A DNA stretch of 64,000 nucleotides, from NCBI RefSeq assembly GCF_020171525.1, contig NZ_JAIVAI010000001.1, forward strand, positions 434,001 to 498,000, in the 5' to 3' direction. The stretch is from Halobacillus yeomjeoni (GTDB lineage Bacteria > Bacillota > Bacilli > Bacillales > Halobacillaceae). A model generated the notes under the pieces. It searched no databases and was not told the DNA's origin. It saw nothing but the letters and a program-made list of their open reading frames with translations. The stretch's first letter is position 1. Each line of letters starts with the position of its first letter. The position numbers were made by a program, and so were the translations under genes. Shown in pieces: positions 1 to 64,000 of this stretch.

Positions 1-817
1 AGAAGAAAGCAAGGCCGAATAGGAATCCGGTCGCAGTCGCCATCGATCCTGCAATGGATACATCCATGACAACAGCAAATCCATAGCCCAACAAAGCTGA
101 TACGGCTCCGATAACGGCACTTAAAATGATCATAAGGCCGAATCGGTCTGTCAGCAAGTATGCGGTCGCTCCCGGAACAATCAACATGGCAACTACAAGG
201 ATGGCACCGACACTATCGAATGATGCAACCGTTGAAAAAGAAACCATCGACATCAGGAGATAGTGGATGAAGACCACAGGTACACCGATGGAAATCGCCA
301 TTTGAGGATCGAATGTGCTGATCTTGAACTCTTTATAAAAGATCAAAATAATCGCCAGGTTGAGAAGAAACACACCGCTGAGCATCCACACCGCAACGGG
401 CCCAGCTTCTTTACCACCCAGGATAAGAGTATCCCATGGCACAAAGGCAATCTCACCCATTAACGCATGCTGCACATCCAAGTGGACACTGTCTCCGATA
501 AAGGACAATAGGACGACACCGAGTGCAAACAATGAAGTGAATACTACTCCGATGGCTGCACCAGATTGAACACCGCTTGAATCCAGAAGCTGAACGAAAA
601 AGGCAGTCAGCATTCCAACAATAGCAGCTCCAATCAGCATAGGAATCCCATTTAGCGATTGCGTGACGAAAAATGCGCCGACGATTCCAAGTAAGACGGT
701 GTGACTGATGGCATCCGCAATCATCGCCATTCTTCTTAAAATGAGCAGGGCACCAGTCATCCCACATGTAACACCGACTAAGACACCGGTCAGGATAATC
801 CAAGCTGTATAGGTCAT
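1..817 (-). CDS. mntD: Manganese ABC transporter permease, MntD-like (3' end cut by window)
   Basis: Integral membrane permease of the ABC-3 family, second of two permeases in a metal importer. The reading frame starts at an ATG at 817 that overlaps the stop of the upstream permease (ATGA) and stays open to base 1, so about 272 residues are seen and the C-terminus is missing. The N-terminus reads MTYTAWIILTGVLVGVTCGM, followed by the family-type stretch RRMAMIADAISHTVLLG and repeated hydrophobic helices. Operon order (binding protein, ATPase, permease, permease) is that of B. subtilis mntABCD. Substrate assignment to manganese rests on the MntR-like boxes upstream of the operon; zinc is the alternative. 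Confidence 0.85.
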   Translation of the reverse strand, partial: MTYTAWIILTGVLVGVTCGMTGALLILRRMAMIADAISHTVLLGIVGAFFVTQSLNGIPMLIGAAIVGMLTAFFVQLLDSSGVQSGAAIGVVFTSLFALGVVLLSFIGDSVHLDVQHALMGEIAFVPWDTLILGGKEAGPVAVWMLSGVFLLNLAIILIFYKEFKISTFDPQMAISIGVPVVFIHYLLMSMVSFSTVASFDSVGAILVVAMLIVPGATAYLLTDRFGLMIILSAVIGAVSALLGYGFAVVMDVSIAGSMATATGFLFGLAFF

Positions 818-1698
818 GTGTGACGTACCCCCTTACTAATGAAGAATCGAGTAATAAGTCCTTTGCTTTTTCCAAAGAGCAAAGATAATAAGAATAGCGC
901 AGAAGTGACGAGAACGATTAAGGGACCGGTCGGCAGTCCTTCACCAATTGTACTGACGGTCGTACCTACAACTCCGGATAATGCACCGATGATGCCTGAA
1001 ATGAAACTCATCAATCCCAGTCGGTCCGTCCAATAGCGTGCAGCTAATGGAGGAGTGATGAGCAGGGCAGCGATCAGTACGACACCAACCATTTGGATTC
1101 CGACAACGACAACTCCGATAACGAGAGCCATGAGAATGGAGTTGATCAGCCCGACTGGAATGCCGAGGCCTTTCGCGTAGTTCGGGTCAAAAACTGCAAT
1201 CTTGAACTCTTTGAAGAACAAGGAAGTGAACAGGATGATTAAAAACGATCCAACTGCAATGGTTTGTATATCTCCACGAACCATTGATGCAGCCTGACCG
1301 AAGATGAAGTCATCCAATCCACTTTGGTTTCCTCCCATATTTTTAGTGATATAGGTGAGGAGAACGATTCCGATTCCGAAAAATACAGATAAAACGACAC
1401 CGATAGAGGCGTCGGTTTTAATTCTTGAATGTTTGACAATCGCCTGTATGAAATAAGTAGCGAGTAATCCTGTAAGGGCAGCTCCCGTTAAAAAGAGGGG
1501 AGTGGACTTAACCCCTGAGATTATATAAGCAATGCAGACGCCAGGCAAAGTCGCATGTGCCATAGCGTCTCCAATCAAACTTTGTTTTTTCAGTAATACA
1601 AAACTGCCAATCAAACCACTTGCAAAACCTAACAGGATCGACCCCGTTAACACCCACTGAGTATTTGGGTTGGAGAGAAATTCGATTAAACTATTCAT
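814..1698 (-). CDS. mntC: Manganese ABC transporter permease, MntC-like
   Basis: ABC-3 family permease of about 294 residues with 8-9 hydrophobic helices. It shares the signature of the neighbouring permease (LLKKQSLIGDAMAHATLPG near residue 40). I place the start at ATG 1698 because AGGAAGG lies 9 bases upstream; a GTG at 1707 overlapping the ATPase stop is possible but sits directly on that ribosome binding site. The 3' end overlaps the next permease by four bases, so the two are translationally coupled. Presumed to form the heteromeric channel of the importer with MntD. It is shorter than the 435-residue MntC I recall for B. subtilis. Confidence 0.88.
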   Translation of the reverse strand: MNSLIEFLSNPNTQWVLTGSILLGFASGLIGSFVLLKKQSLIGDAMAHATLPGVCIAYIISGVKSTPLFLTGAALTGLLATYFIQAIVKHSRIKTDASIGVVLSVFFGIGIVLLTYITKNMGGNQSGLDDFIFGQAASMVRGDIQTIAVGSFLIILFTSLFFKEFKIAVFDPNYAKGLGIPVGLINSILMALVIGVVVVGIQMVGVVLIAALLITPPLAARYWTDRLGLMSFISGIIGALSGVVGTTVSTIGEGLPTGPLIVLVTSALFLLSLLFGKSKGLITRFFISKGVRHT

Positions 1699-1703
1699 AG
1701 TAA

Positions 1704-2453
1704 TCACCCTTCCTGCAAGAGTGTGGACTCTTGCGTAAGGATGGACAATGCCCCTCCATACGTTTCCTGGAGGTTATCATAGGTGAATACTTTATCGGTC
1801 GGACCGAATTTTACAGGTGTCTTATTCAATAACAAGCAATGGTCGAAATAATCACGGACGGTCTGCAAATCGTGGTGTACAACAAGAACAGTTTTTCCTT
1901 GTTTTTTCCATTCCTGAAGCAGGTTCATTATAGCTTTCTCAGTAGCCGCATCGACACCGGCGAACGGTTCATCCATAAAGTAGATTTGAGCATCTTGAGC
2001 CAAGGCTCGTGCAAGGAAAACTCGTTGCTGCTGTCCGCCTGAGAGTTGGCTGATTTGGCGTTTTGCATAGTCTTGCATACCGACTTTTTCCAGACATTCC
2101 ATCGCAAATTGTTTTTCTTTCTTTCCAGGGCGCTTCAACCAGCCGATATGTCCATAACGGCCCATCAAAACAACGTCAAGCGCGTTAGTAGGGAAGTCCC
2201 AATCCACTTCGCTCCGCTGCGGGACATACCCTATCATTTTCCGTTGTTCTTTATATGGTTTTCCATAGACCTTCACGTCACCTGAAAGTTTTGGAATCAA
2301 CCGGAGGATCGATTTGATCAGTGTCGACTTTCCTGCCCCGTTGGGTCCGATAATCCCGGTCAGGGAGCCTTCCGGTACGGAAAATGTTACGTCCTCAAGC
2401 GCCGGCTGTTTATCGTAGGTTACCGATATATTTTTGATCTCTAGGGCGTTCAT
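1704..2453 (-). CDS. mntB: Manganese ABC transporter ATP-binding protein
   Basis: Cytoplasmic ATPase of 249 residues. Visible motifs: Walker A GPNGAGKST near residue 36, Q-loop region YVPQRSEVDWDFP, signature LSGGQQQR, Walker B IYFMDEPFAGVD and the switch histidine in VVHHDL. The YVPQR/WDFP region is typical of the metal (Mn/Zn) subfamily. Preceded by AAAGGAG ten bases before ATG. Lies between the binding protein (15-base gap) and the first permease. Confidence 0.93.
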   Translation of the reverse strand: MNALEIKNISVTYDKQPALEDVTFSVPEGSLTGIIGPNGAGKSTLIKSILRLIPKLSGDVKVYGKPYKEQRKMIGYVPQRSEVDWDFPTNALDVVLMGRYGHIGWLKRPGKKEKQFAMECLEKVGMQDYAKRQISQLSGGQQQRVFLARALAQDAQIYFMDEPFAGVDAATEKAIMNLLQEWKKQGKTVLVVHHDLQTVRDYFDHCLLLNKTPVKFGPTDKVFTYDNLQETYGGALSILTQESTLLQEG

Positions 2454-2468
2454 CAGTCGTTCACTCCT

Positions 2469-3392
2469 TTATTTCAGTGCTTCAACAATCGTATCGATAT
2501 TATGGCGGAACATTCCGATGTAGGTGCCTTCCTCTGTATCTTTTGGTCCCATAGCATCAGAGTACAATTCTCCTCCGATGTTGACTTCGTGGCCTTGTTT
2601 CTTAGCACCTTCGACAACGGCATTGATGGAACGATCTGATACACTACTTTCAACGAAGACAGCTTTGACATCTCGTTCTGTCAACGTGTTGATGATACGT
2701 TCGATGTCATTCAATCCATACTCAGACTCTGTACTCAGCCCCTGCAATCCTTTTACTTCAAGGCCATAGGCTTTTCCGAAGTAATGGAAAGCATCATGGG
2801 CAGTTACAAGTACTCGGCTCTGTTCAGGAATTTCCTCGATACGTTCTTTCGCATAAGCGTTTAATTCATCAAGCTCTTTCTTATATGCTTCTGCGTTCTT
2901 TTCATAGGTTTCTTTATTATCTGGATCGTATTCACTTAATCCTTTTGTTACCTCATCAACAGCATATTTCCACATTTCAATATCGAACCATACGTGTGGG
3001 TCATAAATTTCAGGGTTTTCAGGGTCTGCATCCATCATTTCTTCAGGAACGGCCTCAGCCACAGGATACGTCGGTTTTTGTTTCTTCATCTTTTTGAAAA
3101 CGGAATTCATTTGACCTTCCAGGTGGTGTCCATTGTAAAAAATGACTTCAGCCTGATCCATCTTTTCAATATCACTGGAAACCGGCTTATATAAGTGCGG
3201 GTCCGTTCCAGGGCCCATCAAAGACTCTACGTTTACGTGTTCGCCACCTACATTTTTTACGACATCACCAATTTGTGCAATGGTAGTGACAACCTCGACT
3301 TTGCCATCTTCATTTTTAGGCTGTGCGTCTCCAGACTGACATCCTAATAGAAGAACAGGTAATAAGAATAATACAAACATTAATTTTTTCAT
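2469..3392 (-). CDS. mntA: Manganese-binding lipoprotein of ABC importer
   Basis: Cluster A-1 (ZnuA/PsaA-like) substrate-binding lipoprotein. The start is ATG 3392 (MKKLMFVLFLLPVLLLGCQS), preceded by AAAGGAG; a TTG at 3417-3419 extends the frame but lies upstream of the binding site. Lipobox LLGC at about residue 18. Metal ligands visible: GTDPHLYKP (His near 66), FYNGHHLEG, VTAHDAFHYFGKAYG and a late Asp (SDAMGPKDTEEG). There is no His-rich loop of the kind seen in zinc ZnuA, which favours manganese. First gene of the operon. Confidence 0.92.
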   Translation of the reverse strand: MKKLMFVLFLLPVLLLGCQSGDAQPKNEDGKVEVVTTIAQIGDVVKNVGGEHVNVESLMGPGTDPHLYKPVSSDIEKMDQAEVIFYNGHHLEGQMNSVFKKMKKQKPTYPVAEAVPEEMMDADPENPEIYDPHVWFDIEMWKYAVDEVTKGLSEYDPDNKETYEKNAEAYKKELDELNAYAKERIEEIPEQSRVLVTAHDAFHYFGKAYGLEVKGLQGLSTESEYGLNDIERIINTLTERDVKAVFVESSVSDRSINAVVEGAKKQGHEVNIGGELYSDAMGPKDTEEGTYIGMFRHNIDTIVEALK

Positions 3393-3421
3393 CTCTACAT
3401 CTCCTTTACATATACTCAATT

Positions 3422-3440
3422 AATTTTCCTTAGGGCAAAA
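3422..3440. promoter_or_regulatory. MntR-like operator, proximal
   Basis: Read on the minus strand the site is TTTTGCCCTAAGGAAAATT, close to the MntR boxes I know from B. subtilis mntH and mntA (TTTTGCnTnAGGGAAAnT type). It lies 30-48 bases upstream of the mntA start codon, a position suited to blocking transcription. Confidence 0.6.
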
Positions 3441-3518
3441 AATAGCCTAAAATTTTTTTCCACTCTACTATATGCAATAGTTTAAAGTAAGATACTTAAT
3501 TTTGACCTCACACCGAAA

Positions 3519-3537
3519 TGTTTCCCTAATGCAAAAT
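3519..3537. promoter_or_regulatory. MntR-like operator, distal
   Basis: Minus-strand reading ATTTTGCATTAGGGAAACA is nearly the B. subtilis mntA MntR box as I remember it. It is about 79 bases from the proximal box, suggesting paired MntR dimers on the promoter region. Confidence 0.65.
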
Positions 3538-3540
3538 ATA

Positions 3541-3828
3541 TAGCCTTCTGCACTAAAAGTCAACAGAAATAAGCGTTCTTACGTGTGATTTTTAAAAAAG
3601 TCTTTCTAAACATTCTCAGTGGCGGGAAGGAGGAGAGTGAAATTTTTATCATTTGATAATCAACAATCTCTGATCTCGCAATTTATTCAGTTTTTCTCTA
3701 CTGGCAGTAACCGGAGGTGTAGGCAGTGGTCTTTTAACTCACTTACCCTTTTGAATGTCTATGAATAGAAAGAATTTGTATAGATAAATTACCATACCAC
3801 TTAGGAAGAGAACGAAACCCTCCAGGAT
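3541..3828. other. Intergenic stretch, no convincing gene
   Basis: Between the mnt regulatory region and the terminator of the next operon. A GTG frame (3637-3768, 43 codons) follows AAGGAGGAGA, but its start sits only three bases from the binding site. Its second half reads more like protein (SLLAVTGGVGSGLLTHLPF) in the +1 frame, so it may be a decayed small gene or chance. Confidence 0.3.
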
Positions 3829-3862
3829 AAAAAAATGCGCCCTATTATGGTGGATAGGGCGC
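3829..3862 (-). terminator. Rho-independent terminator of the P-ATPase operon
   Basis: Perfect 9-bp stem GCGCCCTAT / ATAGGGCGC with an 8-base loop; on the minus strand it is followed by a T-run. Sits 12 bases past the last gene of the operon. Confidence 0.85.
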
Positions 3863-3873
3863 AATCATTCCAT

Positions 3874-4122
3874 TTACTGACCACTGTTCACTTTCTTTTC
3901 AGCAATGAAGTCTTCTAGTCTTTCTTTTTGAGCTATTAAATCTTCTAATGATAGTTCTTCTCGTGTAGCAGCTGCTGATTGGAGAGGGTTTAACTGCTGC
4001 GTCGCAGGATTTTGGATCAATTGGGATAGCTGTCCTTGGTTTTGTTCATATAACCGATACCCCACAGCACCGACAACTGTTCCTGAAACGAACCCCATGA
4101 AAAAGTCTTTATTCATAACCAT
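3874..4122 (-). CDS. Small glycine-zipper membrane protein next to P-type ATPase (PacL-like by analogy)
   Basis: 82-residue protein, start ATG 4122 seven bases after AGGAGG. Residues 8-25 form one membrane helix with glycines at 10, 14, 18 and 21 (GFVSGTVVGAVG), a glycine zipper. The rest is soluble: a Gln-rich linker and a charged amphipathic helix (residues about 53-76, EELSLEDLIAQKERLEDF). Last gene of the P-ATPase operon, 28 bases after the preceding gene. By architecture and context it resembles PacL/DUF1490 and DUF5132/DUF6110-type small partners of P-type ATPases that scaffold metal efflux platforms. This is analogy: I see no His/Asp metal-binding tail. Confidence 0.75.
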   Translation of the reverse strand: MVMNKDFFMGFVSGTVVGAVGYRLYEQNQGQLSQLIQNPATQQLNPLQSAAATREELSLEDLIAQKERLEDFIAEKKVNSGQ

Positions 4123-4150
4123 CTGAAATCCTCCTATAAATTAATGTATT

Positions 4151-4723
4151 TTATAAAAGCAATTTGCTTTTATTCGCATCATTCAAAAGTTCTAGGACGT
4201 TGACTGCCCATGTGACCATGGCGACGTGAAGGATATTGCCTGTTCCGATAGAAAGCATACTGACGATACCGGTAATTACATCAGGGTGTCTTAGTTTATT
4301 TTCGCCATGGGAAAGGACGGTGTAAGCGGTGGATATGACCACTGCATAGTCCAGGACTCCCGGAATCTGAACCTTCGTTTTTCTCAGGTAAGCGATAAGT
4401 ATTAAAAAGCCGGTAAACAGGCTCCTCAAAAAATCCTTTCTCTGTGCGGGAGCGATGTTCACCATAAGGTTATCCAATGGATCGAACCTCGTTTGTTTAA
4501 AAAACAGACCCACAAATCGAAGAATCACTTTTTTGTTAATCTGATCCCCGTTATAAATGATTGTCATGGATTGAATGACAGGTTCGATCCGAACATGATC
4601 AATGCCATGCATCGAGGAGAACATATCATTGATCTGTCCATGTTCGCGTTTATCTATCAGTGCGGGGACAATTAAGCGGAGTCGACCAGGTATATCGTGG
4701 ACGATGCTGAAGGTTGCCTCCAT
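4151..4723 (-). CDS. HMA_2-type PGR-domain membrane protein
   Basis: 190 residues. N-terminal domain with IPGRLRL (residues 11-17), the HMA_2-like signature shared by four proteins of this operon, then two or more hydrophobic helices (about 100-113, 122-140 and 146-175). No CxxC metal site is visible. Start ATG 4723 follows AAGGAG by eight bases, which forces a 52-base out-of-frame overlap with the end of the ATPase gene. The role is inferred: an accessory or regulatory subunit of the adjacent P-type ATPase. Function is otherwise unknown. Confidence 0.8.
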   Translation of the reverse strand: MEATFSIVHDIPGRLRLIVPALIDKREHGQINDMFSSMHGIDHVRIEPVIQSMTIIYNGDQINKKVILRFVGLFFKQTRFDPLDNLMVNIAPAQRKDFLRSLFTGFLILIAYLRKTKVQIPGVLDYAVVISTAYTVLSHGENKLRHPDVITGIVSMLSIGTGNILHVAMVTWAVNVLELLNDANKSKLLL

Positions 4724-6801
4724 TTTGTTCGCTCCTTATCCAAAAGTAGTCGAGTACTATTGAGCACCACACCGATTGTGGCTGCATTGTGAATAGCTGC
4801 TCCAATGGTGGGGGTGATCAAACCCAGCGCTCCAAGCAAGATGGCAGCACTATTAACAGCGATTGTAATTGTAAAGTTCTGCTGGATTGTATCCATGGCA
4901 CGTTTGGATTGTTGGATGACGTCAGCAAGCATGATGGGGTCATCAGAGTTGATGACGAGATCGCTTGCTTCCACAGCAATATCGGTGCGTTTTCCTCCCA
5001 TCGTTACACCAACATCGGCGTAGGCGAGAGCGGGGGCATCATTGATTCCATCTCCCACCATCATCACCGTATTTCCGGCAGATTTATAGTGCTTAACAAA
5101 TTCGGCTTTTTGATGTGGGAGGATTTCAGAATGATAGGCATCGAGTTGGAGCTCACGATAAACGTCTTCTGCTACATTCTGTTTATCTCCTGTAATCATG
5201 ACGATCTCATCAATGCCATTTCTACGGAGTTGATTGATCGTCCGCTTCATCCCTTCCCTGATGCTGTCCTCTATGACGACCACTCCTGCCAATTGATGTT
5301 CGATGGCTACATAAACAGAGTTGTTCGATTTATCGATTTTATCCATCAAGGAGAGCCCATTGGAAGCCACTTTTTCATTCGTAAGGAACGCTTTATTTCC
5401 CACCAGCACTTCTTTATTGTCAACCCAGGCTTTGACCCCTTGCCCGACGACTTGCTTGATACGTTCATGGTCATGAACAGGCAGGGTGATTTTTCTTTCT
5501 GAAGCATAGGCAACGATTGCTTCTGCAATCGGGTGTGTAGAATGTTCTTCCGCAGATGCCGCGTGTTTCAAGACCTCTAATTCCGTAAATCCATCATAGG
5601 GGATGATCGATCGTACGATGGGTTTTCCTTTCGTTATAGTCCCTGTTTTATCAAGGATAGCTGTGTCGATTTTCGAAAGTTTTTCTAAGTATTCACCACC
5701 TTTGATAAGGGCACCGTTACTGGCTGCTTTACCTATAGATGCGGAGATGGCAGTGGCTGTCGATAGTTTGATTCCACATACATAATCAATGACCAGCATA
5801 TTCAAAACTCTACTCCAGCTTTTCGTTAAAACATAAGTCATGACCGCCAGTAAAAAGGAAACGGGTACAAGCTGTTCACTTAACTGATCAGCATAGGACT
5901 GGATCGGTGCTTTCTTTTCCTGGGCTTCTTCTATCATTTGGACAATACGGGATACTGCCGTCTGGTCTCCTACTTCTTCGACTTCAATCATTAGATTTCC
6001 GGCTTTGATGATTGTTCCTGCAAAAACGCGCTGCTTACTACCGACTTCTACTGGGAAGTATTCGCCTGTTATTGCAGACTGATCGATAGACGCCATCCCC
6101 TTCATGACATAACCATCAGCTGGAATCTTTTCTCCTTCAAATACAGCAATGTAATCACCCTCAGTGATTTCTTCGAGAGAAACTTTCTGTTCACTGCCAT
6201 CTGGATTGACTCTCAAGACTGAAGAAACATCAAGGTTCATCATGTCCCGTACGTAATTTCGAGTCTTTTTCGCGGTAAGTTCAGTAATCATTTCACTTAA
6301 TGTCGACATGACGAGGATGACAAGGGCTGAACGAGGGTTCCCTTTAAGAATAGAAGCTGAAATTGCTGTCATGCTCAGGGTATCAGCGTTCGGACGTCTT
6401 GTTTTTAACAGTTGCTGCGTTCCATTTTTAAAAAGAGTCCTTGAAGCAAAAAGACTGGCTATGGATCCTGGTCGCAACAAACATTTCCACCCTGTCAGAG
6501 AAGGGACAGGAAAGAGAATGTCTATGAAAAATGCGCTGGCACTTATAAGGAGATCCTTATTCATTTGTACGGTTCTGACATTGGTCTCAACTCGGTTGTC
6601 ATATACCAGTTGAGTAAGCTGGCACGCTTGTATATCAGACTCATGATGAATCAGCACAGATTTGGTTGCGCTAGAATACTGAGCTGAATAGACGCCGGGA
6701 AGGGAGCGGTAAGTGGCTTCAATTTTCCTTTGAGAATCAGAGGAGAAGACTTGAAGCCGCGTTCTTCCCGGCAGAGAATGTAAGATGCGAGGGTGATTCA
6801 C
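4672..6801 (-). CDS. Heavy-metal P-type ATPase with N-terminal PGR (HMA_2-like) domain
   Basis: 709-residue P1B-like metal pump. Order: PGRTRL domain (residues 11-16), hydrophobic helices around 84-100 and 155-172, actuator motif TGEYFP (245-250), transmembrane VCGIKLSTATA (341-351), phosphorylation motif DKTGT (384-388), STHPIA (421-426, the P1B HP motif), ITGDK (536-540), GDGINDAP (583-590), then two C-terminal helices with IHNAATIGVVLNSTRLL. Oddity: the membrane metal site is Cys-Gly where most P1B pumps have Cys-Pro. ATGA overlap with the upstream gene; overlaps the downstream gene by 52 bases. The transported metal cannot be told from sequence; Mn, Zn or another divalent ion is possible. 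Confidence 0.9.
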   Translation of the reverse strand: MNHPRILHSLPGRTRLQVFSSDSQRKIEATYRSLPGVYSAQYSSATKSVLIHHESDIQACQLTQLVYDNRVETNVRTVQMNKDLLISASAFFIDILFPVPSLTGWKCLLRPGSIASLFASRTLFKNGTQQLLKTRRPNADTLSMTAISASILKGNPRSALVILVMSTLSEMITELTAKKTRNYVRDMMNLDVSSVLRVNPDGSEQKVSLEEITEGDYIAVFEGEKIPADGYVMKGMASIDQSAITGEYFPVEVGSKQRVFAGTIIKAGNLMIEVEEVGDQTAVSRIVQMIEEAQEKKAPIQSYADQLSEQLVPVSFLLAVMTYVLTKSWSRVLNMLVIDYVCGIKLSTATAISASIGKAASNGALIKGGEYLEKLSKIDTAILDKTGTITKGKPIVRSIIPYDGFTELEVLKHAASAEEHSTHPIAEAIVAYASERKITLPVHDHERIKQVVGQGVKAWVDNKEVLVGNKAFLTNEKVASNGLSLMDKIDKSNNSVYVAIEHQLAGVVVIEDSIREGMKRTINQLRRNGIDEIVMITGDKQNVAEDVYRELQLDAYHSEILPHQKAEFVKHYKSAGNTVMMVGDGINDAPALAYADVGVTMGGKRTDIAVEASDLVINSDDPIMLADVIQQSKRAMDTIQQNFTITIAVNSAAILLGALGLITPTIGAAIHNAATIGVVLNSTRLLLDKERTKWRQPSASSTIYLVDSA

Positions 6802-7328
6802 GAACGGTCACCGTCCCTTGAAATCAAAGTGTAAGCCCAATAAAGCAAGCTGGAAGCAAAAGCAGGGTTCGCTGAGAATCCTGTAGTGCCTTTAAAGAGA
6901 AGCCAAAGGGCAAGGAGGGTTTCTGCATCGACTTTTCCGCTTGTCTGTTTTTTTACGAAATCGTCTAAAGAATCCACTCCCTGCTTCATAGAGGTTTTCA
7001 TCTTAGATTTTATGTGAGGATATGTATCGATAGACGTACGGACAGCAAGTTGGACGATTTCATCGAATTGTTCAGACGTGAGGTGAGGAGTCGTAAATTC
7101 CAAAAGCAGACTTCCTGTAATTCCTGAAGCTTGTACATTGTTAATTATGGGAAGTTGTGAAAAGCATTCTTCCAATGCTGCAGCGATTTTATCTTCTTTC
7201 CAGTGATTGCTTTGAAGGCGGACACGCCCCGGCATGGCGTGTAGGACCTGTACTTTTTGATCTTTCAAACGTTTCATTAGATTAGGAGCAGCCATAGACA
7301 CCCCTAATCCGACTAGTGTCTGAATCAT
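6798..7328 (-). CDS. HMA_2-type PGR-domain protein
   Basis: 176 residues with a hydrophobic N-terminus (MIQTLVGLGVSMAAPNL), then MPGRVRL (residues 32-38) followed by a ferredoxin-like-length domain ending near residue 100, a charged linker, and a C-terminal hydrophobic stretch (141-168). Same domain signature as the ATPase N-terminus, without cysteines. Overlaps the ATPase start by ATGA and the upstream gene stop by four bases, so translation is coupled. Presumed accessory subunit of the pump. Confidence 0.8.
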   Translation of the reverse strand: MIQTLVGLGVSMAAPNLMKRLKDQKVQVLHAMPGRVRLQSNHWKEDKIAAALEECFSQLPIINNVQASGITGSLLLEFTTPHLTSEQFDEIVQLAVRTSIDTYPHIKSKMKTSMKQGVDSLDDFVKKQTSGKVDAETLLALWLLFKGTTGFSANPAFASSLLYWAYTLISRDGDRS

Positions 7329-7654
7329 TGACGTGCCACTTCTTTCTTGATGACATCGTTGTGAACCCTTTGGACAATATCAAACCATTGTTCAATTTGT
7401 TTCTCATCAACGTCAGGGGCAGGATCGTATTCAACCAATAATGTACCCGTTTCTTTGGTGTGATTGACGGAAAGTATTTTCTTTTCGAGCTCCAGCAATG
7501 GCTTTAAATGATCGATGATTTTTGAGTCACCAGTCCAATACGGAGAAGATAAACGTACACGGCCTGGAATGTAGTGCATGATTTTAATATGGTAGTTTGA
7601 CAACATTTTTTCTAGTTTTTTTAAAAAAAGGGCTTGTTTTACTTTAGTCAGCAT
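7325..7654 (-). CDS. HMA_2-type PGR-domain protein, first gene of operon
   Basis: 109 residues, soluble, with YIPGRVRL at about residues 28-35 in the same position as in its neighbours. It consists of little more than one HMA_2-like domain. Start ATG 7654 follows AAAGGAG by seven bases. First gene of the five-gene operon. Possibly cytoplasmic, and could exchange with or occupy the same docking surface as the ATPase N-terminal domain (inference). Confidence 0.78.
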   Translation of the reverse strand: MLTKVKQALFLKKLEKMLSNYHIKIMHYIPGRVRLSSPYWTGDSKIIDHLKPLLELEKKILSVNHTKETGTLLVEYDPAPDVDEKQIEQWFDIVQRVHNDVIKKEVARQ

Positions 7655-8166
7655 AGAACGGCTCCTTTAGAAAAAAGAATGATAGTACTATTATCGTATG
7701 GGTATTTAGATGCGATAACAAGATGTTTTCGTACCATATTTTGGAACAATATATGAGTGATTTCGACAGTGTATGTACGATATTTTTTGTAGCATGTCGT
7801 CTTTTGGGTGATTTCAAAGAAAACGATAGTCTTTAAGTATGGAAGTTTTTAAATGAGAATTATGAACGTGAAAGGAAGATGCTTCTCTGCAACTCATTTT
7901 CTAGAGTTGTGTAATAGAAAAATCAGAGGAGTCGGAAAGGTTCCCTTGTACTTTTGTTCCGTACTATAGTTATGAAGGAAATGAAAAAAATCTTAAATTC
8001 TTTGTAAAACCTTCCATAAATACTAAAGCTTCACTTCAGCTTGTCGATATAAGACCCAATGTCGAATTTTGTATAAAAATAAAATTAAACATAAAAAACC
8101 ATGTAAAAATCAGCAAATAATCGCAGCAGAATTTTACTATTAGAAGAAGTTGAAGGAGAGAAAGCA
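7655..8166. other. Divergent intergenic region with a palindrome near the P-ATPase operon start
   Basis: AT-rich 512-base region between the metal ATPase operon and the giant surface protein gene. The perfect palindrome ATAGTACTAT (7682-7691) lies 28 bases upstream of the first ATPase-operon start codon, within GATAGTACTATTATC, and could be a metalloregulator operator; I cannot assign it to a known box. The surface protein has a clear GAAGGAGAG binding site before its ATG. No ORF or structured RNA recognised. Confidence 0.4.
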
Positions 8167-11100
8167 ATGAATAAAAAGAAACTATCTACCATTACAAAAG
8201 TGGGTTTGGCATCCAGTTTGGTGATCTCCCCGCTTGGTAATTCCGTATCGGCGACGAATTCTCCGAATACATCTTCCGAATGGGATAGTGTCACTTTTAT
8301 CCCTTATGTAAAGAATAACGGTGAGCTTATATATGACCCAGCCAACGAGCCTGGCATCAGTCCGGACGAAGTTGATTTTGTAAGTGGATACTCAAAAGGA
8401 TCGGGTGATAAGCCTTCATTTTATATAGCCAGTAACGGGACGGACATGTTCTTTAGAATGAGACTTATGGAGAATCCTTATGATCGAAAAGGAGGTTTTT
8501 TATCATCTGTTTGGTTTGTGCAGATTGCTGAAAATGGGGAACACAAAGCGACCGTTGGAATTAACGGGAAATCTCCACATGAAGATTATGTATATGTATC
8601 GAACCCGAAAGGCACAACTGTAAATTCCATATACAAGACAGACAGCTCCGGTAGTCATGTCCCGGGGACAAGAGTGGTGGAAGCCGAAAACGGACAATTC
8701 TTTTTAGATTTCCAGGTTCCAATCTCTAAGATAACTGAAGTTGCTCCTTCTATCAGTTCTGATTCTAATATCCAATTATTTTTTGGAACTTCAAAAGCTG
8801 CGAATTTATCTGTCATTAATAAAGATTATATGGGGCCGGACAGAGGGGGATCTTATGAGGATTCTGCGAGTGTAAAGTTAAGCCCCAGTTTAACAATGGA
8901 AATCCCGACAATTTCTATTACAAGTTCCGCGAGCTTTGATTCCAAAACCCCTGTTCTTTCCGGGACAACCACAAAAGCGGCGGAAGGCAGCGAAGTTGAA
9001 TTAACGATTAATGAAAAGAAATACATAACTACAGTTTCCAATCAATCGTGGAGTATTCCAGTCACGGACCCTCTGACGAACGGGACACATACGGCTACTG
9101 TAAAAGTCGTCAATGAACTTAATAATATCGCCACCACAAAGCAGGCGATTCAAATTGGAAAAACGATTACGATTGATGGTGGTGAAACAAGAACGGTAAG
9201 CAGCTTCCCTACTACAGTGTCAGGAACGTTTACGAATGATACGGGTGGAAGTAAAAAGATTGAATTTGTAGTGAAAGATTCAAATGGAGACCCTGTGAGT
9301 AAGTCATTCAAAGGAATTCAAGTCAACAATAAAACACAAAAGTGGAGCGAAGATATCTCCCTATCGTTACCTGAAGGTACATATACGATTGAAGCGGTGG
9401 AAGACGTAAAGAAAAATGATAATTTACCAAAAGCTACACAGACCATTGTCATAGATAACCAAATTGATGTTTCTATTACCAGTCCAGCTGATAACACAAC
9501 ATCAGACAATCCGTTTCCTACTGTAACGGGGAACACGGACCCAAAAGCTGAAGTTTCTGTTTTTATAGATGATCAATTTCATCGAACGGTTTCTGCTGAC
9601 GATGCGGGAAATTGGTCTCTAACCTTAGGGAAAGCATTGGCCCCCGGCGATCACACGTTCAAGGCAGAAGCGACTGATGATATAGGAAACAAGAAAGAGA
9701 CATCTGTATACAGCTACAAGGTTTCTTCCCTGGATATAAGTATAATCAATGGATATAAGGTCCAATTAAATGACAATATCCCTACTATTCGAGGAAGGTC
9801 CACCGCCCCTGATGGCAGTGAAGTAATAGTTAAAGTAGGAAATCGTAATACGCTTACCACCCAGGTGAAAAATGGAAGATGGTCTGTAGATATCAACAAT
9901 CCCTTAGATGATGCTACATACTCCATACAAGCAAGTGTGACCAGTGGTGGATTGACGGACTCCTATACCCAGGAGCTTACTATAGATTCCAGCACGTTTG
10001 TGAATATCAGCTCACCTTCCAATCAGGCGGTTACTGAGAATAAAAGGGAGTCGATATCCGGTACTGCAGAACCATTTGCTACCATAGGTTTGAATTTTAA
10101 TAATGGTGAAAAAGTTGAAACTGTCTTTGCAGATGCGGGTGGGAACTGGACCTATACGCCTTCTAGTGATTTATCTTTAGGAAAGCAAGATGTGATTGTG
10201 ACTGCCTCGGATGTGAACGGGAATGTGAAAAGGGCGTCGACTTCTTTCATTATTAATACTCCAGGGAACTCTGTCCCAGTAATTGAAGATTATAACGAGA
10301 GCATATTCAAAGGGGAGAGTAAGAGTGGTCAGGTGACCGCAACAGATAGTGACAATGACCCTCTTACATATAGTAAGGGATCTGAGCCATCCAATGGAAC
10401 GATTGAAGTTAAAGAGGATGGTACTTATACGTATACCCCTGATAGTGATTATACGGGCACTGATAATTTCACAATAGAAGTTTCAGATGGAAAAGGCGGA
10501 GCTGCAACCTCAACCGTAACCATTGAAATAAAAGAACCGCCTAACAAAGTGCCGACAACGGAAGACTATTCAGATGCGACATTTAAAAATGAAACGATAA
10601 GCGGAAAAGTCGAAGGTGCAGACGCGGATGGAGATCCGTTAACTTACACTAAAGAAACAGACCCTTCAAATGGAACGGTCACAGTGAAGGAAGACGGGAC
10701 ATGGAGTTACACACCGAATACAGATTATGTAGGAACCGATGTTTTCAAAGTCCAAGTCTCGGACGGAAAAAGCACCGTAACCTCCACAGTAACCATCGAT
10801 GTAAAAGAGCCGCCTAACAAAGCGCCGACAACGGAAGACTATTCAGATGCGACATTTAAAAATGAAACGATAAGCGGAAAAGTCGAAGGTGCAGACGCGG
10901 ATGGAGATCCGTTAACTTACACTAAAGAAACAGACCCTTCAAATGGAACGGTCACAGTGAAGGAAGACGGGACATGGAGTTACACACCGAATACAGATTA
11001 TGTAGGAACCGATGTTTTCAAAGTTCAAGTCTCGGACGGAAAAAGCACCGTAACCTCCACAGTAACCATCGATGTAAAAGAGCCGCCTAACAAAGCGCCG

Positions 11101-14100
11101 ACAACGGAAGACTATTCAGATACGACGTTAAAAAATGAAACGATCAGCGGAAAAGTCGAAGGTGCAGACGTGGATGGAGATCCATTAACTTACAGCAAGG
11201 AAACAGACCCTTCAAATGGAACGGTCACTGTAAAGGAAGACGGGACATGGAGTTACACACCGAATACAGATTATGTAGGAACCGATGTTTTCAAAGTTCA
11301 AGTCTCGGACGGAAAAGCCGACGTAACCTCCACTGTAACGATTGAAATAAAAGAACCGCCTAACAAAGCGCCGACAACAGTAGACTATTCAACAACGACA
11401 TTTAAAAATGAAGCAGCCAGTGGAAAAGTGGAAGGGACAGATGATGACAACGATCGATTGACTTACAAGCAAGGCACCAAACCATCTCACGGAAACGTAA
11501 CGGTGAAAGAAGATGGTAGCTGGGTGTACACTCCGACGATCGATTACGTCGGATTAGACAGCTTTGAAGTGTTGGTGTCAGATGGAGAGGCTGTAGTAAT
11601 CTCAAAGGTGACCATTGATGTCAAAGAACCTCCGAACGAACTACCATCTGTGAAGAACTATAGTGAAACTACGATAAAAAATGAAGCGGTTAGTGGCAAG
11701 GTAAAAGGAACAGATGCGGACAATGATCCATTGACTTATTCTAAAGAATCCAGTCCATCTCATGGCACTGTGACGGTGAAGGAAGATGGAACATGGACAT
11801 ATACCCCGGTGGATGATTATGTGGGAGAAGATCTTTTCAAAGTTCAAGTCTCTGATGGAAAAGCTGAAGTAACTTCAACCGTAACCATAGATGTAAAAGA
11901 ACCACCCAATCAAATGCCTACCGTTGAAAATTATCAGAAGACCGTAGAACGAAACCAAACGTTAAATGGTGTAATTGAAGGAGCAGATCCTGACGGAGAT
12001 CCATTGGAATATTCAAAGGGAACATCCCCTCAACATGGGACATTAACGGTTGAAAAGGATGGAAAATGGACGTATACACCCGAGAAAGATTACACAGGGA
12101 CCGATCGTTTTACCATTTCCCTCTCTGATGGTAAAGGTGGGACAGCTACATCAACGGTGTCTGTAACAGTTAAAGAACCAGCGAACCAAATGCCGACCGC
12201 TATCAATTACTATGAAGAAACGGAACAAAACAAACCTGTAAGTGGAAGTGTAGTAGGAAGTGATCCCGATAAAGATGTTCTAACATATAGTGTAGAAAAG
12301 CAGCCTTCCCATGGAACACTTGATTTAAAAGATAATGGGGAGTGGACCTATACACCCGAAAAAGATTACATTGGGCAAGACAGTTTTATGGTAAACGTTT
12401 CCGATGGAAAAGGTGGTCATGCGACTTCTACAATTTCTGTCTATGTGAAAGAGCCAGTCAACCAATTACCTGTAGTAAGTAACTACAATGAAGAAATGGA
12501 AAAAAACACTTCCATAAACGGTAATGTGGAAGGTACAGACCCAGATGGTGACTCTTTGAAGTACAAAAAAGGACGTCTTCCTGAACATGGAGAGGTGGAA
12601 GTCACTGAACAAGGACGCTGGTCCTACACACCAGAGCAGGACTATACCGGTACAGATAGCTTCACGGTTATTACTGAAGATGGAAAAGGTGGAACAGCGA
12701 CCTCAACGATATCCGTTATTGTGAAAGAGCCTGTGAACCAGCTGCCGTCTGCAGAAAACTCCAATAAAGAAACTGAGCAGAATAAGTCCGTCAGCGGAAA
12801 AATAGAAGCAATAGATCCGGACAAAGACCCACTGACCTTCAAAATGAAACAGGAAGCATCACAAGGAACGGTAGTATTGAAAGAAGACGGAAACTGGGTA
12901 TACACCCCAGATAAAGACTATATCGGAGATGACAGTTTTAAGGTGGAAATATCTGATGGAAAAGGGGGGGCTGTAACGTCTACTGTTTCGATAAGTATAT
13001 TGGAGCCTGTGAACCAACTACCTGTCGTTGATAACTACAATGTAGAAACAGAACAGGGTCAATCAGTAAATGGAAAAGTCGAAGGAACAGATCCTGATGG
13101 GGATTCATTACTTTTTGAAGAAGGAAAGTTACCTGTTCATGGTGACTTGAAAGCAAATAGTGATGGAAGCTGGAGCTATACTCCTGATCCAAGTTTTGTC
13201 GGACAGGACAGTTTCAGCATCAAAGCTTCAGATGGCAAAGGAGGAGTAGCCACCTCCACCATACTGATCAACGTTAAAGAGCCTGTAAATAGACTCCCGG
13301 AAATCAAAAATTATAATGAAACGACTGAGGTAAATAAAGCAATATCCGGAAAGGTAGAAGGGACGGATCCGGATGGTGACTCATTGGTTTACTCGGAAGC
13401 TTCAAGTCCCAATCATGGGAGCGTTAATGTCGATAGAACGGGAGAATGGACGTATTCGCCGAACGACAATTTTATCGGTTTTGATAGTTTTACCATAGAA
13501 GTATCGGATGGAAAAGGTGGCACAGCGACTACTACAGTAGATATTCATATCAAGGAGCCGGTCAACCAACTGCCTGTAGTCGGGAATTACAAGGTAAAAG
13601 CAGAGCATAATCAAAGTGTAAATGGCAGAGTATCTGGAACAGACCCGGATGGTGACTCGTTGACCTACAGCAAGGGTTCATCTCCTTCCCATGGAACTGT
13701 AGAAATCCATTCGGATGGGAATTGGTCCTATTCACCATCGAATAATTATGTAGGTGAAGATCACTTTGAGGTTTTGGTTTCTGACGGCAAAGGTGGAACA
13801 GCAACTTCGACAGTTTCTATCAACGTGGAGCCACCTGTAAATCTATTACCTACAGTTGATAATTACACAGTTAAAACAGAATTAAATAAAGCTGTATCCG
13901 GCAAAGTGGTAGGAAAAGATGCGGATGGAGACCCTTTAACGTATTCTATTAAGACTTCTCCAGGCCATGGAACAACAGAAGTGACGAAAGATGGAAGCTG
14001 GACTTATCAGCCGTCAACAGATTATAAAGGGATCGACCAATTTTCCATTGAAGTGAATGACGGAAAAGGCGGAGTTGTAACCTCTTCCATTACGGTAAAT

Positions 14101-17100
14101 GTATCTGAGCCTGCTAATCACGCACCGACAGTTGAAAATTACAATATGACCACTCGGGAGAATAATGCTGTAAGTGGAAAGGTTTCAGGGATAGATAGTG
14201 ATGGCGATTCTCTTTCATACACGAATGGTTCCGGACCTGAACATGGAAAAGTTTCGGTGAATATAGATGGCTCCTGGACTTATACACCTCTTCAAGGGTA
14301 TACAGGCATGGATAGCTTTACTATTAATGTATCCGATGGCAAAGGTGGAACTTCCTTTTCGACGATTTCCATCAATGTGTTAGAACCAATCAATCAACTG
14401 CCAACCATCAACAATCATAATGAGAAGACTGAACAGAACCATTCTGTCAGCGGTAAGGTAGAAGGAAAAGATTCTGATGGAGATGCTCTTACTTACTCAG
14501 CTGGAGAGTCTCCTTCCCATGGAGCAGCAGAAGTTAATGATGATGGAAGCTGGACATATACACCACAAGAAGACTTTTCCGGAACAGATAGCTTTACAAT
14601 ACAGGTGTCTGATGGAAGAGGCGGCGTAGCCACTTCTACCATATTGATCAATGTACTTGAACCTGTGAATAATCTACCTACAGTTTCCAATTATAACGAG
14701 GTGATATTCCAAGGTGGTCATATAAGTGGAAGGGTAGAAGGAAAAGATGTCGATGGAGATCCGCTCACTTATCGTCTCGGTAAAGGTTCTTCTCACGGAA
14801 CAGAAGAAGTTAATGCTGATGGAAGCTGGGCGTATACGCCGGATAAAGACTATATCGGAGAGGATCGTTTCACAATCGAAGTCTCCGATGGCAAAGGTGG
14901 AGTAACGACTTCAGAAGTATCCATTTTAATCAAAGAAATCATTAATCACCTTCCGGTAGTTGATAATTACAATGTAGTTACAGAACAAAATCAGCCTCTT
15001 GAAGGTAAGGTGGAAGGATCGGATTCCGATGGAGATCCACTCCTATATTCAAAAGCGAAAGATCCTGAACACGGGGTTGTCAAAGTTGATGAAGGTGGAA
15101 GTTGGACGTACACTCCATTAGAAGGCTATAGTGGACCGGACAGCTTTTCTGTAAGAGTAGATGACGGAAAAGGTGGCGCTGCGACCTCTACAATTCTAGT
15201 CAATGTGAAAGAACCGGTGAACCACATTCCTGAGGTCGGGAATTACAATGTCACAACTGAAATGAACCAGCAAGTCGAAGGTCGAGTCATAGGCTCGGAT
15301 ACAGACGGAGATCTTTTGAACTATTCAGAGGGTAAAGGTCCTTTACAAGGAACCCTTGTCGTACAGAAGGATGGGAACTGGAAATATACTCCTGACCAAG
15401 GGTTTATTGGCACAGATAGCTTTACAATCATCGTTTCTGATGGAAAGGGCGGTACAAAAACGTCCACGATATCATTGAACGTAATGAAACCAGTTAATCA
15501 ACTCCCTGTTGTTGATAATTACAATGAAACAACCCTTAAAAACCAGGCTTTAAATGGAAAAATTGAAAGTACGGACCCTGATGGAGACGAGTTGACCTTC
15601 AAGCTGGAAAAAAATCCTCAACACGGGATTGTGAAACTGGAAGAGGATGGTACTTGGGTCTATACACCAGATAGAAGTTATAGTGGTCCGGACAGTTTTG
15701 GAGTCATAATTTCAGATGGGAATGGAGGAACGGTGACCTCCACTGTATTAATCAATGTAAAAGAGCCTGAAAATACACTTCCCACCGTCGGAAATTACCA
15801 GGAAGAAACAATACAAGATCAAGCAGCTACAGGTAAGGTCGTCGGAGAAGATGCGGATGGAGATAAGCTCAGTTATGCACTCGAATCCGATCCTTCCAAT
15901 GGGAAAGTGGAAATGAGTGAAGATGGAACATGGACGTACACGCCAAAAGAAGGTTTCATCGGAACCGACGAATTCACCGTCTTAGTGAAAGATGAAAATG
16001 GTGGCACCGCCTTGTCTACGATCACATTGCAAGTAAGCGAACCAGAAAATAAGCTTCCGACCGTCGGAAATTACCAGGAAGAAACAATACAAGATCAAGC
16101 AGCTACAGGTAAAGTCGTCGGAGAAGATGCGGATGGAGATAAGCTCAGTTATGCACTCGAATCCGATCCTTCCAATGGGAAAGTGGAAATGAGTGAAGAT
16201 GGAACATGGACGTACACGCCAAAAGAAGGTTTCATCGGAACCGACGAATTCACCGTCTTAGTGAAAGATGAAAATGGTGGCACCGCCTTGTCTACGATCA
16301 CATTGCAAGTAAGCGAACCAGAAAATACGCTTCCGACCGTCGGAAATTACCAGGAAGAAACAATACAAGATCAAACAGCTACAGGTAAAGTCGTCGGAGA
16401 AGATGCGGATGGAGATAAGCTCAGTTATGCACTCGAATCCGATCCTTCCAATGGGAAAGTGGAAATGAGTGAAGATGGAACATGGACGTACACGCCAAAA
16501 GAAGGTTTCATCGGAACCGACGAATTCACCGTCTTAGTGAAAGATGGAAATGGCGGTACCGCTTTGTCTACGATCACACTGCAAGTAAGTGAACCAGAAA
16601 ATACGCTTCCGACCGTTGGGAATTACCAGGAAGAAACAATACAAGATCAAACAGCTACAGGTAAGGTCGTCGGAGAAGATGCGGATGGAGATAAGCTCAG
16701 TTATGCACTTGAATCCGAGCCTTCCAATGGGAAAGTGGAAATGAGTCAAGATGGAACATGGACATACACGCCAAAAGAAGGTTTCACCGGCACCGACGAA
16801 TTCACCGTCTTAGTGAAAGATGAAAATGGTGGTACCGCTTTGTCTATGATCACACTGCAAGTAAGCGAACCAGAAAATACGCTTCCGACCGTAGGGAATT
16901 ACCAGGAAGAAACAATACAAGATCAAACAGCTACAGGTAAGGTCGTCGGAGAAGATGCAGATGGAGATAAGCTCAGTTATACACTCGAAACCGAGCCTTC
17001 AAATGGGAAAGTGGAAGTGAGTGAAGATGGAACATGGTCATACACGCCAATAGTAGGCTTCACGGGAACCGATGAATTTAAAATCAAAGTAGAGGACACT

Positions 17101-19779
17101 CGAGGTGGAAGCACTGTCTCCACAATTGTACTTCAAGTAAAAGAACCGGAAAACGAGCTTCCGATTGTTGAAAATTATACTGTTGAGACAAAAGAGAACC
17201 AATCATTATCGGGAATTGTAGAAGCGAGAGACCCGGAAGGTACCGATTTGATTTATAAGTTGGGTAGCGATGCAGAAAACGGCGAAGTTGAACTTAAAGA
17301 CAATGGCAGCTGGTTTTACACTCCTGACTCCGGATTTGTCGGAAAAGATCAGTTCAAGATCAAGGTGACTGATGCTCGTGGCGGCTCTTCTATTTCAATG
17401 ATTAACGTTGATGTCACAGATCTGGATACAAAAATCATTATTGATGGAGGGGCTGAGCTGAAATCTGCAGATCGTACTCCTTTGGTATCCGGGACAGCAG
17501 AAGCACCCAAGTTCTCTCAAGTATCCATTGAAATTCTAAACTCGGATGGAAAAATGGTATTGAAGGATTATACAAGCATCCTGAATGGAACATGGAGTTA
17601 TATGCTTGAGAAAGAGTTGGCTCCGGGTTCTTATGAAATTGTAGCTACCCTCAAAAGTGAGGCAGATGAAAAGCTTAATAAAAGTGTACAGGCACTTGAA
17701 GTTGAAGAATCCAATGTTTCTTTAAAATTGACTTCCAGTCCAAAAGCTATTGTAGGGGATGGGAAGACAAAAGCTGTACTAACAGCGATCATTAAAGATG
17801 GCAATGGAAACCCGGTCAAAGGGGAAAGGGTGAGTTTCAGTTCGAAGGCAGGAACTCTAGTAAACTCTGAAGCCACCACAAACGATGAAGGAGTAGCCGT
17901 GGTAGAGTTGATCTCTCCGGATTTGAGCGGAACTATAGAAAGTCAGCAAAAGGTGATCAGTGCCAAAGTGTCCAACCCTGATAAAAATTTATACGGAGAA
18001 AGTCAGATTGTTGTCCAATATGTTCCTGCTTCGGTCAGTGGTGTAATCATTGATTCATCGTCGAAACAACCGATCCCAGGGTCATTGATTGAAGTACGGG
18101 AAGACTTTAACGGAGATGGTGTGATTGATTTTGAAGCGACTGCAGTAACGGACTCAGAAGGGGCATACAGTATAGCAGTACCATATGATAATTGGGATTA
18201 TACGTTGAACGTTACGGCTTCCACAACTTTAGATGGGAAGAAGGTTCCCGTGAATTATAGCTTGAAGGCAAAGGTAGGTGAAATCAAAGGCGTAGGAGAA
18301 AATATCAAATCTGAAAAAACCATCTCCGGTCAAGTATTCTTTTTGAACAGGGAAACCAACCTTCCTGAAGAAATGGACAATCAAGGGAAGGATATCAATA
18401 TTAAACCGGTGGTTTTGAATTCGGGTGATGATGACCTTGAAATCAAGGTGGATAGGAACGGAAAATATGTCATTACCGGTGGCCAAAAAGGAAAATCTTA
18501 TGATGTCATGCTGAATGTTGAGGTGGAAGGAGAAAACGGTGAAAAGCAGCTTATGGTAGGTAAGAAAATCAAAGTTGATATACCTGAGGATGGAATTTCT
18601 GAAGTCCAAACGACCTTGATCGATCCATATGGTGTTGTTACCGATGAGGAAACGGGTCTTCCGATTGAAAATACGACAATGAAGCTTTATTGGGCAGATA
18701 CGGAATTGAACCGGAACAAAGGTAGAACGCCACATACTTTAGTGAACCTACCAATATTGGATGGTTTTGCACCGAATGATAACCGTGTCCCACAAATTAC
18801 GAACAGCAAAGGTGAATATGCCTGGATGGTATTTCCGGATGGCGATTATTACATCATTGCTGAGAATGAAAAGTATCACACTTACGATAGTCGCGCAGAA
18901 GGCAGAAATGTCAGTGCGAAACCGGGCGAGGATAGCTATATTAAGGATGGCGTCATTCACGTTGGTCAAGATATTGTCGAATATGACTTTTCCATGAAAG
19001 CTTTAAGTGATGATGAAGACGTGAATCATCCGCCAAGTTTCAAAGACTATCAGTTCACAGTCAAAGAAAACACAGTCTTGACCGAAAAAGTCACAGCAGA
19101 AGATCCAGATGGGGACATGCTTGCTTACAGCCTATATAAGAAGCCTTCCCATGGAAGCTTGACTTTAAAGGATAAGGGAACATTTACTTACGTTCCCAAA
19201 CCGGGATTCAGTGGCCTGGATGAATTTATTCTGCGTGTTGAAGACGAACATGGTGAGGTTTCTGTTTCTACCGTCAAAGTCACTGTAGAAGGGAATTCTT
19301 TACCGGATGCTCCGGGTAACGAAATATTCTTAGAGACTTTCTCTGGTAAGACGATAAGTGGAAATTTAAAAGCTTTGAACATCATAGATCCAGTTACGAT
19401 TGAGTTGAAACAGCCGGAAAATGGTACCGCAGATGTCAGTTTGTCCGAAATGAACTGGGAGTATCAACCCGAGGAAGGGTTTGTCGGAGAAGATGAATTC
19501 AAGGTCCTTTACTATAATCAACAAGGGATTCTTCATACCATTGAAGTCCATGTGCAGGTACATGAAAATACAGTGCCGATCGGAAGCGATGACGAAGATC
19601 GCCAAAATACAAACCAAGAGCGAGAAGGAAATAGTGAAGATCATCATAAAGAGGATTTGGATGAGTTACCGAAAACGGGTTCAATATTTGATCGTAACCT
19701 TCTATTAGCCATCGCCAGCTTGTTTGGAAGTTTAGGAATCTTGCTGCGAAGGTTCGGTAGGAAAAAAGAGAATGAATAG
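8167..19779 (+). CDS. Giant LPKTG-anchored surface protein with cadherin/Ig-like tandem repeats
   Basis: 3870 residues. Signal peptide ending near residue 30 (NSVSA), a unique N-terminal domain (about 33-237) rich in aromatic beta strands, four to five bacterial Ig-like domains (about 238-697), 26 tandem 90-92-residue repeats (about 699-3085), another Ig-like domain, a Big_1/invasin-like domain (about 3180-3290), carboxypeptidase-regulatory/SdrD-B-like domains (about 3292-3610, with DFNGDGVIDFE), two further repeats, an acidic stretch, and LPKTG at 3834-3838 with a hydrophobic helix and RRFGRKK tail. Repeats carry D-x-DGDPL and YTP-x-x-x-Y-x-G-x-D-x-F, typical of calcium-binding cadherin-like/tandem-95 (Big_9) repeats. 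Likely a wall-anchored adhesin or spacer; ligand unknown. The next gene is a sortase. Confidence 0.95.
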   Translation: MNKKKLSTITKVGLASSLVISPLGNSVSATNSPNTSSEWDSVTFIPYVKNNGELIYDPANEPGISPDEVDFVSGYSKGSGDKPSFYIASNGTDMFFRMRLMENPYDRKGGFLSSVWFVQIAENGEHKATVGINGKSPHEDYVYVSNPKGTTVNSIYKTDSSGSHVPGTRVVEAENGQFFLDFQVPISKITEVAPSISSDSNIQLFFGTSKAANLSVINKDYMGPDRGGSYEDSASVKLSPSLTMEIPTISITSSASFDSKTPVLSGTTTKAAEGSEVELTINEKKYITTVSNQSWSIPVTDPLTNGTHTATVKVVNELNNIATTKQAIQIGKTITIDGGETRTVSSFPTTVSGTFTNDTGGSKKIEFVVKDSNGDPVSKSFKGIQVNNKTQKWSEDISLSLPEGTYTIEAVEDVKKNDNLPKATQTIVIDNQIDVSITSPADNTTSDNPFPTVTGNTDPKAEVSVFIDDQFHRTVSADDAGNWSLTLGKALAPGDHTFKAEATDDIGNKKETSVYSYKVSSLDISIINGYKVQLNDNIPTIRGRSTAPDGSEVIVKVGNRNTLTTQVKNGRWSVDINNPLDDATYSIQASVTSGGLTDSYTQELTIDSSTFVNISSPSNQAVTENKRESISGTAEPFATIGLNFNNGEKVETVFADAGGNWTYTPSSDLSLGKQDVIVTASDVNGNVKRASTSFIINTPGNSVPVIEDYNESIFKGESKSGQVTATDSDNDPLTYSKGSEPSNGTIEVKEDGTYTYTPDSDYTGTDNFTIEVSDGKGGAATSTVTIEIKEPPNKVPTTEDYSDATFKNETISGKVEGADADGDPLTYTKETDPSNGTVTVKEDGTWSYTPNTDYVGTDVFKVQVSDGKSTVTSTVTIDVKEPPNKAPTTEDYSDATFKNETISGKVEGADADGDPLTYTKETDPSNGTVTVKEDGTWSYTPNTDYVGTDVFKVQVSDGKSTVTSTVTIDVKEPPNKAPTTEDYSDTTLKNETISGKVEGADVDGDPLTYSKETDPSNGTVTVKEDGTWSYTPNTDYVGTDVFKVQVSDGKADVTSTVTIEIKEPPNKAPTTVDYSTTTFKNEAASGKVEGTDDDNDRLTYKQGTKPSHGNVTVKEDGSWVYTPTIDYVGLDSFEVLVSDGEAVVISKVTIDVKEPPNELPSVKNYSETTIKNEAVSGKVKGTDADNDPLTYSKESSPSHGTVTVKEDGTWTYTPVDDYVGEDLFKVQVSDGKAEVTSTVTIDVKEPPNQMPTVENYQKTVERNQTLNGVIEGADPDGDPLEYSKGTSPQHGTLTVEKDGKWTYTPEKDYTGTDRFTISLSDGKGGTATSTVSVTVKEPANQMPTAINYYEETEQNKPVSGSVVGSDPDKDVLTYSVEKQPSHGTLDLKDNGEWTYTPEKDYIGQDSFMVNVSDGKGGHATSTISVYVKEPVNQLPVVSNYNEEMEKNTSINGNVEGTDPDGDSLKYKKGRLPEHGEVEVTEQGRWSYTPEQDYTGTDSFTVITEDGKGGTATSTISVIVKEPVNQLPSAENSNKETEQNKSVSGKIEAIDPDKDPLTFKMKQEASQGTVVLKEDGNWVYTPDKDYIGDDSFKVEISDGKGGAVTSTVSISILEPVNQLPVVDNYNVETEQGQSVNGKVEGTDPDGDSLLFEEGKLPVHGDLKANSDGSWSYTPDPSFVGQDSFSIKASDGKGGVATSTILINVKEPVNRLPEIKNYNETTEVNKAISGKVEGTDPDGDSLVYSEASSPNHGSVNVDRTGEWTYSPNDNFIGFDSFTIEVSDGKGGTATTTVDIHIKEPVNQLPVVGNYKVKAEHNQSVNGRVSGTDPDGDSLTYSKGSSPSHGTVEIHSDGNWSYSPSNNYVGEDHFEVLVSDGKGGTATSTVSINVEPPVNLLPTVDNYTVKTELNKAVSGKVVGKDADGDPLTYSIKTSPGHGTTEVTKDGSWTYQPSTDYKGIDQFSIEVNDGKGGVVTSSITVNVSEPANHAPTVENYNMTTRENNAVSGKVSGIDSDGDSLSYTNGSGPEHGKVSVNIDGSWTYTPLQGYTGMDSFTINVSDGKGGTSFSTISINVLEPINQLPTINNHNEKTEQNHSVSGKVEGKDSDGDALTYSAGESPSHGAAEVNDDGSWTYTPQEDFSGTDSFTIQVSDGRGGVATSTILINVLEPVNNLPTVSNYNEVIFQGGHISGRVEGKDVDGDPLTYRLGKGSSHGTEEVNADGSWAYTPDKDYIGEDRFTIEVSDGKGGVTTSEVSILIKEIINHLPVVDNYNVVTEQNQPLEGKVEGSDSDGDPLLYSKAKDPEHGVVKVDEGGSWTYTPLEGYSGPDSFSVRVDDGKGGAATSTILVNVKEPVNHIPEVGNYNVTTEMNQQVEGRVIGSDTDGDLLNYSEGKGPLQGTLVVQKDGNWKYTPDQGFIGTDSFTIIVSDGKGGTKTSTISLNVMKPVNQLPVVDNYNETTLKNQALNGKIESTDPDGDELTFKLEKNPQHGIVKLEEDGTWVYTPDRSYSGPDSFGVIISDGNGGTVTSTVLINVKEPENTLPTVGNYQEETIQDQAATGKVVGEDADGDKLSYALESDPSNGKVEMSEDGTWTYTPKEGFIGTDEFTVLVKDENGGTALSTITLQVSEPENKLPTVGNYQEETIQDQAATGKVVGEDADGDKLSYALESDPSNGKVEMSEDGTWTYTPKEGFIGTDEFTVLVKDENGGTALSTITLQVSEPENTLPTVGNYQEETIQDQTATGKVVGEDADGDKLSYALESDPSNGKVEMSEDGTWTYTPKEGFIGTDEFTVLVKDGNGGTALSTITLQVSEPENTLPTVGNYQEETIQDQTATGKVVGEDADGDKLSYALESEPSNGKVEMSQDGTWTYTPKEGFTGTDEFTVLVKDENGGTALSMITLQVSEPENTLPTVGNYQEETIQDQTATGKVVGEDADGDKLSYTLETEPSNGKVEVSEDGTWSYTPIVGFTGTDEFKIKVEDTRGGSTVSTIVLQVKEPENELPIVENYTVETKENQSLSGIVEARDPEGTDLIYKLGSDAENGEVELKDNGSWFYTPDSGFVGKDQFKIKVTDARGGSSISMINVDVTDLDTKIIIDGGAELKSADRTPLVSGTAEAPKFSQVSIEILNSDGKMVLKDYTSILNGTWSYMLEKELAPGSYEIVATLKSEADEKLNKSVQALEVEESNVSLKLTSSPKAIVGDGKTKAVLTAIIKDGNGNPVKGERVSFSSKAGTLVNSEATTNDEGVAVVELISPDLSGTIESQQKVISAKVSNPDKNLYGESQIVVQYVPASVSGVIIDSSSKQPIPGSLIEVREDFNGDGVIDFEATAVTDSEGAYSIAVPYDNWDYTLNVTASTTLDGKKVPVNYSLKAKVGEIKGVGENIKSEKTISGQVFFLNRETNLPEEMDNQGKDINIKPVVLNSGDDDLEIKVDRNGKYVITGGQKGKSYDVMLNVEVEGENGEKQLMVGKKIKVDIPEDGISEVQTTLIDPYGVVTDEETGLPIENTTMKLYWADTELNRNKGRTPHTLVNLPILDGFAPNDNRVPQITNSKGEYAWMVFPDGDYYIIAENEKYHTYDSRAEGRNVSAKPGEDSYIKDGVIHVGQDIVEYDFSMKALSDDEDVNHPPSFKDYQFTVKENTVLTEKVTAEDPDGDMLAYSLYKKPSHGSLTLKDKGTFTYVPKPGFSGLDEFILRVEDEHGEVSVSTVKVTVEGNSLPDAPGNEIFLETFSGKTISGNLKALNIIDPVTIELKQPENGTADVSLSEMNWEYQPEEGFVGEDEFKVLYYNQQGILHTIEVHVQVHENTVPIGSDDEDRQNTNQEREGNSEDHHKEDLDELPKTGSIFDRNLLLAIASLFGSLGILLRRFGRKKENE
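10551..11369 (+). repeat. Three near-identical 273-bp units in the surface protein gene
   Basis: GCCGACAACGGAAGACTATT recurs at 10551, 10824 and 11097, an exact 273-bp spacing. Units one and two are almost identical at the DNA level; the third differs at a few positions. Points to recent duplication or gene conversion. Confidence 0.9.
15785..17164 (+). repeat. Five near-identical 276-bp units in the surface protein gene
   Basis: The CCGTCGG/CCGTTGG/CCGTAGG start of the unit recurs at 15785, 16061, 16337, 16613 and 16889, an exact 276-bp period. The units differ only at scattered positions (Ala/Thr after DQ, Asp/Glu before PSNG), most in the last unit. Likely to expand and contract by recombination. 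Confidence 0.92.
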
Positions 19780-19806
19780 AAGAAGACTAAGGATGGTTTT
19801 GGTTAA

Positions 19807-20403
19807 ATGAAAAAGCTTGGAGGATTGTTCATCCTCTTATCAGTCTTACTGTTTGGTTATATCGGATATGAACAACTGTATTCGTTTTACTTGGAAAAAA
19901 AGTTGTTTGCGAATACGGAAGAACTTTCGCAATCGCTCAGAAGTGAAGTTGAAAATGAAAAAAGTGAAAAAGAGATTCCCCAATATAAGGAGAACACCAT
20001 CGCTGACTTAAAGAATGTGGAATTATCGATTCCAAAAATCGAGTTGGAGACACCAGTGATTGAAGGTACATCCAGTGAAAAGTTGAGAGTAGCGGTAGGT
20101 CATTTAAAGGGGACAGGGATATTGGGAGCCATGAGCCAGAACTTTGTCGTCCTTGGCCATCGGTCCCACATCACCGGGAAGTTTTTTAACCGATTGGATG
20201 AATTATCTAATGGAGATGAATTGCTTTTCCAATCTCCTGATCAAACGTTAACCTTTCGAGTCATAGATAAAAAAATTATAGAGCCTACACAACTTGAGGT
20301 GCTGGAGCCTGTAGAGGGAAAATCGGTTGTTACACTGATTACATGTCATCCTATGTATTCCAATAAAGAGAGGTTGGTCGTCATAGGTGAGAAGATCACT
20401 TAA
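19807..20403 (+). CDS. Class D-type sortase
   Basis: 198-residue membrane-anchored transpeptidase that would cleave LPKTG-type signals and attach the preceding giant protein to the wall. One N-terminal membrane helix (residues 4-22), a charged linker, then the sortase fold with VVLGHRSH (His 118), catalytic TLITC (Cys 180) and Arg 189 in SNKERLVV. TLxTC and the HR context fit class D (the class E motif is similar). Begins 27 bases after the surface gene stop, with only a weak, distant AAGGAT site, so it is probably cotranscribed. A terminator follows. Confidence 0.9.
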   Translation: MKKLGGLFILLSVLLFGYIGYEQLYSFYLEKKLFANTEELSQSLRSEVENEKSEKEIPQYKENTIADLKNVELSIPKIELETPVIEGTSSEKLRVAVGHLKGTGILGAMSQNFVVLGHRSHITGKFFNRLDELSNGDELLFQSPDQTLTFRVIDKKIIEPTQLEVLEPVEGKSVVTLITCHPMYSNKERLVVIGEKIT

Positions 20404-20461
20404 ATTTATAAATCTATCTTTTAACAACGATTTAAAACCGTTAAGCATCTATTAGTCTTTG

Positions 20462-20497
20462 GGGCAGTTCCTATTTAGGGACTGCCCATTTTTTTGC
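20462..20497 (+). terminator. Terminator after sortase
   Basis: GGGCAGT (20462-20468) pairs with ACTGCCC (20481-20487) and is followed by ATTTTTTTT. Confidence 0.85.
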
Positions 20498-20603
20498 CGA
20501 AAATGTTTGTATTATTGACCGGTAAGTGAAAGATTTTTTGTTTTTCTGAAAGGAGGGATTTGAAAGTGGGGAATTGTAATTATAAGTAAGGAGGTGGGGA
20601 CCA

Positions 20604-21074
20604 ATGGAAGAATTGATTATGAGGGAAATCGATATAGAACAGGATGAAACGCTGCTTTTGAATTTTAGAGAAGATGCACAGTTCGTCAGTTATGGGAAAA
20701 CCCATTTCGACAAAAGAGCCTATGTAAACCGTTTGAGAGCAAGAATCGAACAGTGGTCTTCCGGTCAGTTGTTCATTCAAGATAGTAGTCAACCTATAGG
20801 TCAAATCGGACTCACAACACCTGAATACCAAGGGAGAACGATCGGGTACGCAAACTTATTTTATTTAATTCCAGACTATAGAGGAAAAGGATTCGGAAAA
20901 CAAATGGTTGATTTTGCTGAGGAAACCTTTAAGAAACATAAGCTTGCAGAACTTCATTTGAAAGTATCACCATCTAATGAATCTGCATTGGATTTTTATC
21001 AGCTAAGTGGGTTTAACAGAATATCTCAAAGTTATGGAGAATTTCCTAAATTGAGAATGAGGAAATTCTTATGA
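20604..21074 (+). CDS. GNAT family N-acetyltransferase
   Basis: 156-residue cytoplasmic acetyltransferase. The acetyl-CoA loop is visible as YRGKGFGKQMV (about residues 91-101), followed by the LHLKVSPSNESALDFYQLSGF strand-helix region typical of the family. Start ATG 20604 follows AAGGAGG by nine bases. A nine-codon TTG frame with its own GGAGG (20562-20591) precedes it and could be a leader, or nothing. Substrate not predictable. Confidence 0.88.
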   Translation: MEELIMREIDIEQDETLLLNFREDAQFVSYGKTHFDKRAYVNRLRARIEQWSSGQLFIQDSSQPIGQIGLTTPEYQGRTIGYANLFYLIPDYRGKGFGKQMVDFAEETFKKHKLAELHLKVSPSNESALDFYQLSGFNRISQSYGEFPKLRMRKFL

Positions 21075-21103
21075 CAGTCCTTTACATATATATTTTTTAA
21101 AAA

Positions 21104-21578
21104 GGCTCTGTTAAAGTCTGTTGTTGATATTTTAAACGATTATTCAATAGCCTACGTCTGGGACTAGATGTCGGGTCCGTTATTTACTTAGAGCATGGGA
21201 TGGGAGGGAAAACAGTCCGCTTTCTGCGGGGAACGCTAAGCCTCCTCAAACTTCGTTTTCCGGGGTCTCACCTTGTTCCTTTTTCCCGCAGGAGTCTCCC
21301 TGTTTTCCCTGCCATCCCGTTCGTAGTTGGTGTAAAGGACTTCGGTTTTGGTCTTTCTGTCTCTTCTCCTTTGAAGAGGCAGGTTTTTAGAATGGCGAGG
21401 CGAGGCGCCTGTGGGATAAAGGTACATCGTGAGATTCCGGAAGGCGCATCGTAAGGAGGCTTCACGGTACCCCACGGAAAGGGAGTCATTCTAAAAGGCC
21501 GTCTCCTACAAATTCCAGGACAGAGAGAGATGATATAAGCTCACATGTGATATAACAACACCAAGCAATAACAGACCC
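21104..21578 (+). mobile_element. MITE-like element, copy A (full length)
   Basis: 475 bp, non-coding. Left end GGCTCTGTTAAAGTCTG, right end imperfect (ATAACAGACCC), no clear target duplication. Contains two inverted-repeat modules: arms GGGATGGGAGGGAAAACAG (21197-21215) with CTGTTTTCCCTGCCATCCC (21300-21318), and a second around 21382-21500 with TTTTAGAATG / CATTCTAAAA arms. The same architecture recurs at 46898 and, inverted, at 59393. Confidence 0.8.
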
Positions 21579-21618
21579 ATTTTTCAAAGGTGAAGTTAAG
21601 TCTGTAGAAGGAGGTTTC

Positions 21619-22497
21619 ATGGTGAGATCAGAAGCAGTAATGATGGATAGGATTTTGTCATTTGCTCAGTTACATGATGAAATTCGCGGGGTGGTTATGA
21701 ATGGGTCAAGAGTGAATCCAACTATTGAACCTGACTGTTTTCAGGATTACGACATCGTATTTTTTGTGAGTAAAGTCGAACCGTTCAATGAAAAAGAGGA
21801 TCTCATCCCTTATTTTGGTGAAGTCCTCGTCATGCAGATGCCTGAGGGAGAAGTATGGGGAGTCCCATTAGGACTACATCGAGCTACATATCTTGTTCAA
21901 TTTATGGATGGTAACAGAATAGATATGCACTTTGTTTCTCTGGAAAGGATGGAAGATTTTCTGAAAGACAGTTTGACAAAAGTGCTTCTAGATAAAGGTG
22001 GTCTGCTTGAGGAGCAGCCCGAACCTGACGAATCAAGTTACTGGGTCATCCCCCCTACAAAAAAACAGTTTCAGAACTGTTGTAATAAGTTTTCGTTCTG
22101 TCTCGGATCTCATATCCCAAAAACTATATGGAGGCGGGAACTACCCTTACTAAAACAATTGATAGAATCTGACCTTCGGGAGTCATTGATTCAGATGTTG
22201 TCATGGAAGATATCTGTTGAAAATGAGAATCCTGTATCGATCGGCAAAGGCGGGAAGAAGCTTGAAGGTTTGTTATCCCCAGATGAATGGCTTCTTTTTT
22301 TAGAAACTTATGCAGGAACCAATTATAAAGAATTGTGGAATTCGCTGTCCCGGTTTTATGAATTGTTTATGGAAAGCGGGAGGGTAGTGGCGAGGGCATA
22401 TAATTTCAGCATCCCTGAAGAATGCGAAAAGGCGAAGCAATTTTTAGAGCGGGTAGAAGCTTTTGATGAATGTGGCAATCCTGACATTTTGAAATGA
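21619..22497 (+). CDS. Aminoglycoside 6-adenylyltransferase-like nucleotidyltransferase (AadK family)
   Basis: 292 residues, matching ANT(6)/AadK length. Nucleotidyltransferase motif GSR (29-31) with metal-binding DYD at 43-45 (CFQDYDIVFFV). Further family stretches: FGEVLVMQMPEGE, RIDMHFVSLE and the KFSFCLGSHIPKTIWRRELP region, where ANT(6) enzymes have an R-x-E-L-P helix. Start ATG follows GAAGGAGG by five to six bases. Chromosomal AadK of B. subtilis confers streptomycin modification; the same role here is inferred. The MITE copy A sits 40 bases upstream and may influence expression. Confidence 0.85.
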   Translation: MVRSEAVMMDRILSFAQLHDEIRGVVMNGSRVNPTIEPDCFQDYDIVFFVSKVEPFNEKEDLIPYFGEVLVMQMPEGEVWGVPLGLHRATYLVQFMDGNRIDMHFVSLERMEDFLKDSLTKVLLDKGGLLEEQPEPDESSYWVIPPTKKQFQNCCNKFSFCLGSHIPKTIWRRELPLLKQLIESDLRESLIQMLSWKISVENENPVSIGKGGKKLEGLLSPDEWLLFLETYAGTNYKELWNSLSRFYELFMESGRVVARAYNFSIPEECEKAKQFLERVEAFDECGNPDILK

Positions 22498-22576
22498 GGT
22501 ATATAAGTGAAACCTGCATATAAGTATAGAGATGCATACCTGAAATTGACACGTCTTAACAAAATTGACATACGGT

Positions 22577-22739
22577 GTTGCAGGAGATATGTTTCGTTAT
22601 GCCGGTTATGAGACGTTGACCGAAGGTGTTATATGGAACACCCATGCTTCCCTATGAAGGTACTCAGCGGAAAGCTGTGTATGCAAACGGAGGGCACCAG
22701 GATTTGCTTTTATATGCTCTTATTATAACTCATCTCTGA
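22577..22739 (+). pseudogene. Possible decayed coding remnant
   Basis: Two short frames in succession read like protein: 22577-22657 (VAGDMFRYAGYETLTEGVIW...) then, shifted +1, 22644-22739 (MLPYEGTQRKAVYANGGHQD...). Neither has a proper start and ribosome binding site, and I cannot name a family. May be a frameshifted gene fragment or chance. Confidence 0.25.
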
Positions 22740-22765
22740 GTACTGCAAAAGAAACGTATACACAT

Positions 22766-22797
22766 AAAGAAGCGCATCCAATGGGATGCGCTTCTTT
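22766..22797. terminator. Hairpin terminator at the end of the siderophore-binding protein gene
   Basis: 14-bp stem AAAGAAGCGCATCC / GGATGCGCTTCTTT with an AATG loop. Lies 17 bases past the minus-strand stop at 22814; T-richer on the plus strand, so it may serve both. Confidence 0.75.
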
Positions 22798-22813
22798 CTT
22801 TCATATGAAGAGA

Positions 22814-23785
22814 TTATTGTTCTTCGTCCAGGAAGTATTCTTCCAGGTCGTCGACCATTTTATTTGCTGCAATGTAACCGCCTGCCGTGTTCCAAATGGC
22901 ATCGCTCACCTTGTGGACATCGCCTTCTTTGGCTACTTCAAGGTTTTGGAACAATGGATCGTTCAGCCATTCTTCTTCAAGGTTAGTTGCAGCGCCGTCA
23001 CCTGGCTCATAGGTGAAGTAGAATAGAACATCTCCATCCATAGCCGGAATACGTTCTTTCGTCGCTTTTTCCATGAAATCATTGACATCTTGGGATTCAG
23101 GGCGTTCAAATCCGATTTCTTCAAGGATTACTCCTGAGAAGGAATCTTTGTGATAGATTCGTACGTGATCAGGCATGAAGCGGATGACGGATACTTTTTG
23201 GTTCAGCTTATCTCCGGCTTTTTCTGCAAAGCTGTCCAAACGCTGGTCATACTCATCGATCATTTTTTGTCCTTTATCTTCCATGTTCAATGCTTTTGCA
23301 TAAGTCATGAAGTTATTCTGCCATTCCCCTCGAAGGGTTTCAGAGAAAACGGTCGGAGCAATAGCGCTCAATTTATCGTAGACATCTTCCTGCCTCATTT
23401 TATTTCCGATGATCAAATCTGGTTTCAGTTCAATGATTTTTTCAATGTTTACATTTGTTTCATCGCCTAACACTTCAACGCCTTCCATTTGATCACTGAT
23501 ATGGTCATACCATGGATCACCGGTCCATGATTTAACGGCACCAACCGGTTTCTTACCTAGAGCAAGAAGCGCTTCTGTACCTTCGTTGGTCAAAATAACG
23601 ACACGCTCAGGCTTCTCTTCTACAGTGGTCGTTCCCATTGCATGTTCTACTGTATAAGGTTCAAACCCGTTCGCTTCTTTCTGCTTATCTTCCTGCTCGG
23701 ATGTCTCTTCAGAACCTCCACAAGCAGACAAGAGTAGCGCGAATGTGAATACTAGACTGAATAATACTATGTATTTCTTTGACAC
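22814..23785 (-). CDS. yfiY: Iron-siderophore ABC transporter substrate-binding lipoprotein (YfiY/HtsA-like)
   Basis: 323-residue periplasmic-binding-type lipoprotein; lipobox LLSAC with Cys 22. Family features: ERVVILTNEGTEALLALG, KPDLIIGNKM, and WNTAGGYIAA near the C-terminus. It starts with GTG at 23785, AAGGAG eight bases upstream. Divergent from two permease genes across a region holding two Fur boxes, exactly as B. subtilis yfiY faces yfiZ-yfhA, which takes up schizokinen/arthrobactin; S. aureus HtsA for staphyloferrin A is related. Given the citrate-type siderophore operon 4 kb downstream, that product is the likely ligand (inference). Confidence 0.88.
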   Translation of the reverse strand: MSKKYIVLFSLVFTFALLLSACGGSEETSEQEDKQKEANGFEPYTVEHAMGTTTVEEKPERVVILTNEGTEALLALGKKPVGAVKSWTGDPWYDHISDQMEGVEVLGDETNVNIEKIIELKPDLIIGNKMRQEDVYDKLSAIAPTVFSETLRGEWQNNFMTYAKALNMEDKGQKMIDEYDQRLDSFAEKAGDKLNQKVSVIRFMPDHVRIYHKDSFSGVILEEIGFERPESQDVNDFMEKATKERIPAMDGDVLFYFTYEPGDGAATNLEEEWLNDPLFQNLEVAKEGDVHKVSDAIWNTAGGYIAANKMVDDLEEYFLDEEQ

Positions 23786-23805
23786 ATGAACAACTCCTTA
23801 AATGA

Positions 23806-23826
23806 TTTTGATTCTCAATTGCAATT
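23806..23826. promoter_or_regulatory. Fur box, yfiY side
   Basis: TTGATTCTCAATTGCAATT resembles a 7-1-7 Fur site and lies just upstream of the yfiY ribosome binding site. Confidence 0.55.
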
Positions 23827-23877
23827 AGTAGATTATAGCAAAAGTAGATGTAAGTCAACCTTTTTTCAGTAATTAAT

Positions 23878-23892
23878 TGAAAATGATTCTCA
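23878..23892. promoter_or_regulatory. Fur box, yfiZ side
   Basis: TGAAAATGATTCTCA fits the Bacillus 7-1-7 consensus TGATAATnATTATCA with two mismatches. Located 84 bases upstream of the permease gene. Confidence 0.75.
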
Positions 23893-23975
23893 TATACATT
23901 GACAGTATACGCGCGTACACATAGACTGTAAGATATGAGATTTTTGTAAGAGAATGGATTTGAGAGGGTTATCAT

Positions 23976-24980
23976 ATGGTTTTAAGATCTAACGTATTAA
24001 AAGGTATGGGCATCATCGCTGGACTGATATTATTGGTGCTTTGCACATTTGCAAGTATCGTATTCGGTTATACGGATGTGAATATCAGGGATGTGTATCA
24101 AGCTTTTTTTAATTTCGATGAAACAAATCTACATATTATAATAACGGAAGTCAGGTTCCCGAGAGCTCTTATAGCAGCTTGTGTCGGAGCATCCTTGGCC
24201 ATAGCAGGTGTGTTGATGCAGGCTTTAACACGAAACCCTCTCGCATCTCCGAGTATTTTCGGAATCAATGCAGGGGCTTCTTTTTTTGTCGTGGTGGCTA
24301 TATCCTACATTCCATCGCTTTCATTACAAGGCATTACATGGCTTGCGTTTGCAGGGGCCGCAGTAGCAGCTTTAGTGGTTTATGGAATCGGATCGATTGG
24401 AAGAGAAGGGTTGACTCCTGTCAGACTCACTCTTGCAGGAGCTGCCATTGCTGCTTTATTCTTCTCATTCACACAAGGGCTTCTTGTGTTGAATGAAAAG
24501 GCTCTGGATGAAGTTTTATTTTGGCTGGCTGGGTCTGTTCAGGGAAGAAGCCTTGATCATATGCTTCCCGTGCTTCCATATATCGTAGCTGCATGGCTCG
24601 GCTCTCTTTTCATCGGCCGTCACATCAATGTGTTATTAATGGGAGAAGATGTCGCTTATGGCTTAGGTTTACGAACAGCCTGGATTAAAGCGATCGCAGG
24701 AATTGTAATCGTTTTGTTGGCAGGAGGGGCCGTCGCTATTGCAGGTCCGATCGGATTCATCGGTATAGTTATTCCTCATATTGCAAGGTGGCTTGTGGGA
24801 CAGGATCACCGATGGGTCATACCCTATTCAGCGATTTTAGGTGCCATCCTGTTGCTCTTGGCTGATATCAGTGCACGATACATCATCATGCCCGAGGAAG
24901 TTCCTGTCGGCGTGATGACCGCCATTATCGGAACCCCTTTCTTTATTTTTATTGCTCGGAGAGGGTGGAATGAATCTTGA
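23976..24980 (+). CDS. yfiZ: Iron-siderophore ABC transporter permease YfiZ-like
   Basis: 334-residue FecCD-family permease, about nine to ten helices. Family motifs: RFPRALIAACVGASLAIAG, QALTRNPLASPSIFGINAGA and the coupling-helix region GFIGIVIPHIARWLVG. Start ATG 23976 after GAGAGGG. The next permease overlaps it by four bases. Forms the membrane channel with YfhA; no ATPase gene is in the window, so a shared ATPase (YusV/FhuC type) is presumably used. Confidence 0.92.
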   Translation: MVLRSNVLKGMGIIAGLILLVLCTFASIVFGYTDVNIRDVYQAFFNFDETNLHIIITEVRFPRALIAACVGASLAIAGVLMQALTRNPLASPSIFGINAGASFFVVVAISYIPSLSLQGITWLAFAGAAVAALVVYGIGSIGREGLTPVRLTLAGAAIAALFFSFTQGLLVLNEKALDEVLFWLAGSVQGRSLDHMLPVLPYIVAAWLGSLFIGRHINVLLMGEDVAYGLGLRTAWIKAIAGIVIVLLAGGAVAIAGPIGFIGIVIPHIARWLVGQDHRWVIPYSAILGAILLLLADISARYIIMPEEVPVGVMTAIIGTPFFIFIARRGWNES

Positions 24981-26035
24981 ATAAATACCGTACATTTCGA
25001 ACCAAAAATGATTTATTTTCGATTTTGATTGAAATTCGGACGCTCATGATTTTGGGAGTGTTGACGCTGATTATGCTGGGGCTTTTCTTAATCTCAGCTT
25101 CACTTGGGGAGATCATTGTCCATCCACTTAATGTTTTACAGGTTTTCTTTGGTGGGGGGGAAGAATATGATCGTTTGATTGTGCAGACGTTACGTCTTCC
25201 AAGAATTATTATTGCTCTGTTCGTAGGAACAGCTCTGGCTGTTAGTGGAGCTATTTTGCAGGGGATGATCAGAAATCCACTGGCTTCTCCCGATTTAGTC
25301 GGTTTAACAGGCGGAGCAGGTGTAGGAGTGGTCGCTTTTCTTGCATTCTTCAGTAATGAAGATCATGCTTTGACGGTAAGTATCAAATGGATGCCGCTTT
25401 CTGCCTTTGCGGGTGCCATTCTGATTGGACTTCTCGTTTATTTTCTAGCCTATAAGAACGGACTCTCACCCATGCGATTGATTTTGATTGGTATTGGTAT
25501 CTCTGCTTTTACTCAGGCAATCATTACGATGCTTATGATTCTTGGGCCTATTTTCCGAGCTTCCCAGGCCAATGTATGGCTGACGGGAAGTGTGTACGGC
25601 TCGAATTGGGACGAAGTGAAAATTATTGTTCCAGTAGTCACAGCCTTACTTCTTCTTTCACTCTTATTGGCAAGGCGTATGAATGCACAGGAATTAGGAG
25701 ATGAAACGGCTGTGGGAATCGGAGTTCATTTGGAACGTGATCGCCGCTTGTTTTTAATTATTGCAACTGCTCTGACAGGGATTGCCGTTTCGTTTGCAGG
25801 TGGAGTGGGGTTCGTAGGACTCATGGCTCCACATATAGCGAGGAGACTCGTCGGTTCCAACTACGGGTCTTTAATTCCGATCTCAGCAGTGATCGGAGCT
25901 ATACTCGTTATGGGAGCTGATTTGATAGGACGCACGCTGTTTCTTCCTTTGGAAGTTCCAGCAGGGGTCTTTACGGCTTCAATCGGTGCACCTTACTTCA
26001 TATATCTGCTGGTGACAAGCAACAAATCTTCATAG
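24977..26035 (+). CDS. yfhA: Iron-siderophore ABC transporter permease YfhA-like
   Basis: 352-residue FecCD permease. Visible: LRLPRIIIALFVGTALAVSG, QGMIRNPLASPDLVGLTGGA, GFVGLMAPHIARRLVG. Starts with TTG at 24977 overlapping the TGA of yfiZ, with GGAGAGGGTGG eight bases upstream; no alternative start lies before the first helix. A strong terminator follows at 26039. Confidence 0.92.
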   Translation: MNKYRTFRTKNDLFSILIEIRTLMILGVLTLIMLGLFLISASLGEIIVHPLNVLQVFFGGGEEYDRLIVQTLRLPRIIIALFVGTALAVSGAILQGMIRNPLASPDLVGLTGGAGVGVVAFLAFFSNEDHALTVSIKWMPLSAFAGAILIGLLVYFLAYKNGLSPMRLILIGIGISAFTQAIITMLMILGPIFRASQANVWLTGSVYGSNWDEVKIIVPVVTALLLLSLLLARRMNAQELGDETAVGIGVHLERDRRLFLIIATALTGIAVSFAGGVGFVGLMAPHIARRLVGSNYGSLIPISAVIGAILVMGADLIGRTLFLPLEVPAGVFTASIGAPYFIYLLVTSNKSS

Positions 26036-26038
26036 TAA

Positions 26039-26074
26039 AAAGAATGGTCTGTATGAGGCCATTCTTTTTTTTTG
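26039..26074 (+). terminator. Terminator after yfhA
   Basis: AGAATGG (26041-26047) pairs with CCATTCT (26059-26065), followed by nine T. Confidence 0.88.
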
Positions 26075-26147
26075 CATTTTTACATAAACCCTAGAAAAAA
26101 TAACCAAAAGCTAGACACTTGAAAAAAAATTAAATATGAAATACAAT

Positions 26148-26180
26148 TATCTCGAATTAAAAATAATTGGTATTGAGATA
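26148..26180. promoter_or_regulatory. Spaced inverted repeat upstream of azoreductase
   Basis: TATCTCGAATT (26148-26158) and TATTGAGATA (26171-26180) are inverted half-sites 68 bases before the start codon. The half-sites recall the MhqR operator (ATCTCGAAT type) controlling quinone-responsive azoreductases in B. subtilis, although there the halves are closer. Confidence 0.4.
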
Positions 26181-26247
26181 AATGTATCGATTCCAATTCA
26201 AACACCAAACTAGAATCAACACACTTCACAGAAAGGATGAAATGGAA

Positions 26248-26883
26248 ATGACAAGAGTTTTGTACATTACAGCACACCCTCACGATGATACTCAATCTTA
26301 CAGTATGGCAGTAGGGAAGGCATTCATCGATCAATACAAAGAGGTGAACCCGGACCATGAGGTCATCCACATCGATTTGTATAAAGAATATATTCCTCAA
26401 ATCGATGCAGATATCTTTAATGGCTGGGGAAAACTTCAAAATGGATCAGGGTTTGAAGATCTCTCCTCAACAGAAAAAGAAAAAGTGGGGAGACTCTCTG
26501 AATTGAGTGAACAATTCATTGACGCTGACAAGTATGTTTTCGTAACGCCGATGTGGAATTTCGCTTTTCCTCCGGTGATGAAAGCTTATATCGATTCTGT
26601 TGCTGTAGCTGGTAAAGCGTTTGAATATACAGAGGAAGGTCCTCAAGGTTTATTGACGGATAAAAAGGCATTCCATATCCAGGCCAGCGGTGGAATCTAT
26701 TCTGAAGGTCCTGCCGCAGGGATGGAAACAGGCCACAGTTACCTGCAGAAAATCATGCAGTTCTTCGGTGTCCCATCTTTTGATGGTGTATTCGTAGAAG
26801 GACATGCGATGATGCCGGAAAAAGCGGAATCGATTAAAGAAGATGCGATCGCTCGTGCTAAAGATGCAGCTCATACGTTCTAA
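26248..26883 (+). CDS. azoR: FMN-dependent NADH:quinone oxidoreductase/azoreductase
   Basis: 211-residue flavodoxin-fold enzyme reducing quinones and azo bonds with NADH. Family motifs: [13 protein letters not shown] at the N-terminus (FMN phosphate loop), [20 protein letters not shown] around residue 99 (FMN site) and [11 protein letters not shown] near 146. Start ATG 26248 matches the family N-terminus and lies 11 bases from AAAGG; ATG 26242 (two codons earlier) is equally plausible by spacing. Monocistronic between two terminators; candidate operator upstream. Confidence 0.92.
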
Positions 26884-26888
26884 ACAGG

Positions 26889-26933
26889 AAAGAGCCAACT
26901 CCGGGGACATTACCCACAGTTGGCTCTTTTTTT
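26889..26933. terminator. Bidirectional terminator between azoR and RDD gene
   Basis: AGAGCCAACT (26891-26900) pairs with AGTTGGCTCT (26918-26927); T-run on the plus strand, so termination of azoR is the clearer role. Confidence 0.85.
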
Positions 26934-27369
26934 ATAGTTCATGTTCTTCTTTAGGCTTAATTGTCGTATGAGAAATGAATTCGGACCAACCGCGTCCACG
27001 TTTGTCCATTAACGACAAAGCCATCGAGACAAAAAACCATGCCCCGTGAGTCACAGCGACTACACCGAACCCGAGGATAGCTCTTGAAAGTATTTGATAA
27101 TATCTGATTCTTTTTCCTTTATTTGAAACGACGTCCATATTGGTGATTAATATTCCTATCGTTTTACCTCTGAAAAGAAGAGGGACGACGATCATAATTA
27201 TCAAATGTGCAATCAAGAAAGCCTTCCAAAAGGCTGGATTAGGATCATAACCTCTTCCGGTATTTTGCATTTCGGTATATATAGCACCGATCACCCCGGA
27301 TAGAATGATTTCAAACATCCCCCCGATTAACCGTTGAGGAATATGCTTCGAAAGTTTTTGTGTTTCCAC
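26932..27369 (-). CDS. RDD family membrane protein
   Basis: 145 residues, three to four hydrophobic helices (about 15-32, 47-66, 90-115). RDD hallmarks: early RLIGG and FRGKTIGILITNMDVV before the third helix. Function not established for this family; some members are linked to ion transport or stress. Start ATG 27369 with AAAGGAG upstream. Monocistronic. Confidence 0.82.
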   Translation of the reverse strand: METQKLSKHIPQRLIGGMFEIILSGVIGAIYTEMQNTGRGYDPNPAFWKAFLIAHLIIMIVVPLLFRGKTIGILITNMDVVSNKGKRIRYYQILSRAILGFGVVAVTHGAWFFVSMALSLMDKRGRGWSEFISHTTIKPKEEHEL

Positions 27370-27584
27370 TAGATGAACTCCTTTTCTATATTTCTAGTTT
27401 ATTCTATGAAAAAAGAAAGATTTTGATATTCCATGTATTCTTTATCATTTCTCTGTTACTTCAGGGTGAATCGTATGGACTACTTTTGCCAGGTGATATC
27501 ATAAAAAATCAGAATAGATGATGACCTATTTCACCCTTACGTTAACCTCTGGCTGAATCCATCGGACTGTTTTCATGAATTGAA

Positions 27585-27606
27585 TTGACATTGATAATCA
27601 CTATCA
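27585..27606 (+). promoter_or_regulatory. Fur-controlled promoter of the siderophore operon
   Basis: TTGACA (27585-27590) could be a -35 element. TGATAATCACTATCA (27592-27606) matches the 7-1-7 Fur consensus with one mismatch and fills the spacer, so Fur-Fe binding would block polymerase. The -10 element is not clear. Confidence 0.8.
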
Positions 27607-27609
27607 ATT

Positions 27610-27636
27610 AGTGTACTTCCTAGAGGTACACTTTTT
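27610..27636 (+). other. Leader hairpin with T-run
   Basis: AGTGTAC (27610-27616) pairs with GTACACT (27626-27632), followed by TTTTC. Lies between the Fur box and the first siderophore gene; could act as a weak attenuator or simply stabilise the leader. Confidence 0.35.
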
Positions 27637-27674
27637 CTAATTCCAGTGATGCACTGTCAGAGGAGGACTTAGTT

Positions 27675-29615
27675 TTGGAAGCAACACTTACTAACCCAAT
27701 GGATTATTGCAGTACCGTGCAATCCTATTTAAAACGACAACACCCTCACATGTTTGAAGCATTTCATGAAAATATGAAGATGGCAGAGGAGACAATTCTG
27801 CATCAGCTCATTCAAGCTGTCATCAGAGAACAATTGGTGAAAGTTGATTGGGGAATCGATTCCAACACCATCCATGTTCTTCTTGGAGGAGAAGCCTTCA
27901 TAGAAGTCCCCGTTTCAAAGGTCTCTGCTTTACATAAAATTGAAATCCAAGGAGAGATCGTTCTAATCGATTACAAAGGCAGTAAGGAGCCCTTGGTCTG
28001 CCCTGAACAATTATTATCAGTACTTGGTCAACAAAAAGGAATCAGCCAGTTGGATGAAGATGCTCCATTCATTAATGAAATTGAGAACAGTAAAGTGAAT
28101 TATGCACTCGCTTTAACCGCGGCTGATGAGCGTAAGAGAGAACTCAAAAAAGAAACAGGGTCTGTAGAAGATACGTTCGCCTTCGTATTGGAAGAAAGCA
28201 AAAGAGATATTCAATTCAGCCCTTTGAACTTCTTTGAGCAATGGGTCATCCAAGGGCATTCGATTCACCCTTGTTCAAGAACACGTCTAGGAATGGATGT
28301 AGAAGCTCTTACCCAATTCGCCCCAGAATGGGCAGGGAGTCCAAAGGTGATTCCGATGGCTGTCGATCAGGATTACTGCAAAATAACCAACATGGAAAAA
28401 CGTTCCCTGACAGAAATCATTCTTAATGAATATCCGGAAGTAGAACAACAGTTTTATACAATTTTGAAGCAAAAGGGAAAGGATACTGAGCGGTATGAAC
28501 TGATCATCGTCCACCCTTGGCAATATGAAGAGACGATCAAAGAAAATTATAAAGAGGAAATTAAAAATGAAATGGTCATTCCTTTGGAAAGCGCAACGAT
28601 TGATACAGCTGCGTTAGTTTCATTCCGGTCGCTGGCTCCGCTTTACGATAAAAATAAACATCATATAAAAACAGCCTTGAACGTGCAGATGACAAGTGCG
28701 GTTCGTACGGTTTCCGCGGCTTCGACATTTAACGGGCCGAAAATTTCAAATGCGCTTCGTTCAATCAAAGAAAATGATCCCTATTTGGCGCGTACATTCG
28801 GGTTTGCTCGTGAAGAGTCCGGCATTCACTTCGAGCCTCAACATCCGGTGACACCTGAAAGACGTCATTTCTTGCAAAAGAACTTTGCATCCATCATCAG
28901 AGAAAACCCTGAATCGGATCTCTATGAAGATGAAGTCGTTCTTCCTGCTGCAACGTTGATTGCCGAATCCCCTTTTACGGATCGAATTTTGATTGAAGAA
29001 CTGGTTCGTAATTTCGCGCAACGGGAAGAAATGGAATCACTTGGAGAAGCGGCTGAAAGGTTCATGGAAAAGTATGTGGATGTCCTGCTGCCGGGGATTT
29101 TGTCGCTCATTACAAAGTATGGAATCAGCATGGAAGTCCATATGCAGAATTGTTTAGTTGTCCTGAAAAAGGGCGTACCTGAAAGGATCATTGTTCGGGA
29201 TAACGGAGGAATTCGAATTATGGAGGAGCGGCTGAGCAGCCATTATAGTATGGAGAGTCTGGACCCTAGTACAAATTTGACGACAGACGACCGTCAGGAG
29301 CTGTTGGATATTTTTTACCATGCCATCATCCACAACCATCTTGGCGAATTATTCGTACCGCTTTCTAGAGAACTGGAAATAAATGAGTGGAAGCTTTGGA
29401 AAGTAGTGAAAACCGGTGTAGAAAAAGTCTATGAAACCCTTAAAAGTAAAAACTCATTTTCAATGGATCAATTGGAAGATGAAGACATCATCTTGCAATC
29501 TCCTTCTCGTATGAAAGCACTTGTCAGGATGAGGTTGACGGATCAATTTACTGAGAACGCATATGTGGATATACCAAATCCTTTGCGATGGGTCAAAGAG
29601 GAGGAAGGAAAATGA
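27675..29615 (+). CDS. NIS siderophore synthetase, IucA/IucC family (first)
   Basis: 646-residue ATP-dependent synthetase joining a carboxylate (citrate) to an amine. Family regions: GHSIHPCSRTRLGM (about 197-210), VHPWQYEE, LVSFRSLAPLYD, LNVQMTSAVRTVSAAS (about 337-352), VHMQNCLVV and VRDNGGIRIM (about 504-525, active-site DxGG). Starts at TTG 27675, eight bases after GAGGAGG. First gene of a four-gene operon with four-base overlap to the second synthetase. The operon composition (two NIS synthetases, MFS, fold-type III PLP enzyme; no hydroxylase or acetylase) matches staphyloferrin A sfa genes and argues against hydroxamate siderophores. Product assignment is inference. Confidence 0.9.
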   Translation: MEATLTNPMDYCSTVQSYLKRQHPHMFEAFHENMKMAEETILHQLIQAVIREQLVKVDWGIDSNTIHVLLGGEAFIEVPVSKVSALHKIEIQGEIVLIDYKGSKEPLVCPEQLLSVLGQQKGISQLDEDAPFINEIENSKVNYALALTAADERKRELKKETGSVEDTFAFVLEESKRDIQFSPLNFFEQWVIQGHSIHPCSRTRLGMDVEALTQFAPEWAGSPKVIPMAVDQDYCKITNMEKRSLTEIILNEYPEVEQQFYTILKQKGKDTERYELIIVHPWQYEETIKENYKEEIKNEMVIPLESATIDTAALVSFRSLAPLYDKNKHHIKTALNVQMTSAVRTVSAASTFNGPKISNALRSIKENDPYLARTFGFAREESGIHFEPQHPVTPERRHFLQKNFASIIRENPESDLYEDEVVLPAATLIAESPFTDRILIEELVRNFAQREEMESLGEAAERFMEKYVDVLLPGILSLITKYGISMEVHMQNCLVVLKKGVPERIIVRDNGGIRIMEERLSSHYSMESLDPSTNLTTDDRQELLDIFYHAIIHNHLGELFVPLSRELEINEWKLWKVVKTGVEKVYETLKSKNSFSMDQLEDEDIILQSPSRMKALVRMRLTDQFTENAYVDIPNPLRWVKEEEGK

Positions 29616-31624
29616 GTCTGGAAATGAATCAAGGTTTGACACAACGTTTGGAAGGTTTGTTGGAAGATGAGGTCAGCTGTCTGCGTTTCATACTGGATCA
29701 TACACCAGCCTACTTGAATCATTACATTGATCATATGGAGAAAGGAAGAAGCGGAATCCTCCATAAACTAGCTTCTTCTATACTAAGAGAAGATGTTGGC
29801 CAGGTTTGCAGCCGGTCGATAGATCTGAAGAAAATCGGCCGGGTTCTTGTTGTCAATTTGAATGAAGACAGCACGGAATGGAAAAGTTTCTTCAAAAACA
29901 TTCAAGAATATCCTTTAAGGGAAGACCTTACTTATAAAGTTTTCCAGAAAGAAGATGAGGTTTATGTATTCCCTGTGTGGGATCAATATGCTTATCATCG
30001 TGTGGAAACGACGGATGAAATCCTACGTATTGATGAGTCGGGCGTCCATGTCATAAAACTGGCATCTGAACTTGTGAGAGGGCTGTTTGATGACAACCAG
30101 TTTGAGAATTTAGAGACGTTCATGAAAGAGCTTGACAATGGGACGGCGAATTTGACACTGGCCTATATGTATCAGAAAGTGTGGGAAAAAGAAATCAACC
30201 AAGAAGCAAAGAAGCTTCAATCGAATTCCACCATCGATTATTTGTTAAAGAAAAGAAAAATGAGCCATCATTTTTCACCGAGCTTGTTCTTAGAGCAGCT
30301 CGTCGTCGAAGGACATCAGCTTCATCCGGGAGCCAAAACGAAAACAGGCTTAAAGAAGAAGGATGTCTTTCAATACGCACCAGAGTTTCACCAGACGTTC
30401 AATGTACGCTTTGTAGCCGTAAAGAAGAGTCATGTCAGAACAACCGGCGCATCTCATTCTTTGTTAGAGCCGTTTTATCCAGAGGTTTTTGAAACATGTG
30501 TTCACCAGTTGGAACAGCGCCAATTAGATCCTCAAAGTTTTGAAATCTTACCTGTACATGAATGGCAATACGATTATGCTATTCCGGATGTGTATGCCAA
30601 AGAAATCAATGCGGGTGATGTCATCATGATCGATGACGTTCATCTGCCTGTAGGTGCGACATCCTCATTCCGGACCGTTTACCCAATAAACGAGGAAGGA
30701 CCTGCGTTGAAGCTCGCTGTAAATAGCCAGATGACATCGACGGTGCGATCAATTTCAACACAAACGGCGATGAATTCTACAGTGTTTACAAATATGATGG
30801 AGAAAGTCATGCAGCAAGAGGATCAACTGGATGAATTTCTTCCGTTGAATGAAATCGCGGGAGCTGCTTTTATTTCAGAAGATGAAGTGAAAAGCAGGAA
30901 TTTGACCATGCTCCTTCGTGAGAGTATTGAAGAGCGGTTGACGGATGATGAAATTGCTGTTGCAGGGCCTGCTTTATATGCGGATTCTCCTGTCAGTGGT
31001 CAACCGATGTTGTTTGAGGTTGTCGATCATTACAGCAATACCAAAGGACTGCCAAAAACAGAAACAGCGGTCTCGTTTTTCTCTGAATATATATCCACAC
31101 TCCTGCCGGGATATTTGACGATGATGACGAAGTATGGAATTGCTTTAGAGGGTCATCTGCAAAATAGTGTTCCAGTTTTCAAAGGTGGGCGGCTGAGCCG
31201 CTTTTATTTCAGAGATTGGGGAGGCGCACGGATTTATCGTGATCGATTGAATAAACAAGGGATCTCCGCCGAGTTCATGGAAGGGTCCGTGTCCGTCACA
31301 AATGATATTTCTTCTATGCACAATAAGATGTATTATACAGTTTTTCAAAATCATTTTGGTGAATTGATCCGATTACTTGTCTCCTATACAGGATTAGCGG
31401 AAAATACATTCTGGTTGTTAGTTAAAAAAGTATGTAAAGAAACCATGGAAGACTTATCGGAACAAAAAGAAATCAAAAAGCAGGTGGAAATCGACAGAGA
31501 GTTCCTTTTCCAACCAAAGGTCATGCACAAAGCGTTGACTAAAATGAGACTGACCGACAAAAAAGGGTACAGCTTCAGTGAAGTGAGCAATCCATTAGCG
31601 ATCAGTGAGGAAATCCATGATTAG
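29612..31624 (+). CDS. NIS siderophore synthetase, IucA/IucC family (second)
   Basis: 670 residues, paralogue of the preceding enzyme. Motifs: GHQLHPGAKTKTGL (about 237), LPVHEWQYDYAIP, ATSSFRTVYP, LAVNSQMTSTVRSIS, LEGHLQNSVPVF and FRDWGGARIY. ATG 29612 overlaps the upstream stop (ATGA) and follows GAGGAGGAAGG; an in-frame ATG at 29588 lies inside the upstream gene and is not needed. Two distinct synthetases imply sequential condensation of two carboxylates onto one diamine, as SfaD and SfaB do with D-ornithine. Confidence 0.9.
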   Translation: MSLEMNQGLTQRLEGLLEDEVSCLRFILDHTPAYLNHYIDHMEKGRSGILHKLASSILREDVGQVCSRSIDLKKIGRVLVVNLNEDSTEWKSFFKNIQEYPLREDLTYKVFQKEDEVYVFPVWDQYAYHRVETTDEILRIDESGVHVIKLASELVRGLFDDNQFENLETFMKELDNGTANLTLAYMYQKVWEKEINQEAKKLQSNSTIDYLLKKRKMSHHFSPSLFLEQLVVEGHQLHPGAKTKTGLKKKDVFQYAPEFHQTFNVRFVAVKKSHVRTTGASHSLLEPFYPEVFETCVHQLEQRQLDPQSFEILPVHEWQYDYAIPDVYAKEINAGDVIMIDDVHLPVGATSSFRTVYPINEEGPALKLAVNSQMTSTVRSISTQTAMNSTVFTNMMEKVMQQEDQLDEFLPLNEIAGAAFISEDEVKSRNLTMLLRESIEERLTDDEIAVAGPALYADSPVSGQPMLFEVVDHYSNTKGLPKTETAVSFFSEYISTLLPGYLTMMTKYGIALEGHLQNSVPVFKGGRLSRFYFRDWGGARIYRDRLNKQGISAEFMEGSVSVTNDISSMHNKMYYTVFQNHFGELIRLLVSYTGLAENTFWLLVKKVCKETMEDLSEQKEIKKQVEIDREFLFQPKVMHKALTKMRLTDKKGYSFSEVSNPLAISEEIHD

Positions 31625-32849
31625 TACCGCTTTACAACGATGGACAGCCAGGGAAGACAAGGCCTTGGCATTCTCATCGTTCAGGAAATTTCTCTATGGG
31701 AGTTTTATTGTACGCAGTGCTGATTGGATGGATTTGACCATCTTGAACTGGCTTGTTTATCAATGGACAGGATCGGCTGTAGCTCTCGGAATCGTTAACG
31801 CCTGCCGGTTAATCCCGATTATATTTTTCAGTCTCCATGGAGGTGTTCTTGCCGACCGCTACGATCGGAAGAAAATATTGCTTATCTGTTATGGGGGGAT
31901 CATTGTCAGTACGGTCCTGCTCGCTTTCTTAGCTTATATGAAAGTGGCTATCGTATTGTTTTATGGCGCGATTGTGCTTCGGTCACTTTTTATGACGATC
32001 GAGGTGCCTGTCAGAAATGCGTTTTTAGCAGATTTGGTGGATCACCGATGTCTCCCGAATGCGATATCTCTTCAAACGATGGTCATCAATCTGGCCAGGA
32101 TGGTCGGGCCTGCTTTGGCTGGCTGGTTATTGGTCAAATACAGTGCTTCCGAGCTATTTATAGTTGTAGCGGCAGGAATGACAATGATTCTTTTTCTTCT
32201 TCCTAAAATCGAAGTGACACAAAACAGGGAATTGGAAAAGAAAATCGTGAAAGAGCAGAAGAATGATTGGAAGGAAACGTTTCGTTATATCCGGGAAAAC
32301 CGCCTGATCGTATCCATCTTGCTGATTGCGATTGCTCCGATGGTGTTCGGGTTTCCATATACAACGATGCTCCCTTTATTTGCCGATGAATTGATGGGTA
32401 TGGGACCAGATGGATTCGGTCTGTTGTTATCCGTCTCTTCCATTGGGGCTATCATTTCAACTATGATTTTATCTATAAAAAAACCCACCCACCAAGGGAA
32501 AGTCCTTGTTTTATCAGCACTCGGTTTTGGACTGTGTTTAGGTTTTTTCATCCTTTTCAAGGAAAGTTATTTGATCTCTCTTATCCTGATACTTATTGTA
32601 GGATTCACAAGTCAACTCTATCGCACGATGAGTAGGATTACTTTACAGATGAATGTAGAAGAAACACTTAGGGGAAGAGTGTTGAGTGTCGCGTTGATGG
32701 ACAGGGCATACATTCCTCTCGGTTCTTTACTGATCGGATTTATTGCAGGACAGTTCGGTGCGGTTGCTGCAGGGTTGTTTATGGGGATGGGGTGTTTCGC
32801 CATCACATTGTTGATCGCGTGGCAGAGACCTGGACTTTGGAAAACATGA
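31617..32849 (+). CDS. MFS transporter, probable siderophore exporter
   Basis: 410 residues, 12 predicted helices. MFS loop motif GGVLADRYDRKKIL between helices 2 and 3 (about residues 75-88), SLQTMVINLARMVGPALAG in helix 5, of the MFS_3/EntS type often used for siderophore export. Start ATG 31617 overlaps the synthetase gene by eight bases and follows GTGAGG; a GTG at 31605 is an alternative. Position between the synthetases and the PLP enzyme parallels SfaA. Confidence 0.88.
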   Translation: MISTALQRWTAREDKALAFSSFRKFLYGSFIVRSADWMDLTILNWLVYQWTGSAVALGIVNACRLIPIIFFSLHGGVLADRYDRKKILLICYGGIIVSTVLLAFLAYMKVAIVLFYGAIVLRSLFMTIEVPVRNAFLADLVDHRCLPNAISLQTMVINLARMVGPALAGWLLVKYSASELFIVVAAGMTMILFLLPKIEVTQNRELEKKIVKEQKNDWKETFRYIRENRLIVSILLIAIAPMVFGFPYTTMLPLFADELMGMGPDGFGLLLSVSSIGAIISTMILSIKKPTHQGKVLVLSALGFGLCLGFFILFKESYLISLILILIVGFTSQLYRTMSRITLQMNVEETLRGRVLSVALMDRAYIPLGSLLIGFIAGQFGAVAAGLFMGMGCFAITLLIAWQRPGLWKT

Positions 32850-32864
32850 TTTGGAGGATGCTCA

Positions 32865-34100
32865 ATGATTACTATAGAAAAGAAAGCAACGATCGATGAT
32901 TATCTTAAGCAGTGGAAAACGGAGTCCGATGAACCTCTTTGTGCTTACTTTTACGATCTAGACCTACTTGAAGAACATGCGAAAACGATCAAACAGAGCT
33001 TACCAGTTTTCTGCCGTCTTTATTATGCGGTGAAAGCGAATCCTGAGAAAGAAATTCTTAAGACATTGGAACCGATAGTAGACGGTTTCGATGTGGCTTC
33101 CCAAGGGGAAATGGAGAAAATAAAATCCATTTCAAATAAACCGATGTTATTTGGAGGCCCCGGAAAAAAGAAGAAAGAGTTAGAAGCGGCTATGGATTCT
33201 AATGTCGAGTTGGTCAATGTAGAAAGTTTTCATGATTTGTATCGGATGGAGGAACTGGCAAAGGTACAACAAATCAAACTCCCTGTCCTGATTCGCGTCA
33301 ACCTGAGTGAAAATGTGTCAGAAAGTCATATCAGAATGTCCGGGGTACCAAGTCAGTTTGGTGTAGATGAAAGGGACATTCCTCAACTGATTATAGAAGC
33401 ATTGCAATCGGATCATGTGGAAATTCGAGGGTTCCATTTCCATGCCATGTCCAATAATTTAGATGCAGAAGCTCATCTGCATTTTGTAGAAAGTTGTATT
33501 CAAAAGTCGCTGCGTTGGAAAGAAGAGTATCGGTTGAACACGCCGATCATCGATATCGGCGGGGGAATAGGAATCAACTATTGGGACCCTGCATCTCCTT
33601 TTGATTGGGCGCACTTTACAGATGGAATGGACCGATTGAACGAGGCATACAGTCAAGAGGACCTCACTTTATTTCTTGAAATCGGCCGCTACATGGCAGC
33701 AGAGTGCGGAACCTATGCGTCGGAAGTGCTCGATGTGAAAACGAATCATGGGAAAAACTATGCGGTTCTTCGAGGCGGCTCCCATCACTTGAGGCTTCCG
33801 GCAGCTTGGAAAATCAGTCATCCTTTCCAGGTGTACAGCATTGATGAATGGAATGAGCCATTCTCCCGGCCCGGTATAGAAGGTGAAAATGTGACGGTAG
33901 CTGGTGAATTATGTACTCCGAACGACGTTCTCGTTCGAGATGAATTTGTGGAGAGTGTTCGAGCCAGGGATGTCATCCTGTTTCACTATGCTGGTGCTTA
34001 TGGTTGGACAATCAGTCACCATGATTTTCTGAGCCACCCTCACCCTCAACAGGTATTTGTGAAAAACGGAGAATATATAAAAAAGCGATCAGAGTTTTAA
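32865..34100 (+). CDS. Fold-type III PLP-dependent decarboxylase/racemase of siderophore operon
   Basis: 411 residues, alanine-racemase-like barrel plus C-terminal beta domain of the DAP/ornithine decarboxylase family. PLP lysine in YYAVKAN (Lys 57), phosphate-binding IIDIGGGIGINYWD (about 226-239), C-terminal active-site GELCTPNDVL (Cys near 348) and HYAGAYG. In siderophore loci such enzymes are SfaC (proposed ornithine racemase), SbnH or PvsE (decarboxylases). Which activity applies here cannot be decided from sequence. ATG 32865 with GGAGG upstream, 15 bases after the exporter gene. Confidence 0.88.
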   Translation: MITIEKKATIDDYLKQWKTESDEPLCAYFYDLDLLEEHAKTIKQSLPVFCRLYYAVKANPEKEILKTLEPIVDGFDVASQGEMEKIKSISNKPMLFGGPGKKKKELEAAMDSNVELVNVESFHDLYRMEELAKVQQIKLPVLIRVNLSENVSESHIRMSGVPSQFGVDERDIPQLIIEALQSDHVEIRGFHFHAMSNNLDAEAHLHFVESCIQKSLRWKEEYRLNTPIIDIGGGIGINYWDPASPFDWAHFTDGMDRLNEAYSQEDLTLFLEIGRYMAAECGTYASEVLDVKTNHGKNYAVLRGGSHHLRLPAAWKISHPFQVYSIDEWNEPFSRPGIEGENVTVAGELCTPNDVLVRDEFVESVRARDVILFHYAGAYGWTISHHDFLSHPHPQQVFVKNGEYIKKRSEF

Positions 34101-34116
34101 AGCTCTGATCGCTTTT
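34081..34116. terminator. Bidirectional terminator ending the siderophore operon
   Basis: 14-bp perfect stem AAAAGCGATCAGAG / CTCTGATCGCTTTT. The stop codon of the PLP enzyme lies in its loop and its 5' arm is coding; it also ends the convergent FusB-type gene, whose stop is at 34117. Confidence 0.9.
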
Positions 34117-34752
34117 TTATGTCATCGAATCAATAAAACGATGAAGAGGGTGGATGTTCTTTAGGTTTTTGTTACAAGTGTTGCTGTTTCGGCAAATGTA
34201 GTTGCCACGGGTTATGGATTCCTCTTTAGAAGATTTCTTAACCCTTGTAGTAAACAGATCGACATCTTCCTGTTCATGACAGATGGAACAAATGCCTGGC
34301 TTTTGTGAGAAGGTAGTTCGTCCTTCAACCCCAATCAGCTTTCCATCCTTAAACAAGATGATATATTTTTTTCCTGACCCTTGGTCGTTCCAGCCAAAGT
34401 AGGATAGTTCATTCCAATCGACAGACTCCAAATCTGGAAGTCGTAGTTTTTTCGCTTTGGGAAACAGGGATTGAATCGTGTCTGTATGAAGTTCAGGGAA
34501 GGGAGTGACATGCTGCTTTAAACGGGACAAGAAAAATATCGCTTCCGCTTCGTCTTCTACATGTTGAACTTGGCCGACAAGTTGTTTTTGATCTTCGGAC
34601 AATTTACCGAATAGGCCGGTCACCTTTTCCTGGGTCAAAGTTTTGATTGCTTCAGTGACAGCTGTGTCATGGGTAGTTAACTTACTCTGCAAAAGGTTTT
34701 CAATTTGGCTTTTTATATATTGATATTGATGATTTTGGATAAAGGACTTCAA
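34117..34752 (-). CDS. FusB/FusC-family elongation factor G-binding protein
   Basis: 211 residues, matching FusB (about 213). The N-terminal helical domain begins FIQNHQYQYIKSQIENLL. The C-terminal treble-clef zinc finger has CSIC (Cys 155, 158) and CRNSNTC (Cys 187, 193), and FGWND precedes the KYIILF strand as in FusB. Start chosen at TTG 34752, six bases after GGAGGT; upstream in-frame ATGs (to 34812) lack a site. FusB proteins bind EF-G and rescue it from fusidic acid. Chromosomal homologues in Bacillaceae may be general translation factors, so resistance is not implied. Confidence 0.88.
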   Translation of the reverse strand: MKSFIQNHQYQYIKSQIENLLQSKLTTHDTAVTEAIKTLTQEKVTGLFGKLSEDQKQLVGQVQHVEDEAEAIFFLSRLKQHVTPFPELHTDTIQSLFPKAKKLRLPDLESVDWNELSYFGWNDQGSGKKYIILFKDGKLIGVEGRTTFSQKPGICSICHEQEDVDLFTTRVKKSSKEESITRGNYICRNSNTCNKNLKNIHPLHRFIDSMT

Positions 34753-34867
34753 TAGAACACCTCCGTGATGGCTCTTTGAATTTATTATTTCAAAACTCCC
34801 CATTGCTAGCAAGAAATTATCCTCTACTGAACGATTGTGAATTTTTCCATTTGTTGAGGAGATGAAA

Positions 34868-35029
34868 ATGGATTGCTTGAATGATAATAAGGATCAAATC
34901 GCTCTTTTTCCTGATTGGAAAAGGAGGTTTTGGGTCAGGACAGAGTTTTATATTCGAAAGTGGAGATTGACACGACTATGCTGTTTTGAAATCATTAGAA
35001 TCGATGTATACATAAAAGGGGGAGAGTAA
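34868..35029 (+). CDS. Possible 53-residue small protein
   Basis: ATG 34868 is six bases after GAGGAG; the frame ends with TAA directly before the ATG of the lipoprotein gene (no gap). Composition is Arg/Trp/Phe-rich (KRRFWVRTEFYIRKWRLTR), cationic, with no family recognised. The tight join to the next gene is the main support; could also be chance. Confidence 0.3.
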   Translation: MDCLNDNKDQIALFPDWKRRFWVRTEFYIRKWRLTRLCCFEIIRIDVYIKGGE

Positions 35030-35491
35030 ATGAAGAAAATTCTATTCACCATGATGCTCGGACTCACCATTCTTCTAACCGGGTGCAATACAAATGAGGC
35101 AGAAGAGAGTGTTGAAAGCTATTATACATCTTTGATGAATGAAGATTATGATAGCGCATTTTCTCACTTGTTAATTTTTGATGAGCACTACGATGAAGGA
35201 ACGGATTTGAGTCCGGAAGAAGCGGAAAAGAAATACATAGCAAAAGTCGATTACTTAAAAGAACAAGGTTATAAAATAAAAGATTTTGAAATTCTCTCTG
35301 TACACAAGGAAGAGGCTGCACCCCCTTCAGTGAAAAGTGAACTGATATATGAAGTAGATGGTAATGAGCAGAAGGTGGAAGAAATGATTCAAGTCACAGA
35401 TGAAGGTCTGTTTGTTGATTTGTCAGAAGAGGATCCATATGCGAAATACCGCGATGGTCAAATGGAAGTAAATCTACCGCAAAGTGAATGA
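35030..35491 (+). CDS. Small lipoprotein, function unknown
   Basis: 153 residues. Signal MKKILFTMMLGLTILLTGC with lipobox LTGC (Cys 19). The mature part (AEESVESYYTSLMNEDYDSAFSHL) looks like an NTF2-like/DUF4878-type fold, in which a short helix pair precedes a beta sheet; this is a guess from pattern. Acidic. Preceded by AAAGGGGGAG. Confidence 0.75.
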   Translation: MKKILFTMMLGLTILLTGCNTNEAEESVESYYTSLMNEDYDSAFSHLLIFDEHYDEGTDLSPEEAEKKYIAKVDYLKEQGYKIKDFEILSVHKEEAAPPSVKSELIYEVDGNEQKVEEMIQVTDEGLFVDLSEEDPYAKYRDGQMEVNLPQSE

Positions 35492-35543
35492 GAGTTAAAG
35501 AAATCTTTGGCATTTTAGCTGGGATAATATAAGGAGGAAGACA

Positions 35544-36029
35544 TTGAGGAGAATTCAGTTAGCGAATGGAACAACTGTTGAAGTAGAATGTTTAAGCTGT
35601 GCCTTAGTCAAAGGGGTCGTAGAACCGGATGGTGGCGTCATTTATGAATCTGATTACTTCCACGCCCATCAGGATGTGGCCTATCCTATTAGAGGACTTG
35701 TTATTCTGGCATCCAAGAGGCACGTTAAAAGTTTAGATGAACTGACTGAGGAAGAAAAAATCGACTACATACAAGTGCTGTCCAAAATTAGAGAGGCCCA
35801 AAGGAAAGTATTGGGTATCGAGTATGTTTATTATTTTTACAATGAAGACACGACACACCATTTCCATACATGGATGGTTCCGCGATACGAATGGATGTAT
35901 GATTTTGGTAGGTCCGTTGAATCTGTGCGTCCCGTTCTCTTACATGCGAGAAATGAAATGAACGATGATGAGAATATAGAACAAGTTAAGAAAAGCATTG
36001 CCGCTTTGACTGTGGAGTTAAATCGTTAA
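35544..36029 (+). CDS. HIT-like (histidine triad) family protein
   Basis: 161 residues, starts at TTG 35544 after AAGGAGG. The triad region HHFHTWMVPR (residues 105-114) corresponds to the H-x-H-x-H active site, with only partial conservation (HFHTW). N-terminal CLSCALVKG recalls the zinc-binding Cys pair of some HIT proteins. Probably a nucleotide hydrolase or transferase; substrate unknown. Confidence 0.72.
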   Translation: MRRIQLANGTTVEVECLSCALVKGVVEPDGGVIYESDYFHAHQDVAYPIRGLVILASKRHVKSLDELTEEEKIDYIQVLSKIREAQRKVLGIEYVYYFYNEDTTHHFHTWMVPRYEWMYDFGRSVESVRPVLLHARNEMNDDENIEQVKKSIAALTVELNR

Positions 36030-36070
36030 GAAATGAATAAGTGGAATTCGTTAACCATGACGGTTTGGAA

Positions 36071-36097
36071 AAAGGAACTTATAGAAGTTCCTTTTTT
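36071..36097 (+). terminator. Terminator after HIT gene
   Basis: AAAGGAACTT / AAGTTCCTTT stem with ATAG loop, then T-run. Confidence 0.85.
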
Positions 36098-36205
36098 ATT
36101 TTCATGACAAAGAGTAGCTGGGTGCGGAAATCCTAAGAAGGATTTTCCTATCACATACTTGAATATAAGTGGGGGTAGAACAAAAAATCAATTGAGGTGA
36201 CGATA

Positions 36206-37162
36206 TTGGCATCAAAAACTTTTATTGAACTGCAAATGCAGGTCATCCAACTTGTAAAGCAAGATAAACATGGAGAGGCCCTGATGGAAATTGAAGAGGC
36301 AAAGCAGTGGTTTCCAGAAAGGTTGGATAGGCTCGGTCATTGGAAAGCGAATCTCTACGCAATCAAAGGGGAAAAGGAAAAAGCGCTCTCTGAATTGAAT
36401 GAAGTTCTTGAAAAAGGATTATGGTGGAATCCGGATCTTTTGACAAGCGATCCTGAACTGGAAACCATCAAGGATGAGGATGGTTTTAAATCTGTAGTTG
36501 AAAAGTGCCGAAAGATTTACAGCAAGCTTCACCAGGAATCTAGGTCTGATCTTATAGTGCAAGGGAATCCTGAGGCGGATCAGATGCTGTTTGCGCTACA
36601 CTGGAAAGGATCCAATGCCCGTGATTTTGCCCTCCAATGGAAAGATGATCGATTGATCGATACATATAGAATAGGCTTTCCTCAATCATCCCAATTGTTT
36701 AGTCATGCTTGCTACACCTGGGATGACTATGAACTCACTAAAAGAGATATCCGCATGACCTTCGCACAGTTTTCTGAAGAGCAGCTTCAATCTGATTTTG
36801 AGTCCATTATTGCTGGAGCATCCCAAGGTGGAAAAGTTTCGGTGCAAATGTGTCTGGACAAAGGAATGGAAGAGTTTCATTCTTTTATCGCCATCGTCCC
36901 GGCTTTTGATGTAGAAGAAATGAAAACTCTTTTAGAGGACGACTTTGACACGGATGTACGAGGTTGCATCATTACCGGCGATGAAGATCCTTTTTATCAA
37001 CAAGCTCTAGAAACCTATCATTTGTTGATTGAGGCAGGTATTGAGTGTAAGTGGATCGTCAAAAACGGGATGGGACATGTTTTACCTGAAGACTTAGCGG
37101 ATGTTATTGATGAAGCTGTTGGATTTGTGTCTGAAGGGAATATGTTGTCTAATAGAGAGTAA
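36206..37162 (+). CDS. TPR-like N-terminus with alpha/beta hydrolase domain
   Basis: 318 residues. Residues 1-105 are helical with the repeated pattern seen in TPR proteins (LVKQDKHGEALMEIEEAK, then GEKEKALSELNEVLEKG and WWNPDLLTSDPELE). Residues 125-315 are an alpha/beta hydrolase with nucleophile GASQGG (Ser 206) and a late NGMGHVLP histidine. Esterase or peptidase activity likely; substrate unknown. Start chosen at TTG 36206, six bases after GAGGTG; GTG 36197 sits on the binding site itself. Confidence 0.78.
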   Translation: MASKTFIELQMQVIQLVKQDKHGEALMEIEEAKQWFPERLDRLGHWKANLYAIKGEKEKALSELNEVLEKGLWWNPDLLTSDPELETIKDEDGFKSVVEKCRKIYSKLHQESRSDLIVQGNPEADQMLFALHWKGSNARDFALQWKDDRLIDTYRIGFPQSSQLFSHACYTWDDYELTKRDIRMTFAQFSEEQLQSDFESIIAGASQGGKVSVQMCLDKGMEEFHSFIAIVPAFDVEEMKTLLEDDFDTDVRGCIITGDEDPFYQQALETYHLLIEAGIECKWIVKNGMGHVLPEDLADVIDEAVGFVSEGNMLSNRE

Positions 37163-37211
37163 TGATTGATAAAAGAAGAGGTCTTAATTAGGGACTCTCT
37201 TCTTTTATTTT

Positions 37212-37460
37212 GGCTCTGTTATTGTTTAGTGTCGTTATTTCACCTGTGAGCTCACATAACAATTTCCATAGAAGAATTAGTGTGAGGCGCGGCTTTGGGA
37301 ATGACTCTTCAAAATGGGTGGAAGGAAAAGGCCATATACCTTTATTAATGAAAGTCCCTTCCCTCCCATACTCTGTGTAAAGAACGGACTTAAACCACAA
37401 TCCCAGATGGGTGGACTAGTAAGAAATCTTTTAAAATATCAACAACAGACTTTTTTATGT
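37212..37460 (-). mobile_element. MITE-like element, copy E (degenerate, inverted)
   Basis: Starts with the family right terminus read inward (GGCTCTGTTATTGTTTAGTG) and ends with ATATCAACAACAGACTTTTT, the left-end sequence reversed. The inner hairpin modules are eroded or lost, the last bases of the left terminus are missing, and no target duplication is seen. Probably an old copy. Confidence 0.7.
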
Positions 37461-37512
37461 TGAACTAAATCAACAGGCTTTGACAGGGTATGGTAAAAAG
37501 GGGGATTGGTCC

Positions 37513-38157
37513 ATGACTGCTAAACATTTATTCTTATTCGGAGGTAGTCCGCCATTTAATGATACTCTAGGTGAGAAGTTTGCAAAATACGCCGGCAATG
37601 AAAAAGGAAAAGTTGCCATCCTTTTCATAGAAAGAGAAGGTTGGAAGGAGTATATGAAGATTTATACATCAGTCTTAAAAAGATTTGGTTTGAAAAAATA
37701 CGAGTATATCGCTCTTTCTTCATCGCCTTCAGAAGAAGACATCGAACAAGTGAAAACAAGCTCAGGAATCATTATTTCTGGAGGAGCAACGGAACTTTAT
37801 CGATCCTACATCGTCAAAACTGGAATAGGGGTAGCAGTAAAAGAATTATATGAAAATGGTGTTCCAGTAGCCGGTTTCTCGGCAGGAGCACTAATTGCTC
37901 CTGAACACTGTGTTATTCCTCCTATAGATAACTCGAAAAATAAGCAGCTGTTTCTTAGTGGTTTAGGATTAATCAAAAACTGTACTATAAGTGTTCACTA
38001 TACAAAATGGAACGAAGAGCAGAACTTGAGAGCAGCGATTGAAAAGCTCCGTGTCCCCATTGGGTATGGAATCGATGATGAAGGCAGTATATACTTCAGA
38101 AATGAGAAGTCCATTGAGTGTGACAGCCATAACTACTATGTACTCTATCACCTTTAA
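37513..38157 (+). CDS. Peptidase S51 family protein
   Basis: 214 residues. Nucleophile elbow AGFSAGAL (Ser 123) after NGVPV, with the N-terminal LFLFGGSPPFND and IIISGGATELY glycine-rich turns of the S51 (dipeptidase E/cyanophycinase) fold. Start at ATG 37513, eight bases after GGGGG; an ATG at 37480 lies upstream of that site. The terminal HY-containing segment (TISVHYTKWNEEQNLR) fits the catalytic His region. Likely small peptidase. Confidence 0.8.
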   Translation: MTAKHLFLFGGSPPFNDTLGEKFAKYAGNEKGKVAILFIEREGWKEYMKIYTSVLKRFGLKKYEYIALSSSPSEEDIEQVKTSSGIIISGGATELYRSYIVKTGIGVAVKELYENGVPVAGFSAGALIAPEHCVIPPIDNSKNKQLFLSGLGLIKNCTISVHYTKWNEEQNLRAAIEKLRVPIGYGIDDEGSIYFRNEKSIECDSHNYYVLYHL

Positions 38158-38178
38158 AAAGAGAAAAGGAGACTTAAA

Positions 38179-38982
38179 ATGAAAGATAATAACCCTGTCT
38201 TTTATATACCAAAAGAATTGAAAGATTATAGAAAACAAATCGCCTCTACAACGGAACCTTTTATAAAGATTACAACAGAAAAGAGAAACTCAACTCTTGA
38301 TGGGAGTAAATTTGGCGGGGAACCTTATCTTCCTGAAGGAACGGAGTACCCTGTAAATAAGAAGGGGAATCCTCTGAGATTATTGGCACAAATTAACTTT
38401 TCAGAAGTGCCCTTCATTGAGGGAATGCCGAAAGAAGGGGTACTGCAGTTTTACATAGATGCTGAAGATGACTTGATGGGAATGAACTTAGAAGATTTGT
38501 GTGATCAAACAGGTTTCAAAATCTTATATCACCCTTCGATTGAGGGAGACCTACCAAAACCCATAGGGAGACAGAAGGAATTGAATGATGATGAATTCTT
38601 TCCAGTAGAAGATGAGATGTCTTTATCTTTTCAGCAAGATATTGAGCCTGTCTCATCTGAAGATTTCCGAAACGAAGAATTGTTAGGTGAGATGAAGGAA
38701 GAGTTACTGGATTACGATGAGGAAGAACTCGACTTGTGGGAACTGTATTACGAAGCCTTCTCAGGTGAAGGGCATAAGATTGGTGGTTATCCGTATTTCA
38801 CACAAGAAGATCCAAGACACAATAATCAATACGAGCAGCATAACGTGCTTCTTTTACAGGTTGATACCGATGAAAATGGTATCATGTGGGGAGATAGTGG
38901 AGTAGGTAATTTCTTCATCAAAAAAGAAGACCTACTTAACTTGAACTTTGAAAACGTTCTATACTATTGGGATTGTCATTAA
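38179..38982 (+). CDS. YwqG-like (DUF1963) protein
   Basis: 267 residues, acidic. DUF1963 features: SKFGGEPYLPEGTEYP near residue 44, LRLLAQINFSEVP, LQFYID, KIGGYPYFTQEDPR near 200, LLLQVDTD and the IMWGDSGVGNFFI stretch. Cytoplasmic protein of unknown function; occurs widely in Bacillus (YwqG). 21 bases after the S51 gene, probably cotranscribed. Confidence 0.88.
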   Translation: MKDNNPVFYIPKELKDYRKQIASTTEPFIKITTEKRNSTLDGSKFGGEPYLPEGTEYPVNKKGNPLRLLAQINFSEVPFIEGMPKEGVLQFYIDAEDDLMGMNLEDLCDQTGFKILYHPSIEGDLPKPIGRQKELNDDEFFPVEDEMSLSFQQDIEPVSSEDFRNEELLGEMKEELLDYDEEELDLWELYYEAFSGEGHKIGGYPYFTQEDPRHNNQYEQHNVLLLQVDTDENGIMWGDSGVGNFFIKKEDLLNLNFENVLYYWDCH

Positions 38983-38985
38983 TAA

Positions 38986-39016
38986 GAATGCCCAGGGAAA
39001 TTACCCCTAGGCATTT
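38986..39016. terminator. Hairpin between convergent genes
   Basis: AATGCCcAGGG pairs with CCCCTaGGCATT. T-run short, so termination in either direction is uncertain. Confidence 0.5.
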
Positions 39017-39029
39017 CATATGAATTCCA

Positions 39030-39815
39030 TCAGTTACCGGCTCCTCTGTACTTCGTCACCCCTACATTCCAAATAAAGATGGAAAGGAAGAAGAACCCGA
39101 ATCCGACAACAGGCGTCAGAAATGCATATACGTACCAGTCTTCTCTACCTAGGAAATAAGCGGAAGGATAAACGCCGACAAACGCGAAAGGAAGAATCCA
39201 CGTCAAAATGAAACGGATCACCTTGTTATAAATATCAACAGGATAGCGGCCATAATTACCAATGTTGTACATCATCGGTATGATACTTGTCCGGCTGTCC
39301 GACCAGAAGCTGATGCTTGCCAGCATGACGAATATTCCTGCGTAAACGAACGCTCCGCCAATCACCATCAAAATGAAGATGAATGGATCATACCAGCTTA
39401 TGGATAAATCCAGTCTCATCCCCGCATATACCATGACCGCAATACCGGTAATCATACCAAAGAGGGATTCCAGTTCCATCCGCTCTAATATGATTTGGAA
39501 TAAGGAGTGGACGGGACGAGTCAGAATCCGGTCCATTTCCCCTTTTACGATATATCTTTCATTAAAGTCCCATATGTTGAAAAACGCGCCAAATATGGCG
39601 AAGGGAACGAGGAAAAATCCATAAATGAAAATAATCTCATCCCGCGACCACCCACTTAAAAACTGGGTGTGGCCGAAGACGACTAAAATAAAAACAAGGT
39701 TCACGGCCTGAAACAGAAGGTCGGACATGATTTCCATCAGCATGTCGACTCGATAGGTCAGACGTGTTTTCATGTATTGGGAAACATAATGAAAAAAGAT
39801 CGCTGCATGTTTCAT
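39030..39815 (-). CDS. ABC-2 family transporter permease (second)
   Basis: 261 residues, six helices, ABC2_membrane_6 type. KGEMDRILTRPVHSLFQIILER (about 92-113) is the cytosolic coupling segment common to both permeases of these exporters. Four bases after the first permease gene. Part of an ATPase-permease-permease exporter of the kind often labelled viologen or daunorubicin exporter family; natural substrate unknown. Confidence 0.85.
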   Translation of the reverse strand: MKHAAIFFHYVSQYMKTRLTYRVDMLMEIMSDLLFQAVNLVFILVVFGHTQFLSGWSRDEIIFIYGFFLVPFAIFGAFFNIWDFNERYIVKGEMDRILTRPVHSLFQIILERMELESLFGMITGIAVMVYAGMRLDLSISWYDPFIFILMVIGGAFVYAGIFVMLASISFWSDSRTSIIPMMYNIGNYGRYPVDIYNKVIRFILTWILPFAFVGVYPSAYFLGREDWYVYAFLTPVVGFGFFFLSIFIWNVGVTKYRGAGN

Positions 39816-39818
39816 GTT

Positions 39819-40610
39819 CTAACCTCCTTGCACAATCAGCTGGCGTTTAGCTATGATCCATAAAACTTGGATCGGAATGATGAGTATGAGTGCCCAGACG
39901 AACTGGAATAGTAAAGCATCCCATACTTCATTACGGGAGAATCCATCAGTGAAAATCATGCTGGGAATATAGCTGATCGCCTTGAATGGTAAAAAATCCA
40001 TTACGCTCTGGGCCCATACAGGATAGAAGCTGATGGGTAATAACAATCCGGAGAACAGGTCTATAACGACACGCTTGGCACGTATCAAACCATCGTTATT
40101 GAAAAAGAAGAAGGTCATGACTCCGGTCAGTAAGTTGATTTGAGTGTTTACGATAAAACTGAAGATGATTGAGACCATAAAGAAAAGCCAGGTGGACAAA
40201 GCTGCTGAGAAATTGATCGGGAAAATAAGGCTGACAATAATCATTCCTGGTACCGAGAAGAAGCCAAGCCGGAATATTCCTTCACCTAAGCCCTGCATCG
40301 TCTTCATCGTCAAATAATGATAGGGGCGAATGAATTCTACAGCCACTTTTCCTTCTTTGATCTCCTGGGCGATTTCCCGGTCAATATTATTGAAGTAGAA
40401 CGCCCTTGCCATCCAGGCCACGGCGATATAAGTCGTCATTTGAATGACAGAAAGACCTTCTATTTCTCCTTTATCTCCATAAATGGCACTCCATAAAAAG
40501 TAGTACGCGCCGATATTGATGCTGTAAATGAGGATTCCGCTGTAATAATTCGTCCGGTAGGCGAGCATCATCAAGAAGCGGATCCGAATCATCTCAATAT
40601 ATTTTGCCAT
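39819..40610 (-). CDS. ABC-2 family transporter permease (first)
   Basis: 263 residues, six helices; coupling segment EIKEGKVAVEFIRPYHYLTMK matches its partner. Start ATG 40610 (MAKYIEMIRIRF) lies eight bases after GAGGG and inside the end of the ATPase gene (17-base overlap); upstream in-frame codons to 40664 are unnecessary. Second gene of the exporter operon. Confidence 0.87.
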   Translation of the reverse strand: MAKYIEMIRIRFLMMLAYRTNYYSGILIYSINIGAYYFLWSAIYGDKGEIEGLSVIQMTTYIAVAWMARAFYFNNIDREIAQEIKEGKVAVEFIRPYHYLTMKTMQGLGEGIFRLGFFSVPGMIIVSLIFPINFSAALSTWLFFMVSIIFSFIVNTQINLLTGVMTFFFFNNDGLIRAKRVVIDLFSGLLLPISFYPVWAQSVMDFLPFKAISYIPSMIFTDGFSRNEVWDALLFQFVWALILIIPIQVLWIIAKRQLIVQGG

Positions 40611-41616
40611 CGACAACGCCCTCTTCATAAATGTTACGGATGATTTCTTCTGTTGAAATCTCATGGATCTTCACGTCCGTGATGCGATGAGCAGCCACGA
40701 CTCTCCCGATGACTTCTGAGATGACGTGTTCTTCATTGACTACATTCGCTACCCAGACATTTTTTCTTTCGCTAGCTGTCCATTCAGCGTCAAGTTCTTT
40801 CATCAACGGAGAAAGCTCATCTTTAGTAACTTCTTCAGCAAATTGAAATTCAATTTGCTTTCCTTCTCCCCAGTTGGAGCGGAGGTTTGCGAGTTTACCA
40901 TCATAAATGATCTGACCTTCATCCAGCATAATGACTCGTTCACACAATGCTTCAATATCCGTCAGGTCATGAGTGGTCAAAAGGATCGTTGTTTTATATT
41001 TCTCGTTGATTTCTTTAAGGAAATTACGGATTTTCAATTTGACCAAGACATCCAATCCAATTGTGGGCTCATCTAAAAAGAGGAGCGGCGGGTTATGAAG
41101 CAGAGCAGCTGCCAGCTCACAACGCATCCGTTGTCCTAATGATAGTTTCCGGACAGGCTTATCTAAAAGCGGTCCGATATCCAATGAATCGATGACGTGG
41201 GTCATGTGTGCTTCATAATCCTCATCAGAGACATTATAAACCTTTTTCAAAAGCTTGAAGGATTCCTGAACCGCAATGTCCCACCATAGCTGTGAACGCT
41301 GACCGAAGACGACTCCAATGGAGCTGACAAACTTCTCCCGCTCTTTATGAGGATTCATTCCGTTAACAGTGACAGTACCGTCTGTAGGAGTGAGAATTCC
41401 AGTAAGCATTTTAATACTGGTCGATTTTCCGGCACCATTTTCTCCGATGTAACCGACCATTTCTCCTTGTTTCACTTCAAATGATATATCTTTTACTGCT
41501 GATATAATTGAATAATTACGGTTGAATAAATCACGAAAAGCTCCTTTTAACCCAGGTCGGCTGGAATGGGACTTAAAGTCTTTTCGTAGATCTTTTACTT
41601 GGATTACTTGATCCAT
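40594..41616 (-). CDS. ABC transporter ATP-binding protein (NatA/DrrA type)
   Basis: 340 residues. Walker A GENGAGKST (about 60-68), VFGQRSQLWWD (Q-loop region characteristic of this exporter subgroup), signature LSLGQRMRCE, Walker B LLFLDEPTIGLD, LLTTHDL. C-terminal domain of about 100 residues. Signature is LSLGQ, not LSGGQ. Start ATG 41616, nine bases after AGGAGGG; the frame extends to 41646 without a site. Confidence 0.92.
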   Translation of the reverse strand: MDQVIQVKDLRKDFKSHSSRPGLKGAFRDLFNRNYSIISAVKDISFEVKQGEMVGYIGENGAGKSTSIKMLTGILTPTDGTVTVNGMNPHKEREKFVSSIGVVFGQRSQLWWDIAVQESFKLLKKVYNVSDEDYEAHMTHVIDSLDIGPLLDKPVRKLSLGQRMRCELAAALLHNPPLLFLDEPTIGLDVLVKLKIRNFLKEINEKYKTTILLTTHDLTDIEALCERVIMLDEGQIIYDGKLANLRSNWGEGKQIEFQFAEEVTKDELSPLMKELDAEWTASERKNVWVANVVNEEHVISEVIGRVVAAHRITDVKIHEISTEEIIRNIYEEGVVDGKIY

Positions 41617-41799
41617 GATGTGCACCCCTCCTATGTAAGACCCCATCTAGTTTATCGGATTCGACAGAAAGAAACAATTTTTAAACTCTTACTGAAAGTC
41701 CCCAAGAGTGAATGGAAAGGGATTTTGTGTTTTTTTTCTCAATTTGAAATAATTAAAGAGTTGTTGGTTTTGAACAGAGCGAGAATAGGGGGAGACGCT

Positions 41800-42363
41800 A
41801 TGGTTGAAATTATAGGTGAAAAGTTGATATTGAAGGAAGCGTCTGAAACGGATATTGACGAACTTTATGATTGGAAGTTCAGTGAAAAAGGGCGGGAAGC
41901 CAAACAGTGGAATGGTCCTTATATTCCTGAAGATAAAATGACCCGCAGGGAATATGGATGGATGTGGGCGCTGGACAACAATGCTTTTGCTGATATTCCG
42001 GATGCTTTAGTCATTACCGTGAATCAAAAAGTCGTCGGTTATGTCGGAGCTTATTGGGTGGATAAGAATACAAATTGGTTAGAAACAGGGATTGTCATTT
42101 ATGACTCCCATTATTGGAATGGAGGGTACGGAACAGAAGCTTATCAATTATGGATCGATTTTTTGTTCAATCACAGTGGCCTCCATCGGTTAGGCATGTC
42201 TACATGGTCAGGAAACTTACGGATGATCAAAGTGGCTGAGAAGCTGGGTATGGAAGAAGAGGCACGGATCAGACAGGCGAGAGAAGTAAACGGAGAGTAT
42301 TATGATTCCATCAAGATGGGAATATTAAGAAGTGAATGGAAAGGTTCCAAGAAAAAGCTGTGA
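41800..42363 (+). CDS. GNAT family N-acetyltransferase (RimJ/RimL-like)
   Basis: 187 residues. KLILKEASETDIDELYDWK at the N-terminus, ETGIVIYDSHYWNGGYGTEAYQLW (acetyl-CoA loop, about 106-129), then HRLGMSTWSGNLRMIKVAEKLGM, all typical of RimJ/RimL-like acetyltransferases acting on protein N-termini or small molecules. Start ATG 41800 follows AGGGGGAG; the frame is open further upstream but without a start site. Confidence 0.88.
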   Translation: MVEIIGEKLILKEASETDIDELYDWKFSEKGREAKQWNGPYIPEDKMTRREYGWMWALDNNAFADIPDALVITVNQKVVGYVGAYWVDKNTNWLETGIVIYDSHYWNGGYGTEAYQLWIDFLFNHSGLHRLGMSTWSGNLRMIKVAEKLGMEEEARIRQAREVNGEYYDSIKMGILRSEWKGSKKKL

Positions 42364-42384
42364 TAAAAGGGGGAAGAGGCAGAA

Positions 42385-42525
42385 GTGTACAGAAAGAATA
42401 AAAAAACCATCAAAGAAAAAATCTCTGCTTTTATAGAAGAGTTTACGAATAGCTGTTTAAGTGTTGGATGCATTCTGCCCATTTGTTTTTCTGTCGTAGG
42501 AATATATCTTTTCTTTATAGCTTAA
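42385..42525 (+). CDS. Small membrane peptide, 46 residues
   Basis: GTG start five bases after AGAGG. Reads as a basic N-terminus (MYRKNKKTIKEKI), then a Cys-containing hydrophobic helix (CLSVGCILPICFSVVGIYLF, residues about 24-43). 21 bases after the acetyltransferase gene, so likely cotranscribed. Function unknown. Confidence 0.55.
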   Translation: MYRKNKKTIKEKISAFIEEFTNSCLSVGCILPICFSVVGIYLFFIA

Positions 42526-42790
42526 ACCAATCTTTTACATCCCAGTATAATGTCTTAAAAGAAAAAGCCGGGCTAATCGTAAAAAAATCAGGCACATTAT
42601 CCGCCTGGTGTAGAAAGCACCCACCCTATAAAGCAGAATAAGATGATACATAAAAAAGCATATATGAGAATGCCCCTTTGCTGACTATTAAGAATTCTTC
42701 TTATTTATTTCATGGTCCTGGTTTATGGTAAACAACCTCCGTTCTTTTCATTTGGTTTTTGAAATCCAATTCAAGAAAGAAGGTATGCAT

Positions 42791-42877
42791 GTGGCTGTTT
42801 TTACATTTGCAATGATATTTGCCGTTATTTTATTAGCTTCGATGGCGAAAACGATTAAGGATCGCCAAAAAAAATAA
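42791..42877 (+). CDS. Possible 28-residue membrane peptide
   Basis: Frame MAVFTFAMIFAVILLASMAK followed by TIKDRQKK: one helix and a basic tail. GTG 42791 is seven bases after AGAAGG; ATG 42785 and ATG 42725 are in frame. A strong terminator 18 bases past the stop supports a real transcript. Confidence 0.45.
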   Translation: MAVFTFAMIFAVILLASMAKTIKDRQKK

Positions 42878-42895
42878 TTTGATATTGAATTTTAA

Positions 42896-42921
42896 CCTCC
42901 ACAAAAGTGGAGGCTTTTTTT
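42896..42921 (+). terminator. Terminator after small membrane peptide
   Basis: CCTCCAC / GTGGAGG stem with AAAA loop followed by C and seven T. Confidence 0.88.
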
Positions 42922-43023
42922 ATGAAAAACAAAAAGAAGTTTGAAAGGGAGATAATTCGTTTAATACCGCTAGTACGATACAAAATATCATAACAAAGTA
43001 AAATTGAGCGGAGGTATGTATAG

Positions 43024-44205
43024 ATGTGGTCGGTAAAACAGTTTAAAAATGAAATTCCGATGATATCGCTCGTAGGATTGCTTGCTTTATCATTGGTTTT
43101 CGGTTGGGTCAGGTATGGTTATGGTTTGCTGCTTCCAAATTTTGAGAAAGAATTTAATTTAAGCGCTTCGACGCTGGGGATCATTTCAAGTCTTTCCTTT
43201 TTTTCATTTTTTATCGGCGCCTTACTGGTAACGATATTTATATCAAAATTAGGACCTAAATGGTTTATATTAGCGGGTATCCTTTCAGGGTCTGTAGGGC
43301 TCATGGTCTCTGCCCTTGCACAAAGTGGGTTCATGTTTGCGGTCGGTTGTTTCATTTCAGGTTTCAGTCCTGGTCTTTGTTGGTCTTCCTTTTCGGATAG
43401 CGTGCGTCAAAATATTAAAGAGTCTCTTCAAAAGCGCTCATTAGCTATTATCAGCACTGGTTCATCGCTTGGTTTAGTTGGAATTGCGGCTATATACCTT
43501 CTAATAGATGGAGACGGGTGGCGTTATTTATGGGGGATAGGTGGAGTTATTGGTCTCTTTATCTTTCTTTGGGCCAGCAGAACCATACCTCCAGGAACAT
43601 TGCGAGATAGTCCCCAATACGATAAAAGTCAAGAGCGGAGCAGCGTCATAAACCATCAATCCATTCCTTTATATATGGCTTCATTTGTGTTCGGAATTAC
43701 AGAAGCCACCTATTGGACGTTTTCGGCAGACTTCGTTCAACAAACGTTCTCAATAAACGAAGCGAATGCCATTCTCTTCTTAATTACTGGGATAGGAGGG
43801 CTTGGTGGTCTGTTAGCTGGGGATTTCATCAACTTAATAGGATTTAAAAAAAGTTTTATTATTACGGTAGTTTTTTATGCGTTAAGTATGTTGATGCTTT
43901 TCTTTTCACAGTCGTGGTTGATCATATGTTTATCCGGTTTCTTGTTTGGCCTCACTTTTATGCTTTACGCAGCATTTTTACCGATATGGAGTGCAGAAGT
44001 TTTCCCGTCAGCTCCTGCGAAAGGTTTCAGCATAAGTATAATGGTCTTGAATGTCGGTACAATTGCAGGTCCGGCATTATTCGGTGGAATTCTTGCCGTC
44101 ATGGAGTATAAGTGGATCTTCCTGTTTATGGGACTGATCGCCTGTGTGAAAGTGTTATGGACACCCCGCAGGAGACAGGAGCTGAGTGCGGGAACAACTA
44201 ACTAA
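43024..44205 (+). CDS. MFS transporter, YbfB/YjiJ-like
   Basis: 393 residues, 12 helices. N-terminal LVFGWVRYGYGLLLPNFEKEF and WSSFSDSVRQ region match the YbfB/YjiJ subgroup of MFS carriers, whose substrates are poorly known. Start ATG 43024, nine bases after GGAGG. Ends with a basic RRRQE tail. Confidence 0.85.
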   Translation: MWSVKQFKNEIPMISLVGLLALSLVFGWVRYGYGLLLPNFEKEFNLSASTLGIISSLSFFSFFIGALLVTIFISKLGPKWFILAGILSGSVGLMVSALAQSGFMFAVGCFISGFSPGLCWSSFSDSVRQNIKESLQKRSLAIISTGSSLGLVGIAAIYLLIDGDGWRYLWGIGGVIGLFIFLWASRTIPPGTLRDSPQYDKSQERSSVINHQSIPLYMASFVFGITEATYWTFSADFVQQTFSINEANAILFLITGIGGLGGLLAGDFINLIGFKKSFIITVVFYALSMLMLFFSQSWLIICLSGFLFGLTFMLYAAFLPIWSAEVFPSAPAKGFSISIMVLNVGTIAGPALFGGILAVMEYKWIFLFMGLIACVKVLWTPRRRQELSAGTTN

Positions 44206-44262
44206 CTGTATTAATAAACCTCGCTTGAATGGTTAGGCTAAGCAAAAAGAGGAGTCGTTCTT

Positions 44263-44715
44263 ATGAAAAAAGCACTGGTGATCGTAATACTTTTTCTTCT
44301 TTCATTTGCCTTTCCCAGCCTTTCAAGTGCAGAAAAGATGCCCTGTACAGTAGTTTTGGAGCCGGTTTCCGGTCAAAACGAAAACGCTGAAGGTGTGGCA
44401 CTCATTCATAAAGTGCAATTTAAGCCTCAAGGGTATAAGCGTACAAGTGTAAGTATGATGGCTTCTCACTTGCCGGACCCATCAGAATGGGGAGACTATG
44501 ATGGCTATGAAGGTTTTGTCACAATCCCAAATGAAATCAGCTGGCGATTTAAACTCTACCCAACACCTGAAGAACTGGGCCCGACTTGGGCGGGAAGATT
44601 CGATCAGATTACAGCTGAAATGAAAAACGTGGAGTTGGAAATTCGTCCATCGAACGCACAATCTGAGAAACTTGGCGAAAAGGTATTATCTGGAGAAATC
44701 GACATCTGTAAGTGA
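44263..44715 (+). CDS. Secreted protein of unknown function
   Basis: 150 residues with a signal peptide ending near residue 23 (SLSSA). Mature part has two Cys (near residues 28 and 149), which could form a disulphide, and no recognised domain. AAGAGGAG precedes the ATG. Terminator downstream. Confidence 0.7.
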   Translation: MKKALVIVILFLLSFAFPSLSSAEKMPCTVVLEPVSGQNENAEGVALIHKVQFKPQGYKRTSVSMMASHLPDPSEWGDYDGYEGFVTIPNEISWRFKLYPTPEELGPTWAGRFDQITAEMKNVELEIRPSNAQSEKLGEKVLSGEIDICK

Positions 44716-44730
44716 TTTGAATAGTAAGTA

Positions 44731-44765
44731 AAAAAGGAATGCCTTATGGTATTCCTTTTTTTACT
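44731..44765 (+). terminator. Terminator after secreted protein gene
   Basis: AAAAAGGAAT / ATTCCTTTTT stem, T-run. Confidence 0.88.
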
Positions 44766-44780
44766 TTTATTTAAATTAAA

Positions 44781-44884
44781 GTCTCTGTTATTATCTGTTG
44801 TTGATAGTTTAAACGATTACTAAATAGTACCCGTGCTGATATAAGCTCACTTGTGAGATAACAACACCAGCCTTTAACAGAGCC
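44781..44884 (+). mobile_element. MITE-like element, copy D (104-bp short form)
   Basis: Left end GTCTCTGTTATTATCTGTTG, right end CCTTTAACAGAGCC; only the terminal parts (TTTAAACGATTACTAAATAG and GCTGATATAAGCTCAC) of the long form remain, without the hairpin modules. Flanked on both sides by AAATTAAA (44773-44780 and 44885-44892), a perfect 8-bp direct repeat. Confidence 0.85.
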
Positions 44885-44979
44885 AAATTAAAAAATATAA
44901 TAACAATTCATAGGGGAAGAGTGGTGTAATTGCTGTCTAAACCCCAACCATTCTTTAACGGAGTTTACATGAAAAGTAA

Positions 44980-45013
44980 AAAGAATATGTAGTTAGGATG
45001 ATATTCTTTTTTC
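44980..45013 (+). terminator. Hairpin without an obvious gene upstream
   Basis: AAAGAATAT (44980-44988) pairs with ATATTCTTT (45001-45009), T-run follows. The 95 bases upstream hold no convincing ORF; may end a short transcript. Confidence 0.5.
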
Positions 45014-45100
45014 TACGGACTGATATAATGAATATAAATTGTTTATTATAATGGACAAAGTTTTTTTCATTTGACTGAAAGTTGAATAGGAGGTGAAAAG

Positions 45101-45589
45101 TTGAAATATATCATGTTTTTAGTGTTATTCATTTTTCTTTTTATGACTGGATGTCAACAATCTGGAGAAGTGAAGGGTCAACAAACACTTAATAATAATG
45201 AGGCGCATCTTTTCGAAAGTAAGAAATATGGTCTTTCCATTTCAAAAGACTCAGGCTGGCAGCTGATCGACGAGAAAAATGAAGAAAGACTAAATATAAA
45301 ACTATCAAATGGAACCTCCTTTTCAATTATAAGTGCAGTATCCACGGAGAAAAGTTTCAGTAAAATTAAAAAGGAATTACTGTATGGGGCAGGAGATGTT
45401 GAAATCATAAAAGATTCAAAACATCAAATTTCATTCGAAACAAAGATGAAGGATAAAATTCGTACTGACATCCACTTGTCTCAAAATGAAGAATTTACAT
45501 ATGTGGTTACCTTTGTTACATCGTTGAAGGGTTATGATGAAGAAAGAAAAGACATGGAAAAACTATTGGATCACATCTCTTATGACTAG
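45101..45589 (+). CDS. Lipoprotein of unknown function
   Basis: 162 residues, TTG start six bases after AGGAGGT. Lipobox FMTGC (Cys 18). The mature domain (SKKYGLSISKDSGWQLIDEK, then FSIISAV and FTYVVTFVTSLKGYDE) resembles the PsbP/Mog1-like fold seen in other Bacillus lipoproteins; tentative. 14 bases before the next gene, likely an operon. Confidence 0.75.
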   Translation: MKYIMFLVLFIFLFMTGCQQSGEVKGQQTLNNNEAHLFESKKYGLSISKDSGWQLIDEKNEERLNIKLSNGTSFSIISAVSTEKSFSKIKKELLYGAGDVEIIKDSKHQISFETKMKDKIRTDIHLSQNEEFTYVVTFVTSLKGYDEERKDMEKLLDHISYD

Positions 45590-45603
45590 AAAGGGGTTAA
45601 TTT

Positions 45604-46464
45604 ATGAAGAAACAAATAGCAGGATTAATTGTAGGAGTAAGTGCACTAACTTTTGTACCACAGGTTATTGCGGATGAAAACGAGGATAAAGTGACACCTG
45701 ACTCAGAATTTTATGAGACGATACGTCTTATAGAAGAAACCTCGTTAGAACTTACCAAAGATTCTAATGATAGGGCAAAACTTTTAAGTGAACAAGCTGA
45801 AAAGAGAGTACTGGAAGTTGAGTCAGCACTGGAAGACGAAGATGAGGAGACAGCGTCGAAACTCCTGGATGATTATGAAGAAATTATAGAAAATATGATG
45901 AGTAGCTTGGAAGAGGGGGATGAGTCAAAAACAATCAGTGAGGTAAAGAAATCAACTTTGCGTCTCACCTTACTTTTAGAACGAGAAAACCTCTCTGAAT
46001 CTGCAAAAGAAGCAATTGAACAGGCTTTAAACAATCAGGAAAAATCATTAACTAAATCTCAAAATGAAAAAGATGAAGAAGAGAATTCGGATGATGAGAA
46101 GAATGAAGAAGGAGAAAAAGATCTAGAGGAAGAAAAAGCGGAGCGTGAAGAAGAAAAAGCTGAACGCAAGCAGGAACGTGAAGAAGAAAAAGCTGAACGC
46201 AAGCAGGAACGTGAAGAAGAAAAAGCCGAACGTAAGCAGGAACGTAAAGAAGAAAAAGCCGAACGTAAGCAGGAGCGTGAAGAAGAAAAAGCAGAGCGCA
46301 AGCAGGAGCGTGAAGAAGAAAAAGCGGAGCGCAAACAGGAGCGAGAAGAAGAAGAAGACCGTGAGCAAGAAGAAAATGATGAAGACGAGGAAGAGAGTCG
46401 CGAAGATGATGAGGAAGAATCAGACGACGACGATGACGACGATGATGAACAAGGAAATAATTAA
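45604..46464 (+). CDS. Secreted, highly charged repeat protein with DUF5667-like domain
   Basis: 286 residues. Signal peptide ending near residue 23 (QVIA). Residues 30-150 are helical and resemble DUF5667 (PDSEFYETIRLIEETSLELT, KRVLEVESAL). The rest is almost only Glu, Lys, Arg, Gln and Asp: six 11-residue repeats EEEKAERKQER (residues about 182-247), then an acidic tail with nine consecutive Asp. Probably forms a long single alpha-helix and a calcium-binding acidic end at the cell surface (inference). Confidence 0.8.
   Translation: MKKQIAGLIVGVSALTFVPQVIADENEDKVTPDSEFYETIRLIEETSLELTKDSNDRAKLLSEQAEKRVLEVESALEDEDEETASKLLDDYEEIIENMMSSLEEGDESKTISEVKKSTLRLTLLLERENLSESAKEAIEQALNNQEKSLTKSQNEKDEEENSDDEKNEEGEKDLEEEKAEREEEKAERKQEREEEKAERKQEREEEKAERKQERKEEKAERKQEREEEKAERKQEREEEKAERKQEREEEEDREQEENDEDEEESREDDEEESDDDDDDDDEQGNN
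46147..46344 (+). repeat. Six 33-bp tandem repeats
   Basis: Units encode EEEKAERKQER (one has KEEK). Synonymous differences (GCT/GCC/GCA/GCG, GAACGT/GAGCGC) show the units have been diverging. Length variation by slippage is expected. Confidence 0.92.
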
Positions 46465-46476
46465 TTGAGCACTTCC

Positions 46477-46513
46477 AAACCCTACTCGACATATGAGTAG
46501 GTTTTTGTTTTTT
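46477..46513 (+). terminator. Terminator after charged repeat protein
   Basis: CCTACTC (46481-46487) pairs with GAGTAGG (46495-46501), followed by TTTTTGTTTTTT. Confidence 0.85.
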
Positions 46514-46591
46514 AAACAAAAGGTTTAATAAGTAGACCAGGCATGACTATAATAGAAAAGTATTAATTTTATTAGATGAAAGGGTGAGAAA

Positions 46592-46846
46592 ATGGGTGGT
46601 TTATTGTTTATCATATTCTTAGTTGCAATTACTATGATATATCGGAAATATACCAGGTTGAGTTTCATGTGGGTATTACTGATTATTCTTGGAGAAGTTA
46701 TTCTCGTTTCTGCACTTTCTTTCTTAACTGCTCTTATTCCATTTATTACTGAGAATATAGCCCAAATATTAATTCCTATTTTAATGACCATCGGCTTTAT
46801 AATCATTGGCTGGATCAATTACAAGAAATTCCCTCCAAAAACATAA
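46592..46846 (+). CDS. Small integral membrane protein
   Basis: 84 residues with three hydrophobic helices (1-17, 24-45, 55-76) and a basic C-terminus (NYKKFPPKT). ATG after AAAGGGTGAG. Family not recognised; terminator follows. Confidence 0.68.
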   Translation: MGGLLFIIFLVAITMIYRKYTRLSFMWVLLIILGEVILVSALSFLTALIPFITENIAQILIPILMTIGFIIIGWINYKKFPPKT

Positions 46847-46850
46847 CACG

Positions 46851-46889
46851 AAAAGCCTGCTTTCCAAGGATGGAAAAGCAGGCTTTTTT
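46851..46889 (+). terminator. Terminator after small membrane protein
   Basis: AAAAGCCTGCTTTCC pairs with GGAAAAGCAGGCTTTT, T-run. Confidence 0.88.
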
Positions 46890-46897
46890 AATGATAT

Positions 46898-47361
46898 GGC
46901 TCTGTTAAAGTCTGTTGTTGATATTTAAACGATTACTAAATAGTCCACGTCTGGGTATAGGTTTCCGTTATTTACTCAGAGCATGGGATGGCAGGGAAAA
47001 CAGTCCGCTTTCCGCGGGGAACGCTGAGCCTCCTCGAACTTCGTCCTCCGGGTTCTCACCTTGTTCCTTTTTCCCGCAGGAGTCTACCTGTTTCCCCTGC
47101 CATCCCGTTCGTAGTTGATGTAACGAATTTCGGTTATGGCATTTCTGACCCTTCTACTTTGAAGAGGCGGCCTTTTAGAATGGCGAGACTCCTGTGGGAT
47201 TAAAGTACATCGTGAGACCCCAGAAGGCATTAGCCTGAGGAGGCTCACGGTACCCCACGGAAAGCGAGTCATTCTAAAAGGCCGCCTCATGCAATATCCA
47301 GGACAGAAAGAGCTGATATGAGTTCGCATGTGAAATAACAACACAAAGCAATAAAAGAGCC
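46898..47361 (+). mobile_element. MITE-like element, copy B (full length)
   Basis: 464 bp. Ends GGCTCTGTTAAAG and AAAAGAGCC. Perfect 8-bp direct repeat AATGATAT at 46890-46897 and 47362-47369. Inner module 1: GGGATGGCAGGGAAAACAG (46985-47003) with CTGTTTCCCCTGCCATCCC (47088-47106). Module 2: perfect 19-bp inverted repeat GAGGCGGCCTTTTAGAATG (47164-47182) with its complement at 47270-47288. Module interiors are GC-rich and contain the GCAGGAGTCT / GAGGAGGCTC words. No coding capacity. Confidence 0.88.
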
Positions 47362-47376
47362 AATGATATAAATATT

Positions 47377-47405
47377 TTGACATTTCTTCATAAATCCTGT
47401 AAATT
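47377..47405 (+). promoter_or_regulatory. Putative sigma-A promoter of guaC
   Basis: TTGACA (47377-47382), 17-base spacer, TAAATT (47400-47405). Begins 15 bases outside the MITE end and overlaps nothing else. Confidence 0.5.
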
Positions 47406-47466
47406 TTACAATAGACGAACGTTGTATATTATTATTAAAAAAATATTCGGTTTTAGGAGTGTTCCG

Positions 47467-48447
47467 ATGGATAATGTATTTGATTATGAGGACGTACAAC
47501 TGATTCCAGCTAAATGTATGGTGAACAGCAGAGCTGAATGTGATACGAGTGTGAAATTAGGTAAGCATAGTTTCAAGTTGCCGGTAGTACCTGCAAATAT
47601 GCAGACGGTGATTGATACACATATCGCAGAAAATTTGGCGGAACAAGGATACTTTTATATCATGCACCGATTTGATCCGGAAACGCGTCTCGGTTTTGTC
47701 ATGGATATGAAAGATAAAGGATTGATTGCATCCATAAGTGTCGGGGTAAAAAAAGAGGAATATCGATTTATTGAACTTTTATCCTCAGAACGATCGGCAC
47801 CTGATTATATCACGATAGATATCGCTCATGGCCATTCCAATGCTGTCATCGACATGATTCAACACATCAAAACACACCTCCCGGAAACTTTCGTTATTGC
47901 AGGAAATGTCGGTACTCCAGAGGCTGTTCGTGAACTGGAACGTGCAGGCGCGGATGCCACGAAGGTAGGTATTGGTCCGGGAAAAGTCTGCATTACGAAA
48001 ATAAAGACAGGGTTCGGCACTGGAGGCTGGCAGTTGGCAGCCCTTCGATGGTGTGCAAAAGCAGCGAACAAGCCGATCATTGCCGATGGGGGGATTCGGA
48101 CACATGGGGACATCGCTAAATCGATCCGTTTCGGAGCCACTATGGTTATGATAGGGTCTCTTTTTGCAGGGCATGAAGAATCACCCGGCCACACGATCGA
48201 GAAAAATGGGCAGCTGTATAAAGAGTATTTTGGCTCTGCATCTGAGTTTCAAAAGGGTGAAAAGAAGAATGTGGAAGGAAAGAAAATGGTCATAGAGCAC
48301 AAAGGCTCTTTAAAAGAAACATTGGTAGAAATGGAACAGGATCTTCAATCTGCAATCTCCTACGCAGGAGGAACGGGAATTGAAGCGATTCGTCATGTCG
48401 ATTACGTCCTCGTTAAAAATTCTATATTCAATGGAGACAAACTATAA
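47467..48447 (+). CDS. guaC: GMP reductase
   Basis: 326 residues, the Firmicute GuaC length. Converts GMP to IMP with NADPH in purine salvage. TIM-barrel with [10 protein letters not shown] near the N-terminus, [10 protein letters not shown], the catalytic loop [12 protein letters not shown] (Cys 175), [15 protein letters not shown] and [14 protein letters not shown]. Start ATG 47467, seven bases after AGGAG. No purine riboswitch seen in its leader. Confidence 0.95.
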
Positions 48448-48454
48448 ATAGAAA

Positions 48455-48488
48455 AAGCGGTTCACCGTAGTGAATCGCTTTTTTTTTT
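48455..48488 (+). terminator. Terminator after guaC
   Basis: AAGCGGTTCAC pairs with GTGAATCGCTT (one G-T pair), then ten T. Confidence 0.9.
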
Positions 48489-48556
48489 CGTTTTTATACC
48501 GCAATGGTTAATAGAAGCACTGGGCGGGTATGGAATAAAGTGAGCAAATTAGTTTT

Positions 48557-48612
48557 AACCTGAGATATTCCGTGGTATAACACATATGTGGTCAAAAAAA
48601 AGACCTCAGGTT
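48557..48612 (+). promoter_or_regulatory. Inverted repeat in leader of DJ-1/PfpI gene
   Basis: AACCTGAG (48557-48564) and CTCAGGTT (48605-48612) are perfect inverted repeats 40 bases apart, 31 bases upstream of the start codon. Could be a leader RNA fold or an operator; undecided. Confidence 0.35.
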
Positions 48613-48642
48613 TTAGCTGAATTATTCAAAGGAGGCAATACA

Positions 48643-49311
48643 ATGAGTAACAAACGAGTACTAATGGTCGTAACAAACCATGATAAAATTACAGAGGATC
48701 ATAAAACAGGACTTTGGCTTGAAGAATATGCCGTTCCATACAATGCCTTCAAAGAACAAGGCTACGACGTAAAGGTCACAAGTATCCAGGGCGGGGAAGT
48801 TCCACTGGATCCAAATAGTATTACAGAAGAAGAAAAACCAGAATGGAAAGAAGCTCAAGAGCTATTGAAAGACACTCCACAGCTTTCTAAAAAAGATGCG
48901 GAAGGTTTTGACGGGATTTTCCTACCAGGAGGTCACGGGACTATGTTTGACTTCCCGCAAAACGAAACGCTTCAATATGTTCTGCAGAAGCATGCAGAGC
49001 AGAATAACGTCATCGGTTCTGTCTGCCATGGTCCAAGTGGTCTTGTTAACGCAACTTATGAAGACGGCACACCACTCGTAAAAGGTAAAAAAGTAGCTGG
49101 TTTCACAGATTCTGAAGAAATCGGCATGGGCTTAGAAGAGCAAATGCCATTCATGCTGGAAACTGAACTTCGTAATAAAGGTGCTGAGTTTTCTAAAGGG
49201 GAAGACTGGTCTGTACACGCAGTTCGCGATGGAAATATGATTACAGGACAAAACCCAATGTCCAGTGAAAGCGCAGCTGAAAAAATGGTTGCTGCTTTAA
49301 ATGAAAAATAA
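48643..49311 (+). CDS. DJ-1/PfpI family protein, class I glutamine amidotransferase-like
   Basis: 222 residues. Nucleophile elbow GSVCHGPSG with Cys 128 and His 129, conserved Glu in TGLWLEE (27-28), and GIFLPGGHGTMFD near 91. Matches the Hsp31-like glyoxalase III/chaperone branch. ATG follows AAAGGAGG by seven to eight bases. Likely aldehyde detoxification (methylglyoxal); inference. Confidence 0.9.
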   Translation: MSNKRVLMVVTNHDKITEDHKTGLWLEEYAVPYNAFKEQGYDVKVTSIQGGEVPLDPNSITEEEKPEWKEAQELLKDTPQLSKKDAEGFDGIFLPGGHGTMFDFPQNETLQYVLQKHAEQNNVIGSVCHGPSGLVNATYEDGTPLVKGKKVAGFTDSEEIGMGLEEQMPFMLETELRNKGAEFSKGEDWSVHAVRDGNMITGQNPMSSESAAEKMVAALNEK

Positions 49312-49325
49312 AAGATAACCCTGAC

Positions 49326-49356
49326 TCCTCTCAGTATTCTGAGAGGGGTTTTTTAA
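49326..49356 (+). terminator. Terminator after DJ-1/PfpI gene
   Basis: CCTCTCAG (49327-49334), loop TATT, CTGAGAGG (49339-49346), then GGTTTTTT. Confidence 0.9.
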
Positions 49357-49427
49357 TGGGATTGTAACATTTACATATCCTTCGTTCTTTAGTGGATGCT
49401 AAGGGAAAATGAAGCGGGTGAATAGAG

Positions 49428-50393
49428 ATGACTCTATATAATCTCGGGTATGTAGCTATGAGTGTGAACTTGAAGAATGCTTCTCCTTCCCAAACGATGA
49501 CCTTCAAAAGGTTTCAGCAGATACGAGATCGCGAAGCCGCACTGAATAAGTTGGAAAGGATTGCCTCATCCAATATTCAAAACTCCTTAAGATTATTGAA
49601 ACATAACCTTGCGTATGACATTCGATTTTTTCGTTTGAGTTCCCGGCTCGTCCCATTAGCCACTCACGAAGAATTAAGCGACTGGGACTATCTTTCTCCG
49701 ATTAAAAATGATCTTGCCGAATTAGGTGCGTTCGCAGAAAAACACCACATGCGCTTGGACTTCCATCCTGATCACTTTGTTGTGATCAATACACCAAAAA
49801 AAGAAATATTCAAAACATCTATATCAGTTTTGAAGTACCATTATGTTCTCCTTAAGTCGATGGGGTTCAACCCAGAACACAGAGCCGTTCTTCATTTAGG
49901 AGGAAGGTACGAAAATAAAGAAAAGTCGCTTGAAAGATTCATAGACAACTGGGGTTCTGTACCTAAAGGCATTCAAAAAATGATTATCATTGAGAACGAT
50001 GATAAGAGCTACACACTCGAAGACTGTTTGTATGTTTGTGAAAAATTGAATATCCCTCAAGTGTTTGATATCCACCATCATATGGCCAACCATAAAGAAG
50101 AAAACTGGGATCCTCTTTGGGAGAGGGTCGTCGCTACATGGAATGAGTCACCATTACCCATAAAGATGCATATATCAAGTCCGAAAAGTGAGAAGGATTT
50201 CAAAAGTCATGCTGATTTTATAGATGTAGATGTATTCTTGGATTTTGTGAAGAGAACTTCAGGGTCCACTGAACAAATTGACTGCATGATTGAAGCCAAA
50301 CAGAAAGATGATGCCCTGTTTAAATTAGTAGAACAATTAAAACATCATCCACATATTGAGATGCAATCTGAAAGTTCTTTTACATGGAAATAA
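49428..50393 (+). CDS. uvsE: UV DNA damage endonuclease
   Basis: 321 residues, the UvsE/UVDE length. TIM-barrel endonuclease that nicks 5' of UV photoproducts. Seen: NLGYVAMSV, YDIRFFRLSSRLVPLATH, RLDFHPDHFVVINTP, VLHLGGRY, IIIENDDKSYT, IPQVFDIHHHM and CMIEAKQKDDAL, which supply the metal-binding His/Glu/Asp residues. Helpful to a sun-exposed spore former. Confidence 0.94.
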   Translation: MTLYNLGYVAMSVNLKNASPSQTMTFKRFQQIRDREAALNKLERIASSNIQNSLRLLKHNLAYDIRFFRLSSRLVPLATHEELSDWDYLSPIKNDLAELGAFAEKHHMRLDFHPDHFVVINTPKKEIFKTSISVLKYHYVLLKSMGFNPEHRAVLHLGGRYENKEKSLERFIDNWGSVPKGIQKMIIIENDDKSYTLEDCLYVCEKLNIPQVFDIHHHMANHKEENWDPLWERVVATWNESPLPIKMHISSPKSEKDFKSHADFIDVDVFLDFVKRTSGSTEQIDCMIEAKQKDDALFKLVEQLKHHPHIEMQSESSFTWK

Positions 50394-50578
50394 GAGGGAG
50401 AGATTTTTTGTCATGAATTGATCTTAAGAATCATAATTTAAAATCGAAATGATGTTTACTTTAATAAACAACTGAAGGGAGTATTTGTTATATTAGTGGA
50501 AAAAAATACCTAACAAACCATGTTTTATGATAAAATAAATGAAAAACATATTATGGGGATAGGAAGGAAGTTGTTTCA

Positions 50579-50806
50579 TTGGAAAGAATTATCGAACTTG
50601 AGAAAGTGATTATTGAATTAAGGGAAAAGGAACGCTCAAGCTTCGTCAGGATTAACGAAAAGAACACTTATAAGTCCGCTGATTTTGTGGATGAAAGCGA
50701 AAGTAAAATGAAAGAGGCTTTTATTGCATACCTGAAAGCAAAAGGGCTTGCATCCGATTATGAAATCAATACTTACTTAATCCCTTTGGTTCCAACTAAA
50801 AATTAA
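50579..50806 (+). CDS. Small hypothetical protein
   Basis: 75 residues, TTG start eight bases after GGAAGGAAG. The N-terminal helix (MERIIELEKVIIELREKERS) is coiled-coil-like, the rest mixed and charged. No family recognised. Ends in a strong shared terminator. Confidence 0.6.
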   Translation: MERIIELEKVIIELREKERSSFVRINEKNTYKSADFVDESESKMKEAFIAYLKAKGLASDYEINTYLIPLVPTKN

Positions 50807-50848
50807 AAACCACCCCTCTGGATTCCAGTCCGGAGGGGTGGTTTTTAT
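50805..50848. terminator. Bidirectional terminator
   Basis: AAAACCACCCCTC (50806-50818) pairs with GAGGGGTGGTTTT (50833-50845); serves the converging 75-residue gene and sspH, overlapping both stops. Confidence 0.92.
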
Positions 50849-51024
50849 TGCTCTTCCAACTCATTAAGCGAAACGGTTTGCTCTCGTTCAGGTTGACCTA
50901 AAGGATAGATTCTAGCTGTCCCATTCTGCTCGTCTACATTTTGGATGTAAATTGGCTGACCATTGAATACTACATTTGCCATTTTCGGTGATGTACAAAT
51001 TTCCTGAGCACGGTTTTTATTCAT
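50845..51024 (-). CDS. sspH: Small acid-soluble spore protein H
   Basis: 59 residues beginning MNKNRAQEICTSPKMANV and containing PIYIQNVDEQNGTARIYPLG, the hallmark of H-type SASP. Start ATG 51024 follows AAGGAGG by eight bases. Expressed in the forespore in B. subtilis; here it shows that the organism sporulates or descends from a spore former. Confidence 0.95.
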   Translation of the reverse strand: MNKNRAQEICTSPKMANVVFNGQPIYIQNVDEQNGTARIYPLGQPEREQTVSLNELEEQ

Positions 51025-51195
51025 GATATTAACCTCCTTGATATTATCTTTCCTTTGTGGATAAGAGTTATCCAATTTGTTCAATAAGTATAATAAAGGC
51101 TAGTTCTTCCTTACTGATGTAATAAATGACGAAAAGGTTGTAATATTATATCTTTATGTGTAAAATTACACTAAAGCTGAGAAGGGAGTGCTTTT

Positions 51196-51807
51196 ATGCA
51201 AATTCTACCTTATGTTTTTTATTTATTCCCAATAACTTCTTTCGTACTTGGAATTATCATATACGCTACTATAAAGAAAAGGTACCTGGCGCCTTTAATT
51301 ATTTTTACAATCTTCTTTGCTGCTCAATTGATTTTTTTTAACTACACATTTTTCCAAATGGTTTGTATTTATACATTCCTCGCTTTTTCAGGTTCTTTCA
51401 CTGCTGAAATAGTCATGAAAAAATATGACCCTGGCAAGAGATTGAAAAAAGTCTTAGGGATCGTCATGGCGGGAGGTGTACTCGCTTTATGTGCTGTCAT
51501 GCTATTATCAAAACCATATCAATCCTGGGTGATGGAACATAAAGTCAAGGCTCATCTAAAAGAAATGGCATACGATGAAAGCGAAATAGAATCAATAGAT
51601 ACGACTTATGAACACAAACGAAACACAAACAGAACAAAGCCTGTGATAGCAGAAGTCGTTTTTACCAATGACCCTGATCATACATACCGCTATATAGAAT
51701 TAAGACAGAAAAACGAAATCAAACAAATGTGTGAGTATAAAAGTGGGAATGTAATGAAAAGTGAGTACACTGAAGAACGACCGCACATGATCAAGAATTG
51801 TTATTGA
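51196..51807 (+). CDS. Membrane protein, DUF2651-like N-terminus with DUF3139-like C-terminus
   Basis: 203 residues. N-terminal three to four helices (LPYVFYLFPITSFVLGIIIY, then YLAPLIIFTIFFAA, YTFLAFSGSF) resemble DUF2651 (YbeF). After another helix (85-107) a domain AHLKEMAYDESEIESIDTTY ... VVFTNDPDHTYRY resembles DUF3139. Both families are usually short separate proteins, so this looks like a fusion. Start ATG 51196 after GAAGGGAG. Confidence 0.7.
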   Translation: MQILPYVFYLFPITSFVLGIIIYATIKKRYLAPLIIFTIFFAAQLIFFNYTFFQMVCIYTFLAFSGSFTAEIVMKKYDPGKRLKKVLGIVMAGGVLALCAVMLLSKPYQSWVMEHKVKAHLKEMAYDESEIESIDTTYEHKRNTNRTKPVIAEVVFTNDPDHTYRYIELRQKNEIKQMCEYKSGNVMKSEYTEERPHMIKNCY

Positions 51808-51832
51808 TTTAATTTATAGGAGAGTGGATCGG

Positions 51833-52201
51833 ATGAATCGGGATTTACTGGATAAGATTAAAAAATTGGAAGAAAGCCACTTATCACTCCATGTACGTTC
51901 TTCCTCTGAAAAGCTGGGTGAAATTTTAGCGGATGACTTTTTTGAAATCGGAAGCTCTGGTGTAATGTTTGATAGAAAAGAGTGTATGGAAAAAGGCGTC
52001 GTTTTATCAGATATGACTCTACACAATTATGAAATTCAACTTCTTTCTGAAGACGTAGTCTTATCCACGTATTTTATTGAAGATAAGACCAGGGATAGAA
52101 ATACATTACGAAGTTCCATTTGGAAAAGAATTGATGGAGGATGGCAGCTATATTTTCATCAGGGGACGATTACACAACTTCAAGTAAAAGATGTTTTGTG
52201 A
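51833..52201 (+). CDS. DUF4440/SnoaL-like small protein
   Basis: 122 residues. LLDKIKKLEESHLSLHVRSSSEKLGEILADDFFEIGSSG, then SIWKRIDGGWQLYFHQGT at the C-terminus, the classic NTF2-like DUF4440 pattern. Start ATG 51833, eight bases after AGGAGAG; GTG 51824 overlaps the site. Role unknown. Confidence 0.82.
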   Translation: MNRDLLDKIKKLEESHLSLHVRSSSEKLGEILADDFFEIGSSGVMFDRKECMEKGVVLSDMTLHNYEIQLLSEDVVLSTYFIEDKTRDRNTLRSSIWKRIDGGWQLYFHQGTITQLQVKDVL

Positions 52202-52281
52202 AAGCCATGCGAATGGGATATAAGCAGGCCTCCATGTCTTTTATCTATGGGATTTTATTAACAGAAGCAATTCTATGAAAT

Positions 52282-52309
52282 AAAAAAGCAGCTTTTAAGC
52301 TGCTTTTTT
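52282..52309. terminator. Bidirectional terminator
   Basis: AAAAAAGCAGCTT / AAGCTGCTTTTTT, lies between the DUF4440 gene and a small minus-strand gene. Confidence 0.9.
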
Positions 52310-52317
52310 ACATCGGT

Positions 52318-52485
52318 TTACTTTTTCAAATCAGGGTTTTCTCGTTTGGCCTCTTTTACTTTAGGTTTGCGATATCCTCCAGCGATATCAGCCTTTTTGA
52401 ACTCTTTTGCGTATACGACTTCTTGTGCATCTGAAACATCTTCATATTTACCACCAATAGGTTGGTACTGTGTATTGTTGTTCAT
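52318..52485 (-). CDS. Small conserved-looking protein, 55-59 residues
   Basis: Frame MNNNTQYQPIGGKYEDVSDA, then QEVVYAKEFKKADIAGGYRK and a basic tail PKVKEAKRENPDLKK. ATG 52485 lies 12 bases after AAAGG; an in-frame ATG at 52497 abuts that site. Soluble, charged; family not recognised. Own terminator downstream. Confidence 0.6.
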   Translation of the reverse strand: MNNNTQYQPIGGKYEDVSDAQEVVYAKEFKKADIAGGYRKPKVKEAKRENPDLKK

Positions 52486-52630
52486 AAATTCATTCATCCT
52501 TTCATTTAGAATTGGTTATATATGTCCATTTCCTGAAAAGTGTCGATGAAAACATGGAATTAAAAAAAGACTTTAATTATTATATAGAAATTAAAACAGC
52601 TGGATGCCATTTCAGGTATCCAGCTGTTTT

Positions 52631-53410
52631 TCAGAGCTCTCCATCATATATGTTGAAGTATCCAAGCTTGACTGATACCAGAATCACTAAACCTAATGCC
52701 GTAAACATGAAAATAGGAAATAACCAATCCTTCTTTGTGACAGTAAACTGGTGGAAATACGTCCTGTTTCTGTTTCCGGTAAAACCCTTCGACTCCATCG
52801 CGACTGCAGTCCTTTCGGCTTTGCGAATTGCTCCTGCAAGGAGGGGGATCGCAAGCCGCTTCCACTGCCCCACTTTTCCTTGAATCGTTTTCGCTTGGCT
52901 GACTCCCCTTATTCGATGTGCAGCTCTGATTTGTTGGAATTCTGTCTTCAGCATAGGGAGAAAACGGTAGCCGGCTAATACTCCATAGGCAAGTTTGGGA
53001 GGAAGCTTCAACTGTTGAATCAAGCTTAAAACGAAGTGCACCATGTCCGTCGTGAAGATAAATAATAAAGATAACACAGCAAATGCAAGCACTCTCAATG
53101 ATAAGGAAACTGCTATAAACAGATCTTCTCTAGGAAACTCCCACCATAAAACCGCTATAATCTGTTCGGGATTTGAAGGAGCATCCGCAAATGCGAGCGT
53201 AGTCCATAGCATACCGAATGCAAATATGAAAAAGGGGCTGAAATAAAGTAAGTAATGCTTTTTATTAAATCTACCAAATAAAAATGTTACGCCAATAACA
53301 AAAATTAAATAAAGAAAGGGAGTAATCGGATCAAATAAAAAAGCGAGTATAAAAACAAGACCTGCGATGGTCAATGCTTTTACGCTTGGATTCAAGTCAT
53401 TTAGATACAT
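52631..53410 (-). CDS. ykoC: ECF transporter transmembrane component EcfT (YkoC-like)
   Basis: 259 residues, five to six helices. EcfT signatures for ATPase coupling: AAHRIRGVSQ and AVAMESKGFTG (A-R-G-type motifs). Overlaps the ATPase gene by 14 bases. With YkoD and YkoE forms an energy-coupling-factor importer for a thiamine precursor (HMP). Confidence 0.9.
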   Translation of the reverse strand: MYLNDLNPSVKALTIAGLVFILAFLFDPITPFLYLIFVIGVTFLFGRFNKKHYLLYFSPFFIFAFGMLWTTLAFADAPSNPEQIIAVLWWEFPREDLFIAVSLSLRVLAFAVLSLLFIFTTDMVHFVLSLIQQLKLPPKLAYGVLAGYRFLPMLKTEFQQIRAAHRIRGVSQAKTIQGKVGQWKRLAIPLLAGAIRKAERTAVAMESKGFTGNRNRTYFHQFTVTKKDWLFPIFMFTALGLVILVSVKLGYFNIYDGEL

Positions 53411-55019
53411 AAGGGAGCCTCATCCTTTCGGCTTGGATCCGGGGAGGGAGATTTAAATGGTAGCGGGATAGGTCACCTTGTTTCCATAACTTATCTGGCT
53501 TTTTGTCGATCTTCACTTTTCCCTTTTCCATAACAAGAACACGGGTGGCGAATCGATCGACCAGTTCCATGTCATGGGTGATCATCACAATGGTCTTGCC
53601 TTTACTGTTTTTATCTTGTAAAACATCCATCAAACGTTCCGTCGTATTCCAATCCTGACCAAAGGTCGGTTCATCTAAAATTAACAGTTCCTGATCCATG
53701 ACGGTCATCGCAGCAACACTCAGTCTTCTTTTCTGGCCCTGACTCAATTGAAAGGGATTTCTATTCTCCAAGCCTTCCAGGTTGTATTCTTTCAACGTTT
53801 GAAAAACAACTTCTCTGACTTCATTCTCTTCTTTGTTGGTTAATTTTAAGCTATATGCCACTTCTTCAAAAACGCTGTCTGTTATGAATTGGTGTTCAGG
53901 ATTTTGGAACACATAGCCAATGACATTTCTTAAATTATCCTCACGCCATTCTCCCAGAGGTCTTCCTTTAAGGTGAATAGATCCTCGATTAGGAGAGTGT
54001 ATACCGGCGAGAAGTAGGGAGAGAGTGGTTTTCCCACTTCCGTTCGGACCAACAATCGCTACGAATTCATTTTGAAAAATATCCAGATGGACCGAATCCA
54101 AAATCTTCTGCTTAGATGCATGCCATGATAAATTGTCTGTTTGCAACAACTGTTGTCCACGGTATCCGTCAGATGGGTGTACAATTTCAGGTTTGAAAGA
54201 TAATTCATCAATTGTCATAGGCAGTTTGGAAAGGGGAGAGGCTGTCTTCAAGGCCTCTCTAGTGGCATAAGGCAGCCATACCCCTAATTTTTTTAGTGAA
54301 CTCGCATGTTCCGTTACTCCATCCCGCAGTGTCCCCTGATAGAACAGCTCCCCATTTTGATTGAGTATGGCAGAATGCTGTACCAGCTCTGTCCATTCCT
54401 CTATTTTGTGTTCAATGACAATCAATGTAATCCCCAGTTGTGCTTTTAAACGGTGTAATATCTGTGTGAAAATCTCAGCTGTACAAGGATCGAGGTTTGA
54501 TGTAGGTTCGTCTAAAATCAATACATCAGGTTTCATGGCAAGGACACAAGCAAGAGCGAGCTTTTGCTTTTCACCCCCGGAGAGTGTGGAAATGTCCGAT
54601 TTCCGATAATGCTCAAGACCTACGAGCTTTAGAGATTCGGTAATCAGTTCTTCCATTTTTTCCAGGGGTGTGGAGAGGTTTTCTAAGCCAAAAGCAATCT
54701 CATCTTCAACTGTCAGCATGCAGAATTGTGTATCGGGATCTTGAAAAACAATACCGATATGCCGGCTGATTTCTCCTGGATGGTAATCTCGAGTATCTTT
54801 TCCATTTACATAAACATGGCCAGACATTTCTCCATCCAATTCTCGAGGAAAAAGGCCATTCAAACAATGGATAAAAGTACTCTTTCCTGCGCCGCTTGGC
54901 CCTAAGATCAGCCATGTACTTCCTTTTTCAATCGATAAATTTATATCATTGAGAGCCGGCTCTTCAACTTCTTCATAACTTACAGAAAGGTGTTTGGTCA
55001 TTATGATAGGTTCATTCAT
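53397..55019 (-). CDS. ykoD: ECF transporter duplicated ATPase (YkoD-like)
   Basis: 540 residues made of two ABC ATPase halves. Half 1: GPSGAGKST, FQDPDTQFCMLTVEDEIAFG, LSGGEKQKLALA, LILDEPTSNLD. Half 2: GPNGSGKTT, FQNPEHQFITDSVFEEVAYS, LSQGQKRRLSVA, LILDEPTFGQD. ATG 55019 overlaps the YkoE stop (ATGA). Powers the thiamine-precursor importer. Confidence 0.93.
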   Translation of the reverse strand: MNEPIIMTKHLSVSYEEVEEPALNDINLSIEKGSTWLILGPSGAGKSTFIHCLNGLFPRELDGEMSGHVYVNGKDTRDYHPGEISRHIGIVFQDPDTQFCMLTVEDEIAFGLENLSTPLEKMEELITESLKLVGLEHYRKSDISTLSGGEKQKLALACVLAMKPDVLILDEPTSNLDPCTAEIFTQILHRLKAQLGITLIVIEHKIEEWTELVQHSAILNQNGELFYQGTLRDGVTEHASSLKKLGVWLPYATREALKTASPLSKLPMTIDELSFKPEIVHPSDGYRGQQLLQTDNLSWHASKQKILDSVHLDIFQNEFVAIVGPNGSGKTTLSLLLAGIHSPNRGSIHLKGRPLGEWREDNLRNVIGYVFQNPEHQFITDSVFEEVAYSLKLTNKEENEVREVVFQTLKEYNLEGLENRNPFQLSQGQKRRLSVAAMTVMDQELLILDEPTFGQDWNTTERLMDVLQDKNSKGKTIVMITHDMELVDRFATRVLVMEKGKVKIDKKPDKLWKQGDLSRYHLNLPPRIQAERMRLPYVSK

Positions 55020-55594
55020 GCCGCTCGTCTTCTCCTCATTTCTTTTCCTAGTGCGAAACTCGACAGAACACCAGTCCTCGCAAGTGCATCACTTAAATAC
55101 TTGCCTAATACACCTGAAATCAGCGCACCACTTACCATTCGTAATACGAGCATAGCAATGACATAACTTGAATCCAGAGCAGCGTATCCAGATCGGAAAT
55201 ACCCCCATGCAAAACTGAACACTGCGGCCATGACTCCTGCAAACATGAGTGTCGCTAAAGTATATTTTTTATATCGGGTAATGGCAAAAGCTGATTCTGC
55301 ACCTGCGCCCTGGATCATTCCAGCGACAATTAACATCGGACCTACAGCATTTCCGAGTAACACTTCAACGGTTGCCGCAATAGTCTCGGATAAGAAAGCT
55401 GCTCCAGGCTTCCGGATGATATAGGCGGCAATGATAGAAACGATGAACCAAATTCCGAAAATAAGATCATAACCAATCGGCCCGAAGAATCCTACAAGGA
55501 TCTTTCCTATGGGAAGAAAAGCTAAATAAATGACAGCAAAAACGACAGATAAAGTGGACATAACAACAATTTCTTTCAACTTCCAGCTATTCAT
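55016..55594 (-). CDS. ykoE: ECF transporter substrate-specific component (YkoE-like)
   Basis: 192 residues, about six helices; LKEIVVMSTLSVVFAVIYLA at the N-terminus and FLSETIAATVEVLLGNAVGP match YkoE S-components for hydroxymethylpyrimidine/thiamine. ATG follows AAGGAGG; overlaps ykoF by eight bases. Confidence 0.9.
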   Translation of the reverse strand: MNSWKLKEIVVMSTLSVVFAVIYLAFLPIGKILVGFFGPIGYDLIFGIWFIVSIIAAYIIRKPGAAFLSETIAATVEVLLGNAVGPMLIVAGMIQGAGAESAFAITRYKKYTLATLMFAGVMAAVFSFAWGYFRSGYAALDSSYVIAMLVLRMVSGALISGVLGKYLSDALARTGVLSSFALGKEMRRRRAA

Positions 55595-56189
55595 TCAGAT
55601 CCTCCTTATGAGAGGGACTGTTAGCAGAAACCGTTACAGTCATGACTGTATGTGGAACTCGGGCTTGTGTTTCACGGAATACCTCTTCTAAACCTTTGAA
55701 TATATCATGGGTGTCTCCTTCCAGACGGGTGGAATAATGGGCGTGAGCAACGCGGACTCCTTTTTCTTTCATCGCGTCGATCTGTTTATATATCGTGTCC
55801 ATATAATCCCCGCCGCCTAAAGGATAGAGAGAAAATTTCGAAGCGATGTATTGTCTGATATCTCGGGAGTACCCTTCATTCATCAAATTTGAAGACACAT
55901 CCATGTATGCATCTCCGGAAGAATCTCCAGGGCAGCCGATGGAAAAAGTGCCTTGAAATGCAACATGAACATCGGTCTTTGCAATATGCAGCAATATCGC
56001 CTTCGTTACGTCGAAAACATGCTCGATTGTACCTCTGACCGTGGTCGTAACGTCATCGGTCTCCATCCACACTTTTGTTGTATCGACTTCACTCAAACTA
56101 TCCTTGATATACTTCACAAAGTCGTCAGCCATCGGGTGCACAGAAAATGAGCAGCCTGCAATGCGTTGATTCCCACATGATTGATTCAT
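55587..56189 (-). CDS. ykoF: Thiamine/HMP-binding protein YkoF
   Basis: 200 residues, two tandem ferredoxin-like YkoF domains: CSFSVHPMADDFVKYIKDSL and, near 115, KFSLYPLGGGDYMDTIYKQI. Binds thiamine precursors in the cytoplasm. Start ATG 56189 (MNQSCGNQRIAG) has AAGGAGT eight bases upstream; the open frame extending to 56399 runs through the riboswitch and is not coding. First gene of ykoFEDC. Confidence 0.92.
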   Translation of the reverse strand: MNQSCGNQRIAGCSFSVHPMADDFVKYIKDSLSEVDTTKVWMETDDVTTTVRGTIEHVFDVTKAILLHIAKTDVHVAFQGTFSIGCPGDSSGDAYMDVSSNLMNEGYSRDIRQYIASKFSLYPLGGGDYMDTIYKQIDAMKEKGVRVAHAHYSTRLEGDTHDIFKGLEEVFRETQARVPHTVMTVTVSANSPSHKEDLNE

Positions 56190-56216
56190 ATAAAAACACT
56201 CCTTGAATTTTGGTAC

Positions 56217-56249
56217 ACAAAAAGACTGCATCCCGGGGGAATGCAGTCC
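56217..56249 (-). terminator. Riboswitch expression-platform terminator
   Basis: GACTGCAT / ATGCAGTC stem with GC-rich loop; minus strand continues with a T-run, 28 bases before the ykoF start. Formation is presumably favoured by TPP binding. Confidence 0.85.
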
Positions 56250-56290
56250 ACATTTAGAATATGTAGAACCAAAATGGTTCAACGAATGCC

Positions 56291-56390
56291 GACTGCACTT
56301 CCCCACGCTGGTATTATCCAGATCGGGTCGTAAGGGTCGGAAACCTTTCCTCTCAGCCACATTTGATGTTGCAGCTCCCCCAGTGCATGT
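56291..56390 (-). promoter_or_regulatory. TPP (thi-box) riboswitch
   Basis: On the minus strand: GCACTGGGGGAGCT at the 5' end, GGCTGAGAGG core, GACCCTTACGACCCGATCTG and GATAATACCAGCGTGGGGAA, the conserved THI-element elements in the right order. Followed by the terminator at 56217-56249. Represses ykoFEDC when thiamine pyrophosphate is plentiful. Confidence 0.95.
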
Positions 56391-56422
56391 TCGTTTCATA
56401 TGCAGTTCTTGTGTTGCTTTTT

Positions 56423-56451
56423 ATATTAGATCATGTGTATAAATTTGTAAA
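56423..56451 (-). promoter_or_regulatory. Promoter of riboswitch-ykoFEDC
   Basis: Minus-strand TTTACA (56451-56446) and TAATAT (56428-56423) with a 17-base spacer, placing the transcript start about ten bases before the riboswitch. Confidence 0.65.
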
Positions 56452-56602
56452 CCATTTCTAACCATCTAAATATAGAAAGCTGCAGGTTTCATAAACTTAT
56501 ATACTTTTTCTTTTATTTCTCTCCATACGTATGGTTGTAATGTTCAGAATGTTATGTATAATTCACTCCAATGGATTTAAATAATTCAAAGGGGGACAAA
56601 GA

Positions 56603-57994
56603 ATGAATGTGTCTGCTCACAGTTTAATTGAAGAGCTTAAAGAGTTTTTACGGAGTGACCAAATCTCAACGAATGAAACCATCCTCGAACGTCATAGTAA
56701 AGATGAATCCTATCATCGGAACAGCTTTCCTGACCTTGTCGTATTCCCGGAAACTACACAGGAAGTAAGTGGGATCGTCCAGATAGCAGATCGTACAGAA
56801 ACCCCCATTATTCCCTTCGGATTGGGTACCAGCTTGGAAGGGCATGTCATCCCTTATGACAAAGGAATGACCATCGATTTTTCCATGATGGATCAAATCC
56901 TTGAAATAAAAGAAAATGATTTTCTTGTCAAAGTGCAGCCGGGCGTTACTCGTTCCCAGTTAAATAAAGCCCTGAAGAAATATGGGCTTTTTTTCTCTGT
57001 AGATCCGGGAGCGGATGCGACCCTTGGGGGGATGGCATCTACGAACGCAAGCGGTACCACATCTGTCAAGTATGGAGTTATGAAAGATCAGGTGCATGAT
57101 TTACAGATAGTTCATCCCGACGGGGAAGTCATACATACAGGAAACTCAGCTAGAAAGTCTTCCTCAGGTTACGATTTAAACCGTCTCTATGTTGGTTCGG
57201 AAGGGACACTAGGTTGTATAACAGAACTGACACTTCGGGTGTATGGAATTCCAGAACACATTATGGCAGCACGAGCGACGTTTTCTTCCTTGAATGATGC
57301 CGTAAATGCTGTCGTTGCAATTCTGCAGTCCGGTTTGTCCATCGCCCGTGTCGAGTTAGTGGATGAAGACTCGATACGTCAGGTCAATCGGTTCAGTGAG
57401 ACAAACTTTTCGGAAAAAACGAGTTTGTTCCTTGAATTTCATGGAAACGAAGCTGGCTTAAAGAGTGATTTGTCTTTCATGGAGGATATCGTTAAAGACC
57501 ATAATTGTGAAGACTTGCAATACGAACATGACCACGCATCAAGAAACAAACTATGGGAAGCCAGGCACAATTTAGCCTATGCTTATGTTCATGGATTTCC
57601 TGGACGTAAATTGATGGTTACGGATGTTTGTGTGCCAATATCCCAATTGGGGAGCGCGATTTCATACGGAAGGGAACTGATGGAAAAATGTAGGCTTACA
57701 GGAGGGATTCTAGGTCATGTCGGAGATGGGAACTACCACGCGCTGCTAATGATCGACATGCAGGATAAAGACGAAGTGAAAAGAGCGGAAGATTTCAACG
57801 AATGGATTGTAAAAGACGCGCTGCAGCGAGGTGGAACATCTACAGGAGAGCATGGAGTCGGGTTCGGCAAAATGAAATATCAGGAGCAGGAACACGGGGC
57901 GGCTTTGGAAGTGATGAAAAAAATCAAGAGTTCTCTTGATCCGAAAGGCATAATGAACCCTAACAAAATTTTTCAGAGGAAGGTGAGTACATAA
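56603..57994 (+). CDS. FAD-linked D-lactate/glycolate dehydrogenase-like oxidoreductase
   Basis: 463 residues. PCMH-type FAD domain with PFGLGTSLEGHVIPYDKGMT (about 70), VDPGADATLGGMASTNASGT (about 137-156) and LYVGSEGTLGCITE, then FAD_oxidase_C with GILGHVGDGNYH and STGEHGVGFGK near the C-terminus. Oxidises a D-2-hydroxyacid, most likely D-lactate or glycolate. Stop overlaps the start of a transporter gene by one base (TAATG), suggesting that the transporter moves a related carboxylate. Confidence 0.9.
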   Translation: MNVSAHSLIEELKEFLRSDQISTNETILERHSKDESYHRNSFPDLVVFPETTQEVSGIVQIADRTETPIIPFGLGTSLEGHVIPYDKGMTIDFSMMDQILEIKENDFLVKVQPGVTRSQLNKALKKYGLFFSVDPGADATLGGMASTNASGTTSVKYGVMKDQVHDLQIVHPDGEVIHTGNSARKSSSGYDLNRLYVGSEGTLGCITELTLRVYGIPEHIMAARATFSSLNDAVNAVVAILQSGLSIARVELVDEDSIRQVNRFSETNFSEKTSLFLEFHGNEAGLKSDLSFMEDIVKDHNCEDLQYEHDHASRNKLWEARHNLAYAYVHGFPGRKLMVTDVCVPISQLGSAISYGRELMEKCRLTGGILGHVGDGNYHALLMIDMQDKDEVKRAEDFNEWIVKDALQRGGTSTGEHGVGFGKMKYQEQEHGAALEVMKKIKSSLDPKGIMNPNKIFQRKVST

Positions 57995-58980
57995 TGAAAT
58001 GGTTGGAAATCGTAAGCAATATGGCTGGAAAGTATTTCGCTTTTTGGGTGGTGGGAATAGCATCGGTAGCTTATTTCTTTCCTGCGCCTTTTACCAATCT
58101 GGCTTCATTCATAACTATTCTATTAGGTGTGGTTATGTTTGGAATGGGGCTGACCTTGAAGCCTGTAGATTTCAAGTTAGTGGCTAAAAAGCCCGTACCG
58201 GTACTCATTGGAGTATCAGCTCAATACATATTGATGCCTCTAGTGGCTTTCGGAATAGCTTATATGATGGACCTTCCTGCAGGGCTCGCTGCTGGTCTGG
58301 TCCTGTTAGGTTCTGTCCCAGGTGGAACAGCTTCCAATGTGATGGTTTATTTAGCTAAGGGAAATCTGGCACTATCTGTTGCCATGACATCTTTATCGAC
58401 GATGCTTGCACCTGTTTTGACACCCCTCATTCTGTTGGTATTGGCAGGCCAATGGCTTCCAGTCGATCCAATGGCAATGTTCATCTCGATTGTGCAAGTC
58501 ATCATTATTCCGATTGGTTTAGGGGTAACGTTGCGTAAGTTTTTCCCGAAAACCGTAGAAAAAAGTGCAGCGGTGGTACCGCTTATTTCTGTAGTTGCAA
58601 TCATCGTCATCGTTTCTGCTGTAGTCTCACTAAATGTAGATAATATTACGAATTCCGGGGTGAGCATTTTCACAGCGGTTATGCTGCATAATATAATTGG
58701 TTTGTTCCTCGGTTATATGGTTGCAAAAGGGTTACGTTTGGATGAAAGTAAACGCCGGGCCATTTCCATTGAAGTGGGGATGCAGAACTCCGGCCTTGGT
58801 GTCGCTTTAGCATCAGCGCACTTTGGTCCATTGGCCGCTTTACCTAATGTCATTGCAGCAGTTTGGCATAATATTTCAGGTCCTATTCTGGCAACGATAT
58901 GGTCAAAAAAATCGACAGAAGAGACCGTCCGAACACAAAGAAAACGAATTAAACCTGAAATGCAAAGGACTGGAAATTGA
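57994..58980 (+). CDS. BASS (bile acid:sodium symporter) family transporter
   Basis: 328 residues, nine to ten helices. Family motifs: FGMGLTLKPVDF, GSVPGGTASNVMVYLAKGN (crossover motif) and EVGMQNSGLGVALASAHFGP. Similar to B. subtilis YocS. Members carry organic acids or pantoate with sodium; coupling to the hydroxyacid dehydrogenase gene suggests a carboxylate here. Confidence 0.9.
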   Translation: MKWLEIVSNMAGKYFAFWVVGIASVAYFFPAPFTNLASFITILLGVVMFGMGLTLKPVDFKLVAKKPVPVLIGVSAQYILMPLVAFGIAYMMDLPAGLAAGLVLLGSVPGGTASNVMVYLAKGNLALSVAMTSLSTMLAPVLTPLILLVLAGQWLPVDPMAMFISIVQVIIIPIGLGVTLRKFFPKTVEKSAAVVPLISVVAIIVIVSAVVSLNVDNITNSGVSIFTAVMLHNIIGLFLGYMVAKGLRLDESKRRAISIEVGMQNSGLGVALASAHFGPLAALPNVIAAVWHNISGPILATIWSKKSTEETVRTQRKRIKPEMQRTGN

Positions 58981-58981
58981 A

Positions 58982-59010
58982 AGAGTGCCTGACTGGCACT
59001 CTATTTTTTT
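58982..59010 (+). terminator. Terminator after BASS transporter
   Basis: AGAGTGCC / GGCACTCT with TGACT loop, then ATTTTTTT. Confidence 0.9.
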
Positions 59011-59086
59011 GGGAAATTAGAGAATGTCCATACAACAGTCCGTTGCACAGAATAGATTGTAGAGAACAATTGAAGGGGGAAATCAG

Positions 59087-59335
59087 TTGAGAGGATTACA
59101 GAATTACAGTTTTTGTGCCGCTTTATTGATCCTGGGGCTGGCCGGGATAGGAATCGGCATCGGAATATCTGGAGGTAGAGCGATTGAAGCGGTCGGGCGT
59201 CAGCCATTCATTGGTGGAGAACTGACACAATTTTACGTTCAATATATACTGCTTCCAGAATTTTTATTAGCGCTTGTGCTTGTGAGTTTTGCTGTGTATT
59301 TCCTGCTTAAGGATGTATGGAATAAAGATGAGTGA
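59087..59335 (+). CDS. Orphan ATP synthase c-subunit-like proteolipid
   Basis: 82 residues in two helices joined by a polar loop. Helix 1 has alternating glycines (GIGIGIGISGG, residues 20-30), the loop has R-Q-P (38-40), and helix 2 has Glu 58 in LLPEFLLALVL, the position of the proton- or sodium-carrying carboxylate of c-subunits. TTG start seven bases after GGGGG. No other ATP synthase gene is near. Could be a stand-alone paralogue with another role, or part of a separate rotary or proton-leak assembly; unknown. Confidence 0.75.
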   Translation: MRGLQNYSFCAALLILGLAGIGIGIGISGGRAIEAVGRQPFIGGELTQFYVQYILLPEFLLALVLVSFAVYFLLKDVWNKDE

Positions 59336-59392
59336 AGATATGAGTTATAACTTATGAAGTCCCACTATCCTGGTGGCTTCTTTTTTCTTTTT

Positions 59393-59861
59393 GGCTTTGT
59401 TATTGCGTGGTGTTCTTATTTCACTGTGCGCTCATATCATCTCTTTCTGTACTGGAATTTGTATGAGGCTGCCTTTTAGAATGACTCCCTTTCCGTGGGG
59501 TACCGTGAGCCTCCTCAGGCTGCGCCTTCCGGGGTCTCACGATGTACCTTTATCCCACAGGAGTCTCGCCATTCTAAAAGGCCGCCTCTTCAAAGTAGAT
59601 GGGTCAGAAAGGCCATAACATAAATCCGTTACACCAACTATGAACGTGATGGCAGGGAAAACAGGTAGACTCCTGCGGGAAAAAGGAACAAGGTGAGACC
59701 TCGGAGAACAAAGTTCGAGGAGGCTCAAGCGTCCCCCGCGGGAAGCGGACTGTTTTCCCTGCCATCCCATGCTCTGAGTAAATAACGGACCAGCGCCCTT
59801 ATCCTAGACGGGGACTTTTTAGTAATCATTTAAAATATCAACAACAGACTTTAAAAGAGGC
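59393..59861 (-). mobile_element. MITE-like element, copy C (full length, inverted)
   Basis: 469 bp in the opposite orientation to copies A and B. Begins GGCTTTGTTATTGCGTGG, ends ACTTTAAAAGAGGC. Flanked by the perfect 8-bp direct repeat TTCTTTTT (59385-59392 and 59862-59869). Both inverted-repeat modules are present: TTTTAGAATGACTC with its partner, and GATGGCAGGGAAAACAG with CTGTTTTCCCTGCCATC. Confidence 0.87.
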
Positions 59862-60095
59862 TTCTTTTTAGACCTAATTGTTAAAAGGAATGTAGCACAC
59901 CCTAAAGGTTTAATGACTAATTTGATATCCTCTTCAGATCATCGCCATAAGTAATTAAAGAAGGTTTTCTGATATGGGGAGGATTTTATATATCCCCGCG
60001 AATTTCAGACTTTCTTCGCTTAATAATCTCGTCCATCACATTTCTTAGTCATGAACACGATTCATAAAAAATATTGTGAAAGGGGGAGGTTATTT
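59862..60095 (+). other. Intergenic region, nothing recognised
   Basis: AT-rich, no ORF. GATATGGGGAGG...ATATCCCC near 59972-59997 could fold weakly. AAAGGGGGAGG precedes the next start. Confidence 0.3.
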
Positions 60096-61061
60096 ATGGA
60101 AAAAATTAGAGGTTATCCAAGAAGGAAAGTGAGTAAGTGCGTGACCTTTTGTTCCTTGTTCCTTTTAGTTTGTACTTTGTTTTTACCATATTCGCTTAAT
60201 CTTCCATCAAGTAAAGGTGTAGAGGTACTCGAGACCAAAGTGGTATCTGCTGAGGACACAAGGATCTGGCCAAATGCTGGTTTAACTGGAGGGCAGGATG
60301 GGGTTTATAAAAATTTGTCACTCCTTTTAAATGGTGCTGCAAATATGCAGGCTTTTGCAAATGGAACGGTGTACTATCTGCTGCCACAAGAATTTGTAGA
60401 GGCAAATATTATTGATCAGATGGATTTTAGTGGAACGTATTCTGTCGATGTTATTGATATAAGTGGGTTTCCAATGACTGAATCTGGAAATGTCTCTGAA
60501 AACCAGATGACGATTGATGCAGCAACAGGAGTCATTTCATACAGTCTGGCTGAATTACTTGATCACCCGTATGCAGATACCTCTGAGGGAAGGTTCACAT
60601 TGTACATGGAATATACAGATGGTCGGTATCCATTTACAGACGACGGTCAATATACTTTCTATGGAGGGGCATATGATTCCATCTCATCTTCTGACACATT
60701 GAAAGTCGATGGAGCAAAAACAGAATTACCCGCTCCAGTTGATTCAGATGGAGATGGACTGAGCGATTCGGAAGAGGCGGACTTGGGTACGGACCCTGAC
60801 AAACCTGATACTGATGGAGATGGATATGGTGATGGTGAAGAAGTGGAGGCAAATACTGATCCATTAAATCCGGAAGACCCGGAAAAAACTTCGGAGCCAA
60901 AGCCAGAGCCAGAACCAGAACCTTCCCCTGATGCTGGGGAGGAGGAAGAAGAGCAGCCCGAATCTTCTTTGAATTTTAATAATCCGATAGTACTTGCTCT
61001 TGGTCTCTTAGGGATTGTTGCAGCCTTATTCGTATTGAATCACAGAAATAAAGACGAATGA
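60096..61061 (+). CDS. Secreted thrombospondin type 3 repeat protein with C-terminal membrane anchor
   Basis: 321 residues, start ATG 60096 seven bases after GGGGAGG. Signal/anchor helix (about 19-38), a unique domain (50-225) of the NEAT/heme-binding-like length but without a recognisable motif, then calcium-binding repeats DSDGDGLSDSEEADLGTDPD and DTDGDGYGDGEEVEANTDP (about 231-271), a Glu/Pro-rich linker, a membrane helix (NPIVLALGLLGIVAALFVL) and RNKDE tail. Not an LPxTG protein. Likely a calcium-dependent surface protein. Confidence 0.82.
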   Translation: MEKIRGYPRRKVSKCVTFCSLFLLVCTLFLPYSLNLPSSKGVEVLETKVVSAEDTRIWPNAGLTGGQDGVYKNLSLLLNGAANMQAFANGTVYYLLPQEFVEANIIDQMDFSGTYSVDVIDISGFPMTESGNVSENQMTIDAATGVISYSLAELLDHPYADTSEGRFTLYMEYTDGRYPFTDDGQYTFYGGAYDSISSSDTLKVDGAKTELPAPVDSDGDGLSDSEEADLGTDPDKPDTDGDGYGDGEEVEANTDPLNPEDPEKTSEPKPEPEPEPSPDAGEEEEEQPESSLNFNNPIVLALGLLGIVAALFVLNHRNKDE

Positions 61062-61065
61062 TTCT

Positions 61066-61098
61066 AAAAAAGATCCAAACTTTGTTTGGATCTTTTTT
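61066..61098 (+). terminator. Terminator after TSP3 repeat protein
   Basis: AAAAAAGATCCAAAC pairs with GTTTGGATCTTTTTT around a TTT loop. Confidence 0.92.
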
Positions 61099-61365
61099 TG
61101 GGGTTGAGATGTTATGAATCCTTATTATTGATAATAGACAAGAGGCTTACACTTACCAAGTAAAAGCAGGTGTACACCCGTTCACTGCAATGAAGCAGTC
61201 GACTTCCATCCAAGGAATCAAATACACAATGATCAGAAAAAAATAAAGTGGATCACCCGTTCATATTTTCATGTTTTTTGTGGTAAATCTATAAAGAAAG
61301 AGTATAATGATAGATTAATCAGATATGAATTGATTGAATGAGATTAAGAGAGGTGGAGGAAGGAT
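61099..61365 (+). other. Intergenic region with a -10-like box only
   Basis: No ORF. A TATAAT box occurs at about 61303-61308 without a convincing -35. AGAGGTGGAGGAAGG precedes the kinase-like gene. Confidence 0.3.
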
Positions 61366-62046
61366 ATGAAGAGAGGCTGGGAGGTTGCAATACCTTCGCT
61401 TTCTCAAGTCACTGTTCATTCAAGCCCGAATAACGGGCCTGTAACCATACAGGGTCACCCGGAAGGACTTCGGTGTATCGGAGTTGGAACCGATGCAGCA
61501 GTATTCCAGTACTTAGAATCCCCTCTTTATGCTTTTAAAATCTTTGCAGAAGACAAGCGGAGTAAAGTTGAGATCGAAACGAACATTTACAGGAAACTTG
61601 GTACTTCAACATACTTTCCCATTTTTTACGCTTCCACTCCTGAATACTTGGTTTTAAGTTATGAAGAAGGGATAACATTATTTGACTGTGTGCTCCAAGG
61701 GGTACACATTCCGTGTCAAGTAGTTGATGATGTGGAAGAAGCCAGAGATTATGTTCGTGAGATCGGGTTGAACCCACGTGATATACATTTGAAGAATATC
61801 TTATTACAAAATGGAAGAGCAAAAATCATCGATGTGTCAGAATATGCCCAACCAGGGAATGATTTTCGATGGGAGCATTTGAAAAGAGGTTATGAAAGAC
61901 ATTACCATCTGATTGATGGCAAGTGTGTACCTTACTGGCTGGTGGAGACGGTGAGAAAATGGTATAACCAATGGGATAAACATCACGTTTCATACGAAGA
62001 CTTTTTGAATAGAATCATGAAGTTCAACCCCTTCAAAAGGGGTTGA
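61366..62046 (+). CDS. Protein kinase-like protein (YrzF-like)
   Basis: 226 residues. Kinase fold remnants: GVGTDAAVFQY (glycine-rich loop, 39-49), VAIK-type Lys 58 in AFKIF, catalytic loop GLNPRDIHLKNILL (Asp 139, Asn 144) and metal-binding Asp 156 in KIIDVSEY. HRD is replaced by PRD and DFG by DVS, as in small bacterial lipopolysaccharide-/RIO-like kinases. Resembles B. subtilis YrzF. Target unknown. Confidence 0.8.
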   Translation: MKRGWEVAIPSLSQVTVHSSPNNGPVTIQGHPEGLRCIGVGTDAAVFQYLESPLYAFKIFAEDKRSKVEIETNIYRKLGTSTYFPIFYASTPEYLVLSYEEGITLFDCVLQGVHIPCQVVDDVEEARDYVREIGLNPRDIHLKNILLQNGRAKIIDVSEYAQPGNDFRWEHLKRGYERHYHLIDGKCVPYWLVETVRKWYNQWDKHHVSYEDFLNRIMKFNPFKRG

Positions 62047-62125
62047 ACACCGCTGTGCTTGATGGAACTTAACATGTGTGGTGTAAATATTTTTTCAACT
62101 TGTACTTGTTACCTCTCCATATTGG

Positions 62126-62276
62126 TATAATAAGTTTAGAAGAGAATGGAGGGGGATTACAGTAGCAGGAACAATACTAGAAACACACTAAGATTATACG
62201 ACCAGTCAAATAGTTAATAAAATATACAAAACAGAAAGTGCGCCAACCCTACACATGCTCATGTAGGGTATTTTTT
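62126..62276 (+). ncRNA. Possible small RNA or micro-peptide gene
   Basis: An extended -10 (TTGGTATAAT, 62122-62131) is followed about 115 bases later by a terminator, giving a predicted 140-nt transcript. It contains GGAGGGGG (62148-62155) and a 23-codon frame from ATG 62146 (MEGDYSSRNNTRNTLRLYDQ...). No good -35 is visible, and which element matters is unclear. Confidence 0.4.
62246..62276 (+). terminator. Terminator of the small transcript
   Basis: ACCCTAC (62246-62252) pairs with GTAGGGT (62263-62269), followed by ATTTTTT. Confidence 0.8.
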
Positions 62277-62372
62277 AAACTTCTTTTACATGTTTCCTAT
62301 CCTCTTTACCATTGAATTTAAATTTAACGTAAGACTGATAACAAAAATTTATAAATAAAGGACGACAAAAAA

Positions 62373-62579
62373 GTGAACACTTTCAAGGTGTCAAAAGAAA
62401 TGGTGGAGTATTATTTAATGAGTTCGTGTATCATAGCTCTATTATTCGGAGGAATTTACTTGAGCGGGTGGTTCGTTGGCGTGGATTGGGGGGACTACAA
62501 TTTGAAATTCTCATGGAACATGTTTAACTCAGAAGAGCTGAGACAATTGGTGGGAATGAAGCCAATGGGTAATGAATGA
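62373..62579 (+). CDS. Small membrane protein
   Basis: 68 residues, GTG start after AAAGGA. One helix (residues 14-35, YLMSSCIIALLFGGIYLSGW), then a Trp-rich soluble tail (DWGDYNLKFSWNMFNSEELR). No family recognised. 53 bases before the DedA gene, possibly cotranscribed. Confidence 0.6.
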   Translation: MNTFKVSKEMVEYYLMSSCIIALLFGGIYLSGWFVGVDWGDYNLKFSWNMFNSEELRQLVGMKPMGNE

Positions 62580-62632
62580 AGGTTATAAAGTATTTTGTAT
62601 TTAAACATTAAGAAGGTTGAAGAAAGGAAGCA

Positions 62633-63262
62633 GTGAAGGTTCTAATGGTTGATTGGATCATTCAATTTATGGAACAACATGGTTATTTGGGTGTGTTTAT
62701 GTTAATGACCTTAGAAAATTTATTCCCCCCGATACCCTCTGAGGTCATTTTGCCATTTGGAGGTTTCTTGACGACTTATACAAGTTTATCAGCTCTCGGA
62801 GTGGTCATTTTAGCAACAAGTGGATCTGTTACAGGAGCTATTCTTTTATATGGTGCGGGATATTTTTTAGGAATTGATAAAGTTGCAGATGTTGTTGACA
62901 AGTGGGGTGGTCTTTTAAGGTTAAAAAAAGAAGACGTGTTCAAAACTTTGGAGTGGTTCAATAAATATGGCGTATGGACCGTTCTTTTGTGCCGAATGAT
63001 TCCACTGGTACGTAGTCTTATTTCTATTCCTGCAGGGATGTCGGGAATGAACTTCACTTTGTTTGTAAGTTTCACATTGTTTGGAACATTTACATGGAAT
63101 TTACTGCTTGTTACTGCTGGTGTGATTCTTGGTGAGTCATGGTCGGATATTCTTCATTACATGCATATGTATTCGGCTTTGACTTATAGTTTTACAGGTT
63201 TCATTTTTCTACTTCTAATGATTTGGATTTACCTTAAACGAAAAAAACTTCAAAAAAGGTAA
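62633..63262 (+). CDS. DedA family membrane protein (YngC-like)
   Basis: 209 residues, five to six helices. Family features: ENLFPPIPSEVILPFGGFL (about 28-46), CRMIPLVRSLISIPAGMSGM and FTLFGTFTWNLLLVTAGVILG. Such proteins act as lipid flippases (undecaprenyl phosphate or phosphatidylethanolamine). Start GTG 62633 after AAAGGA, or ATG 62645. Eight bases before uppP, so both may serve undecaprenyl carrier recycling: UppP makes undecaprenyl phosphate, and DedA proteins return it across the membrane. Confidence 0.9.
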   Translation: MKVLMVDWIIQFMEQHGYLGVFMLMTLENLFPPIPSEVILPFGGFLTTYTSLSALGVVILATSGSVTGAILLYGAGYFLGIDKVADVVDKWGGLLRLKKEDVFKTLEWFNKYGVWTVLLCRMIPLVRSLISIPAGMSGMNFTLFVSFTLFGTFTWNLLLVTAGVILGESWSDILHYMHMYSALTYSFTGFIFLLLMIWIYLKRKKLQKR

Positions 63263-63270
63263 GGGAGCAC

Positions 63271-64000
63271 ATGGAATTAATATCTTTTATTAAAGTAGTG
63301 ATTCTAGGCATGTTTGAAGGCTTGACTGAGTTCGCGCCTGTCTCTTCCACAGGTCATATGATTATCGTCGATGACATGTGGCTGCATTCTCATGAGTTTT
63401 TGGGTGCTTCTGTTGCAAATACTTTTAAAGTGGTCGTCCAACTTGGATCGATATTAGCAGTCGTCGTTGTATTCAAAGATCGGTTTGTTCAATTACTGGG
63501 ATTGGATACGAACGGAAATGGGGGTAAACTGAAAGCTGGAGGATTAAAATTGTCTCACATCCTGGTCGGATTGATTCCTGCAGCAGCGTTGGGCTTTCTG
63601 GTCGAGGACTACATTGACCAATATCTGTTTACGATTGAAACAGTAATGGTAGGGTTACTTCTTGGATCTTTTTTGATGATCATTGCTGATAAATCTTCCA
63701 ACTCTTTGAATAGGACACAGACGGTAGATCAAATGACTTACAGGCAAGCTTTAGTCATTGGTACCATTCAATGTTTTTCCTTATGGCCTGGTTTTTCAAG
63801 GTCTGGTGCTACTATTTCAGCTGGTGTTTTAGTCGGCATGAGCCACCGAGCTGCAGCTGATTTCACTTTTATTATGGCTGTTCCAATTATGCTGGGTGCA
63901 AGCACATTATCATTTATTAAGAATATTGAATATTTTACACTATCTTCTTTTCCTTTGTTTTTAGCAGGATTCATCAGTGCTTTTTTATTTGCATTCATCT
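63271..64000 (+). CDS. uppP: Undecaprenyl-diphosphatase UppP/BacA (3' end cut by window)
   Basis: 243 residues seen, C-terminus missing. Signature motifs: GMFEGLTEFAPVSSTGH (about 14-30) and LWPGFSRSGATIS (about 172-184). Dephosphorylates undecaprenyl pyrophosphate; confers bacitracin tolerance. ATG after AAGGGAG. The motif has AP in place of the more usual LP/LPI. Confidence 0.93.
   Translation, partial: MELISFIKVVILGMFEGLTEFAPVSSTGHMIIVDDMWLHSHEFLGASVANTFKVVVQLGSILAVVVVFKDRFVQLLGLDTNGNGGKLKAGGLKLSHILVGLIPAAALGFLVEDYIDQYLFTIETVMVGLLLGSFLMIIADKSSNSLNRTQTVDQMTYRQALVIGTIQCFSLWPGFSRSGATISAGVLVGMSHRAAADFTFIMAVPIMLGASTLSFIKNIEYFTLSSFPLFLAGFISAFLFAFI

Follow-up and report, generated by a model that had tools for sequence, protein, structure and literature searches.

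The stretch of DNA analysed here, called the window, comprises 64,000 nucleotides of the Halobacillus yeomjeoni genome, in which a 464-bp sequence (copy B, 46898-47361) stands between two perfect copies of an 8-bp duplication, AATGATAT (46890-46897 and 47362-47369). This locus raises the questions of what kind of element was inserted, which transposase could have moved it and where its interior came from. The best explanation, held with high confidence on the basis of sequence comparison, is a non-autonomous element (MITE) whose ends are those of an IS1595-family insertion sequence and whose interior, made up of two long hairpins, is foreign. Its features and the other copies in the window were as follows:

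46890..46897, no strand: left target duplication AATGATAT, 8 bp
46898..46926, plus strand: left terminal inverted repeat (GGCTCTGTTAAAGTCTGTTGTTGATA...), common to the transposase-side end of IS1595-family elements
46985..47106, no strand: hairpin 1, arms of 37 nt, 76% complementary
47164..47288, no strand: hairpin 2, arms of 35 nt, 80% complementary
47336..47361, minus strand: right terminal inverted repeat, reading inward GGCTCTTTTATTGCTTTGTGTTGTTA; other copies commonly have GGCTCTGTTATTGCTTGGTGTTGTTA
47362..47369, no strand: right target duplication AATGATAT, 8 bp
44781..44884, no strand: copy D, 104 bp, duplication AAATTAAA, without the hairpins
59393..59861, minus strand: copy C, 469 bp, duplication TTCTTTTT
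21104..21579, plus strand: full-length copy, no recognisable duplication
37212..37450, minus strand: decayed and partly deleted copy, far end approximate, no duplication found

The element 46898-47361 is a MITE, being short, multi-copy and bounded by terminal inverted repeats and a target duplication, and it has no transposase gene; the non-coding mobile element proposed in the earlier note was thereby confirmed. Neither of its two internal frames (71 and 99 aa) matched a Pfam family at E 0.001, and among the 25 MITE copies compared the longest stretch free of stops differed from copy to copy. The ends of copy B are imperfect inverted repeats, with 8 mismatches in 26 bases. When GGCTCTGTTA-like ends in the window were paired (at most two mismatches in 10, at most 1.7 kb apart), an exact 8-bp repeat was found just outside 3 of the 40 pairs, those of copies B, C and D, so that the three duplications noticed earlier are all real; exact duplications of 4-7 or 9-12 bp were found in none of the 40. 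Those of copies C and D are perfect despite the decay of the ends, which read GGCTTTGTTA and GCCTCTTTTA in copy C and GTCTCTGTTA on one side of copy D. The motif GGCTCTGTTAAAG was present three times exactly in the window, and eight times at no more than two mismatches, where 1.36 were expected.

Downstream, the element borders on a gene that we take, from general knowledge, to be guaC-like and to encode a GMP reductase:

47377..47405, plus strand: promoter-like site of the guaC-like gene, TTGACA, 17-bp spacer, TAAATT (by eye)
47467..48447, plus strand: guaC-like gene (GMP reductase), downstream neighbour

The element ends 15 bp ahead of the TTGACA box, and on its upstream side lies a terminator-like hairpin that follows a small gene. 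A TTGAC(A/T) box and an A+T-rich box resembling a -10 were seen by eye before the gene in all 21 other species of the genus, and a script found no MITE-type end within 1.5 kb upstream of guaC in any of them. These orthologous sites come from other species rather than from sister strains, and the sequence further upstream differs among them; thus, the comparison that the earlier note had proposed gave an insertion near a conserved promoter and not a clean empty site. In sequence terms, it shows an insertion adjoining the conserved, putative guaC promoter that the 21 other species lack.

The ends recur throughout the genome, as the earlier note had anticipated for a mobile family: 120 GGCTCTGTTAAAG-type ends were counted at no more than one mismatch, against 0 for the reversed pattern. 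A search with copy B returned at least 94 aligned pieces, 40 of 150 candidates being scored, and the MITE copy numbers are therefore lower bounds. Pairwise identity among the 25 full or near-full copies averaged 90% (82-97%), and these copies differed by 3-11% from their own consensus. Among 71 unselected GGCTCT...AGAGCC pairings, taken from 90 loci of the genome plus the window with copy B entering the count both as L001 and as part of the window, an exact 8-bp duplication was present in 24, including L064, whose partner end matches in GGCTCTG only; each other length from 4 to 12 bp gave 0 or 1. Across the 90 loci, most of them fetched around ends, the duplication was found with at most one mismatch at 50 end pairs and exactly at 37, in elements of 138 to 1079 bp. 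Since this list was selected on the match itself, the chance level was taken from left and right flanks of different elements, which agreed exactly in 10 of 2450 pairings (about 0.4% per pairing). The A+T content of the 37 exact duplications was 93%.

The same form of the MITE was also present in two further species of the genus (G008 and G011). In the 14 copies fetched from them, the duplication was exact in 9, had one mismatch in 2 and was missing in 3, counts that are optimistic because the script picked ends within a short range. Among the flanks listed, those of only one of these copies (L346) resembled a locus of H. yeomjeoni on both sides; it occupies the same intergenic gap at a position not clearly identical, and an insertion shared between species was rejected. 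Matches to the 464-bp query were found in 41 of the 44 genomes of the family; among the places listed outside this genome, G008 and G011 (14 candidates scored per genome), they were partial and mostly in the hairpin core. In each of the four plasmid records that matched, the best place spanned just 17% of the query and lay within the hairpin core; no phage record matched.

The source of the ends was sought among relatives, and the longer end pattern was present in 13 of the 44 genomes of the taxonomic family. Halobacillus sp. A1 carries two elements with MITE-type ends, both containing a 352-codon open frame: one of 2834 bp (L153:1453-4286) with the exact duplication TTATATTT, and one of 1999 bp (L156:1410-3408) with AATTCTTT. 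The protein of the first matched the IS1595 transposase model NF033547 at 209 bits (cut-off 75, E-value 6.3e-62), PF12762 at 47.5 bits (cut-off 27) and the IS1/IS1595 zinc-binding domain at 40.2 (cut-off 28); the second matched PF12762 at 47.3. Both elements contain long stretches beyond the transposase gene, and a palindrome within these, TCTCGATACTGAGTCTTCC...GGAAGACTCAGTTTCGAGA, is similar to the outer arms of the free hairpin repeats described below. Relatives of the first transposase are encoded at 80 loci in named genomes, nearly all of bacilli. A script recovered GG...CC ends in pairs, flanked by an 8-bp duplication (at most one mismatch), at 57 of them, or at 56 of 80 after dropping L218, whose ends are unrelated; both figures are uncontrolled counts.

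Over 28 positions, the left end of the MITE agreed with four parent ends at 27 (two from Allobacillus), 26 (Alkalihalobacillus) and 25 (Halobacillus), and its right end was less close to the parent ends (TATTGCTTGGTGTTGTT). The MITE thus shows an 8-bp duplication and shares its ends, the right one less closely, with a transposase-encoding element, and its parent was very probably a member of the IS1595 family. Only about 29 bp of the 464-bp form is common with the Halobacillus parent, so that a simple internal deletion does not explain the interior and was rejected as its origin. Shortened elements that keep more of the parent exist in relatives, for example one of 584 bp (G021) with 186 bp at 83%.

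In the mechanism proposed, a full-length element would supply the IS1595-type DDE transposase in trans; this enzyme would recognise the GGCTCTGTTAAAG...TGTTGAT ends of about 26-29 bp and would insert the MITE into A+T-rich DNA, generating the 8-bp duplication. The movement of the MITE by an IS1595-type transposase, which we infer from sequence, is supported by the observed ends and duplications, the multi-copy state, the match of the left end to IS1595 elements with open frames and the transposase remnants of this genome.

A helper element in the genome had been predicted. A candidate was indeed found, as the IS1595-type elements of relatives, but this draft assembly (15 contigs, 98.48% complete) gave fragments only and no intact helper transposase. 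Three fragment matches were detected, an adjacent pair at C2:10119-10341 and a single one at C1:1024966-1025160, and two of the three have stops. The adjacent pair lies within an 828-bp element that starts at 10037 with a MITE-type end and keeps 307 bp of the parent on the transposase side (82%) and 90 bp on the other (78%), on either side of a 118-aa frame with no Pfam match. Since only fragments remain, the family probably spread with a helper since lost from this species, where it may now be dormant.

The scripts found no duplication belonging to the 828-bp element itself. An exact flanking duplication, AATTTTTT, was detected around the 1079-bp stretch that runs from its start as far as the outer end of the following element (C2:10037-11115, locus L038). 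Similarly, a 1538-bp stretch of a relative (G014, L103:911-2448), flanked by TTATATTT, closes with a second, 533-bp element, and the 86-aa frame between its two elements had no Pfam match. The first 556 bp of that stretch (L103:911-1466) share 99.6% identity with a 558-bp element of G021 (L113), which suggests a recent spread of this shortened form. As A+T-rich unrelated flanks match exactly at about 0.4% per pairing, the two stretches suggest, rather than prove, composite transposition, possibly of host genes; neighbouring elements may thus be able to carry such genes.

The interior was the remaining part of the question. Two long hairpins fill about half of the element, and the core of hairpin 2 is similar to the inverted core of hairpin 1 (arms of 30 nt, 87% complementary). 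The RNA fold predicted for 46890-47370 lay 7.7 standard deviations below those of shuffled sequences. In an alignment of 25 copies of H. yeomjeoni with one each from G008 and G011 (27 in all), 98.4% of 2008 cells were paired, and unpaired cells also occur. With the structure derived from this same alignment, two-sided changes were counted at 8 of 75 pairs and in 16 cells; shuffling gave 2.7 pairs and 3.9 cells, and slid structures gave no more than 3 and 4, respectively. One variant, common to five copies, accounts for ten of these cells and the other six are single cells, so that few independent compensatory events are involved; of the -111.6 kcal/mol computed by RNAalifold, its covariation term contributed only -0.5. 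These changes are compatible with selection on the fold, with template-switch correction within the palindrome and with exchange between copies. A structured RNA of a known family was rejected: in a search of the window with Rfam at the gathering threshold the hairpins reached no family, and the sole match was a TPP riboswitch elsewhere (56283-56391, minus strand; RF00059, 75.2 bits, cut-off 54.3).

The hairpin core was also present outside the MITE. Of 150 genomes of the order, 28 contained a strict pattern of the core, with 106 occurrences in Halobacillus sp. A1 and 50 in H. yeomjeoni, the reversed control giving 0. At 23 of 27 hairpin-core loci no IS1595-type end was found in the stretch of up to 1.5 kb examined on each side; of the other four, L298 is a hairpin between two IS1595-type ends. 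Judged by this distribution, the core constitutes a dispersed repeat in its own right within the order, and because it occurs outside the MITE, the two copies in the interior were most likely acquired from an independent repeat.

Among the free hairpin copies of relatives (L275-L301), several were seen by eye to be bordered by inverted arms, such as GTTTCCGTTA...TAACGGAAAC and TTTCGAGA...TCTCGAAACTGAGTCTT. Adjoining one hairpin copy, 37 bp (L278:1461-1497) consist of two IS1595-type ends back to back. In this genome, contigs C4, C6, C7 and C8 break inside MITE-type elements (L031, L032, L033, L034 and L036), and at these contig ends a foreign sequence that terminates in TGAACGAAACT or in its complement is found in the hairpin loop, following CCTCCT in L032, L033 and L036 and preceding CTCG in L031 and L034. 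This is probably one multi-copy insertion sequence; its first end sequence was absent from the 21 other genomes of the genus.

A further reading, which we consider rather unlikely, goes beyond the acquisition of the repeat: the interior would be a separate, dispersed foldback repeat of bacilli, riding on IS1595-type ends with two copies in each element, having a role of its own and with its fold actively kept, either by selection or by hairpin-templated correction. If so, the MITE would be a vehicle for structured DNA or RNA, acting for example as a transcription barrier or as a landing site for insertion sequences.

The relation could also be reversed, the hairpins being the real mobile unit and the IS1595-type ends flanking them by chance or through repeated adjacent insertion. 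The 23 loci without such ends and the presence of the core across the order speak for this possibility; nevertheless, it is very improbable, since the 8-bp duplications sit exactly outside the ends, even in the 104-bp copy D, which has no hairpins, and also flank the ends of elements of other sizes, from 138 bp upward.

The IS1595-type parentage preferred here replaces the two families named in the earlier note, ISL3 and IS6, neither of which was borne out by the searches. Movement by an ISL3-family transposase would agree with the ISL3 elements of the same genus, which make 8-bp duplications (for example ATTTTTTT on both sides of L091) and have one end starting with GGCTCT and, like the MITE ends, TTGTTG further in. 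However, PF01610 (ISL3) had no match in this genome and ISL3 elements were found in only 3 of 22 genomes of the genus, and the ISL3 ends of G005 (GGCTCTAGAATATTTGTTGGGG and GGTTCTAAGTCAATTGTTGGGG) diverge after the first bases from those of the MITE (GGCTCTGTTAAAG...TGTTGATA), which the four IS1595-type ends match at 25-27 of 28 positions. An ISL3 parent was therefore rejected as highly improbable. G005 has three such elements (L091, L094 and L097), with open frames of 410 codons and exact 8-bp duplications; compared with IS1595-type ends, they have GGCTCT in common at one end and TTGTTG at both. IS6 elements likewise make 8-bp duplications and have GG...CTGTT-type ends, but since the 22 genus genomes gave no PF13610 match above the cut-off, and four of them sub-threshold matches only, an IS6/IS26-family transposase is scarcely credible as the mover and an IS6 parent was rejected.

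By its ends, its duplications and the transposase remnants, a high-copy non-coding family of a bacillus has thus been assigned to a parent family, correcting the earlier guess, and named donors (Halobacillus and Allobacillus) are now available for a direct test of mobilisation. Among the matches listed in literature searches, in which subscription journals were mostly uncovered, titles and the starts of abstracts held no description of this MITE family. The matches listed for the hairpin sequence were unrelated by title, none of those for the end sequence concerned mobile elements by title, and those listed for ISL3 and MITEs, non-autonomous IS1595 elements, and repeats and hairpins held nothing closer than the works cited here.

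The IS1595 family is described as having an 8-bp duplication, ends beginning with GG and a transposase with a zinc-binding N-terminal domain and a DDE_Tnp_IS1595 domain (PMC8101967). The MITE is alike in its duplication and in the beginning of its ends, and the transposase of its presumed parent has both domains, whereas the MITE has no transposase and its interior is foreign. An IS1595-derived MITE is already in print from Haloquadratum walsbyi, related to the putative insertion sequence ISHwa6 and present as 7 copies of 165 bp with repeats of 25 bp and 8-bp duplications (PMC3852290), and the Halobacillus family is, on good support, another such MITE. Compared by description, both are non-autonomous and IS1595-type, with 8-bp duplications and repeats of similar length, whereas that of Halobacillus has more copies, several size classes, two hairpins and a bacterial host. 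The MITE described in PMC11578231 was linked to IS1182 and not to IS1595. Repeated stem-loop families are also known in bacilli, namely bcr1 of Bacillus anthracis and Bhal-1 and Bhal-2 of Bacillus halodurans; compared likewise by description, the text examined on them mentions no IS1595-type ends (PMC2267715). The one uncommon trait of the Halobacillus family is its acquired interior hairpin repeat.
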